39,843 nt of DNA. Origin: Candidatus Zipacnadia bacterium (GTDB taxonomy: Bacteria > Armatimonadota > Zipacnadia > Zipacnadales > Zipacnadaceae). The notes under the pieces were generated by a model that had not been told where the DNA came from, ran no database searches, and was given only the letters and a program-made list of their open reading frames with translations. Shown one piece after another: positions 1-39,843 of this stretch; position 1 is the stretch's first letter; each line of letters starts with the position of its first letter. The stretch is from assembly GCA_029821195.1 (NCBI GenBank), contig JALGTU010000006.1, positions 1-39,843 on the forward strand, in the 5' to 3' direction. A program made the translations under genes and the position numbers.

Positions 1-1098
1 CTGGACCTGGCTGCTCGCTCCGTTGAAGACGATGCCGCCGTTGGGGGCGAACATGACGCCATTGCTCTGTTGGTTGGACCCGTTAAAGGTAAGGGCGGTG
101 CCGCTGGTAGACTGGTATGATACGAGCGCCACCCCCTCGACGAAGGGAGTTATCGTTTGGGTGCAGCCGTTGAAGGTAATATTGCCCTGCGCGACGATCG
201 TCACGTTGTTGAGTATGTGGCCGGTGCCGTTGAACCTGACATCGCCCTCCACTTTATACAATGAATTCTCGGCCAAGCTCCCGGAGCCGTTGACGGTAAG
301 ATCGCCCAGGACATGAATCCTGCCACTGGGCAGGGTCGCCCCGGAGTCGTTGAGCGTAATGCTGTCGAGGGTGCTATCGGTCTCGAAGTCATCCCATTGG
401 TAATCTACGGGATAGGGCAGTACGGTGGACTCAATGATGCCGCCCTGGATGTCAATGTTCGGGCCGTTTATCCTGTAGCTATTGACGTATTCTAAGGCTC
501 CCGTTATTGTATCGTTACCTCCGTTGATAACCACCTTACTGTTGGCGTGAATCGAGCCGTCCACATACAGGCCGCTCCCGTTATCCCGGAAGACTGTATC
601 GGTGGGGCTATCGTCCCCGGCGAAGATAGCGTAGGGGCTGCTGCTGGCGGCCTGGCGGAGCGCCACTGCCGACTTGGTGACGGTGGTCGTATCGAGCCCC
701 AGCACGCGCCCGAAGATGTAGTTCACCTGGATCTGTGTATTGACCTCGAGAGCATGCGTATCTGCGGGCAAGTCGCCATAGCCGGGCACCGTCTCGCCCG
801 GCCCGTAGTAAGTACACCCCTCGCCGGGTTTCAGCGCCACCTGAAAGCCACCGGTCCCCTCGTTGTTGGCCTCTATGTACTGTGCAGCCTCGCCAGTCGC
901 GTCACTAACGCTGGGCAACTCGCTGGCACCGGCCAGGGCGGCGGCATCCGCCGCGATCTGGGCTTGCTGGGCCGCGATGGCCAGCCGTCCCACGTCCACG
1001 GTCAACGTGACTATGCCCAGCAAAGCCACCAGCGCCACCGCTACTATGACGAGAGTCGCGCCGCGTTGCCGACACTTAGGGTGTCCAGTCTTTTCCAT
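1..1098 (-). CDS. Tad/TadE-G-like secreted protein with beta-helix repeats (C-terminus cut by window edge)
   Basis: The frame is open from an ATG at 1098 to the window edge, 366 codons without a stop. Residues 1-45 show the Tad pattern: a short basic start, RGATLVIVAVALVALLGIVTLTVD as one hydrophobic segment (written here only as its position, about residues 12-33), then GRLAIAAQQAQIAADAAALA, the conserved alanine-rich helix of pilus-assembly Tad-like proteins. From about residue 150 the protein changes to recurrent FNG/NGSG/NGG motifs spaced 15-25 residues apart (VDGSIHANSKVVING, GDLTVNGSGSL, GDVRFNGTGHI, GNITFNG, ALTFNGS, GGIVFNG), the look of a right-handed parallel beta-helix. A GAGG ribosome site precedes the start. 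It probably sits outside the cytoplasmic membrane anchored by the N-terminal helix. The exact partner system is not in the window. Confidence 0.8.
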   Translation of the reverse strand, partial: MEKTGHPKCRQRGATLVIVAVALVALLGIVTLTVDVGRLAIAAQQAQIAADAAALAGASELPSVSDATGEAAQYIEANNEGTGGFQVALKPGEGCTYYGPGETVPGYGDLPADTHALEVNTQIQVNYIFGRVLGLDTTTVTKSAVALRQAASSSPYAIFAGDDSPTDTVFRDNGSGLYVDGSIHANSKVVINGGNDTITGALEYVNSYRINGPNIDIQGGIIESTVLPYPVDYQWDDFETDSTLDSITLNDSGATLPSGRIHVLGDLTVNGSGSLAENSLYKVEGDVRFNGTGHILNNVTIVAQGNITFNGCTQTITPFVEGVALVSYQSTSGTALTFNGSNQQSNGVMFAPNGGIVFNGASSQVQ

Positions 1099-1284
1099 AG
1101 CCTCAACCCCTCTGCCGCCAGTACTGCCTGGCTTTGTCCGCCCGTGTATCCAGTCTCAATATCGGCCTAACCGGTATCGCTCTTTACCGTAGAGGCCCGA
1201 AGCCTGTACAGTTTGGTGTGGCGAGGGTCAGCAGAAGCTCAACAACCACTCGCCGGCTGATTGCGGCCCGGTGCAGCAATGGCC

Positions 1285-1590
1285 TCACTCTGCCAGTTTT
1301 TCCTCGATGGAGTCTACCTTTGCCTGCATTGAGATGTCTTTGTCGCGGCGATCATCAATCTTGATGGTTGTGACTACGCGCGGATAGCCCAGCGTGAAGC
1401 AGACCTCGTGCATCTCCCGCGCGACCGCCAGCAGCGTGTCCAGGTCCCCTTCCAGCGTTGTGCCCATCGGGCTGAGTTCGTACTTTACTCCGCGGTCCTG
1501 GACAACCTTCAATACCTCGGCCAAAGGCGCCGATAGACTGCCGCCGACCTTGCCAATCGGAATGATATTTACCTCTAACAAGACTGGCAT
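1285..1590 (-). CDS. MTH1187 family thiamine-binding protein (UPF0045)
   Basis: The 101-residue product MPVLLEVNIIPIGK... with PLAEVLKVVQDRGVKYELSPMGTTLEGD is typical of the MTH1187/YkoF-like thiamine-binding family (about 95-105 residues, ferredoxin-like fold, cytosolic, oligomeric). The conserved GTTLEG segment around residue 45 and the C-terminal DDRRDK region are visible. An upstream in-frame ATG at 1611 exists, but the start at 1590 has AGGTGG at proper distance (ending 5 bases before) and gives the usual family N-terminus. It stands alone between the Tad-like gene and a divergent lipoprotein gene; no thiamine transporter or biosynthesis gene is nearby, so its physiological role is inferred only from the family. 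Confidence 0.9.
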   Translation of the reverse strand: MPVLLEVNIIPIGKVGGSLSAPLAEVLKVVQDRGVKYELSPMGTTLEGDLDTLLAVAREMHEVCFTLGYPRVVTTIKIDDRRDKDISMQAKVDSIEEKLAE

Positions 1591-1833
1591 AGTGCCACCT
1601 GTCTTTCTCACTGCTCGAATCCGGCTTAGATTAGTGGTTCCCTAGATTAGATTCGCAACATTCTCTCACGTTCCTTCTCCCGAGCTTGTGGGAGGACTGT
1701 GCCCCGCGCGCAGAGAAGCAATAACCTCGCAGGCGCTGCAACTAATCTGCCCAAAAGCCCTCAAAATAGATGGAGGTGAGCGCTCTCCCTTTCCTCCGTC
1801 TTCATAAGCAATAGGACCTCAGGAGGTGGCACT

Positions 1834-2202
1834 ATGAGTTTTCGGCGCTTCATACCAGCTCGCTTCATAATTATTGGCGTGTGCATAATCAGTTCGGCCT
1901 TGGTGGTCACGGCTCTAACCGGCTGCGCAGGCTACCGGGATCGGGTTATCGGCGAGGGCGAACATGAGATGGTTTTTAGCAACGATGGTAATATTGCCGT
2001 GCCGGTTACCGTGCGCTGGGTGTCCGGGCAGCAGCACATCAAGACCGAGACCTTTACCGTCTATACCACGGGCACGGTGACGTTGTTGACTATCCCGCGC
2101 CTGAGTTATGAAATCGAGTTGGACCCGGATTGCGAGTCGGAGTCCAGTGCAGCACCGGCCTCGGTCCCCGAGAATCAGGTCATAGACCTGCGCCAGCGGT
2201 GA
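1834..2202 (+). CDS. small hypothetical lipoprotein
   Basis: A 122-residue protein with a basic start, a long hydrophobic stretch at residues 11-28 and a lipobox LTGC with the lipidated cysteine at residue 31, so it is probably exported and lipid-anchored. The mature part of about 90 residues is rich in beta-type sequence (VTVRWVSGQQHIKTETFTVYTTGTVTLLT). I do not recognise the family. The start is well supported: AGGAGG lies 7 bases upstream of the ATG. It is monocistronic as far as can be seen, divergent from the MTH1187 gene and separated by about 200 bases from the aconitase gene. Confidence 0.75.
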   Translation: MSFRRFIPARFIIIGVCIISSALVVTALTGCAGYRDRVIGEGEHEMVFSNDGNIAVPVTVRWVSGQQHIKTETFTVYTTGTVTLLTIPRLSYEIELDPDCESESSAAPASVPENQVIDLRQR

Positions 2203-2406
2203 GACATGCCCCCCTGACCTACGGGTCTGCGCGCAAGCGCGCACACAGAAGGGCTCATCATCCGGTAGGGGCGGCAGGCTGACATGGCGTAGGTCAGGTA
2301 TGGCGCAGCGGCGCTCCCTTCTGAGCTGGCAAAAGGTGTTCTAGCTGCCGGTGGCGAATCCTCATCGAGATATTCCGCGCCGTTCCACAACGGGGGGAAC
2401 TTGATT

Positions 2407-4344
2407 GTGAAGGGCACTATTATCGAGAAGATACTTCGCGAGCACCTGGTGAGCGGCGAGCTACGGCCGGGCCAGGAGATCGCCATTCGCATAGACCAAA
2501 CGCTGACCCAGGACGCCACCGGGACGATGGCCTACCTCCAGTTCGAAGCGCTCGGCCTGGAGCGTGTGCGTACTGAGCTGGCGGTAAGCTACGTGGACCA
2601 CAACACGCTCCAGAGCGGCTTCGAGAACGCCGACGATCACCGCTTCCTCCAGAGCGTCGCCGCGCGGCGCGGGATTTACTTCTCGCGGCCCGGTAACGGC
2701 ATCTGCCATCAGGTGCACCTGGAGCGCTTCGGACAACCGGGCAAAACGCTGCTGGGCGCGGACAGCCACACGCCCACCGGTGGCGGGTTGGGGATGGTGG
2801 CTATCGGCGCGGGCGGGCTGGATGTGGCGCTGGCGATGGCCCGGAGGCCCTTCTACCTGCGTACGCCGCAGGTGCTGGGAGTAGAGCTGGTTGGCGAGCT
2901 GTGTGACTGGGTCGCCGCCCAGGACGTCATCCTCTATCTGCTCGAGCAGCTCTCGGTCAGTGGGGGAGTGGGCAAGGCCCTCGAGTACCACGGGCCGGGC
3001 GTGGCCACGCTCAATGTGCCCCAGCGGGCGACAATAGCCAATATGGGTACTGAGCTGGGCGCGACGACGTCGGTTTTCCCGTCGGATGAGGTTACGCGTG
3101 GGTTCCTGCGTGCGCAACAGCGCGAGGAGCATTGGGTAGCGCTCAGTGCTGAGGACGGCGCGGAGTATGAAGAAGAGATGACAGTTAACCTGGACGAACT
3201 GGAGCCGATGATCGCCCAGCCCCACAGTCCCGACAACGTCGTCGCCGTCCGCGAGCTGGTCGGCATGCCCGTTGACCAGGTCTGCATCGGGAGCTGCACC
3301 AGCTCCTCGTTGCAGGAGATGATGACCGTCGCGGCGATGCTGCGCGGCCGGAAGATCGCCGGCAATCTCAGCCTGACCATCTCGCCCGGCTCCCGGCAGG
3401 TTCTGACGATGCTGGCACAAAACGGGGCGCTGGCGGATATGGTCGCGGCGGGTGCCCGCATCCTGGAGTGCGCCTGTGGCCCGTGCATCGGTATGGGCCA
3501 GGCCCCGCCCACCGACGCGGTCTCGGTGCGCTCATTTAACCGCAATTTTCCGGGTCGCAGCGGTACCGCCTCTGCCGGAATCTTTCTGGCGAGCCCCGCC
3601 GTGTGTGCGGCGACTGCTCTGGCCGGTGAGCTAACCGATCCGCGGACGCTCGGGCAGCCGCCCGCGATTGAGATACCTGAGCGCTTTGTCACCGACGACA
3701 GCATGATAATTCCGCCAGCGAGTGACCCGGACAAAATCGAGATCGCCTACGGACCCAATATCAAGCCGGTGCCGGAGCAACAGCCGCTCGCAGATGTGAT
3801 TGAAGGCGAGGTCCTGCTGAAGGTCGGCGGCAATATCAGTACTGACGACATAATGCCCGCCGGGGCGAAGATCCTGCCGCTGCGCAGCAATATCCCCGCG
3901 ATCAGCCGGCACGTTTTCGCGCGAATTGACGAGGGCTTCGCAGCGCGCGCGCAGGCGCGGGACGGCGGGATAATTCTGGGGGGGCGCAACTACGGGCAGG
4001 GCTCCAGCCGCGAGCATGCTGCGCTGGCTCCTGCGTACCTGGGCGTGAGGGCGGTCCTGGCCGTCTCCTTCGCGCGCATCCACTGGGCCAACCTCATCAA
4101 CTTCGGCATCCTGCCGCTCGAGGTCTCTGCGGAGGATTATGCCAAGTGTGAGCAGGGCGACGATATCTGCATCTATGATGTCCGCACCAGCATCGAGGCA
4201 GGCCGCCCGCTGGCCGTGAGGAACCTTACCAAAGGCTTTGACTTCACTGGTAGTTGCACGTTGGCCGACCGCGAGGCGGAGGTAATACTGGCCGGCGGGG
4301 CCCTGAACTGGGCCAGGCAGAAGCTGGACGAGCGCTCAAACTGA
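2407..4344 (+). CDS. aconitate hydratase, Aquifex type (LeuC-like plus swivel domain)
   Basis: The roughly 645-residue protein carries an aconitase core followed by a LeuD-like swivel domain. Counting from a TTG at 2401, it shows DSHTPTGGG at 121-129, the first 4Fe-4S cysteine in IGSCTSS (C299), the pair CGPCIGMG (C359, C362), then GGNISTDDIMPAG and GRNYGQGSSREHAALAP in the swivel domain. This single-chain layout and length match the Aquifex-type aconitase group rather than canonical 850-900 residue AcnA/AcnB. It would interconvert citrate and isocitrate in the cytosol; a homoaconitase-like or isopropylmalate-type substrate cannot be excluded by eye. I prefer the GTG at 2407 because the GGGGGG run at 2392-2397 lies 9 bases from it and only 3 from the TTG at 2401. 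Neighbouring genes are unrelated. Confidence 0.88.
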   Translation: MKGTIIEKILREHLVSGELRPGQEIAIRIDQTLTQDATGTMAYLQFEALGLERVRTELAVSYVDHNTLQSGFENADDHRFLQSVAARRGIYFSRPGNGICHQVHLERFGQPGKTLLGADSHTPTGGGLGMVAIGAGGLDVALAMARRPFYLRTPQVLGVELVGELCDWVAAQDVILYLLEQLSVSGGVGKALEYHGPGVATLNVPQRATIANMGTELGATTSVFPSDEVTRGFLRAQQREEHWVALSAEDGAEYEEEMTVNLDELEPMIAQPHSPDNVVAVRELVGMPVDQVCIGSCTSSSLQEMMTVAAMLRGRKIAGNLSLTISPGSRQVLTMLAQNGALADMVAAGARILECACGPCIGMGQAPPTDAVSVRSFNRNFPGRSGTASAGIFLASPAVCAATALAGELTDPRTLGQPPAIEIPERFVTDDSMIIPPASDPDKIEIAYGPNIKPVPEQQPLADVIEGEVLLKVGGNISTDDIMPAGAKILPLRSNIPAISRHVFARIDEGFAARAQARDGGIILGGRNYGQGSSREHAALAPAYLGVRAVLAVSFARIHWANLINFGILPLEVSAEDYAKCEQGDDICIYDVRTSIEAGRPLAVRNLTKGFDFTGSCTLADREAEVILAGGALNWARQKLDERSN

Positions 4345-4381
4345 GCACACCCGAACATCTCCCTCGGCCCGACTCTCATTA

Positions 4382-4403
4382 CTGCTGCCACCCGGGGCAG
4401 CAG
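4382..4403. terminator. possible bidirectional terminator hairpin
   Basis: A perfect 8-bp stem CTGCTGCC/GGCAGCAG with a 6-base loop lies between the convergent aconitase and thioredoxin genes. There is no T-tract on either side, so intrinsic termination is only suggested by position and stem. Confidence 0.45.
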
Positions 4404-4413
4404 GTAGAAAGGC

Positions 4414-4743
4414 TTACTCTCCCAGCAACTGATCAACCAGCGAGGTGAAATGGCTCTCGCTTTGGACGCCGATTACACGTTCGGCGACTTGACCATCCTT
4501 GAAGATGAAGACTGCGGGAATGGCGCGGATACCATACCGCACCGCGAGTTGTGGGTACTCATCCAGATTCACTTTCCCCAGTTTGATCTTGCCGGCATAT
4601 TTCTCGGCTAGGTTTTCGAGCACGGGTGAGATCATGTGACATGGCCCGCACCAGGGCGCCCAGAAGTCCACCATTACCGGTACGTCGGCCTCGAGCGCTT
4701 CGCTCTCGAAACTATCCGCGGTTATTTCTATCGCGTGAGACAC
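4414..4743 (-). CDS. trxA: thioredoxin from internal GTG start
   Basis: Starting at the internal GTG (4743-4741) gives a 109-residue stand-alone thioredoxin: SHAIEITADSFESEAL, the redox site WAPWCGPCHM, KVNLDEYPQLAVRYGIRAIPA and the C-terminal helix. It would reduce protein disulfides in the cytosol. The start is supported by AGGAGG at 4752-4757, 8 bases upstream, a better signal than most genes in this window have. No stop codon separates it from the preceding VanZ frame, so it may be produced both as a fusion and as a free protein. The thioredoxin identity is certain; the independent start is inferred. Confidence 0.75.
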   Translation of the reverse strand: MSHAIEITADSFESEALEADVPVMVDFWAPWCGPCHMISPVLENLAEKYAGKIKLGKVNLDEYPQLAVRYGIRAIPAVFIFKDGQVAERVIGVQSESHFTSLVDQLLGE

Positions 4744-5208
4744 TTGTTCTTCCTCCTGACGATTCTGTTCAACGGATTGAGCCTCGTTAATGCTGGCAGA
4801 ATTATTATACCAGTACAGCAATATTGTCAAGGCGATGACAATCCCCAGGCAGTTGGCGACGACGTCCATCCATTCAAAATCCCGCCCGGGCACTGAAATC
4901 TGGTAGAACTCCAGCAGTAGACCGTACACCGCAGCTCCAGTCGCAATCCCCCAAACGTAGCGTCCGAGGCGGTAGCCGTGCGCACTCCCGTTCAAGGAGC
5001 GATAGACCAGGGCTGCCAGAAGCGCATACGCCAGGAAATGCTTGATCTTGTCCACCCCGCCCTGGCCCGGGGTGCGACCTATGCTTGGTGAGGTGCTGAC
5101 GACAAAGATCGCCACCATCCACAACCCGGTGGGCAACCAGCGTAGCAGCCACCGGCCGCTCCCGGCGCCGGTAGCTGCTTTCTCCGGGCTCTCATCTTGC
5201 TGCCTCAT
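4414..5208 (-). CDS. VanZ-like membrane protein in frame with thioredoxin
   Basis: The 264-codon frame joins two domains. Residues 1-130 look like a VanZ-family membrane protein: four predicted membrane segments (about 24-40, 57-72, 83-103, 119-136), with the family's DKIKHFLAY and EFYQISVPGRDFEWMDVVANCLG motifs. Residues 156-264 are a complete thioredoxin with the active site WCGPC, the cis-proline in IRAIPA and the usual length of about 109. The linker at 137-155 is polar and acidic. With a VanZ topology both ends would face the cytosol. The start ATG overlaps the stop of the upstream carboxypeptidase gene as ATGA, so the two are translationally coupled. An internal GTG with a strong ribosome site (see separate entry) suggests that free thioredoxin is also or mainly made. 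Confidence 0.8.
   Translation of the reverse strand: MRQQDESPEKAATGAGSGRWLLRWLPTGLWMVAIFVVSTSPSIGRTPGQGGVDKIKHFLAYALLAALVYRSLNGSAHGYRLGRYVWGIATGAAVYGLLLEFYQISVPGRDFEWMDVVANCLGIVIALTILLYWYNNSASINEAQSVEQNRQEEEQVSHAIEITADSFESEALEADVPVMVDFWAPWCGPCHMISPVLENLAEKYAGKIKLGKVNLDEYPQLAVRYGIRAIPAVFIFKDGQVAERVIGVQSESHFTSLVDQLLGE
4752..4757 (-). promoter_or_regulatory. strong Shine-Dalgarno inside the VanZ-thioredoxin frame
   Basis: Reads AGGAGG on the minus strand, 8 bases before a GTG that begins a full-length thioredoxin. It argues for internal translation initiation within a longer open frame. Confidence 0.75.
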
Positions 5209-6524
5209 TCGGCTACCTGGAGATCGGTCAAAGGAAGATTGAGGGTAGCCTGCTGGGCCACCAGCACCATTCCGTCGGCATCGTGAACTTCGGCGCTAAT
5301 CGCATAAGCACCGGCTGCCAGGTTGCCCGTGTTGAGCAGGCACCGGCCGTTGCGTTCGTTGGTCAGCGCCTTGGTAGTGCCGTTGAGCTTGATCATGACG
5401 AACCCAAAGTCCCCGCTTCCCTCAACCTGGGTGCGCACCAGCACTTGTGGACCGTCGGCACCGCTGTATGGCTCCAGGCCCAGGCTGAGGCGCAGCGGGG
5501 TCTCCAAGGGGGGAGATGATGTGACAGCCTCGGCGGGGGCCGCGGGTCGGTCAAGCTCGGGGACGGCGGCTTGCAGGGCGGACGACTGCTGGCGGCCCAG
5601 GTAGTTGATTATCCCCAGGATGGCGAGAACGTGGAAACCCGCGCGCTGCCCCAGACTACGCCCCCGGCCGGTCTTGGTCTCGCACAGGAAGGCCAGCCGG
5701 CCCTCGCTCAGTCCCCAGTAGCGGTGGCACATTCGCAGAGACTCACCCGGGTAATCGTAGTAAACATTCAGGGGATAACTGTACTTGCTCATCCAGTACG
5801 AGATGTTGTGTGAGGCGGCTACAGTATTGTCACACAGGATTGCGGGCAGGCTGCCGTGGGCTCCGATGGTCTCGATGAAGTTCTCCTGGTAAGAGCGCTT
5901 GCTGCTGTGGGCCGGTAGCTCGTGCAGGTCTACGACGGCATGCGCCATCCGGCGATGGACCGCCGCCCTGATCGCCTTTGTCTCGGGCTGGGTGAACTTA
6001 CCCCAGTCGCGGTTGAGGTCCACGTTGTGGCCGTTGGCGCGGCGCCCGGACACGGCCCCGTCCGGATTAGCTATGGGCACCACGCTTATCTGAAACTGGG
6101 CGAGCAGCGCCCGCTCGGCGGGTGAGGTCGCCCTGACCAGATGCGCCAGCAGACCCAGCGCAGCGGTAGTTCCGGCGGGCTCGTTGCCGTGCTGGCGAGC
6201 AATAATAAACAGACGAATCTTGTCTTGCGATGGATAGTCAGGGTCGGTTACGGTCGCCAGCCAGATATCGCGGCCCCCGTGGGACTGGCCGATGGATTGC
6301 ACGGTGAGCAGAGGACTTGTTTCACCAAGCTCACGCAGCAGCGCGCTGGCCTGCACGTAGCTGCGGGGGGTGGCGGGGAACAGGTGGGCAATGTCGGTAA
6401 GAACATCGGCTCGGGCTTGGCCTGCGATCACGCCGACACCCAACAGCATACAGGCCATCAGCATCGGCCACAGCATCCGGTTGCGGGGGAGTGGGTCAGA
6501 CATAGCGCTCTGGTTGTTGCCCAT
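5205..6524 (-). CDS. secreted M14 family zinc carboxypeptidase
   Basis: A 439-residue protein with an N-terminal signal sequence (hydrophobic stretch about 18-36 ending in QARADV). The M14 zinc site is complete: H112 and E115 in RQHGNEPAG and H201 in VVDLHE, with NVDLNRDW at 167-174 as the substrate-binding NR motif and a likely catalytic glutamate E282 in FLCETKTGRG. The catalytic domain covers about 50-310; about 330-435 is a beta-rich C-terminal domain of the sort that assists folding or binding. It probably acts outside the cytoplasmic membrane on peptides or peptidoglycan stems. The start could also be the ATG at 6503, which shortens the basic region before the signal. The stop overlaps the VanZ start by 4 bases. 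Confidence 0.88.
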   Translation of the reverse strand: MGNNQSAMSDPLPRNRMLWPMLMACMLLGVGVIAGQARADVLTDIAHLFPATPRSYVQASALLRELGETSPLLTVQSIGQSHGGRDIWLATVTDPDYPSQDKIRLFIIARQHGNEPAGTTAALGLLAHLVRATSPAERALLAQFQISVVPIANPDGAVSGRRANGHNVDLNRDWGKFTQPETKAIRAAVHRRMAHAVVDLHELPAHSSKRSYQENFIETIGAHGSLPAILCDNTVAASHNISYWMSKYSYPLNVYYDYPGESLRMCHRYWGLSEGRLAFLCETKTGRGRSLGQRAGFHVLAILGIINYLGRQQSSALQAAVPELDRPAAPAEAVTSSPPLETPLRLSLGLEPYSGADGPQVLVRTQVEGSGDFGFVMIKLNGTTKALTNERNGRCLLNTGNLAAGAYAISAEVHDADGMVLVAQQATLNLPLTDLQVAE

Positions 6525-6608
6525 CGAGCTAAGCGGGTGGTATTGCGCAGATGATAGCAGAAAACGCTGGCAAAGTAAAGTAACCGGGGGCGCAGTGCCT
6601 GCGCCTCT

Positions 6609-6637
6609 TTGCCTCTGCTATGCTGTTCTGGTATAAT
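6609..6637 (+). promoter_or_regulatory. sigma-70 type promoter of the permease operon
   Basis: TTGCCT, a 17-base spacer, then a perfect TATAAT at 6632-6637, about 45 bases before the permease ATG. It is the only strong promoter seen before the run permease-activase-CAP-gmhA. Confidence 0.75.
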
Positions 6638-6681
6638 GACCTGCAAAGCATAGGGCTTTACTTGTCAGCCTAAGGACCGAA

Positions 6682-8004
6682 ATGACCACTCTGGGAATTA
6701 TTGCCTCTGTCATTTTCGTGCTTACCTACATCCTCATCGCTACCGAGCGTGTGCATCGCACCAAAGCGGCGCTGCTCGGCGCGGTGCTGATGTTGCTTCT
6801 GCGCCTCGTTGACCAGCATAGCGCCTTCCACGGCACGCCCGAAGTACTGGGCATAGACTGGAATACCGTCTTCCTGCTCATCGGGATGATGACCATCGCC
6901 AGCACCACCGGCCGCACCGGCGCCTTTCAGTGGATCGCAATAAAGGCCGCTAAGCTGGCGCGCGGTCACCCCTTCTGGATCATTGTCCTGTTATCAACCG
7001 GCACCGCGGTGCTTTCAGCGGGCCTGGACAATGCGACCACAGTGGTGCTGATGGCGCCGGTGACTATCCTCATCTGCGAGGCGCTGGAGGTTGACCCGGT
7101 TCCGTACCTGATTTTCGTCGTATTATCGTCGAATATTGGGGGCACCGCCACGCTGATTGGCGACCCGCCCAACATCATGATCGCCTCGCAGGCTCACCTG
7201 ACCTTCCTTGACTTCCTGAAGATTGACGCGCCCATCGCCTTTGTGGCGCTGCTGAGCCTCTTTGGGCTGGCCTGGCTGTTCGTCCACCGGTTCGTGCGGG
7301 TCTCGCTGCGCCAGCGGGCGAGGCTGCGTCGCTTCGATGAGAGTCTGGCCATCACCAACCCTCGCCTGCTCCGCAAGTGCGTAGTCGTCGGACTGGCCAC
7401 GCTGGGGGTATTCTGCATCCACGATGTGATTCACCTCGAGCCGGCGACCATCGCCCTGGCCGGCGCGACGCTGCTCCTGCTCATGCAAAAAGGTGATGTG
7501 GAAGAGGCCTTTCGCGGCGTCGAATGGGGCACTATTTTCTTCATCATCGGCCTGTTCATTATGGTCGCGGCGCTCGTGGCTACCGGCGTGATTGGGCTGT
7601 TCAGCGGCTACTTGCTCGCGCTCACCAAGGAGAATGTGCTGCTCCTGACGATGGGCGTGCTGGTCATCTCGGCGATTGTCTCTGGGCTTATTGGCAATAT
7701 CGCCTATGTCGCCGCGATGAATGCGGTGTTGATCACGCTTGCCGGAACAAAGCATCCGGAGCTGGGCGAGATCGCCCGGCTCCACACCCCTGACATGATC
7801 CCGGTATGGTGGGCGCTTTCGATCGGCGCGTGCTTCGGCGGCAACTCTACGCTCCTGGGCACCGCAGCTAATGTGGCTGTGGCCGGAATCTCGGAAAGAT
7901 CTGGATATCCGATGAGTTTTGGCCGATTCCTTAAGTACGGAATCCCGATAACCGCGGTAACTATCGTCCTGGGTGCAATATACTTGTGGATTCTGTTCTT
8001 CTGA
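6682..8004 (+). CDS. ArsB/NhaD-type ion permease (SLC13/IT superfamily)
   Basis: A 440-residue, highly hydrophobic integral membrane protein with about 11-12 membrane segments. Family marks are visible twice, as expected from the internal duplication: NATTVVLMAPV with SSNIGGTATLIGDPPNIM in the first half (about 115-165), and NIAYVAAMNAVLI with GACFGGNSTLLGTAANVAV in the second half (about 330-400). The two N/G-T-x-I/L-G-D/T-P/A-N loops are the likely substrate and cation sites of the ion transporter superfamily. Substrate (Na+/H+, arsenite, dicarboxylate) cannot be decided from sequence; no arsenic genes are near. TAAGGA sits before the ATG at 6682. The gene is followed after 11 bases by the activase gene. 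Confidence 0.85.
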   Translation: MTTLGIIASVIFVLTYILIATERVHRTKAALLGAVLMLLLRLVDQHSAFHGTPEVLGIDWNTVFLLIGMMTIASTTGRTGAFQWIAIKAAKLARGHPFWIIVLLSTGTAVLSAGLDNATTVVLMAPVTILICEALEVDPVPYLIFVVLSSNIGGTATLIGDPPNIMIASQAHLTFLDFLKIDAPIAFVALLSLFGLAWLFVHRFVRVSLRQRARLRRFDESLAITNPRLLRKCVVVGLATLGVFCIHDVIHLEPATIALAGATLLLLMQKGDVEEAFRGVEWGTIFFIIGLFIMVAALVATGVIGLFSGYLLALTKENVLLLTMGVLVISAIVSGLIGNIAYVAAMNAVLITLAGTKHPELGEIARLHTPDMIPVWWALSIGACFGGNSTLLGTAANVAVAGISERSGYPMSFGRFLKYGIPITAVTIVLGAIYLWILFF

Positions 8005-8015
8005 GAGCAGGCAAG

Positions 8016-8792
8016 ATGACGCTGACCGCAGGAGTTGATATCGGGAGCCTCACCGCCAAGGCGGTAATTCTAAGCGCTGAGGATAGCCGGGTTCTGGGCA
8101 GTATCGTTGCGCCGACCGGGTGGCAGTCGGCGCAGGCTGGCGCGGACGTCCTGGCGCGGGCCTTACAGCAGGCCAGTATTGAGCGAACGGACATTGATAG
8201 AGTCGTTGCGACCGGATATGGCCGCGTCTCACTGGAAGACGCCGACGAGCGGCTCACCGAGATCTCTTGCCTGGCGCGCGGGATTCATCACCTGCTGCCC
8301 GAGGTGCGCACCGCCATTGACATCGGCGGTCAGGATAGCAAGGTGATCACCTTGGATGAGACGGGCAACGCCGGGGATTTCGCCCTCAATGACCGCTGTG
8401 CCGCCGGTACGGGCCGATTTCTGGAAGTGCTAGCCCGGGTGCTGGGAGTAGAGGTATCAGATTTGGGTAAACTATCGCTAAAGGCGGACCGACCCGCCCA
8501 GTTTAGCAGTGTCTGTACGGTATTTGCCGAGTCCGAGTTGGTAGGGATGCTGTCGGCGGGCGAGTCGCGCGAGAATATTGCTGCCGGCTTGAGCCGGATC
8601 ATCGCTCATCAGGTAGGCACTTTGCTGGGCCAGGTACGCTACCAGCCGCCCGTGGCGCTGGTCGGCGGAGTAGCGCAGAACGAGGGCGTCGGCACTGCTC
8701 TCGAGGAGCTGCTGGGCGTGACCGTGGATGTCCCCGAGCAGCCCCAGACGGTATGCGCGCTGGGTGCTGCGCTGTGGGCAATAATGATGTAA
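8016..8792 (+). CDS. BadF/BcrA-type ATPase, 2-hydroxyacyl-CoA dehydratase activase-like
   Basis: The 258-residue product has the ASKHA ATPase fold: GVDIGSLTAKAV at 6-17, DIGGQDSKVI at 102-111 and VGGVAQNEGV near 220. The two cysteines that hold the bridging 4Fe-4S cluster in the HgdC/CompA activator dimer are present: C128 in NDRCAAGTGRFLE and C167 in VCTVFAESE. Length agrees with the single-domain activators (about 260). These proteins drive ATP-dependent low-potential electron transfer to 2-hydroxyacyl-CoA dehydratases or benzoyl-CoA reductases. No such partner is found in the window, so the acceptor is unknown. The ATG at 8016 gives the family N-terminus; an in-frame ATG at 7986 lies inside the preceding gene. 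Confidence 0.88.
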   Translation: MTLTAGVDIGSLTAKAVILSAEDSRVLGSIVAPTGWQSAQAGADVLARALQQASIERTDIDRVVATGYGRVSLEDADERLTEISCLARGIHHLLPEVRTAIDIGGQDSKVITLDETGNAGDFALNDRCAAGTGRFLEVLARVLGVEVSDLGKLSLKADRPAQFSSVCTVFAESELVGMLSAGESRENIAAGLSRIIAHQVGTLLGQVRYQPPVALVGGVAQNEGVGTALEELLGVTVDVPEQPQTVCALGAALWAIMM

Positions 8793-8802
8793 GCGGGCAA
8801 TA

Positions 8803-9582
8803 ATGGATAGGCAATCTGGTAGTCTCAAACTGGGCTTGATAGCGGGGCTGACGCTGCTGGTAGCTGCGTCCTGTGCTGCTGCGCCCGCCCTGAGCGATGT
8901 CGTCCACGCCTGCGTGCTCGTCGAGGAGGGCAAGGCGGCCTTCGCCCAGCAGCAGCCTTATCGGGCCATTAAGTGTCTTGAGGAAGCGGCGCGGCTGCGG
9001 CCGGGATGGCTGCCCCCGCCGCAGTGGCTGGCACTGGCCTACCAGGTATCAGGCAACAAGGATATGGCGCTGGAGTCTTACCGCGCCGTCCAGCGGGAAT
9101 CGCTGGCGACCGCCCAGTTCCGCCGCAGCAACCCCCCTGACCAGCTCGAGGCGGTAGTTGAGTGCGAGGCGCTGGCCGCCTGGCTGATCAACAAGACCCG
9201 CTACGAGTCCGGACTGATCTGTCTCCTCCCGGAGCCTAAGCTGGCTCAGATGGCGCGCCAGCACAGCCTGGAGATGCGCGACCTGGGCTATTTCAGCCAC
9301 CAGTCGCCCGTCCCGGGACGGACCACCTCAATGGAGCGATTCGCTGCCCTATTCGGCTTTCGGCCCCAGTGGATAGCAGAGAACGTCGCCCGCCGCTGGG
9401 GCACGGCGTATTTGCTGACTCCGGAGAAAATAGCCGAGACTCACCGCAACTTCCTGAAGAAGCCCCATCATCGTGCTAACCTGCTCTTAGATAAGGTGGA
9501 GCGGATGGGCGTGGGCCTGGCAGTCAACGAGAACGGCGACTACTGGCTGACCCAGGTCCTGGCCAAGTACCAGGGCGAGTGA
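8803..9582 (+). CDS. secreted CAP (SCP/PR1) domain protein with TPR-like N-terminus
   Basis: A 259-residue protein with a signal sequence at 8-30 (hydrophobic core, then ASCAAAPA, which could be processed as a lipoprotein or by signal peptidase I). Residues 35-105 form helical TPR-like repeats (GKAAFAQQQPYRAIKCLEEAARLRPGW, LALAYQVSGNKDMALESYRAV). Residues 120-257 are a CAP domain: HSLEMRDLGYFSHQSP, the IAENVAR segment and KKPHHRANLLLDKVERMGVGLA with the conserved histidine and glutamate positions. CAP proteins act outside the cytosol, often binding lipids or proteins. It lies 10 bases after the activase gene and 3 bases before gmhA, so it belongs to the same transcript. Confidence 0.82.
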   Translation: MDRQSGSLKLGLIAGLTLLVAASCAAAPALSDVVHACVLVEEGKAAFAQQQPYRAIKCLEEAARLRPGWLPPPQWLALAYQVSGNKDMALESYRAVQRESLATAQFRRSNPPDQLEAVVECEALAAWLINKTRYESGLICLLPEPKLAQMARQHSLEMRDLGYFSHQSPVPGRTTSMERFAALFGFRPQWIAENVARRWGTAYLLTPEKIAETHRNFLKKPHHRANLLLDKVERMGVGLAVNENGDYWLTQVLAKYQGE

Positions 9583-9585
9583 GCG

Positions 9586-10164
9586 ATGCAGGAGAGAATT
9601 GCCGAGATACTAAGAGATAGCGTCCGCGTCCACGAACAGGCGGCTGCCACTGTGTGCGAGAAGATCGAGCAGGCGGCCCGGCTGATTATCGAGGCTTTTG
9701 GGCAGGGCGGCAAGGTGGCCTTTTGTGGCAACGGTGGCAGCGCTGCGGACGCTCAGCACCTCGCCAGCGAGCTGGTCGGCCGATTCCAGATTGACGAGCG
9801 TCGCCCCCTACCAGCGCTGGCTCTGACCACCGATACCTCGATATTGACCTCCCTGAGCAACGATTTCGGGTATCTGCACGTCTTCAGCAAGCAGGTCGAG
9901 GCGCTGCTTCAGCCCGGTGATGTGCTAGTTGCTTTGACCACCAGCGGCAACTCGCCCAACTGTCTGGAGGCGGTGAAGATGGCGCGTGAGCGGGACGTGT
10001 GCACGATTGCGATGACTGGGGCTGGCGGCGGTGCCATTGCCGATATGGTTGACCTGTGCGTCGCCGTACCCGCCGAGGAGACCGCCCGCATCCAGGAAAC
10101 CCACATCACCATCGGCCACATCCTCTGCGAGCTCATAGAAGAGGCACTGTGCGGCAGCACCTAG
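9586..10164 (+). CDS. gmhA: D-sedoheptulose 7-phosphate isomerase (phosphoheptose isomerase)
   Basis: The 192-residue protein is a single SIS domain with the GmhA signature FCGNGGSAADAQHLASELVGRF (positions about 45-66), TTSGNSPN at about 121-128 and the active-site region ETHITIGHILCELIE near the C-terminus. Length equals the usual 190-195. It converts sedoheptulose 7-phosphate to D-glycero-D-manno-heptose 7-phosphate, the first step of the ADP-heptose pathway for LPS inner core. Other heptose genes are absent from the window. A DiaA-like role is less likely because the catalytic SIS residues look complete. It is the last gene of the permease run; guaB follows from its own promoter. Confidence 0.92.
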   Translation: MQERIAEILRDSVRVHEQAAATVCEKIEQAARLIIEAFGQGGKVAFCGNGGSAADAQHLASELVGRFQIDERRPLPALALTTDTSILTSLSNDFGYLHVFSKQVEALLQPGDVLVALTTSGNSPNCLEAVKMARERDVCTIAMTGAGGGAIADMVDLCVAVPAEETARIQETHITIGHILCELIEEALCGST

Positions 10165-10182
10165 CCCAACGTGCAACAAGCC

Positions 10183-11719
<1,537 letters not shown>

Positions 11720-11777
11720 CCCGCCCAGCGCCCGAGTCGTGTGGTGTGGTGGCGGCTGGGGGAGGGGGCTATCTCCT

Positions 11778-12884
11778 ATGGCTGACGTCAAGATCGCTGG
11801 GCTGACCAAGTATTTCGGTGACACGCTCGGCGTTGAGGATGTCAATCTGACTATCCACGACGGAGAGCTGTTCGTTCTGGCCGGGCCCAGTGGCGCGGGC
11901 AAAAGTATTCTGGTGCGCTTGCTGGCCGGGCTTGAGGAACCCACCGAAGGCGACATCTGGATCGGCGGGCGGCCGGTCAAGGGTATCCCTGCCAAAGACC
12001 GGGATGTCGCGCTGTTGTTTCAGAACTACGCGCTTACGCCGGATGCGACTGTCTTTGATAATGTCGCCATCACGCTCAAATTGCAGCGCGTGCCCCCTGA
12101 AGAGGCCGATCGGCGGGTCGAAGCCGTTGCCGAGCTGTTGGGGATCAGCGCGCTGTTGGCACGAGAGACGGCCAGGCTGTCGGTTATGAACTCGTATCTA
12201 GTTGCCCTGGCGCGTGCATTTGTGAGTGAGCCGCAGGTGCTGCTGATGGACGGGCCGCTAGCAAACCTCGAGCCGCAGCAGCGCCCCAGCGCCTTGGAGC
12301 AGTTGACCCAGTGGCAGCGCGAACTGGGTACTACCCTCGTTTATACCACTCAGGACCAGGCCGAAGCGATGCGGATCGCCGATCGCCTGGCGGTCCTACG
12401 GGCGGGCCACATTCAGCAGGTCGGCACCCCGCAGGAGTTGTACGACCGGCCGGTGAACTGTTTCGTCGCCACCTTCATTGGTCGCCCGCAGATGAACCTG
12501 CTGGAGGCGACCGTAGGGGAGCAGGATGACAAGCTGTACCTGGACATCGGGACGGCCAATCTGGAGGTGGGCGACGAACATGCTGCGGTCCTGGCCGCGT
12601 ATGAAGGACAGCCCGTGGTACTGGGCATACGCCCTCAAGACATATTTGACCAGCGGGCCGCGCCCCCCAAGCCTAGTATCTCGCGCAGCAGCCTGAGAGT
12701 TCGGGTCGAAGAGGTGGCCGAGCTTCAAGACCGGCATGTGCTGACGCTGAGTACCGGTCAGGACACCTTCACGGCGCTTGCCTCGCCCAGTTCCGTGCCG
12801 ACTCAGGGAGTAACCCTTGACGTGGTATTTGACCTCGCCAGGATTCACCTGTTTGATCATGATACGCGGGCAACGATAGTATAG
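11778..12884 (+). CDS. MalK/UgpC-like ABC ATPase with degenerate catalytic motifs
   Basis: The 368-residue protein has the layout of sugar-importer ATPases: nucleotide-binding domain at 1-235 and a TOBE-like regulatory domain at about 240-365. Walker A is intact (GPSGAGKS, 36-43) and the Q-loop is present (LLFQNYAL, Q82). The rest of the catalytic set is altered. The signature reads LSVMN at 134-138 instead of LSGGQ. The Walker B region reads LLMDGP, with glycine G159 where the catalytic glutamate should be. The D-loop reads ANLEP for SNLDA. The H-loop histidine is replaced by Q192 in YTTQDQAEAM. It may bind but hardly hydrolyse ATP. No permease or binding-protein gene is near. The frame is undamaged, which argues for a selected, non-canonical role rather than a pseudogene. 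Confidence 0.85.
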   Translation: MADVKIAGLTKYFGDTLGVEDVNLTIHDGELFVLAGPSGAGKSILVRLLAGLEEPTEGDIWIGGRPVKGIPAKDRDVALLFQNYALTPDATVFDNVAITLKLQRVPPEEADRRVEAVAELLGISALLARETARLSVMNSYLVALARAFVSEPQVLLMDGPLANLEPQQRPSALEQLTQWQRELGTTLVYTTQDQAEAMRIADRLAVLRAGHIQQVGTPQELYDRPVNCFVATFIGRPQMNLLEATVGEQDDKLYLDIGTANLEVGDEHAAVLAAYEGQPVVLGIRPQDIFDQRAAPPKPSISRSSLRVRVEEVAELQDRHVLTLSTGQDTFTALASPSSVPTQGVTLDVVFDLARIHLFDHDTRATIV

Positions 12885-12930
12885 CCGGGACCGTCCCTGG
12901 CCGGTTGGTGGGGCGGCAGGCAGGTCAATA

Positions 12931-13515
12931 ATGGAGCTTTCCCCAAAGCCCAGGCTGTTGCTGCATGTCTGCTGCGGCCCGTGCGCCACTGCCGTAATTG
13001 AGCGGCTGCGCGAGCGCGTGGCGCTGCAGTGCTTCTGGTACAATCCTAACATCCAGCCCGCGGCCGAGTACCAGCGCCGCCTGGCGAGCATGCGCATTGT
13101 TGCCCAGGCGATGGATGTGCCGCTGATCGAAGGTCCCGAGGATACCGCCGGTTGGTACGAGGCGGTTGCGGGCTGGGAGGGTGAGCCCGAAGGAGGCCAG
13201 CGCTGCCGACTTTGCTTCGAGTACCGGCTGCGCGGGGCAGTGGAGTACGCGCGGCAGCACGGGCTAGACCAGGTGGCGACGACGCTGAGTATCAGCCCGC
13301 ATAAGAATCTGGAACTGATCAATTCGCTGGGAGAACAGCTCACCACGGCGACGGGAATCGAGTTCCTGGCGGAGAACTGGCGCAAGCAGGGCGGTTTTCC
13401 GCGCAGCGTCGCGCTCAGCCGGCAACTGGGCTTGTACCGGCAGGATTACTGTGGTTGTATCTTCAGTTTGCACCCCCGCCAGGTGGCCTCGTCTACCGCT
13501 CCGGATAGTAAATAG
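12931..13515 (+). CDS. queH: epoxyqueuosine reductase QueH
   Basis: The 194-residue protein has all cysteine motifs of QueH (formerly DUF208): CCGPC at 14-18, RCRLCFEYRL with C92 and C95, and YRQDYCGCIFS with C174 and C176, which hold an iron-sulfur cluster and a second metal. The YNPNI motif near 37-41 is also typical. QueH reduces epoxyqueuosine in tRNA wobble position 34 to queuosine, replacing the unrelated B12-dependent QueG. Other queuosine genes are not in the window, though tRNA-His(GUG), a queuosine substrate, is. It starts 46 bases after the ABC ATPase gene with an AGG-type ribosome site. Confidence 0.93.
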   Translation: MELSPKPRLLLHVCCGPCATAVIERLRERVALQCFWYNPNIQPAAEYQRRLASMRIVAQAMDVPLIEGPEDTAGWYEAVAGWEGEPEGGQRCRLCFEYRLRGAVEYARQHGLDQVATTLSISPHKNLELINSLGEQLTTATGIEFLAENWRKQGGFPRSVALSRQLGLYRQDYCGCIFSLHPRQVASSTAPDSK

Positions 13516-13610
13516 TCGGGGGAAAGCCCCGATTCGAGGAACCTTCTGTAAGCTCGACGGCGTTGAAAGTATTGATGGCGGATCTAACTTCGACCCGGAG
13601 GAACTGGAAC

Positions 13611-15143
13611 TTGAAAACACTTAAACTTGGAGTAGCTGTGGTGCTGGGCCTCGTGTTAGTAGGCTGGCTGGCTACGGGCTGCAAGGAAGCCGTGGCGCCG
13701 ATCACGCCCAAGCACGTTCACGACCACGGCGACGCCGACGACGAAGAGGACAAACTGCCTAAGGATGTGACGGCCGAGGACATCAAGGAGGCGCTGATAC
13801 CCAAGCCCCCGCCCCCGGAGCCGTTGCCCGACTTCCAGCAGGCAGTCGCCGAGGCGCGAAGCTCCGACGAGGGCAAGGAGCGCTCCGGCGTACGCAAGCT
13901 GGGGCGGTTCCTCGCCGAAGGCAGCGCCGCGCAGCGGCAGACGGCCAAACAGATCCTGCGCGACAAAGCCCTGAACGGCAAGGACTACGACCGGCGCAAC
14001 CGGGCTGCTTGGGCGCTGGGGCGGGGCATGGAGGAAACCTATCCGATCCTGCTCCAACTCCTCGACGACGAAGATGCTAAGCTGGTGAGTGTGGTAATTG
14101 ACGTTCTCAAGTCGCGCCCGGGTTACCCAGCGGTGACTGAGCGGATTCGAGGCCTGCTGGCTCACCCCGATGAGCGGGTACGCAACACTGCCGGCCCGGC
14201 CCTGATCGAGATCTATGCCAAGACGGGGAATTTCGATGGATTGGCCAGCCTCCTGGGCATTTATGACACCGACCTCTCCGCCAAAGCAGCCATCGAGTTG
14301 ACCCTGATGGGGCGCAAGATCATTCCCGACCTGATCCGGGTGCTGAAGACCAGCCCCGATCCCGATCAACGCCACGGCGCAGCTCTGGTGCTGGCGATGG
14401 TCGCCGCGGGCACCAGTCCCAAGCAGGAGAAGTTCGCTAAGTTGGCTATGACCAAGGTCTATGTTGCCCCCGACCCGGGCGGGGAGCCTCAGCCCGCTGA
14501 CCGCCGCGCTGTCAAGCCGCTCGTGGATGCGCTGCGCAACGACGAATCCGCCAAGGTCAGGGAAATGGCCGCCCAGGGGCTGGGCTATCTGGGCGATGCT
14601 CGGTCTGCGGCGGCCCTGGGCTATGCGGTGGCCAATGATCCGGCCGCGCCGGTGCGCCGGCGCGCCGCTGCCGCCCTGATACTTATTCCGTCCACCAGCG
14701 CGCAGGCCAACCTGGAGGAGGCGCTGCGCACCGATGAGTCTGAACACGTGCGCCGCTACGCGGCCGAAGCCCTGGGGTGGATTGGCAGCAGCAGTGTTGT
14801 CCCGGCTCTGGTAGATGCTTGTGAAGACCCCGCGGCGGAAGTGCGGCGCTATGCCGCGATTCAGTTAGGTAACATCGTTGAAGAAGAAGAAGAAGAACTC
14901 CCCGAGCGGTTGCGCAGTCGCCTGCGGGTGGCGCTGGCCAGATTGTTCAGCGATGATGACCCTGACGTGCGCTGGGCGGCCGTGATGGCGATGGGCAAGC
15001 TGTGCGACGAGGCCGCCGCCGGGCAACTGACCAAGGCGCTCGATGATCCGGTGAGCATGGTCTCTCACGCCGCGGAACGCGGTCTCCAGAAGCTCGGCAT
15101 TGCTATGCGCAAAGCTGAAGAATTCAAGGATTCCGACAGGTAG
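13611..15143 (+). CDS. HEAT-repeat lipoprotein
   Basis: From a TTG at 13611 the product has 510 residues. A hydrophobic segment (7-21) ends in LATGC, a lipobox-like site with C24, so it is probably lipid-anchored. A short His/Asp/Glu-rich linker (HVHDHGDADDEEDK, about 35-48) follows, then a proline-rich stretch and at least eight HEAT/PBS-lyase type repeats from about 85 to 500 (for example VREMAAQGLGYLGDARSAA, VRRYAAEALGWIGSSSVVPAL, VRRYAAIQLGNIV, VRWAAVMAMGKL). HEAT solenoids bind proteins; the partner is unknown. GGAGG lies 9 bases before the TTG, which decides this start over the ATG at 13575. The acidic linker could bind metal but that is only a guess. Confidence 0.85.
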   Translation: MKTLKLGVAVVLGLVLVGWLATGCKEAVAPITPKHVHDHGDADDEEDKLPKDVTAEDIKEALIPKPPPPEPLPDFQQAVAEARSSDEGKERSGVRKLGRFLAEGSAAQRQTAKQILRDKALNGKDYDRRNRAAWALGRGMEETYPILLQLLDDEDAKLVSVVIDVLKSRPGYPAVTERIRGLLAHPDERVRNTAGPALIEIYAKTGNFDGLASLLGIYDTDLSAKAAIELTLMGRKIIPDLIRVLKTSPDPDQRHGAALVLAMVAAGTSPKQEKFAKLAMTKVYVAPDPGGEPQPADRRAVKPLVDALRNDESAKVREMAAQGLGYLGDARSAAALGYAVANDPAAPVRRRAAAALILIPSTSAQANLEEALRTDESEHVRRYAAEALGWIGSSSVVPALVDACEDPAAEVRRYAAIQLGNIVEEEEEELPERLRSRLRVALARLFSDDDPDVRWAAVMAMGKLCDEAAAGQLTKALDDPVSMVSHAAERGLQKLGIAMRKAEEFKDSDR

Positions 15144-15189
15144 GCGGATAGTTGGTAATCAGCGACTACCTGGCCAGATGAGTCCCGTG

Positions 15190-15219
15190 ACGCCACCGGC
15201 AATAGTCTGTTGGTGGCGT
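15190..15219 (+). terminator. possible terminator hairpin after the HEAT gene
   Basis: An 8-bp perfect stem ACGCCACC/GGTGGCGT with a 14-base loop, 47 bases after the stop. The following bases are only moderately T-rich, so strength is uncertain. Confidence 0.45.
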
Positions 15220-15297
15220 TGTCGTATCCTCAGGCAGGAGTCAGCCGCCTCGGGGACGAATATCTGTGCGGATAGACAACGCTGATGAGGTGCGCTG

Positions 15298-15873
15298 ATG
15301 GCTACGGTCCTGACCATACTCACGTCTCTGGGCGTGGCCTTATTCGTAATTGTCCTATTCATCGGGGTTCTGGCTACGTTGGTCGGCCTGCCCGGCACGG
15401 TACTTATCCTGGTGGATGCGGTCATCTTCTCGGCCTGCCACGGCTTTGCCAGGCCGCCGTGGTGGCTGTTGCTCATCCTGTTGGTGATGTCCGTAGTCGC
15501 CGAACTCCTCGACAACGTGCTCAGCGCCCTGGGCGTTAAGGCAACTGGCGGCACCACCAAGACCAGCCTGTGGGCGCTCGCGGGGGGGGTGGCGGGGGCG
15601 ATCCTCGGCGCTAATTTCTCACCCATTCTGGGGGTGTTGGGTTTGGCCGGTGGGGTAGCCGGCGTGGTATTCGGTTCGTTGCTGCCGCCGATTCTGTTGG
15701 CTCTGGTTGGCGGCTTTGCCGCCGCCTACTTCTACGAGCTGCGCACCGGCCAGACGCCGGAGCAAGCCCGGAAAGCCGGCTTCGGTGCGCTCAGCGGACG
15801 GCTAGCTGGCGTTCTTGCCAAGGCGGTACTGGCCTCGATGATGGTGGCCATAATCCTCTCCTCTGTCTTCTGA
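15298..15873 (+). CDS. DUF456 family membrane protein
   Basis: A 191-residue, very hydrophobic protein of the DUF456 family: VLFIGVLATLVGLPGTVLIL at the N-terminus, then VAELLDNVLSALGVKATGGTTKTSLWALAGGVAGAILG, the glycine-rich hairpins typical of the family, and LRTGQTPEQARKAGFGALSGRLAGVLAKA near the C-terminus. About four to five membrane segments. Function is unknown for the family; the glycine-zipper look suggests tight helix packing. GAGGTG lies 6 bases before the ATG. It stands between a possible terminator and a separately spaced DUF2993 gene. Confidence 0.85.
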   Translation: MATVLTILTSLGVALFVIVLFIGVLATLVGLPGTVLILVDAVIFSACHGFARPPWWLLLILLVMSVVAELLDNVLSALGVKATGGTTKTSLWALAGGVAGAILGANFSPILGVLGLAGGVAGVVFGSLLPPILLALVGGFAAAYFYELRTGQTPEQARKAGFGALSGRLAGVLAKAVLASMMVAIILSSVF

Positions 15874-16023
15874 GCTCGCCCGGCGCATTCCTGTCCGTAC
15901 CCTAATCGGGCTTTTTCCACCGAACCTTTCTCTGCCTGAGGTGTCTAACTACTCGAATTGGTGATAACTGCGATAACTACACTAAGTATGTGAGCTGCTG
16001 GGCTTGGTAGACAGGTGGTGGCT

Positions 16024-16734
16024 ATGACGTTCGCAAAACGCCGTTCTGGGGCTATTTCGGCTATCGTGGTGGCTTTGGTTGCCGTCACTGCAATGCTGGC
16101 TTATGCCACTATAACCGTTGAAGGCGTCCGCAACCGGATTTCCCAGAAGATTCGCGGCAAGTATAAGGTCGAGAACCTGGTCATTAAGGTGGTTCCGTTT
16201 GAGTCTGACTCTCTTACCCAGCAGGGCCGCTTCCAGTCCATTGTCTTCTCGGCGGATAAGATCGAGCGCAAAGGTATCGCCCTGCGCAAGATCCATATCA
16301 AGGGGTTCGATGTTACGCTGGATATCGCTCAGCTCTACGCCGGCGGCGACGTAGCGACCAAGTCGTGCAAGAAGACGATCTTCTCGGGACGTGTTTACAA
16401 GACTGACCTTAACAGGCTGCTGGCGCTCAAAGAGACCCCCATCGAGAACCTGAGAGTTGAATTCGAGAATAAGAAGCTGGTATTTACTGGTAGGTATAAC
16501 CTGGGCTTTGGCCACAATCTGCGCATGGTGGGCGAGCTGAAGGTCGAGAAGCGCCACAAGATCAACTTCATTCCCACAGCCGCCTCGGTAAACGGCATAC
16601 CCTTGCCCGCCGGGCCGCTGCGCACGGTGACCAACAAGCTCAACCCCTTGATTGACTTCGACAAGATCCCCTTGAAGCCCAGGGTTGACCAGATCAAGAT
16701 CGAGAACGACTACGTCCTGATCAAGAGCAAATAG
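16024..16734 (+). CDS. DUF2993 / LmeA-like lipid-binding domain protein
   Basis: A 236-residue protein with a single N-terminal membrane anchor or signal (about 11-31), then a DUF2993-type domain: VENLVIKVVPFESDSLTQQGRFQSIVFSADKIERKGIALRKIHIKGFDVTLD (positions only: about 45-100), ending in NPLIDFDKIPLKPRVDQIKIENDYVLI. In mycobacteria the related LmeA binds phosphatidylinositol in the envelope, so an extracytoplasmic lipid-binding role is plausible. AGGTGG lies 5 bases before the ATG at 16024; an upstream GTG falls inside that ribosome site and is rejected. A strong terminator follows 65 bases after the stop. Confidence 0.78.
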   Translation: MTFAKRRSGAISAIVVALVAVTAMLAYATITVEGVRNRISQKIRGKYKVENLVIKVVPFESDSLTQQGRFQSIVFSADKIERKGIALRKIHIKGFDVTLDIAQLYAGGDVATKSCKKTIFSGRVYKTDLNRLLALKETPIENLRVEFENKKLVFTGRYNLGFGHNLRMVGELKVEKRHKINFIPTAASVNGIPLPAGPLRTVTNKLNPLIDFDKIPLKPRVDQIKIENDYVLIKSK

Positions 16735-16799
16735 CTGGCCACAAACCCACCGGGGACTTGCACACAGAAGGATATCCTGGTTCCAAGAGTGAAATATAG

Positions 16800-16833
16800 C
16801 CCGGTATGGCTTCGATCCGTACCGGGTTTTCTT
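16800..16833 (+). terminator. rho-independent terminator after DUF2993 gene
   Basis: A stem of about 10 bp (CCCGGTATGG pairing with CCGTACCGGG, one G-U) and a 7-base loop are followed by TTTTCTTATT. It should end the upstream transcript 40 bases before the glycosyltransferase start. Confidence 0.8.
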
Positions 16834-16873
16834 ATTGAACTGGCTGTTTGATTTCTGGTAGCCGCGGTGCGCT

Positions 16874-18409
16874 ATGATCGAATCGGCTTCCTCCAATCCG
16901 CGGGCCGGCGGTGTCATCCTGAGCTTTATGACCAGACGCCAGGAGGTCTGGCTGATTATCCTGCTGGCGCTGGCTGTACGCCTGGTTGCTATCAACGCGC
17001 CCTACACCAGCGTGCATTGGATCAAGCAGCTTCAGATCGCGCCCATCGCCCAGAACTTCTACGAACACGGCTACAACATCCTGTGGCCCGAGACTGACTA
17101 CAGCGCCGACCGGCCCGGCTACATTGAGATTGAGTTCCAGCTCGTCACCTTCCTGACCGCCCTGCTCTACCCGGTATTCGGTGTGCACGAGTGGGTCGGC
17201 CGCGCGGTGACCATCGCCTTTAGCCTCGGGTCAATGATCCTGCTCTATGCGCTGTTGCGCCGCTACCTGGGCGACCGCCCGGCGGCTTTTGGCCTGCTCT
17301 TTTTCGCTTTTGCGCCGTCCAACTGGTACTTCAGCCGTGTGCTGATGAGCGAGCCGCTGATGATCTTCTTTTCCGTAGCTCTGGTCTACTACTTCTCCTT
17401 ATGGCTTGGTGTCCCCGATGACCGGGTCTCGCCCAATTCGGGCCGGTATTTCGTGCTGGCCGTGTTGTGCGGCGCGCTGGCCTTTTTGGTCAAGCTGCCG
17501 ACCTTGATGCTGCTTGTCCCGCTGCTGTTTATCGCACACCAGCGCCATGGTTGGGGGCTGTTCAAGCAGCCGTTGCTTTATCTGTTCGTGTTGCTGACGG
17601 TCTTGCCCGCGGCGGCTTACTACTACCACGCCAGGGTCAACATCGGCGCGCACTATTTCACCGTGGGCGTCGGCTTTGGGGGAGGAATGTGGGCCTCGCT
17701 GGGTGACTTTCTGCGGCCCGGCGGCTACTCGCTGATGCTCAATCGCCTGCTCAAGGACCACCTCACCGCGGTGGGGCTCGTGCTGCTGCCGCTGGGATTC
17801 CTGGCGTATGATCGCGGCCGGTTCCGTTGGAACCTGTTCCATCTGTGGCTGGGCGCGGTGTTGCTGTATTTTGTCGCAGTCTCGGGCGGCAATCTCCGGC
17901 AAACCTATTACCAGCTTCCCTTGCTCATCCCGGCGGCGGGCCTGATTGGGCTGGGCTGGGACCGTATCAGCCGGATGCCGGGCATCTCGGGGTGGGCCGC
18001 CGCGGTATTGGCCGGCCTCTTCCTGATTCTCGCTGTGTGGGGTGTCCAGCCCTTTTACGAACAGCGCGAGCCGATTATCGAAGCGGCTGCCCAGCTTAAT
18101 GCGATTGATCCGGACAAGCGGCGAGTCATAATCTTTCCGCCCGGCTACGGCTGCCTCTACTACTTCCAGCGCCCCGGCTGGGTGGGACGTGAGGGCTTTG
18201 GCAAGCCGCCGAGTCAGGTAGCGCCTGAGGACGTTCCCGGGCCGCAGTACATTGCGAATCGGATTAGTCGGGGGGCGCGCTGGGCGGTCTACTTCGACGC
18301 GACGGGCCCGGGCACTCGGCCCGATCTGCAACGGTACCTGGCCCAGAACTACCAGCTAGCTGTTGCCGGACCCGGCTACGTGATCTACGACCTGGCCAAG
18401 CCCTGGTGA
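16874..18409 (+). CDS. GT39-type membrane glycosyltransferase (ArnT/PMT-like)
   Basis: A 511-residue membrane protein of the GT-C fold. The first segment LIILLALAVRLVAI is followed by a long extracytoplasmic loop with acidic residues (WPETDYSADRPGYIEIEFQL), where GT-C enzymes keep their catalytic aspartate or glutamate. FAFAPSNWYFSRVLMSEPLMIFFSVA at about 150-177 is the conserved family core. About 10-11 membrane segments up to residue 390, then a soluble C-terminal domain ending VIYDLAKPW. It would use a polyprenyl-phosphate sugar donor and glycosylate lipid, protein or glycan at the outer face; substrate unknown. Start is uncertain: ATG 16874 or ATG 16928, neither with a clear ribosome site. 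The oxidoreductase gene follows immediately. Confidence 0.82.
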   Translation: MIESASSNPRAGGVILSFMTRRQEVWLIILLALAVRLVAINAPYTSVHWIKQLQIAPIAQNFYEHGYNILWPETDYSADRPGYIEIEFQLVTFLTALLYPVFGVHEWVGRAVTIAFSLGSMILLYALLRRYLGDRPAAFGLLFFAFAPSNWYFSRVLMSEPLMIFFSVALVYYFSLWLGVPDDRVSPNSGRYFVLAVLCGALAFLVKLPTLMLLVPLLFIAHQRHGWGLFKQPLLYLFVLLTVLPAAAYYYHARVNIGAHYFTVGVGFGGGMWASLGDFLRPGGYSLMLNRLLKDHLTAVGLVLLPLGFLAYDRGRFRWNLFHLWLGAVLLYFVAVSGGNLRQTYYQLPLLIPAAGLIGLGWDRISRMPGISGWAAAVLAGLFLILAVWGVQPFYEQREPIIEAAAQLNAIDPDKRRVIIFPPGYGCLYYFQRPGWVGREGFGKPPSQVAPEDVPGPQYIANRISRGARWAVYFDATGPGTRPDLQRYLAQNYQLAVAGPGYVIYDLAKPW

Positions 18410-18430
18410 GTGAGCCGGCGGGGAAACACT

Positions 18431-19735
18431 TTGTCCAATGATAAGGTCGTAATAATCGGCGGTGGCATATCGGGGCTGACGGCCGCCTGGGAGCTGACCA
18501 GGGGGGGCCGCGAGGTGGTCTTGCTGGAGCGGCGCAACGTTCTGGGTGGGCTGGCCCGCTCCACGCAGCTCAACGACAAGCCTATCGAGGTCTATTACCA
18601 CTTCATCTGCGGCGGCGACCGGCATCTGGTTGAACTAGTGGACGAACTCGGGCTGGCGAACGATCTGCATTGGCGGCCGGGCCGGACCAGTTACTTCGTC
18701 GGCGACCGGCTCTATCCGTTCTCGACGCCTGGCGACATCCTGCGGTTCTCTCCCACGGGTCTGCTCAGTCGCCTGCGCTTTGGGCTGCACGCGCTGCGTT
18801 GTCGGCGGATGGCCAACTGGCAGCAGATCGAGCATCTCACCGCCAAAGACTGGCTGATTGCCAGCGTCGGCAGCGAGGCATACGAGGTCATCTGGCAGCC
18901 GCTGCTGGAGATCAAATTCGGCCGGTACTACGATCGGGTTTCCGCCCTCTGGATCTGGCATCGCCTTCACCGCCTCTCGCAGTCCCGACGCAGCGTGCTG
19001 CGCCCCGACCAGCTCGGCTATCTGACCGGAGGCAGCCAGACGTTGCTCGCCGCGCTGGCTGCTGAGATTACTGCTGCCGGCGGTGTCATCCGCACCGGCG
19101 TGGCCGCGACCGGCCTGGCCTGTGCCGGAGATAAGGTCGTCGGGGTCGAAAGCAGCGCCGGGTATTATGAGGCCGACGCGATTGTCTCGGCGGTGCCGCT
19201 GCCGGAGTTGCTGGCGTTGCTGCCCGGAGACAGTTCCTACGCGCGAGGGTTAGCGGCAACCGACTTTGCTCACGTCGCCTGCATTCGGCTGGCGCTGCGC
19301 CGCAGTCTGACCGGCAGCTTCTGGGTTAATGTCAACTCCCCGCAGGTCCCGTTCAATGGCTTTGTCGAGTATTCCAACCTCAATCCGTGGCGGCAATACG
19401 GTGGCGCCGAGGTTCTCTACGTGCCGTTCTATCTGAATGCCGGTGAAGAGCGCTGGCAGTGGTCGGACGATCGGTTGATCGAGGTGAGTCTGGCGGGGCT
19501 GAGCGTGGTTCAGCCGGAGTTTGACGGGTCGTGGGTAGCCGAGGCAACCGTCAGCCGGGACGCGTACGCTCAGGCCATCTGCCCGCCGGGTTTCAGTGCC
19601 CAGGTGCCAGCGCTCCGCGCGCCGGTGGAGGGGCTGTTCGTGCTAGACTCAACCCAGCTTTACCCGGCAGACCGCAACTTGAGCGGGATGATCGGCCTGG
19701 CCCGGTCCGTGGCCTGCATGATCGCGGAACGCTAG
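18431..19735 (+). CDS. FAD-dependent amine oxidase / UDP-galactopyranose-mutase-like oxidoreductase
   Basis: About 434 residues with the Rossmann FAD motif VVIIGGGISGLTAAWEL at 6-22, the second motif VVLLERRNVLGGLARS and a C-terminal FAD contact LYPADRNLSGMIGLARSVA. The layout is that of the protoporphyrinogen-oxidase/phytoene-desaturase/UGM-like superfamily; YYHFICGGDRHLVELVDELGL is common in uncharacterised members located beside glycosyltransferases. Substrate unknown. Two starts are possible: GTG 18410, directly after the GT39 stop, and TTG 18431, which has GGGGA 7 bases upstream and gives MSNDKVVIIGGG. I prefer the latter. The tight coupling with GT39 suggests a shared envelope-glycan or polyprenol pathway. 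Confidence 0.82.
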   Translation: MSNDKVVIIGGGISGLTAAWELTRGGREVVLLERRNVLGGLARSTQLNDKPIEVYYHFICGGDRHLVELVDELGLANDLHWRPGRTSYFVGDRLYPFSTPGDILRFSPTGLLSRLRFGLHALRCRRMANWQQIEHLTAKDWLIASVGSEAYEVIWQPLLEIKFGRYYDRVSALWIWHRLHRLSQSRRSVLRPDQLGYLTGGSQTLLAALAAEITAAGGVIRTGVAATGLACAGDKVVGVESSAGYYEADAIVSAVPLPELLALLPGDSSYARGLAATDFAHVACIRLALRRSLTGSFWVNVNSPQVPFNGFVEYSNLNPWRQYGGAEVLYVPFYLNAGEERWQWSDDRLIEVSLAGLSVVQPEFDGSWVAEATVSRDAYAQAICPPGFSAQVPALRAPVEGLFVLDSTQLYPADRNLSGMIGLARSVACMIAER

Positions 19736-19771
19736 CAACGACGGATACGGGCAGGTAACGATACCCGAACG

Positions 19772-19796
19772 GTAGGAGCGACATTCTTGTCGCGAC
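19772..19796 (+). repeat. REP-like element, copy 1 (GTAG head, 6-bp palindrome)
   Basis: 25 bases: GTAG, then GA, then the palindrome GCGACA-TTCT-TGTCGC, then a GAC tail. Same architecture and length as the elements at 26805, 30788 and 31835. It lies between two convergent genes. Confidence 0.75.
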
Positions 19797-19936
19797 GCTC
19801 GATGCAGCCCCTGCGACTTGTGGCTTCTACGTGCGAGGTGGGCCGGCCTCACTACGCTCGACGCGGCCCCTCCCACAGGCTAGCATAGTGTACACGATAG
19901 GATTCCCGGAGGGGCCTGTCGAACTCTTGTCGGTGG

Positions 19937-19956
19937 CACAGGCTTCCAAGGCTGTG
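19937..19956. repeat. imperfect palindrome CACAGGCTT-CC-AAGGCTGTG
   Basis: 8 of 9 arm positions pair around a 2-base centre. It sits in the same 258-base convergent spacer as two GTAG elements. The spacer contains no gene; the remainder (19801-19930) shows GC-rich degenerate palindromic sequence. Confidence 0.45.
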
Positions 19957-19976
19957 GCGTGTTGGCGTTGCCTTCT

Positions 19977-20002
19977 GTAGGGGCGAAGAATGGCTATTCT
20001 TC
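19977..20002 (+). repeat. GTAG-headed hairpin at the 3' end of the kinase gene
   Basis: GTAGGGGC is followed by a perfect 7-bp stem GAAGAAT-GGCT-ATTCTTC. It overlaps the last codons and the stop of the minus-strand kinase gene and could also stop transcription there. Confidence 0.55.
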
Positions 20003-21823
20003 GGCTGGGCCCTCGCACAGCGGCAGGGTGAACGTGAAGGTGCTGCCCTCGCCGGCCTGGCTTTCCACAGTCAATTCGCCCCCGTGCAATTCAACCAGAT
20101 TACGGCTCAAGGGCAGGCCCAGCCCACCGGAGCTGTGCAGGCGCGGAGTGCCGCTCTCGAACTGAGTGAACTCTTCGAAGATGCTGTCGAGGTTCTCCGG
20201 CGCGATGCCGGGACCATAGTCGGTGACCGAGATGGTTGCATGCCCCTCGGCCTGGCGCGCCTCGACGACGACCTCTTGGCCGTCGGTGCTGACGTGGATC
20301 GCATTGGACAGCAGGTTATAGAGAATCTGCTTGACGCGCAGCTCGTCCGCGTGCACCATAATATGCTCCGGCTCGGTGGAGATACGGATGGCTACTCCCT
20401 TCTCCCAGGCCAGGCCGCGGATGACGCGGTGGGTGGCGTCTATCACCTGCTCCAGGGCGACCGGGCTGATACTTAGTTCCAGCTTATCCGCCTCCGCCTT
20501 GCAGATGTCAATGACATCGTTGAGCAGCTTCATCAAGTCATCCGCCGCCCGCCGGATATCCTGCACGGCACCGTGCTGCTTCTCGCTCAGTGTTCCCAGA
20601 ATCTCCATGTCCAAGAGATCGGCAAAGCCAATGATGGCATTCATCGGCGTACGGATCTCGTGGCTCATATTGGCCAGGAACATAATCTTGGCTTCGTTGC
20701 CCGCGGCCAGCCGCTCGTTGGCTCGCTCTAGTTCTATCGTCTGCTTGCGCAGCTCATCCTCCAGCAGTCGCTGCTCAGTGAGGTCGTGCAGGAACATTAT
20801 CGCTTCAGTTGCATCACCCGCCCCCAGCTTGGCCGCGGTATCAATCCACAGAATGGAGCCGTCGGCGCGCGACCACGCCCCTTCGTGCTCATGACCAGTG
20901 CCTTCGGACACGATATTCTGCAGCAGCCGAGTCAGTCTCGGCTCGGCCCACCCCGGGCGCAGTTCCTGCAGCCGCCGGCCGACCAGTGCGGAGGCGGCGT
21001 ACCCCAGCAAACTGCCCGCCTCGTTGGTGGCCTGGGCAATGATCCCCTCGGGGAGCGTGACGACCAGGGCCGGTTCCAGTCCCTCAGCCTTAAGCACGCT
21101 CCAGCGGGCGCGGAGAGCCTCCCGTTCTCTTGCTAGCTCTTCCTGGAGATGGTGCCAGAATAGGAACAGGCCCAGACCCAGCACCAGCGGCATCCCCACC
21201 AGGATGAAGATCAGGTGCCAGTCCAGCACCGGCGGGAACCGCTCCTGAACCCACTCGTAGTCAGTTACCGCAACCGCCAGCAGCGGTGCGCCGCTGACCG
21301 GTGCTGCAGAGATGACGTAGCGATGGTCCCAGGCAGTCCCATCGGTGATACCACGTACCTGCCGGCCCTCACTGACGGCCTGGCCGAGCGTGATATCCGC
21401 CTCACCCCCGAAGCGCGCGGCGCGGGTCTGCGCCACCGAGGCCCCTTGTGCCGTGGGAAATTTGGCGGTAGCCGCCAGCACTGTGCCGTTCTCCGCCACC
21501 AGCGCTGCGCCGATCGGCCATGCGCCGATCACCTGCTCGTGCATGCGCGCGACTATCTCAGGACCGGGTACGGCTGGTAGCGTCTGAGCTGCAGCCCAGG
21601 CCAGGTTGCTCGCGATCCCATCCAGCCGGCTCACGATCTGTTCGGTGATGGTGCGGCGGACTTCCTGCTTGGCCCCCAGGTTCAGGTGGACCATTCCCCC
21701 CAGAAGGATACCCGCCAGGAGTATGATCGGGATCAGACGCAGCCACTGGCCCGCCCGCTGATTGTGCTGCTCGATAGGGGTCTCGGCAGTGAATTCGGTC
21801 CTATCGGGCTCTGGCTTAGTCAT
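19994..21823 (-). CDS. membrane sensor histidine kinase with PAS domain (orphan)
   Basis: The 609-residue protein has two membrane segments (28-46 and 203-224) that frame an extracytoplasmic sensor domain of about 155 residues, Cache-like in pattern (GAALVAENGTVLAAT, YVISAAPVSGAPLLAVAV). A PAS domain follows (about 245-352), then a coiled linker and HisKA with the phosphoacceptor H388 in FLANMSHEIRTPMNAIIGF. The ATPase domain shows the N-box NLLSNAIHVS, G1 DYGPGIAP, the F-box region IFEEFTQF and G2 SSGGLGLPLS. It ends in SQAGEGSTFTFTLPL. No receiver domain or response regulator is present nearby, so signal and output are unknown. The 3' end overlaps a GTAG hairpin. Confidence 0.92.
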   Translation of the reverse strand: MTKPEPDRTEFTAETPIEQHNQRAGQWLRLIPIILLAGILLGGMVHLNLGAKQEVRRTITEQIVSRLDGIASNLAWAAAQTLPAVPGPEIVARMHEQVIGAWPIGAALVAENGTVLAATAKFPTAQGASVAQTRAARFGGEADITLGQAVSEGRQVRGITDGTAWDHRYVISAAPVSGAPLLAVAVTDYEWVQERFPPVLDWHLIFILVGMPLVLGLGLFLFWHHLQEELAREREALRARWSVLKAEGLEPALVVTLPEGIIAQATNEAGSLLGYAASALVGRRLQELRPGWAEPRLTRLLQNIVSEGTGHEHEGAWSRADGSILWIDTAAKLGAGDATEAIMFLHDLTEQRLLEDELRKQTIELERANERLAAGNEAKIMFLANMSHEIRTPMNAIIGFADLLDMEILGTLSEKQHGAVQDIRRAADDLMKLLNDVIDICKAEADKLELSISPVALEQVIDATHRVIRGLAWEKGVAIRISTEPEHIMVHADELRVKQILYNLLSNAIHVSTDGQEVVVEARQAEGHATISVTDYGPGIAPENLDSIFEEFTQFESGTPRLHSSGGLGLPLSRNLVELHGGELTVESQAGEGSTFTFTLPLCEGPAEE

Positions 21824-21869
21824 CGCTATCCCATCTGGCTCTTGCAGGTTAAGGTGGTGTTATGGCCCA

Positions 21870-23312
21870 CTAGCTGGCCGCAGCCAGGCGCAACCCCCGC
21901 AGGATATCCCAGTATGCTCCTCGGGCGCCGGCGGCAATAGTCTCTACCAGCGCCGCGTTGTCGTCGTAGTCATAGTCTTTGTCTTCATCGCCGCCGCCCA
22001 GGAAAAAGCGCTCGTCGCCGGCGGTCAGTTCGCTGAGGTAATCCGTCGCATCGGTCATCGTCCCCAGTTCGGCAGACAGGTAGAAGACCGGATCTACAAA
22101 GTCGGGGTTGTGCTCCACGGCCCCGTATAGATTCGGGTTTTGCCGATGCAGACCTTCGCGGGCAACCAGGGCAGCCAGCGCGGTGTTGGCGTAGATGCGT
22201 ACCCCCAGGGCTACGCCCACGCACGAGGGCTCAACCCGTTGGGCGAATTCAATGGTTCTGCGCAATGACTGGCGAGTCTCGCCGGGCGCCCCGACCAGCA
22301 GGTCCAGCATGAAGGTGATGCCCGCCTGGCGGCAGGCCCGGGCAGTCTCCGCCGCCTGCTCGCTGGTGAAGTCGCGTCCCAGGCTGGCGAGCATCCGGTC
22401 ATCGCCGCTGTCGAGTCCGAAGTCAATTCCCACACAGCCGGCCCGCTTCATCAGCCCGGCCAGTCGGTCGGAAAACGGCTGCGGACTCAGGTAGGCGTAC
22501 CAGTGGAGTTGGCTGCCCAGACCGCGCCGGATAATCTCTTGGCAGACCGCCTCGGCATGCTCGGGCGGCAGGTTGAACTCGCTGTCACAGAGGTGGAGCC
22601 AATCAATGCCCTGGGCCAGGAGCCGTTCCAGTTCATCCGCGACCACCCGGGGCGAGCGCAGCCGATAGCAGCGCCCCTTGCTATGGGGGTCGGCACAGTA
22701 GATACAGCGCGCGGGGCAGCCCCGCTTGGTCTCGATGTTCCCCTGGCCGCCCTCCCGGAAGTAGCGGGGGTAGTCCACTGTCTGACGCGGCAGCGAGCTG
22801 TCGGCATGAGGCGAAAGCCAGGCCGGCGCATTGACCGTCACCTCCGGCCCGTGGCGGCGCACCAGACCGGGGAAGTTACCGACTTCACCCTCTGCCAGGC
22901 CCGCCAGCAGTTGGACAATCGGCTCCTCGCCGTCACCGGCCACGCCGTAGTCAGCGTCCAGGCGGATCAGTATCTGGGCGGGCGCGACCGAATACCCCGC
23001 TCCGCCGATCACGACGGGGGCGTCGGTGATCTCGCGGAGTTGGGCGATGACCTGTGCGGTGGCCGGCAGATACGATTGGCTGCTGAGCAGGTAACAGTTA
23101 TCGGTATTGCGCAGGGAGAGGCCAACGAGCATGGCGGAATGCTCGGCGAAGAAGTCACCCAGCGTGGTCTGCGGATCTGGCGCAAAGCACAGGTCCAGGA
23201 GCGCCACAGAAAAGCCGGCAGCGCGAGTCGCTTCTGCTACGTATTCCAGCCCCAGCGGAGCCACGGCGGGCTTCACTGTGTTGGGGTTGATTAGTATCAA
23301 GTCACAGTGCAT
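21870..23312 (-). CDS. B12-binding domain radical SAM protein
   Basis: A 480-residue protein with a cobalamin-binding-like Rossmann domain at 1-150 (INPNTVKPAVAPLGLEYVAEATRAAGF, VVIGGAGYSVAP, YGVAGDGEEPIV) and a radical SAM domain with C199, C203 and C206 in KRGCPARCIYC. The usual DxHxxG cobalamin ligand motif is absent (the position reads LDLCFAPDP), as in other members that bind B12 without a histidine ligand. GLDSGDDRML and FMLDLLVGAPGET are conserved radical SAM segments. An acidic tract GGGDEDKDYDYDDN lies near 445-458. Likely a methyl transfer or ring/chain modification; substrate unknown. It has its own promoter and is followed 46 bases on by the kinase gene. Confidence 0.87.
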   Translation of the reverse strand: MHCDLILINPNTVKPAVAPLGLEYVAEATRAAGFSVALLDLCFAPDPQTTLGDFFAEHSAMLVGLSLRNTDNCYLLSSQSYLPATAQVIAQLREITDAPVVIGGAGYSVAPAQILIRLDADYGVAGDGEEPIVQLLAGLAEGEVGNFPGLVRRHGPEVTVNAPAWLSPHADSSLPRQTVDYPRYFREGGQGNIETKRGCPARCIYCADPHSKGRCYRLRSPRVVADELERLLAQGIDWLHLCDSEFNLPPEHAEAVCQEIIRRGLGSQLHWYAYLSPQPFSDRLAGLMKRAGCVGIDFGLDSGDDRMLASLGRDFTSEQAAETARACRQAGITFMLDLLVGAPGETRQSLRRTIEFAQRVEPSCVGVALGVRIYANTALAALVAREGLHRQNPNLYGAVEHNPDFVDPVFYLSAELGTMTDATDYLSELTAGDERFFLGGGDEDKDYDYDDNAALVETIAAGARGAYWDILRGLRLAAAS

Positions 23313-23362
23313 GGGCGAGAGTGGGGGGCGGCCCAGTCAAGTTAACGACTTATCTGGTGCTT

Positions 23363-23391
23363 ATTATACATCATTTGTCAAGGCTTGGCAA
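23363..23391 (-). promoter_or_regulatory. sigma-70 type promoter of the radical SAM gene
   Basis: On the minus strand TTGCCA, a 17-base spacer, then a perfect TATAAT, about 50 bases before the start codon. An additional TTGACA lies inside the spacer and may be a decoy. Confidence 0.78.
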
Positions 23392-23556
23392 CAGGCAGAC
23401 ACATATTCGCCACAGAAACCAAACTTTCCTGCTCGCCAGAAACAATTTTGCCAGGAGATACTCGCCAGGCTTAGCCCACACCGTAGCCCCCCCGTAATTA
23501 CCAGTTATTTCTGTCGTTGCCTGTTGTTGTCTGTCGGTATCTGTCGTTGAATGAGT

Positions 23557-23594
23557 GGGTTCCCACAAGCCGTTGATGAATAATCCGGGCTAGT
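23557..23594 (-). repeat. 38-nt dispersed repeat, copy A, at a stop codon
   Basis: Nearly identical to the sequence at 36417-36455 (one mismatch, one inserted T). In minus orientation it begins ACTAGCCCGGATTATTCAT and so contains the TAG stop of the small membrane protein gene. A palindrome GTGGG-TT-CCCAC (23555-23566) lies at its other end. Confidence 0.8.
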
Positions 23595-24066
23595 GATGAG
23601 GGCGACGGAGTAACAGCAGTCCTAGCGCGATCATGCCCAGCGAGATGAGCACGGGCACCCAGACCGGCGCATACCACGGCTGCGGAATGAGGAATAGGCA
23701 ATCTCGCGTGGCCAGCGACGCCGGCCAGTCAATAAGGGCCTTCAAGCTGACGTAGTAGACGATGTCCCAGACGCCGAAGGCGAACAGGAAGGTGCCCAGC
23801 TTGCGCATGGCAGTGCGGCCTACCAGGCAGGCCAGCGCTACGAGCATGATAATCGTGGCGGCCTCACGCGATTGTTCGGTAGACATCAGCCAGTTGGGGA
23901 ATTGCTCGAGCGTTTGCGTGGTCAGGTCCTCGGGGGTCGGCACGATGTCCAGGATCTTGCGGATGTAGACTACCACCACTGCCTCGAGATAGCCCATAGC
24001 GATAGCGAAGGCGCTCAGCAGCACCACCAGGTTCGGGTCCCACGTCATGATCCGCTTGCGGAACAT
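23590..24066 (-). CDS. small hypothetical membrane protein
   Basis: A 158-residue protein with four membrane segments (about 13-34, 70-87, 92-111 and 134-153). The second loop carries a periplasmic-type amphipathic stretch (PTPEDLTTQTLEQFPNWLMSTEQSREAATI) and the third reads WDIVYYVSLKALIDWPASL. I recognise it as a recurrent uncharacterised membrane protein but know no function. The start may be ATG 24066 or ATG 24048. It lies 49 bases after valS on the same strand and is probably co-transcribed with it. Its stop codon is part of a repeat shared with the cimA gene end, so the native C-terminus may have been altered by that element. Confidence 0.7.
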   Translation of the reverse strand: MFRKRIMTWDPNLVVLLSAFAIAMGYLEAVVVVYIRKILDIVPTPEDLTTQTLEQFPNWLMSTEQSREAATIIMLVALACLVGRTAMRKLGTFLFAFGVWDIVYYVSLKALIDWPASLATRDCLFLIPQPWYAPVWVPVLISLGMIALGLLLLRRPHH

Positions 24067-24115
24067 GCTTGCGAATACCCCCCAATCTTTGTGGGTTTGG
24101 GGTGTTGCGGGTCGC

Positions 24116-26773
24116 TCACCGCGATATGCTGCTCAGCCGCTTGACCTGGGCGCGCAGCTTCTCCAGGTCCTGGTCAAACCCGGCCAGCTTCGCGCGCTCC
24201 TTGTTGACCACCGCTGCCGGCGCCCTGTTGAGGAAGTCCGGGTTCTGCAGCTTGTCCTTGCTGCGCAGGCGATCCTGTTCTATCTCAGCGATTTCCTTCT
24301 GAATCCGCGCGGCCTCCTTCTCGACATCAATTGCCCCCGCCAGATGCAGGTAGACCTGCACACCCCCGGTTACCGCCGAGATCGCGTCACTGGGCGCATC
24401 GGCGGGAGCCGTCGCCACATCTAACTGCTCCACCGCCGCCAGGGAACAGACGGCCTGGCGCTGGCTAGCCACCAGCGACGTGGCGGCTTCGTCGGGGGCG
24501 ATGATGCTGACGGTCACCGGCTGGCCCGGGTTGATCTTCAGTTCCGCGCGCAGCGTGCGAATCTCGGTGGTGACGGCCTGAAGCAAGCCCATCTGCGCCT
24601 CCACCTCCTCGTCGCGCCACGTCTCTTCGGCCTGCGGATACTGCTGGCGGCTGATGCTACCCTCATCGGGCGCGAAGCGCTGCCAGATATCCTCCGTAAT
24701 GAACGGCATAAACGGATGTATCGCACGCAGTATCTCGCTGAGCAGCTTGCGCAGGATGGTCTGCACCGTGGCCTTGCGGGCGGCATCGTCGCCGTACAGA
24801 TCAGTCTTGGCGACCTCGACATACCAGTCGCAGAACTCGCTCCAGACGTATTCGTAGATCGCGTCGGCTGCCTGCGCCAGATTATAGCCGGCAAGCTGGC
24901 GGTCAACCTGGGCGAGCATCCGACTGTGCCGGGAGAGTATCCACCGGTCGGCCAGCGAAAGCTCGACCGTATCCAGGTCCACAGGTGCAGCGTCAGTCAG
25001 GTTCATAATCACAAACCGGGAGGCGTTCCACAGCTTGTTGCCGAAGTTGCGCGCGCCCACCAGGCGGTCGGGAGCGTAGGTGACATCCTGTCCGTGGGTG
25101 ATAAGCTGGGCTAGGGCGAAGCGCATCGCGTCGGCGCCGTATTCGTCCATCAGCCCGATTGGGTCAACTGCATTGCCCCGGCTCTTGCTCATCTTTTGGC
25201 CGTGTTCGTCGCGGACCAGCCCGTGCAGGAAGACCTCGCCGAAAGGCTCGCGGCCCACCAGGTGCATGCCCATCATTATCATCCGCGCCACCCAGAAGTA
25301 GATGATGTCGTAACCGGTCACCAGCACCGAGGTGGGGTAGAAGTAGTCCAGTTCCGCTGTCTCGTCAGGCCAACCCAGTGTCGAGAACGGCCACAGCGCT
25401 GAGCTGAACCAGGTATCGAGCACATCCGGGTCCTGGCGAATCTTCTCACTCCCGCAGTGCGCGCACCGGGTCGGGTCGCTGCGGGCGCAGGTCTGCTCGC
25501 CGCAGTCGTCGCAGTACCAGACCGGAATCGAGTGCCCCCACCAGAGCTGCCGCGAGATGCACCAGTCCTCGATGCTCTCCAGCCAGTCGCGGTATACTTT
25601 GGTCCAGCGCTCGGGGATGAAGCTGACCTTCCTGCTGTCTACCGCCGCCAGACCCTTTGCGGCCAGCGGCGCCATCTTCACGAACCACTGCGTGGACACC
25701 AGCGGCTCGACCACCGTATCGCAGCGCTGGCACTGGCCGGGGGTATGCACGTAGTCCTCGATGCGCTCGAGCAGCCCGAGTTGCGCGAGGTCAGCCACGA
25801 CCTTCTCCCGGCAGTCGTAGCGGTCCAGCCCGGCATACGGGCCGGTCTCCTCGGTCATCTTGCCCGTCAGGCCAATAACCAGAATGGAGGGTAAGTCGTG
25901 GCGCTGGGCGATCTCCAGGTCGTTGGGGTCGTGCGCCGGTGTCACCTTCAGCGCCCCGGTGCCGAACTCCATATCAATGTAATCGTCGGGCACAATCGGA
26001 ATCTCCCGCTCCATCAGCGGCAGGATCACTGTCTTGCCGATCATATCCGCGTAGCGCTCGTCGTGGGGATGAACAGCTACAGCGGTATCGCCCAGCATCG
26101 TCTCGGGGCGCGTGGTGGCGACCACGACGCCCGGGCCACCGTCAGGCTCGGGGTAGCGGATGTACCACAGATGCCCCTGGGTCTCTTCGCGTTGCACTTC
26201 CAGGTCGGACAGCCCGGTGCCGCAGCGTGGGCACCAGTTAATCATCCGTGCGCCCCGGTAGATCAGCCCCTGCTCGTAGAGCGTGACGAACGCCTCCCGG
26301 ACCGCCCGCGAGAGGCCTTCGTCGAGCGTGAAGCGTTCGCGGCGCCAGTCCACCGATACGCCTATGCGCTGGAGCTGGGCAGTGATAGTACCGTGGTGCT
26401 CTTCCTTGACCTCCCAGACTCGGGCCACGAAGTTCTCGCGGCCCAGATCATCCCGCGTCAGGCCCTCCTCGGCGAGCTGCGCTTCGACCACATTCTGCGT
26501 GGCAATGCCGGCGTGGTCGGTGCCTGGCACCCACAACGCCTCGAAGCCGCGCATCCGGTACCAGCGGATCAGTAGGTCCTGGATCGTCTCGTCCAGGGCG
26601 TGGCCCATGTGGAGGACGCCGGTGACGTTCGGCGGCGGAATGACGATGCAGTAGGGCTGCTTGTCCGGATTGATCTCAGCGTCAAAGACGCCGCTGTCCA
26701 GCCAGTATTGATAGATCTTCCCCTCTACTTTCTGGGGATCGTAAGCTTTTTCCATCTCCGTTGCCTCAGACAT
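24116..26773 (-). CDS. valS: valyl-tRNA synthetase
   Basis: The 885-residue class I enzyme charges tRNA-Val and edits mischarged threonine. HIGH motif as HMGH at 55-58 in PPPNVTGVLHMGHAL; KMSKS as GQKMSKSRG; a CP1 editing domain between; zinc-like cysteine clusters in WCPRCG, CQRC and CDDCGEQTC...CAHCG. The C-terminal 60 residues form the ValRS coiled-coil arm (AARIQKEIAEIEQDRLRSKDK, NPDFLNRAPAAVV). Length is the bacterial norm. GAGGTG lies 7 bases before the ATG. A T-box leader with valine specifier precedes it, so expression rises when tRNA-Val is uncharged. Confidence 0.97.
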   Translation of the reverse strand: MSEATEMEKAYDPQKVEGKIYQYWLDSGVFDAEINPDKQPYCIVIPPPNVTGVLHMGHALDETIQDLLIRWYRMRGFEALWVPGTDHAGIATQNVVEAQLAEEGLTRDDLGRENFVARVWEVKEEHHGTITAQLQRIGVSVDWRRERFTLDEGLSRAVREAFVTLYEQGLIYRGARMINWCPRCGTGLSDLEVQREETQGHLWYIRYPEPDGGPGVVVATTRPETMLGDTAVAVHPHDERYADMIGKTVILPLMEREIPIVPDDYIDMEFGTGALKVTPAHDPNDLEIAQRHDLPSILVIGLTGKMTEETGPYAGLDRYDCREKVVADLAQLGLLERIEDYVHTPGQCQRCDTVVEPLVSTQWFVKMAPLAAKGLAAVDSRKVSFIPERWTKVYRDWLESIEDWCISRQLWWGHSIPVWYCDDCGEQTCARSDPTRCAHCGSEKIRQDPDVLDTWFSSALWPFSTLGWPDETAELDYFYPTSVLVTGYDIIYFWVARMIMMGMHLVGREPFGEVFLHGLVRDEHGQKMSKSRGNAVDPIGLMDEYGADAMRFALAQLITHGQDVTYAPDRLVGARNFGNKLWNASRFVIMNLTDAAPVDLDTVELSLADRWILSRHSRMLAQVDRQLAGYNLAQAADAIYEYVWSEFCDWYVEVAKTDLYGDDAARKATVQTILRKLLSEILRAIHPFMPFITEDIWQRFAPDEGSISRQQYPQAEETWRDEEVEAQMGLLQAVTTEIRTLRAELKINPGQPVTVSIIAPDEAATSLVASQRQAVCSLAAVEQLDVATAPADAPSDAISAVTGGVQVYLHLAGAIDVEKEAARIQKEIAEIEQDRLRSKDKLQNPDFLNRAPAAVVNKERAKLAGFDQDLEKLRAQVKRLSSISR

Positions 26774-26804
26774 TCTTACACCTCTGTGCTGCGTTTACCT
26801 CGTG

Positions 26805-26829
26805 GTAGGAGCGACATTCCTGTCACGAC
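26805..26829 (+). repeat. REP-like element, copy 2
   Basis: 25 bases with GTAG head, GA, then GCGACA-TTCC-TGTCAC and a GAC tail; two differences from copy 1, one of which weakens a stem pair. It lies between the valS T-box terminator and the valS start codon, inside the leader. Confidence 0.75.
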
Positions 26830-26876
26830 TGCGGTGAATGCAGCTTGCTCGGCATTGCCAGCCGTTTTCGCAAAGC

Positions 26877-27137
26877 AAAAAACCTCTCATCCCCATTGGG
26901 ACGAGAGGCTCGTGATATGTTGCTCCCGCGGTACCACCCAAGTTCCGCCGGATATCCGACGGCGCTCTGGCGCGCTTTAACGGGCGCATCCCGGTGCCGC
27001 CTACTTGATTTCAACGGCCCGACTCAGGGGCGACGTTCCGCGGACTGAAGGCGCCGGCACTTTCACCTTGTCGCCGGTTCGCTGTAGCCTCCGCTTCCCG
27101 CGTACTCCTCCCCGTCACAGTCTGTTGCAGTTGATTT
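26877..27137 (-). promoter_or_regulatory. T-box riboswitch, valine specifier, controlling valS
   Basis: On the minus strand the leader has the Stem I start GACGGGGAGGAGTA, a specifier loop GGAACGTCGCC with the valine codon GTC at 27034-27032, the antiterminator T-box motif GGTGGTACCGCGGG at about 26938-26925 and an intrinsic terminator (CCTCTCGTCCC pairing with GGGATGAGAGG, then TTTTTT) ending near 26877. Uncharged tRNA-Val should pair with the codon and the TGGT bulge and so prevent termination. The specifier matches the downstream gene. Confidence 0.93.
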
Positions 27138-27143
27138 GCCCAG

Positions 27144-27172
27144 AGTATACCCCAACCCGCCTAGCATGTCAA
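27144..27172 (-). promoter_or_regulatory. sigma-70 type promoter of the valS T-box leader
   Basis: Consensus TTGACA at 27172-27167, a 17-base spacer and TATACT at 27149-27144 on the minus strand, just before the T-box Stem I. Confidence 0.88.
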
Positions 27173-27203
27173 CTCTGGGCAGCCTGGAACCCCACCACAA
27201 ATG

Positions 27204-27228
27204 GTAGGACAGGCGTCTCGCCTGTCCC
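27204..27228 (+). repeat. GTAG-headed hairpin, GGACAGGCG arms
   Basis: 25 bases: GTA followed by the perfect 9-bp stem GGACAGGCG-TCT-CGCCTGTCC and a final C. Same length and head as the REP-like elements but different arms. It lies between the clpX stop and the valS promoter and could act as clpX terminator. Confidence 0.65.
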
Positions 27229-27268
27229 CGAAAAGCGACGGGCAAGGTGCGCATCGTACCAAGGCGAT

Positions 27269-28540
27269 CTACGCCGTCTTCTGCTGGTCGCTCCTGGTTA
27301 TCAGCTCCGGCTTCTTGCCCGAGGTGATTGTCTCGGCGGTGATAACGCACTGGGCGATATCGGCCAGCGAGGGGATGTCGAACATCACATCGAGCATGAC
27401 TTCCTCGAGGATCGTGCGCAGCGCGCGCGCGCCGGTATTGCGGTCCAGAGCGGCTTCGGCTATCGTCTCGAGCGCATCTTCTTCCACCACAAGCTCGACA
27501 TTGTCCAGTAGCCGCAGCAGCTTCTGGTACTGGCGGAGCAGCGCGTTTTTCGGCTCCAGCAGTATGCGGCGCAGCGCCTGCTTGTCCAGCGAGTGCAGCG
27601 AGGCGATGGTGGGCAGGCGCCCGACGAATTCGGGAATGAGGCCGTAGTTGACCAGGTCCTCGGGCGTGACCTGGGCGATCAGTTCATCGTCGGTCATATC
27701 CACAGCGCCGGAGGCAACAGCACCAAAACCCATGGCCCGTTTGCTGGTGCGTGCGCGGATGATATCAGTTAGCCCGCTGAAGATGCCGCCGCAGATGAAT
27801 AGAATGTTGGTGGTGTCAATGGGAATATACTCCTGCTGGGGGTGCTTGCGCCCGCCCTGCGGCGGCACGTTGGCGACGGTGCCTTCGAGTATCTTGAGCA
27901 GGGCCTGCTGGACGCCTTCGCCCGAGACGTCGCGAGTGATGGAGGGGCCCTCTTCCTTGCGCCCGATCTTGTCAATCTCGTCAATGTAGATAATGCCGTG
28001 TTGGGCGCGCTCGATGTCACCGTCGGCGGCGATGATGAGCTTGAGCAGGATATTCTCCACGTCCTCACCGACGTACCCGGCCTCGGTCAGCGAGGTAGCA
28101 TCAGCAATAGCGAAGGGCGCATCCAACATCTGGGCCAGCGTCCGGCACAGCAGGGTCTTGCCGCAGCCGGTCGGCCCGATCATCAGGATGTTGCTCTTCT
28201 CCAGCTCTACCTCGTCGTCGGTCGCTCCGATCCGCACGCGTTTGTAATGGTTGTAGACCGCCACCGACAGGATTCGCTTGGCCCGGTCCTGGCCGATTAC
28301 GTATTGGTCCAGGTAGTCGAAGGTCTCCTGGGGCGTGGGGATCGGTGTGCTCTCGCGCAAGGCTCCCTGTTCGTGGCGGCTGCGCAGAATCTCGTTGCAC
28401 AGGTCCACGCACTGCGGGCAGATGTAGACGCCCGGGCCCGCGATCAGCTCGCGAACCTGGTTGGGGCGCTCGCCCTTCTCCCGACCGCAGAAACTGCACG
28501 TTAGTTTCCGTCCGTCCACTGTGGAATCGGTTGGTTCCAT
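27269..28540 (-). CDS. clpX: ATP-dependent Clp protease ATP-binding subunit ClpX
   Basis: The 423-residue AAA+ unfoldase feeds substrates to ClpP. The N-terminal zinc-binding domain has C15, C18, C41 and C44. Walker A is GPTGCGKT, Walker B is [10 protein letters not shown], and a GYVGEDVEN pore-loop sequence lies between them. GFGAV, the ClpP-contact loop of ClpX (IGF-type), is visible after RAMG. The sensor-2 region [11 protein letters not shown] closes the module. Length is normal. Upstream are clpP and tig in the classical order tig-clpP-clpX, clpP ending 54 bases before. AGGAGC precedes the ATG by 10 bases. Confidence 0.97.
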
Positions 28541-28594
28541 TGGTAGAGTTGCTCCTGGCCGGGGGGCCCCCGCTGACTGCTTACGCCCCCGCTT

Positions 28595-29191
28595 CTATTC
28601 GATTTCCTCCTCGGGTTGCTTGACGGCTATCGAGTCCACGATGCCATATTGCTGGGCCTCTTCGGCATCCATGTAATAGTCACGCTCGGTGTCCTGTTGG
28701 ATCTTGTCCAGCGGCTGCCCGGTGACTTCGGCCAGAATCTGGTTGACCCAGCCGCGTAGCCGCAGGATCTCCTCGGCCTGGATTTGAATATCAGTGGCCT
28801 GTCCGGCCATCTGTCCCCACGGCTGATGTATCAGCACCCGGGAATAGGGCAGAGCGTAGCGGTGCCCGGGCTCGCCGGCGGCCAGGAGGACTGCAGCCAT
28901 GCTGGCCGCCTGGCCGATGCACCAGGTGTGCACCTCGGGGCGGATGTAGTGCAGTGTGTCGTAGACGGCTAGCCCCGCGGTAACCGAGCCGCCCGGCGAG
29001 TTGATGTACATCGAGATCGGCTCCAGCGGGTCTTCGCCCTGCAAGTACAAGAGCTGGGCGATTATCAGGCTGGCGAGGTTGTCATCAATGGCCATGCCGA
29101 TGAATACTATGCGCTCGCGCAGCAGCCGCGAATAGATGTCGTAGGACCTCTCGCCTCGGGGTGTCTGCTCCACTACCATAGGTATCAACAT
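28595..29191 (-). CDS. clpP: ATP-dependent Clp protease proteolytic subunit ClpP
   Basis: The 198-residue serine protease forms the tetradecameric chamber that degrades unfolded proteins delivered by ClpX. The catalytic triad is complete: S97 in GQAASMA, H122 in LIHQPWG and D171 in DTERDYY. The [19 protein letters not shown] segment is typical. Its Shine-Dalgarno AGGAGG lies within the last codons of tig, only 6 bases separating the tig stop from this ATG, so the genes are translationally close. ATG 29179 is an alternative start. No second clpP paralogue is in the window. Confidence 0.97.
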
Positions 29192-29197
29192 TGTTGT

Positions 29198-30703
29198 TTA
29201 ATCCTCCTCGGATTCCTGACTGGCTTCGGCTTCCGGTGGGGCGCTCGGCACGGTATCAGGCGGCGCGACTGGCCCGGTCTGAGCCGCCTCGGTCGCTTCT
29301 GTTGCCTCGCCTTCAACCAACCGTTCACCACTCGCCGCGGCGCCTTCGGGCGCTTGTAAGTATTGCTCCATATGCCGCCGTACGCGTAGAGGATAAGCCT
29401 CCCAGTCTACCTCTTCTATCTCGGCACCATCTATCAGAATCTGTATTATCTTCTCGTGCCGGGCGAAATTGCGCAGCCGGTTCTCCATCTCCTCGTGGAT
29501 ATGGACGGCATCTCGGACCATCTGCTCGTCCAGGTTGTTATCCTCAGCATATTGGGGGATCGCCGCCTCGACATCTTCATCGGTAATCTCGATATCCTCT
29601 GCTTCGGCGATGGCCTCGAAGATGTAGTGCAGCCTCAGCCCAGCCAGCACGTCGCTGACTACAGAATCCTGTTCGCCCTTCAAGCTGGCGACCGAGTCCT
29701 CCAGGCTCAGGCCCTGTCCCTGGAGATGCCGCAGATAAGTCTCGACCTGCGAGGCGGTCACATTGTCAATCAGCTCCGTGGGGATGTCAATCTCGGTCAT
29801 CGTCGTTAGCACCGTTACAGCCATGTTGCGTAGAGCCCGCTCGGCCGCCCGGGCCTTGCCGGTCTGGAGTTGGTCGCGGATCCGCTCTCGCAGCGCATCC
29901 AGGCTCTCGAGCTCCTCGTCTACCTCCCGGGCAAAGTCATCGTCCAGTGCAGGAAGCTGGCGCTCCTTGATGCTCTCAATGGTCGCCTCAATACTGACCT
30001 GCTGCCCGGCCAGCTCCGGGTTCTCGAACTCGTCTGAGATGGTCATCTCGTCCGTGACCGTCTGGCCGATTATGTGGCCGGCAAGCTTGCGGGCCACCGG
30101 CTGGTCATCCTCGCGGTTCGCGATGAACTCCGCCGCGCTTTCCTCAAGGACCTCGCCGTCGGGCGACAGGACCTTCATCGCCACGCTCACCAGATCACCC
30201 TCGGCCACCGCGTCGCGGTCCACGTCCACCTCGTCGGCGTAGGCCCCGCGCAACTGCTCGAGCTGCCCCTCAATCTCCTCATCACTGACCTCGGGACGAG
30301 CTTTGAGCAGATGTAGCGACTTGTAGTCCGGCAACTTGGGCTGGGGATGGACCGTGACAACAGTCTCGATCTGCACCGTCTCGCCCTCGGCGAAACTCTC
30401 TACGTTCGCTAGCTCCGGAATCTCGGGCGGGAAGGCCAGGCGCAGGTCGCTCTCTTCCAGAGCGGGCAAGTATAGGTCTTCCAGAAACGCGCTCCAGGCC
30501 ATCTCCTGGATAAGCTGCGCGCCGAAGTGGCGCTTGATGATCGTGGTGGGCGCCTTGCCCGGCCGGAACCCGGGAATCCGCCCCTGCTGGCGGATCTGGT
30601 CGTAGGTCTTGGCAAAGACCTTATCCACGTCAGGGGCTTCCGCGGTCAAGACGACTTTAACTTTGCTGCCCGGCAGAACTTCCGTATCCAGCTTCACTAA
30701 CAT
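29198..30703 (-). CDS. tig: trigger factor (ribosome-associated chaperone, FKBP-type PPIase)
   Basis: A 501-residue protein, longer than the usual 430-450 because of an acidic, alanine/proline-rich tail (about 455-501, EGEATEATEAAQTGPVAPPD). The ribosome-binding signature reads GRIPGFRPGKAP at about 41-52 (family GFRxGK). The PPIase-like domain lies at about 155-240 and the C-terminal chaperone arms up to 430. It binds nascent chains at the ribosome exit. The ATG has AGGAAG only 2 bases away, so the in-frame GTG at 30697, 8 bases from AGGAAG, may be the true start. First gene of tig-clpP-clpX. Confidence 0.94.
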   Translation of the reverse strand: MLVKLDTEVLPGSKVKVVLTAEAPDVDKVFAKTYDQIRQQGRIPGFRPGKAPTTIIKRHFGAQLIQEMAWSAFLEDLYLPALEESDLRLAFPPEIPELANVESFAEGETVQIETVVTVHPQPKLPDYKSLHLLKARPEVSDEEIEGQLEQLRGAYADEVDVDRDAVAEGDLVSVAMKVLSPDGEVLEESAAEFIANREDDQPVARKLAGHIIGQTVTDEMTISDEFENPELAGQQVSIEATIESIKERQLPALDDDFAREVDEELESLDALRERIRDQLQTGKARAAERALRNMAVTVLTTMTEIDIPTELIDNVTASQVETYLRHLQGQGLSLEDSVASLKGEQDSVVSDVLAGLRLHYIFEAIAEAEDIEITDEDVEAAIPQYAEDNNLDEQMVRDAVHIHEEMENRLRNFARHEKIIQILIDGAEIEEVDWEAYPLRVRRHMEQYLQAPEGAAASGERLVEGEATEATEAAQTGPVAPPDTVPSAPPEAEASQESEED

Positions 30704-30787
30704 CGCTTCCTAACTACTTTGCAAGATTGCATCGCCCATGGAGAAAAGCGGCGACGCACCACTTTACTGTCTCGATAGGAGTCGCGT

Positions 30788-30812
30788 GTCGGGGCAAGAA
30801 GGCCCCTCCTAC
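30788..30812 (-). repeat. REP-like element, copy 3 (inverted, different arms)
   Basis: On the minus strand 25 bases: GTAG, GA, then GGGGCC-TTCT-TGCCCC and a GAC tail. Relative to copy 1 the arm bases change on both sides so that most pairing is kept. It lies between tig and tRNA-Leu. Confidence 0.7.
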
Positions 30813-30823
30813 CGGTTTCGCAG

Positions 30824-30908
30824 TGGTGGGCGCGGGGAGATTCGAACTCCCATGGGTTGCCCCACATGATCCTAAATCATGCATGTCTACCAATTCCATC
30901 ACGCGCCC
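30824..30908 (-). tRNA. tRNA-Leu (anticodon UAG)
   Basis: 85 bases including encoded CCA. Acceptor GGGCGCG/CGCGCCC pairs perfectly; anticodon stem CATGA/TCATG with loop TTTAGGA gives anticodon TAG; a long variable arm and the T-arm GGGAG-TTCGAAT-CTCCC follow. Its first 10 bases overlap the 3' end of the upstream isomerase gene, whose TGA stop lies inside the tRNA. Confidence 0.95.
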
Positions 30909-31735
30909 TGGACTTTCGCCAGCAGCTCGACGAGTTGGCGGGCGCCCTCGAGCATCAGCCAGCGCGAGCCCCAGTGCTCGACGCTCGCGGCGCCGTCGTA
31001 GCCGTCGGCAATTAGCGTCTGCAAGACCTCTTCGTAGCTCACGTCCTCCCAGTCGCCGACGGTCGCGACGTTCATGTACCGGTTGGGCTTAACGTGGAAG
31101 TGGCGCACGCGGCCCCGGATCTTCGGGTAGCCCTCCCGCAGCGGGTGCTCGCCCCGCGAAGAGGCATTGCGTACATCCCAGGCCACGGCCAGGTGCTCGC
31201 TGTCGCTGGTGGCCTCAATGATCCGTGCGATCTCCTCGCACGACCCCGAACAGGTCGAGACCTCCGATTCTATACAGTAGTACACGTCTTGTTCTTCGGC
31301 GCGGCGCACCAGCGGCGCCAGTTTCTCGGCAATCAGCGGCAAGATGCGTTCCCAATTCGGCCGGGGGACATCTTCGTTGTACCGGTCGCTGGGCTTACCC
31401 TCCGGATTCCAGAAGGGGAAAGCCCGGATTATCTTGATCTCGAAGATGTGCGCCAATTCGCACATCCGGTCGAACCAGCGCAGGTGCTGCTGGTACTCGT
31501 CTTCGTCGTACAGGTCGCATTTCCCCACGGGCGAGCCGATGCAACTCACGTGCGCGCCGTAGCGAGCCATAACCTCCTGGACGCGCGCGATGTCATCGTC
31601 GGTAGCGTCCTGTACCTGCTTGCCCCAGATGCCGCCGCGCAGCTCGATGCCGTGCACGCCGGCACGGGTACTGAGGTCCACGGCTTCTTCAAAATCGTTG
31701 GACACCTCGTCAAGAAACATACAGGCATCAATCAT
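30899..31735 (-). CDS. sugar phosphate isomerase/epimerase-like TIM barrel
   Basis: A 278-residue protein of the xylose-isomerase-like / AP-endonuclease-2 superfamily. GVHGIELRG (about 26-34), VSCIGSPVGKCDLYD, IKIIRAFPFW, YYCIESEVSTCSGSC with the metal-ligand glutamate, LAVAWDVRNA, VRHFHVKPN and AASVEHWGS supply the expected strand-end metal ligands (Glu, Asp, His, Glu). It probably isomerises or epimerises a sugar or ketoacid; the substrate is unknown. AGGAGT lies 8 bases before the ATG. The TGA stop falls inside tRNA-Leu, an overlap of 10 bases. It sits between tRNA-Lys and tRNA-Leu on the same strand. Confidence 0.85.
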   Translation of the reverse strand: MIDACMFLDEVSNDFEEAVDLSTRAGVHGIELRGGIWGKQVQDATDDDIARVQEVMARYGAHVSCIGSPVGKCDLYDEDEYQQHLRWFDRMCELAHIFEIKIIRAFPFWNPEGKPSDRYNEDVPRPNWERILPLIAEKLAPLVRRAEEQDVYYCIESEVSTCSGSCEEIARIIEATSDSEHLAVAWDVRNASSRGEHPLREGYPKIRGRVRHFHVKPNRYMNVATVGDWEDVSYEEVLQTLIADGYDGAASVEHWGSRWLMLEGARQLVELLAKVQGA

Positions 31736-31834
31736 AAATCGTGACTCCTGATAGTTGGGCGGGCCGCACGGAGGATCTTGGTCGTTGTGTTATTCCCTGT
31801 CCTAAGTCGTTTGCCGTCCACTATCCACTGATTT

Positions 31835-31859
31835 GTCGCGACAAGAATGTCGTTCCTAG
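31835..31859 (-). repeat. REP-like element, copy 4 (inverted)
   Basis: On the minus strand CTAGGA, then ACGACA-TTCT-TGTCGC and GAC: same 25-base frame as copy 1, with CTAG instead of GTAG. It lies between the isomerase gene and tRNA-Lys. Confidence 0.7.
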
Positions 31860-31885
31860 CAGTTTTGTGCTAACCGCTATCCGTT

Positions 31886-31961
31886 TGGTGGGCCGTGCAG
31901 GATTCGAACCTGCGACCTGAGGATTAAGAGTCCCCTGCTCTACCAACTGATCTAACGACCC
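31886..31961 (-). tRNA. tRNA-Lys (anticodon CUU)
   Basis: 76 bases with encoded CCA. Acceptor GGGTCGT pairs with ACGGCCC with G-U pairs; anticodon loop CTCTTAA on stem GGGGA/TCCTC gives CTT; T-loop TTCGAAT is standard. Last tRNA of the array. Confidence 0.94.
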
Positions 31962-32002
31962 ACCCAAGCCGTTAGGTTGTTGTTTCTGTCGTTCTGCTGC
32001 TT

Positions 32003-32035
32003 GTTGTGCTGCTGTTGTGCTGCCGTTGTGCTGGT
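32003..32035 (+). repeat. 11-nt tandem repeat, three units
   Basis: GTTGTGCTGCT, GTTGTGCTGCC and GTTGTGCTGGT follow each other directly between tRNA-Lys and tRNA-Arg(UCG). No other feature lies in this spacer. Confidence 0.7.
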
Positions 32036-32041
32036 GTCAAA

Positions 32042-32118
32042 TGGCGCGCCTGGAGGGATTCGAACCCCCGACACCCGGATCCGAAGTCCGGTGCTCTCAT
32101 CCACTGAGCTACAGGCGC
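32042..32118 (-). tRNA. tRNA-Arg (anticodon UCG)
   Basis: 77 bases with CCA. Acceptor GCGCCTG/CAGGCGC, anticodon stem CCGGA/TCCGG with loop CTTCGGA giving TCG, discriminator G. Confidence 0.94.
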
Positions 32119-32149
32119 GCTCTGGCTCATCGCTTTTGCTTATGGGTGA

Positions 32150-32224
32150 TGGGGTGGACGATGGGATTCGAACCCACAACCACCTGAGCCACAGTCAGGT
32201 GCTCTACCTTTGAGCTACGCCCAC
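32150..32224 (-). tRNA. tRNA-His (anticodon GUG)
   Basis: 75 bases with CCA. Acceptor GTGGGCG/CGTCCAC; anticodon stem CCTGA/TCAGG with loop CTGTGGC giving GTG. Position 73 is C and the base before the 5' end is G, the identity pair of tRNA-His. Confidence 0.95.
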
Positions 32225-32239
32225 CACCAAGATAAAATG

Positions 32240-32315
32240 TGGCGCGCCCGGCCCGATTCGAACGGGCGACCGGCGGCTTAGAAGGCCGCTGCTCTATCCT
32301 CTGAGCTACGGGCGC
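32240..32315 (-). tRNA. tRNA-Arg (anticodon UCU)
   Basis: 76 bases with CCA. Acceptor GCGCCCG/CGGGCGC; anticodon stem GCGGC/GCCGC with loop CTTCTAA giving TCT; T-loop TTCGAAT. Confidence 0.95.
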
Positions 32316-32383
32316 AATCCTGCCACACGAACAGCCCGGCCAGCCCGGCTGTTCCCGCCGGCTACCTCAAGCTAAAAATCAAT

Positions 32384-32459
<76 letters not shown>

Positions 32460-32474
32460 TCGGATACGCTATTG

Positions 32475-32552
32475 TGGTCGGGGCGGCCGGATTCGAACCG
32501 GCGACCTTCGGCTCCCAAAGCCGACGCGCTAGCCAAGCTGCGCCACGCCCCG
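32475..32552 (-). tRNA. tRNA-Pro (anticodon UGG)
   Basis: 78 bases with CCA. Acceptor CGGGGCG/CGCCCCG, discriminator A; anticodon stem TCGGC/GCCGA with loop TTTGGGA giving TGG. First tRNA after the array promoter. Confidence 0.94.
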
Positions 32553-32563
32553 TAACCATTGTT

Positions 32564-32592
32564 AGTATACCCAATACCGTCCTCGCAGTCAA
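32564..32592 (-). promoter_or_regulatory. near-consensus promoter of the tRNA array
   Basis: On the minus strand TTGACT at 32592-32587, a 17-base spacer and TATACT at 32569-32564, 12 bases before the tRNA-Pro 5' end. It can drive Pro-Gly-Arg-His-Arg-Lys and perhaps the isomerase and tRNA-Leu. Confidence 0.87.
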
Positions 32593-32640
32593 CCTTCGGG
32601 CGCTCGCCGACCCTCGCGCCCGGTGCTGCAAGCAGCGGTG

Positions 32641-32669
32641 TTGACAAAGGGCAGTCGCTGGTATACCCT
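32641..32669 (+). promoter_or_regulatory. promoter of small membrane protein and TrmFO-like gene
   Basis: TTGACA at 32641-32646 followed by TATACC at 32662 (15-base spacer) or TACCCT at 32664 (17-base spacer). The ATG at 32679 is only about 10-12 bases after the -10, so the transcript would be leaderless or nearly so. Confidence 0.65.
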
Positions 32670-32678
32670 TTAGGGGTA

Positions 32679-32924
32679 ATGGCTCGGCTCCGGTCGGCAA
32701 TTGCTGCCGTGAAACTGCCGCGCAGTGCCCTGATTCTGGGGCTTATCGTCGTGGCCGCGTTGCTCTGGCAGCAGGTTTTCACGATGACCGGTGTCGCCCG
32801 ATGGTCTGAGCCGCCCGCGGTTGAACGCCCGGCTCCCCCAGAGCCCGTTGCTCTCCAGCCCCTGGCGGCTGGTTGGGTCAATCTAGAAGCCTACCAGCGG
32901 ACTCATCCGGCCTGGGACCCGTAA
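32679..32924 (+). CDS. short single-pass membrane protein, unknown
   Basis: An 81-residue product: basic N-terminus (MARLRSAIAAVKLPRS), one membrane segment at about 17-35 (ALILGLIVVAALLWQQVF), then a proline-rich linker (SEPPAVERPAPPEPVALQP) and a conserved-looking tail (GWVNLEAYQRTHPAWDP). I do not recognise a family. A strong promoter lies so close that the mRNA probably has almost no leader; the AGGGG at 32672-32676 is only 2 bases from the ATG and a poor ribosome site. The TrmFO-like gene starts 20 bases after its stop, so both should share a transcript. Confidence 0.6.
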   Translation: MARLRSAIAAVKLPRSALILGLIVVAALLWQQVFTMTGVARWSEPPAVERPAPPEPVALQPLAAGWVNLEAYQRTHPAWDP

Positions 32925-32944
32925 CCTGCCCCGATTCTTACCTT

Positions 32945-34285
32945 ATGAACCGCTCTTCTGTACCACAAGTGACAGTGATCGGTGGGGGCGTCGCCGGGGC
33001 AGAAGCAGCCTGGCAGTCGGCGCAGGCCGGTGCGCAGGTGGCCCTCTATGAGATGCGTCCTGGCGCGGCTACCCCGGTACATCGCACCGAACTGCTCGGC
33101 GAACTGGTCGGCGCGAACTCGCTGGGCGCAACCACCACTCACAAAGCCGCCGGGCTCCTGAAGCAGGAGCTGCGCCAACTGAAGTCGCTGGTCATACGCG
33201 CCGCTGATGAGAGCGCGCTTTCCCGCGAGCGCGAACTGCTAGTAGACCGCACAACTATGGCGGGCACGATAACCGAGCTTATCGCTACTCATCCGCGAAT
33301 TGAGCTGCGCCGCGAAGAAGTAGCCGAACTGTCTGCGATCGAGCCGCTGATCATCGCTACCGGCCCGCTGACCTCCCAGCCGCTGGCCCGCTCTCTTTAC
33401 CGGTGCATCCGTCACGCTTACCGCTTCTTCTACCAGGCCAGTGCGCCGATCGTCACGCTCCCCAACATATATGACCGCGGGCTGCTGCCCGGTTGCCCGT
33501 ATGACCCGGAAGATGATAGCGGATTGAACTGTCCGCTGGACGAGAATGCTTTCGAGCAGTTCTGCGCTGCTCTGAGCACGGCGCAGACAGGTCTGCCTGA
33601 CGAATATGACGGTAGGGAGATGCTCGAGGGCTATCTGCCGGTGGAAATAATGGCCCGGCGCGACCCGCATCTGCTGCGGCGCGGCCCGATGAGTCCCGGG
33701 CGGCTGGTAGACCCGGACAGCGGCGAACGGCCGCCGGCAATCGTGCGGCTGATGGCCGAGGATACCGAGGGGCAGTTGTGGCGGCTGCTCGGCATGGGCA
33801 CGGGCTTGCTGCCCGAGGAGCAGGCGCGAGTGCTGCGGATGATCCCGGGCCTGGAGGACCTGGAAATAGTGCGGCCCGGCCAGGCGGCGCGCAGCGTTTT
33901 TCTCTGTGCCCCGGCCCTCCTGGCTCGGACCGGCCGCGTGCGTGATGGCGAGGGCCTCTTCCTGGCCGGACAACTGATCGGCACGGCTGACTACGTCGAG
34001 GCAGCGGCCACCGGCTGGCTGGCGGGAGTCAATGCCGCCCGCTGGGCCCAGAGCGAGACGCCGCTCCTATTCCCCCCAGAAACAATGCTCGCAGCGCTGA
34101 TGCATCGCCTCACCCAGAGCAATCCTGACACGTTCGCCCCCCAGTCGGTGAACTTTGGTATGCTCCTGCCAGTGCCGGGCGACAGGAACCTGCCCAAGGA
34201 TGAACGGCGCGAGGCGCAGGTGGCGCGCTCCCAGGCCGCCCTGACGGAGTTCGTCACCGAGCAGATGCCGGAGCCGCGTGAATAG
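32945..34285 (+). CDS. TrmFO-like flavoprotein lacking both catalytic cysteines
   Basis: The 446-residue protein aligns by eye over its length to the folate/FAD-dependent tRNA (m5U54) methyltransferase TrmFO: FAD motif VTVIGGGVAGAEAAWQ at 9-24, YEMRP at 35-39, NSLGATTTHKAAGLLKQEL, ATGPLTS at 138-144, CPLDENAFEQFCAAL, PVEIMARR, GPMSPGRLVDP, RMIPGLEDLEIVRPG and the C-terminal FAD contact FLAGQLIGTADYVEAAATGWLAG. The two family cysteines (Cys53 and Cys226 in Bacillus subtilis) fall on G56 (ELVGANSL for ELVCSNSL) and Y230 (LEGYLPVEIMA for FEGCMPIEVMA). It is therefore either inactive as a methyltransferase or chemically different. It lies divergent to a tRNA array and ends 6 bases from the convergent reductase gene. 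Length and frame are intact. Confidence 0.85.
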   Translation: MNRSSVPQVTVIGGGVAGAEAAWQSAQAGAQVALYEMRPGAATPVHRTELLGELVGANSLGATTTHKAAGLLKQELRQLKSLVIRAADESALSRERELLVDRTTMAGTITELIATHPRIELRREEVAELSAIEPLIIATGPLTSQPLARSLYRCIRHAYRFFYQASAPIVTLPNIYDRGLLPGCPYDPEDDSGLNCPLDENAFEQFCAALSTAQTGLPDEYDGREMLEGYLPVEIMARRDPHLLRRGPMSPGRLVDPDSGERPPAIVRLMAEDTEGQLWRLLGMGTGLLPEEQARVLRMIPGLEDLEIVRPGQAARSVFLCAPALLARTGRVRDGEGLFLAGQLIGTADYVEAAATGWLAGVNAARWAQSETPLLFPPETMLAALMHRLTQSNPDTFAPQSVNFGMLLPVPGDRNLPKDERREAQVARSQAALTEFVTEQMPEPRE

Positions 34286-34291
34286 CGCCGT

Positions 34292-35320
34292 CTAGCCGTA
34301 TGCGCGCCAGTCGCCAGCGTTGGCGGCGTTGCGCATTTTGGCGGTTACATTGCCGTCGTAGTAAGTGGCGACGGCCACCCCGGGCGGCGCGATCTCGTCA
34401 ATCTGCGCCAGCTCTTCCTCGGTGAACTCTATTTCACATGCCTGCGCGGACGAGCGCACGTGCTCCACTGTCCGGCAGCCTGATATCGGGGCGGTAATGA
34501 ACGGCCGGTTCATCACCCAGGCCAGCGCGTACTCAGCCAGCGTGCAGCCCTTGGCTTCGGCCAGGGGGCGCAACCGCTCGGCGACCGCTAGCGCTTCATT
34601 GGTAAAGCGCTTCTTGCCCAATTCTGCGCTCTGGAAACGACTGCCCTGGGGCCGGATGTCGCCCTTGCCGTATTGGCCGGTGAGCAAACCGCCGGCAATC
34701 GGCGCCCACGAAGCGATGCCGATGCCGTGGCGCAGGCAGGTCCAAGCCACCTCGTTCTCCAGCAGGCGGTCCACGAGGTTGTAGGGCGGCTGTTCGGCGA
34801 CCAGGCGCGGCCAGCCCCAGCGCTCGCTGGCACAGATCATCTCGGTAATGAGCGTCGCCGGGAACTTGGAGGTGCCGATGTAGAGGATCTTGCCCTGGCG
34901 AACCAGCGTCTCCAGAGTCTGCAGGATCTCGTCAATGGGCGTGGTAATGTCCACGAGATGCAGGTAAAACAGATCAATACGGTCGGTCTGCAGCCGGCGC
35001 AGGCTGGCCTCGACCGCCCGAACCAGGTGATAGCAACTGGCGCCACGGTCGTTCGGCCCGTCGCCCATTTTCCCCACCGCCTTGGTGGCCAGGAACGTCT
35101 CATCGCGCCGTCCGCTTTGGGCGAGGGCCTTGCCGATATATTCTTCAGCCAGTCCGCCCCCGTAGACGTCGGCGGTGTCAATAAAGTTGATGCCCAGGTC
35201 GAGCGCCTCGTTGACCATCTGGATGGCGGTCGGCTCATCGGTCCGTGCCCCAAAGCTCATCGTTCCCAGACACAGCGACGAGACGCGCACGCCACTGCGG
35301 CCAAGCTGTCGGTATTCCAT
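34292..35320 (-). CDS. aldo/keto reductase
   Basis: The 342-residue enzyme has a TIM-barrel AKR signature: LGRSGVRVSSLCLGTMSFG at the N-terminus and the catalytic tetrad D48 (FIDTADVYGGG), Y53, K80 (FLATKAVG) and H121 (FYLHLVD). It resembles the YakC/perakine-reductase-like and voltage-channel-beta-like AKRs that reduce aldehydes with NADPH; the substrate is unknown. The ATG at 35320 is chosen because GGGAGG lies 7 bases upstream; the frame extends to 35344 with no signal. It lies 73 bases after the methyltransferase gene and converges on the TrmFO-like gene with almost no spacer. Confidence 0.92.
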   Translation of the reverse strand: MEYRQLGRSGVRVSSLCLGTMSFGARTDEPTAIQMVNEALDLGINFIDTADVYGGGLAEEYIGKALAQSGRRDETFLATKAVGKMGDGPNDRGASCYHLVRAVEASLRRLQTDRIDLFYLHLVDITTPIDEILQTLETLVRQGKILYIGTSKFPATLITEMICASERWGWPRLVAEQPPYNLVDRLLENEVAWTCLRHGIGIASWAPIAGGLLTGQYGKGDIRPQGSRFQSAELGKKRFTNEALAVAERLRPLAEAKGCTLAEYALAWVMNRPFITAPISGCRTVEHVRSSAQACEIEFTEEELAQIDEIAPPGVAVATYYDGNVTAKMRNAANAGDWRAYG

Positions 35321-35393
35321 TGTATTTCCTCCCAGGTGCGGCAACTTTGCGACTATGCAGGGGTTGATTTCGTCGTGGCGGCCAGAGTTCCTT

Positions 35394-36206
35394 CTATCCC
35401 GGGGCTGGCGAGCTGGGCTTTATCACGCCGTATTCGATCCGGCTGTTGCCGCCGGCCACAATCTCCACCGCGAAGGGCAGCCCCTGCCAGTAGTTGCTGC
35501 CCCGGCGCTGCTTGACGACCACAGCGCGGCGGGCCACCCGCCGGGCCTGCTCGAGCGCCCCCACATCTACCGGCTGGTCATCAGCCAGCGCGCGCAGTGG
35601 CACCATCGCCGGGGAAGCCTCGAGCGGCTGCGCGAAGATTGGGTCGAAATAGACCACGTCGAAGCTGCCATCGGCGGATTCGGACAGAACGTCATGATAA
35701 TCGGCGCGGTGAACCTCGATGCGGCGCATAGCGGCGGCGACGTCGTGCGGACGGATTTCGTACGTCGCCAGGCCGTGAGCAGCCAGCGCGGCCAGGACCA
35801 CCACGCGCTCGGTCCCGACGACTTGACCCGCCTCGCCTACAATCCAACTGGCCACGATGGCATCGCTGCCCCGCCCCAGCGTGCAGTCCAGAACATCGTC
35901 TCCGGGGCCTAACTTCATCGCGGTAACCATCGGATCGCCGCGCCCCACCGTCAGGTTATGGATGCGGGTCTTGGCCATGCTGGGGTGGAAGGAGTATTCT
36001 ACACCCCGGGCCGGCTCGTAGTAGACCGGTTGCTGCTGCCGGGCAATCACCAGGACACCGCCGACCTGCTCGTCGGCTGCCAGCGTGGCGAGACTGCGGT
36101 CGCGGCGCGGTACGGCGCGGGTCCCCAGACGCTCAGCCCACGCTGGCGCGTCGGTGCGCCAGTGGGCATCCGGGTTGCGGGAGCTGGTCACCACCAGACT
36201 GCTCAT
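35394..36206 (-). CDS. RsmJ/YpiP-like class I SAM-dependent methyltransferase
   Basis: About 270 residues. The N-terminal third (VVTSSRNPDAHWRTDAPAWAERLG, VYYEPARGVEYSFHPSMAKTRI) matches the DUF548/RsmJ-like group; the SAM site is DDVLDCTLGRGSDAIVAS at about 107-124 with an acidic ribose contact downstream (VGTE). FDVVYFDPIFAQP at about 177-189 resembles the catalytic DPxF/Y-type motif. E. coli RsmJ methylates 16S rRNA G1516; whether this divergent protein does the same is uncertain. GAGGGTGG before the ATG at 36206 decides the start over an upstream ATG at 36236. Confidence 0.8.
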   Translation of the reverse strand: MSSLVVTSSRNPDAHWRTDAPAWAERLGTRAVPRRDRSLATLAADEQVGGVLVIARQQQPVYYEPARGVEYSFHPSMAKTRIHNLTVGRGDPMVTAMKLGPGDDVLDCTLGRGSDAIVASWIVGEAGQVVGTERVVVLAALAAHGLATYEIRPHDVAAAMRRIEVHRADYHDVLSESADGSFDVVYFDPIFAQPLEASPAMVPLRALADDQPVDVGALEQARRVARRAVVVKQRRGSNYWQGLPFAVEIVAGGNSRIEYGVIKPSSPAPG

Positions 36207-36383
36207 CGTACCACCCTCAGGTGGCCTGGCCTGCATTATTCAGGAAGATAAAAGGGGTGAACCTTCGAAAGATGTGTAGGTGCCCCTCAAAAGCTATGGA
36301 CGGTAGTTCACAGTTCGTTGTGAGCAGCGACACGATGCAACTATCAACTGCGTTACTCAACTTTCAGAGTTTTTGCCGGAAGA

Positions 36384-36427
36384 GTGGGGGAAACCGGCTT
36401 TTTTTGCCTAAAAAGCGGGTTTCCCAC
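36384..36427 (-). terminator. long hairpin downstream of cimA
   Basis: An imperfect inverted repeat of about 18 bp (GTGGGGGAAACCGGCTTTTT against AAAAAGCGGGTTTCCCAC) around a short loop. It lies 24 bases after the cimA stop and overlaps the dispersed repeat. It may end cimA transcription or be an inverted-repeat remnant. Confidence 0.55.
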
Positions 36428-36455
36428 AAGCCGTTCATGAATAATCCGGGCTAGT
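36417..36455 (-). repeat. 39-nt dispersed repeat, copy B, at the cimA stop codon
   Basis: In minus orientation it starts ACTAGCCCGGATTATTCAT, includes the cimA TAG and ends in GGGAAACCC. It differs from copy A at 23557-23594 by one base and one inserted T. The rest of the 36237-36450 spacer shows no gene. Confidence 0.8.
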
Positions 36456-38034
36456 CACCCGGGTGGCGGGTCAGGCCGTAGATGATGCTGTCCACCAGCG
36501 CCCGCCAACTGGCCTCGATGATATTCTCGTGCGCGCCCACCGTTGTCCAGGTCCGCTCGCCGTCGGTGGCCTCGATCAGCACCCGTACACTCGTGGCCGT
36601 CCCCCGCGTGGCATCAAGCACGCGGACCTTGTAGTCAGTCAGGTGGATCCTGGCCAACTCGGGATATTTTTCAGTCAGCGCCTTGCGCAGGGCGATGTCG
36701 AGGGCATTAACCGGGCCGTCGCCCTCGGCTGCGGTATGGAACGGGTGGCCGTTGACGTCAATCCTTATGGTTGCCTCGGCGTACGGCTCGGCGTCGTGCT
36801 CGAGCTTCTCGACGATAACGCGGAAGCCGTGAAGCTCGAATAGCTTGGGCACCTCCCCGCGCAGCCGCTGGGCCAGCAGCTCCAGCGAGGCCTCCGCTGC
36901 CTCAAACTGGTAGCCCTCATACTCGCGCTGCTTGACCGCCTGCAGCACCTCGGCGATCAGGGGATCATCCCGTTCCAAGTCGGGCCACAGCTTCCGGAGC
37001 TTATGCAGAATCGTGCTGCGGCCCGAGACATCGGAGACCAGCAGCCGCCGCTCGTTGCCGACCGCCTCGGGATCGGCGTGCTCGAAGGAGTCTAGGCGCT
37101 TGAGTACCGCGTCAATGTGCATCCCGCCCTTGTGGGCGAACGCCGTTGGCCCGACGTACGGGGCCCGGTCATCCGGGGGCAGATTGGCGACCTCGCCGAC
37201 GTATCGGGATATCGCCGTCAGCTCCTTGAGCTTGCCCTCAGGCAGGCAGCGGAGCCCGAGCTTCAACTCCAGGTTGGCGATCACTGTGCACAGGTCGGCG
37301 TTGCCGGTGCGTTCGCCGTAGCCGTTGATCGTGCCCTGGACCTGGGTAGCGCCGGCCTCCACCGCGATGATGCTGTTAGCGACGGCCATGCCGGTATCGT
37401 TGTGGACGTGAATGCCCAGGGGCAGGTCAAACTCCCCGGCGACTGCCGCCATTATCTCGCCCATTGCAGCGGGCATCGTACCGCCGTTGGTGTCGCACGG
37501 CACCAGCCAGTCCGCGCCGCCGCGGGTCGCCGCGCGCAGCGTCTCCATCGCGTAGTCGGCATCGGCCCGGTAGCCGTCGAAGAAGTGTTCGGCGTCGAAG
37601 ATTACCTCGCGATCGTGGCTCTTGAGGAAGGCCACCGAATCCTCGATCATCGCCAGGTTCTCCTCGCGGGAGACGCGCAGGACGTCGGTCACGTGCAGAT
37701 CCCAGGACTTGCCGAAGATGGTGACTACCGGCGTCTCCGAGGTGAGAAGGTAGTTCAGATTCGAGTCTTCTTCCGCCGCGATGTCCTTGCGGCGGGTACT
37801 GCCGAAAGCGGCCAGCTTGGTCTGGCCCCAGTCCAGGTCCCGGGCCCGGGCGAAGAACTCCTGGTCGGCGGGATTGGTCGCGTTAGGCCAGCCCCCCTCC
37901 ACGTAAGCCACGCCCAGGTCAATGAGGCGCTGGGCGATGCGTAGCTTGTCCTCCACGGTAAAAGAGATCTGCTCGGCCTGGCAGCCGTCGCGCAGCGTGG
38001 TGTCGTATATTCGCAGGTCCACTTCTTCTTTCAT
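36451..38034 (-). CDS. cimA: (R)-citramalate synthase
   Basis: The 527-residue enzyme condenses pyruvate and acetyl-CoA to citramalate, the first step of the threonine-independent isoleucine route. YDTTLRDGCQAEQISF at 10-25 and HVHNDTGMAVAN form the HMGL-type metal and catalytic site; YVEGGWPNATNP at 44-55 is the CimA-type GGWP signature, distinct from 2-isopropylmalate synthase. The C-terminal LeuA-type regulatory domain (about 400-520) is complete, with RVLDATRGTATSVRVLIEATDG. The start at 38034 has GGGGG 8 bases upstream. The T-box leader with an isoleucine specifier agrees with this assignment. Its stop codon belongs to a dispersed repeat. Confidence 0.94.
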   Translation of the reverse strand: MKEEVDLRIYDTTLRDGCQAEQISFTVEDKLRIAQRLIDLGVAYVEGGWPNATNPADQEFFARARDLDWGQTKLAAFGSTRRKDIAAEEDSNLNYLLTSETPVVTIFGKSWDLHVTDVLRVSREENLAMIEDSVAFLKSHDREVIFDAEHFFDGYRADADYAMETLRAATRGGADWLVPCDTNGGTMPAAMGEIMAAVAGEFDLPLGIHVHNDTGMAVANSIIAVEAGATQVQGTINGYGERTGNADLCTVIANLELKLGLRCLPEGKLKELTAISRYVGEVANLPPDDRAPYVGPTAFAHKGGMHIDAVLKRLDSFEHADPEAVGNERRLLVSDVSGRSTILHKLRKLWPDLERDDPLIAEVLQAVKQREYEGYQFEAAEASLELLAQRLRGEVPKLFELHGFRVIVEKLEHDAEPYAEATIRIDVNGHPFHTAAEGDGPVNALDIALRKALTEKYPELARIHLTDYKVRVLDATRGTATSVRVLIEATDGERTWTTVGAHENIIEASWRALVDSIIYGLTRHPGD

Positions 38035-38070
38035 CACACATACCCCCATTGGCGGCCCGCGGACTGCGCC

Positions 38071-38374
38071 AACAAAAAGCCCGCCTCTGATTGCTCAGAG
38101 ACGGACATAATCATCCGCGGTACCACTCTGATTGACGAGCTTATGCGCTCGTCCACTCTCGCAGATACAGGCGCTAACCTATTTCGGCGCCGATATCCTC
38201 TCCGGATAACGGTGGAGTACCGACCCAGCTTACTCGGCTCGCGGCCTTTCAGCCAGCGGCTCCGGGGTGATTTTCAGGCTGGGTTGTCCTACCGAGCTTG
38301 CACCGTCCCCGGCTCGCTTGCAGGTCTCCCAGCCCTACTCGTCCCCATCGTTGCCTTTGTTAAGCTCTCAAGTT
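38071..38374 (-). promoter_or_regulatory. T-box riboswitch, isoleucine specifier, controlling cimA
   Basis: On the minus strand Stem I opens with GATGGGGACGAGTAGGGC; the specifier loop reads CTGAAAATCACCCC with the isoleucine codon ATC at 38271-38269; the antiterminator carries GTGGTACCGCGG near 38124-38113; the terminator pairs CCGTCTCTGA with TCAGAGGCGG and ends in GCTTTTTG at about 38080-38073. Uncharged tRNA-Ile should switch on cimA. Confidence 0.93.
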
Positions 38375-38380
38375 GCTACC

Positions 38381-38410
38381 AGTATACCACAGTGGCGCGG
38401 TCTTATGCAA
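38381..38410 (-). promoter_or_regulatory. promoter of the cimA T-box leader
   Basis: On the minus strand TTGCAT at 38410-38405, an 18-base spacer and TATACT at 38386-38381. It lies 42 bases after the stop of the barrel-protein gene. Confidence 0.7.
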
Positions 38411-38451
38411 GCCCGCAGCAGCTCTTGGCGATTCTACCGCAGCACCCGTTA

Positions 38452-39843
38452 TCAGAAGTACTGTCCGGGGTGGCTTTCGAAGCGCGCGCCGGTCCGGCCG
38501 ATGCCTAAGATGCGCTCGGGCGCGGGGAAAGCCTTGATGCCCAGATTGAGCCGAAATTCGCGGGGATTCTCGGTGTAGGCGAGCGAAGCGACCAGGCAGT
38601 GCAGATCGCGCGTGAGCTGGATGTCGAAGGTGGTAAACTCGTCGCGGTAGCCGGAGTAGCCGGTAAGCAGTTCCACGCGCCAGAAGCGGTGCCAGGCCCA
38701 GTCCAGTTCCATCGTGGCGCGGGTCAGTCCAGTGCGCTCCAGATCATAGTCGGCACCCAGGGTCAGGAAGAAGCGGTCGGGCTTGACTTGCCGCCAGCGC
38801 AGGCTCAGCGGCCGCCAGCGGGCCTGCTCCAGGCTGTATCCGGACTGCAGTTCAATCTTCGAGGACGCGCTGGGCATATACTCGGTGCGCAACAGCGCGT
38901 CCCGCCACCGATTGCTGATGAAGTCGTAACCGGTAGACAGGAAAATGCGCGAGTCGTTCGGCACCAGCCGTACCGTCTCCCAGTATACGTTGTCGCTGCG
39001 CCCGCCGTAATCCGTGCGTATGGGCGCGAAGCCGTGCCGGGACTGCTTGCGGTAGCGCAGTTGGGAGTGCCAATCGCCCCCCCACGCCTGGCGGAGGCTA
39101 GCGTTGAAGCTAGTGGTGTACAACGCGGAGCCCTCGTCATAGAAGGCCTGCAGGTAGCGGCCGCTCAAAGTGAGTCGGGTGTGCCGGCCCAGGCGCTGCT
39201 CACCCCCGCCCAGATCGGTATCCCACGCGGTGCGCCGTACCGTCAGATTCTCGGGGTCCTGCGTGTAGCTGCCCAGTTCCAGCGAGGTCCGAAAGGGCAC
39301 GCGCCCCAGCAGCTTGTAATCACCCAGCCGGCGGCTGTCGGTACTCAGCGCAATCTCGGGCAGCTTGTTGAGGCCAAAGTAATTGTCGCCGGTGTAAGCG
39401 CTGCCGTCCAGGTCGTAGCGATTATTCGCGACGAGCCGCCAGTCGAACTTGTCCAGGCTGCGGTAATACTGGAACTGCGCCTCCATCTCATCGTCGGGCG
39501 CTTGTTCCTGCCGGTAGCTGAGACTGCGGCGGCTAAAGTTGGTCTGGATGTTCCAGTACTCCTGCGGGCGTAGCTGCTGGCGGTGGCGCAGATTGAGGTT
39601 ATACTGGCGGCTGGTGCTGTATGTGCTTTTGGCTACCGACCGGCGCAGGCCCAGTTCGGAATCGGTGCTGACGGTGCGGCGCTGCAAAGACAGGTTCACT
39701 GAATCAGAGGAGCGGGTGCCGAAGTAGCCGCTGTGTTGCTGGTAGCTGCCCCGTAGGCTTGAACTCAGGCGGTCACTGAAGCGGTATTGGTGGTATATCC
39801 GTCCGGTCAGCGAGCCTTGATCCGGCTCGAAGAATATCGAGCC
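38452..39843 (-). CDS. outer-membrane beta-barrel protein, LptD/OstA-like C-terminal part (N-terminus beyond window)
   Basis: 463 codons are open from the window edge to the TAA/TAG-type stop at 38452. The whole visible part is a series of amphipathic strands of 8-12 residues with alternating aromatic, arginine and polar residues (SLTGRIYHQYRF, SSSLRGSYQQHSGYF, SLSYRQEQ, RTSLELGSYTQ, RTDYGGRSDNVYWETVRL, ELQSGYSLEQARWRPLSLRWRQ), and the last residue is phenylalanine, the C-terminal signal of outer-membrane barrels. The segment SIFFEPDQGSLTG at the left end and the many RxYxxR-type strands resemble LptD/OstA, which inserts LPS. The N-terminal OstA-like domain is outside the window, so LptD is a probable, not a proven, name. 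Confidence 0.75.
   Translation of the reverse strand, partial: GSIFFEPDQGSLTGRIYHQYRFSDRLSSSLRGSYQQHSGYFGTRSSDSVNLSLQRRTVSTDSELGLRRSVAKSTYSTSRQYNLNLRHRQQLRPQEYWNIQTNFSRRSLSYRQEQAPDDEMEAQFQYYRSLDKFDWRLVANNRYDLDGSAYTGDNYFGLNKLPEIALSTDSRRLGDYKLLGRVPFRTSLELGSYTQDPENLTVRRTAWDTDLGGGEQRLGRHTRLTLSGRYLQAFYDEGSALYTTSFNASLRQAWGGDWHSQLRYRKQSRHGFAPIRTDYGGRSDNVYWETVRLVPNDSRIFLSTGYDFISNRWRDALLRTEYMPSASSKIELQSGYSLEQARWRPLSLRWRQVKPDRFFLTLGADYDLERTGLTRATMELDWAWHRFWRVELLTGYSGYRDEFTTFDIQLTRDLHCLVASLAYTENPREFRLNLGIKAFPAPERILGIGRTGARFESHPGQYF

Follow-up and report, generated by a model that had tools for sequence, protein, structure and literature searches.

The window, a 39,843-nucleotide stretch of DNA, encodes a full-length TrmFO homologue in which both catalytic cysteines have been replaced while the reading frame has stayed intact. 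Comparison of this protein with its relatives suggests that an operonic trmFO has probably lost its FAD/folate-dependent m5U54 chemistry, and that the FAD-binding protein has been kept by selection for some other role. The relatives come from 41 genomes of a single order, among which we distinguish the window's genus (g1), a genus of family f3 (g6) and a further family (f5); residue numbers follow T. thermophilus TrmFO unless the numbering of the window protein is given.

The match of the open reading frame (Table 1) to TrmFO spans its full length, in profile and phmmer searches as well as in the predicted fold. T. thermophilus TrmFO is matched with a phmmer E of 2.6e-93 at 42% identity, and the profile scores are 419 bits for NF003739 (cut-off 262) and 402 bits for TIGR00137, which has a cut-off of 428.65. 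Three canonical TrmFO proteins of the order reach NCBIfam scores of 624-669 bits; with NF003739, canonical proteins of the order stand at about 640-670 bits and the g1 and g6 cysteine-less proteins tested at 373-424 bits, above the 262 cut-off. This equivalog model will give cysteine-less proteins the wrong name, that of an m5U54 methyltransferase; since it accepts proteins lacking the catalytic cysteines, m5U54 predictions based on annotation are unreliable for these genomes. By descent the window protein belongs to the TrmFO superfamily, but m5U54 methyltransferase would be the wrong label for it.

Table 1 Features of the window discussed in the text
Feature	Position	Strand	Remarks
Cysteine-less TrmFO-family flavoprotein	32945..34285	+	446 aa; ATG start, with TTG at 32873 as possible alternative start
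G56 codon, site of catalytic Cys51	33110..33112	+	Gly in 19/19 cysteine-less, Cys in 44/44 canonical proteins
Y230 codon, site of nucleophile Cys223	33632..33634	+	Tyr/His in g1, Tyr in g6, variable in f5
A315-R316-S317 codons, folate contacts H308-R309-N310	33887..33895	+	R309 alone kept
Y350 codon, flavin-stacking Tyr343	33992..33994	+	Kept in 19/19 cysteine-less proteins
Small protein	32679..32924	+	81 aa; a single hydrophobic stretch of membrane type; separated by 20 bp from the TrmFO-like ORF downstream
tRNA-Leu(TAG)	30824..30908	-	Part of tRNA block conserved in genus
tRNA array Lys-Arg-His-Arg-Gly-Pro	31886..32552	-	Divergent from the ORF

In TrmFO, Cys51 either carries the FAD-methylene adduct or serves as general base, Cys223 activates the uracil, and both are required for methylation of U54 (PMC5954106, PMC7226160), with H308, R309 and N310 providing folate contacts (PMC7226160). 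Alignment with 44 canonical TrmFO proteins, that of T. thermophilus among them, agreed residue by residue with an earlier note on this DNA, which had described an undamaged TrmFO homologue deprived of both cysteines. Cys223, present in all 44 canonical proteins, is Y230 in the window protein, and H308 and N310, each likewise found in 44/44, have become A315 and S317; the note had also described the loop after RMIPGLE as lacking the family histidine-containing segment. Across the cysteine-less set, R309 is kept in 19/19 proteins; H308 is lost in g1 and kept in g6 and in 6/10 f5 proteins, while site 223 is occupied by A, Q, H, M, S or T in f5. C51, K243, Q278 and N310 are lost in every cysteine-less protein and R263 in nearly all of them; the window's genus is without R179, K243, R263 and Q278, all conserved in canonical TrmFO. 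Site 61 of the window protein is Gly in 19/19 cysteine-less proteins and Lys or Arg in most canonical ones.

The FAD site has been spared these changes. All 19 cysteine-less proteins retain its glycines together with E31, R33, T137, G335, G339 and Y343, and G8, G10, G13, E31 and Y343 are all present in the window protein, whose FAD-binding motifs and TrmFO layout had been described as intact over the 446 residues. Of 125 columns conserved in canonical TrmFO, 70 are fully kept in the window's genus. Each of the three cysteine-less groups also has newly fixed residues of its own, and a function shared by all three is consequently not required. In the conserved GPMKPVGL-DPRTG loop, the f5 copies (such as L054 6006-7313) are about seven residues shorter, which marks f5 as the most divergent of the cysteine-less groups.

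As judged from the alignment, no remaining cysteine is a credible replacement for Cys51 or Cys223, including the three (C184, C196 and C207, window numbering) that the earlier note had named as possible occupants of the active site. C196 aligns with T. thermophilus C189, which lies far from the TrmFO active site (PMC7226160). Within the genus, C184, C153 and C320 are not conserved, and C207, though invariant, lies on another helix, at a position where canonical TrmFO mostly has Tyr.

Structure prediction, which had been proposed as a check, recovered the TrmFO fold with high model confidence (AlphaFold2; pLDDT 92.8, pTM 0.93), and the best PDB matches to the model are three T. thermophilus TrmFO structures. 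The TM-score to 3g5s is 0.62 for the window protein and 0.64 for a modelled canonical control of the same family. We rejected an altered domain arrangement, as the canonical control is equal to the window model in TM-score and rmsd to 3g5s; the large rmsd, being common to both models, is uninformative about the cysteine-less protein.

Full-length homologues at 59-71% identity are found in four further g1 genomes, where site 51 is always Gly and site 223 is either Tyr or His; the N-terminal part of a homologue, again with Gly at site 51, is present in a fifth. Because genus mates share the losses, sequencing error or chance is excluded as their cause. Within the genus, dN/dS of the cysteine-less gene is 0.16-0.26 (Nei-Gojobori), similar to that of trigger factor (0.20-0.25) and above that of clpX (0.10-0.15) in the same genomes. 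The gene is under purifying selection in the genus, where the cysteine-less form is a conserved state rather than a sporadic defect. In f5, the cysteine-less copies have values of 0.28-0.52, compared to 0.14-0.34 for their canonical counterparts in those genomes. A C-terminal piece of a second cysteine-less-type TrmFO gene was seen in one genus mate (L067 5135-5482, G003:C29), fused to an unrelated frame and lying next to a DUF429-like one; it is either what is left of a further copy or a join made during assembly.

Cysteine-less homologues occur in three places in the order: in g1, in g6 (5/5 genomes) and in f5 (10/10 genomes). Beyond the window protein, 18 of these genes have full-length open frames; in one g6 genome (G036) the gene is split across two contigs. 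A profile built from the 19 full-length sequences scores its own members at 545-630 bits and the top canonical protein at 490 bits, and a search of 291 genomes of the phylum yielded no additional protein scoring like the profile members. A canonical TrmFO accompanies the cysteine-less one in 9/10 f5 genomes and in two g6 genomes, and the cysteine-less gene is the sole TrmFO in the window's genus as well as in G016 (96% complete), G034 and G036. No TrmFO homologue at all was found in G005, G008, G010, G011, G013, G020, G022 and G025, several of which are incomplete drafts, and full loss of trmFO is also seen in g3.

Among the canonical trmFO genes of the order and class, many stand in the arrangement small membrane-type protein, trmFO, xerC, hslV, hslU. 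In g6 and f5 this operon slot is filled by the cysteine-less gene, and the canonical gene is located elsewhere, without these neighbours. The cysteine-less gene and the small protein have stayed adjacent in the window's genus, and genus mates have xerC and hslVU on other contigs, without trmFO. By position, the cysteine-less proteins are best taken to descend from the ancestral trmFO of the operon, and the catalytic copy, where both coexist, to be the relocated one. The operon is kept in G020 and G025 with trmFO deleted and the slot closed; in G011 the slot between small protein and xerC (L144 1721-3624, G011:C96) holds two unrelated metabolic genes that by eye resemble a sugar isomerase and an alcohol dehydrogenase.

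The small protein itself has a conserved tail (DTxWVDLxAYxRTHPxW) and matches no Pfam family at cut-off; across most of the class it precedes trmFO in the operon, as its ancestral partner there. An obligate functional link between the two was rejected, the small protein being present without trmFO in G011, G020 and G025; it was not found in G003.

In trees containing all rows, the cysteine-less proteins group together with SH-aLRT support of 98-99, also after removal of the active-site columns. When each group is placed singly, the window's genus falls beside a canonical protein of the same family (SH-aLRT 89), g6 beside the canonical set of the order and f5 near the class. These separate placements, which scatter the three groups, disagree with the joint trees and make long-branch attraction likely; the cysteine-less state may have arisen one to three times.

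The window's genome (G000), a draft of 3.0 Mb in 237 contigs that is 95% complete, was searched for a second trmFO or a trmA, as had been suggested, and yielded neither a second TrmFO nor a COG2265-type TrmA/RlmCD homologue. Nor was a PF05958 protein (TrmA/RlmCD) present in 46 genomes of the class, in a search that detected its positive controls, which leaves TrmFO as the only known way to m5U54 for these bacteria as a class. The tRNA genes of the array have a standard GTTCGA T loop that includes U54, and we predict that this base is unmethylated in tRNAs of the window's genus. A canonical trmFO or trmA may possibly have been missed in the draft genome, but it gives a picture consistent with that of the genus mates and the class.

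We also considered whether the window protein replaces MnmG/GidA, the tRNA U34 modification protein, which has a homologous FAD domain. The match to MnmG is partial and weak, at 70.8 bits where the cut-off is 524.85, and falls short of the family in score and length. MnmG and full-length MnmE are both absent above family cut-offs from the window's genus and f5, hence there is no orphan partner that would call for a replacement, and this candidate was rejected. Several other families of the order do have MnmG and MnmE, which makes for a patchy loss of the wobble-uridine pathway.

With Cys51, Cys223, H308, N310, R179, K243, R263 and Q278 all gone in the genus, the methylation reaction is not expected of the window protein. 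Production of m5U54 by other means, with Tyr230 as nucleophile or through a ThyX-like activation that needs none, is very improbable. The protein does retain its fold and FAD site, Tyr stands at site 223 in g6 and most of g1, and a Tyr nucleophile has been raised for the TrmFO-like proteins of Mollicutes (PMC7226160); however, the spread of residues at site 223 (Tyr/His in the genus, six different ones in f5) argues against a catalytic constraint across the set, the folate contacts H308 and N310 have been lost as well, and the Mollicutes protein with Tyr at both sites modifies none of U54, U1939 and U747 and did not replace thymidylate synthase (PMC7226160). That the gene is a functionless, slowly decaying trmFO which persists by chance is also improbable, if somewhat less so. 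Repeated loss of TrmFO in the order, including the two genomes with an operon from which trmFO has been deleted, and the faster evolution of the f5 cysteine-less copies relative to canonical copies of the same genomes are in line with such a relic, yet the 18 further full-length frames, the low dN/dS within the genus and the 70 conserved columns that are kept all speak against it, as does the selective pattern of loss, in which catalytic and folate residues have gone and FAD-site residues have been spared.

A different kind of retention would be non-catalytic tRNA binding, in which a tRNA-folding or chaperone function is kept and methylation dropped, as in E. coli TrmA and TruB, whose tRNA chaperone activity is independent of catalysis (PMC11301382); a bovine mitochondrial Trm2 homologue lacks a key catalytic residue (PMC11301382). 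Substrate tRNAs bearing U54 are present, and the basic residues R72, R97, R118, R303 and K409 are retained in the window's genus. We consider this explanation unlikely, since the genus has lost R179, K243 and R263, the last two of which are missing from essentially all cysteine-less proteins, and the mean net charge is about -13 in cysteine-less compared to about -9.5 in canonical proteins of the order. The strict retention of Tyr343 (19/19) would be unneeded by a pure tRNA binder, unless FAD has a structural role, and the literature examined describes no chaperone activity for TrmFO itself. The earlier note had proposed a re-purposed flavoprotein, with tRNA binding among its options; the FAD site, intact and under purifying selection, is consistent with the former, and the loss of R179, K243 and R263 weakens the latter.

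Loss of the methylation chemistry with retention for another role is the explanation that we favour. The order's own operonic trmFO would have lost both cysteines, H308 and N310, and several conserved basic and polar residues, and selection would have retained the FAD site and fold for a role without methylene transfer to uracil. The protein presumably still binds FAD. With FAD site and fold under selection, flavin-dependent redox chemistry or cofactor binding, acting on another substrate, would be the most likely role, rather than pure tRNA binding. More tentatively, it is conceivable that a tRNA methyltransferase has evolved into a flavoenzyme that catalyses a new reaction and is perhaps connected with the small protein upstream, the Cys-to-Gly change being its mark in three lineages of the order. 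Given the loss of trmFO in relatives (g3, G020 and G025), the cysteine-less protein could also be on its way out.

Compared to canonical TrmFO (T. thermophilus 3G5S, B. subtilis), the window protein is alike in full-length homology, predicted fold, domain arrangement and FAD residues including Tyr343, and differs in lacking both cysteines, His308, Asn310, R179, K243 and R263. The TrmFO-like proteins of Mollicutes (e.g. MCAP_0613; PMC7226160) resemble it more closely in that both cysteines are replaced and the FAD site is kept. They have Tyr at both cysteine sites and strictly keep H308, R/K309 and N310 (PMC7226160), whereas the window protein has Gly and Tyr, with Gly at site 51 throughout its set (19/19), and keeps R309 only; it also belongs to a different, uncultured lineage and descends from a gene of the xerC-hslVU operon. 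RlmFO of M. capricolum (MCAP_0476; 23S rRNA m5U1939) is likewise a TrmFO homologue with a changed role, but it depends on the conserved cysteine nucleophile (PMC7226160), where the window protein has Y230. In the literature searched, mostly open-access papers, we found no loss of the TrmFO cysteines beyond Mollicutes. Cysteine-less TrmFO-like proteins are already published from that group, and the Gly/Tyr form with lost folate contacts adds to them, as a second occurrence, outside Mollicutes, of TrmFO descendants that have outlived the methylation chemistry. One order here holds the canonical operon gene, cysteine-less copies either alone or alongside a canonical copy that has moved, and genomes with no trmFO, a variety that makes it possible to ask what role TrmFO has besides U54 methylation.

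The seven minus-strand tRNA genes that had been reported as divergent from the TrmFO-like gene are indeed there, and the same divergent set of six tRNA genes and tRNA-Leu is found in G003, G004 and G006, with the array end seen in G001; the genus block with the array also holds clpX, clpP and tig. The array had been taken as a possible hint of a tRNA-linked function. This did not hold up, as the array adjoins the gene in the window's own genus only: the g6 and f5 cysteine-less genes, at the head of the xerC-hslVU operon, have no comparable tRNA array nearby, so that this gene order is a matter of common ancestry in the genus and carries no evidence of a tRNA function. Proximity to valS is common to g6 and the window's genus, in a different geometry, and is a weak resemblance. 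At 34292-36236 on the minus strand, an aldo-keto reductase gene lies directly convergent with the TrmFO-like gene, an arrangement absent from the genus mates examined, and adjoining it is a gene for a PF04445 SAM-dependent methyltransferase.
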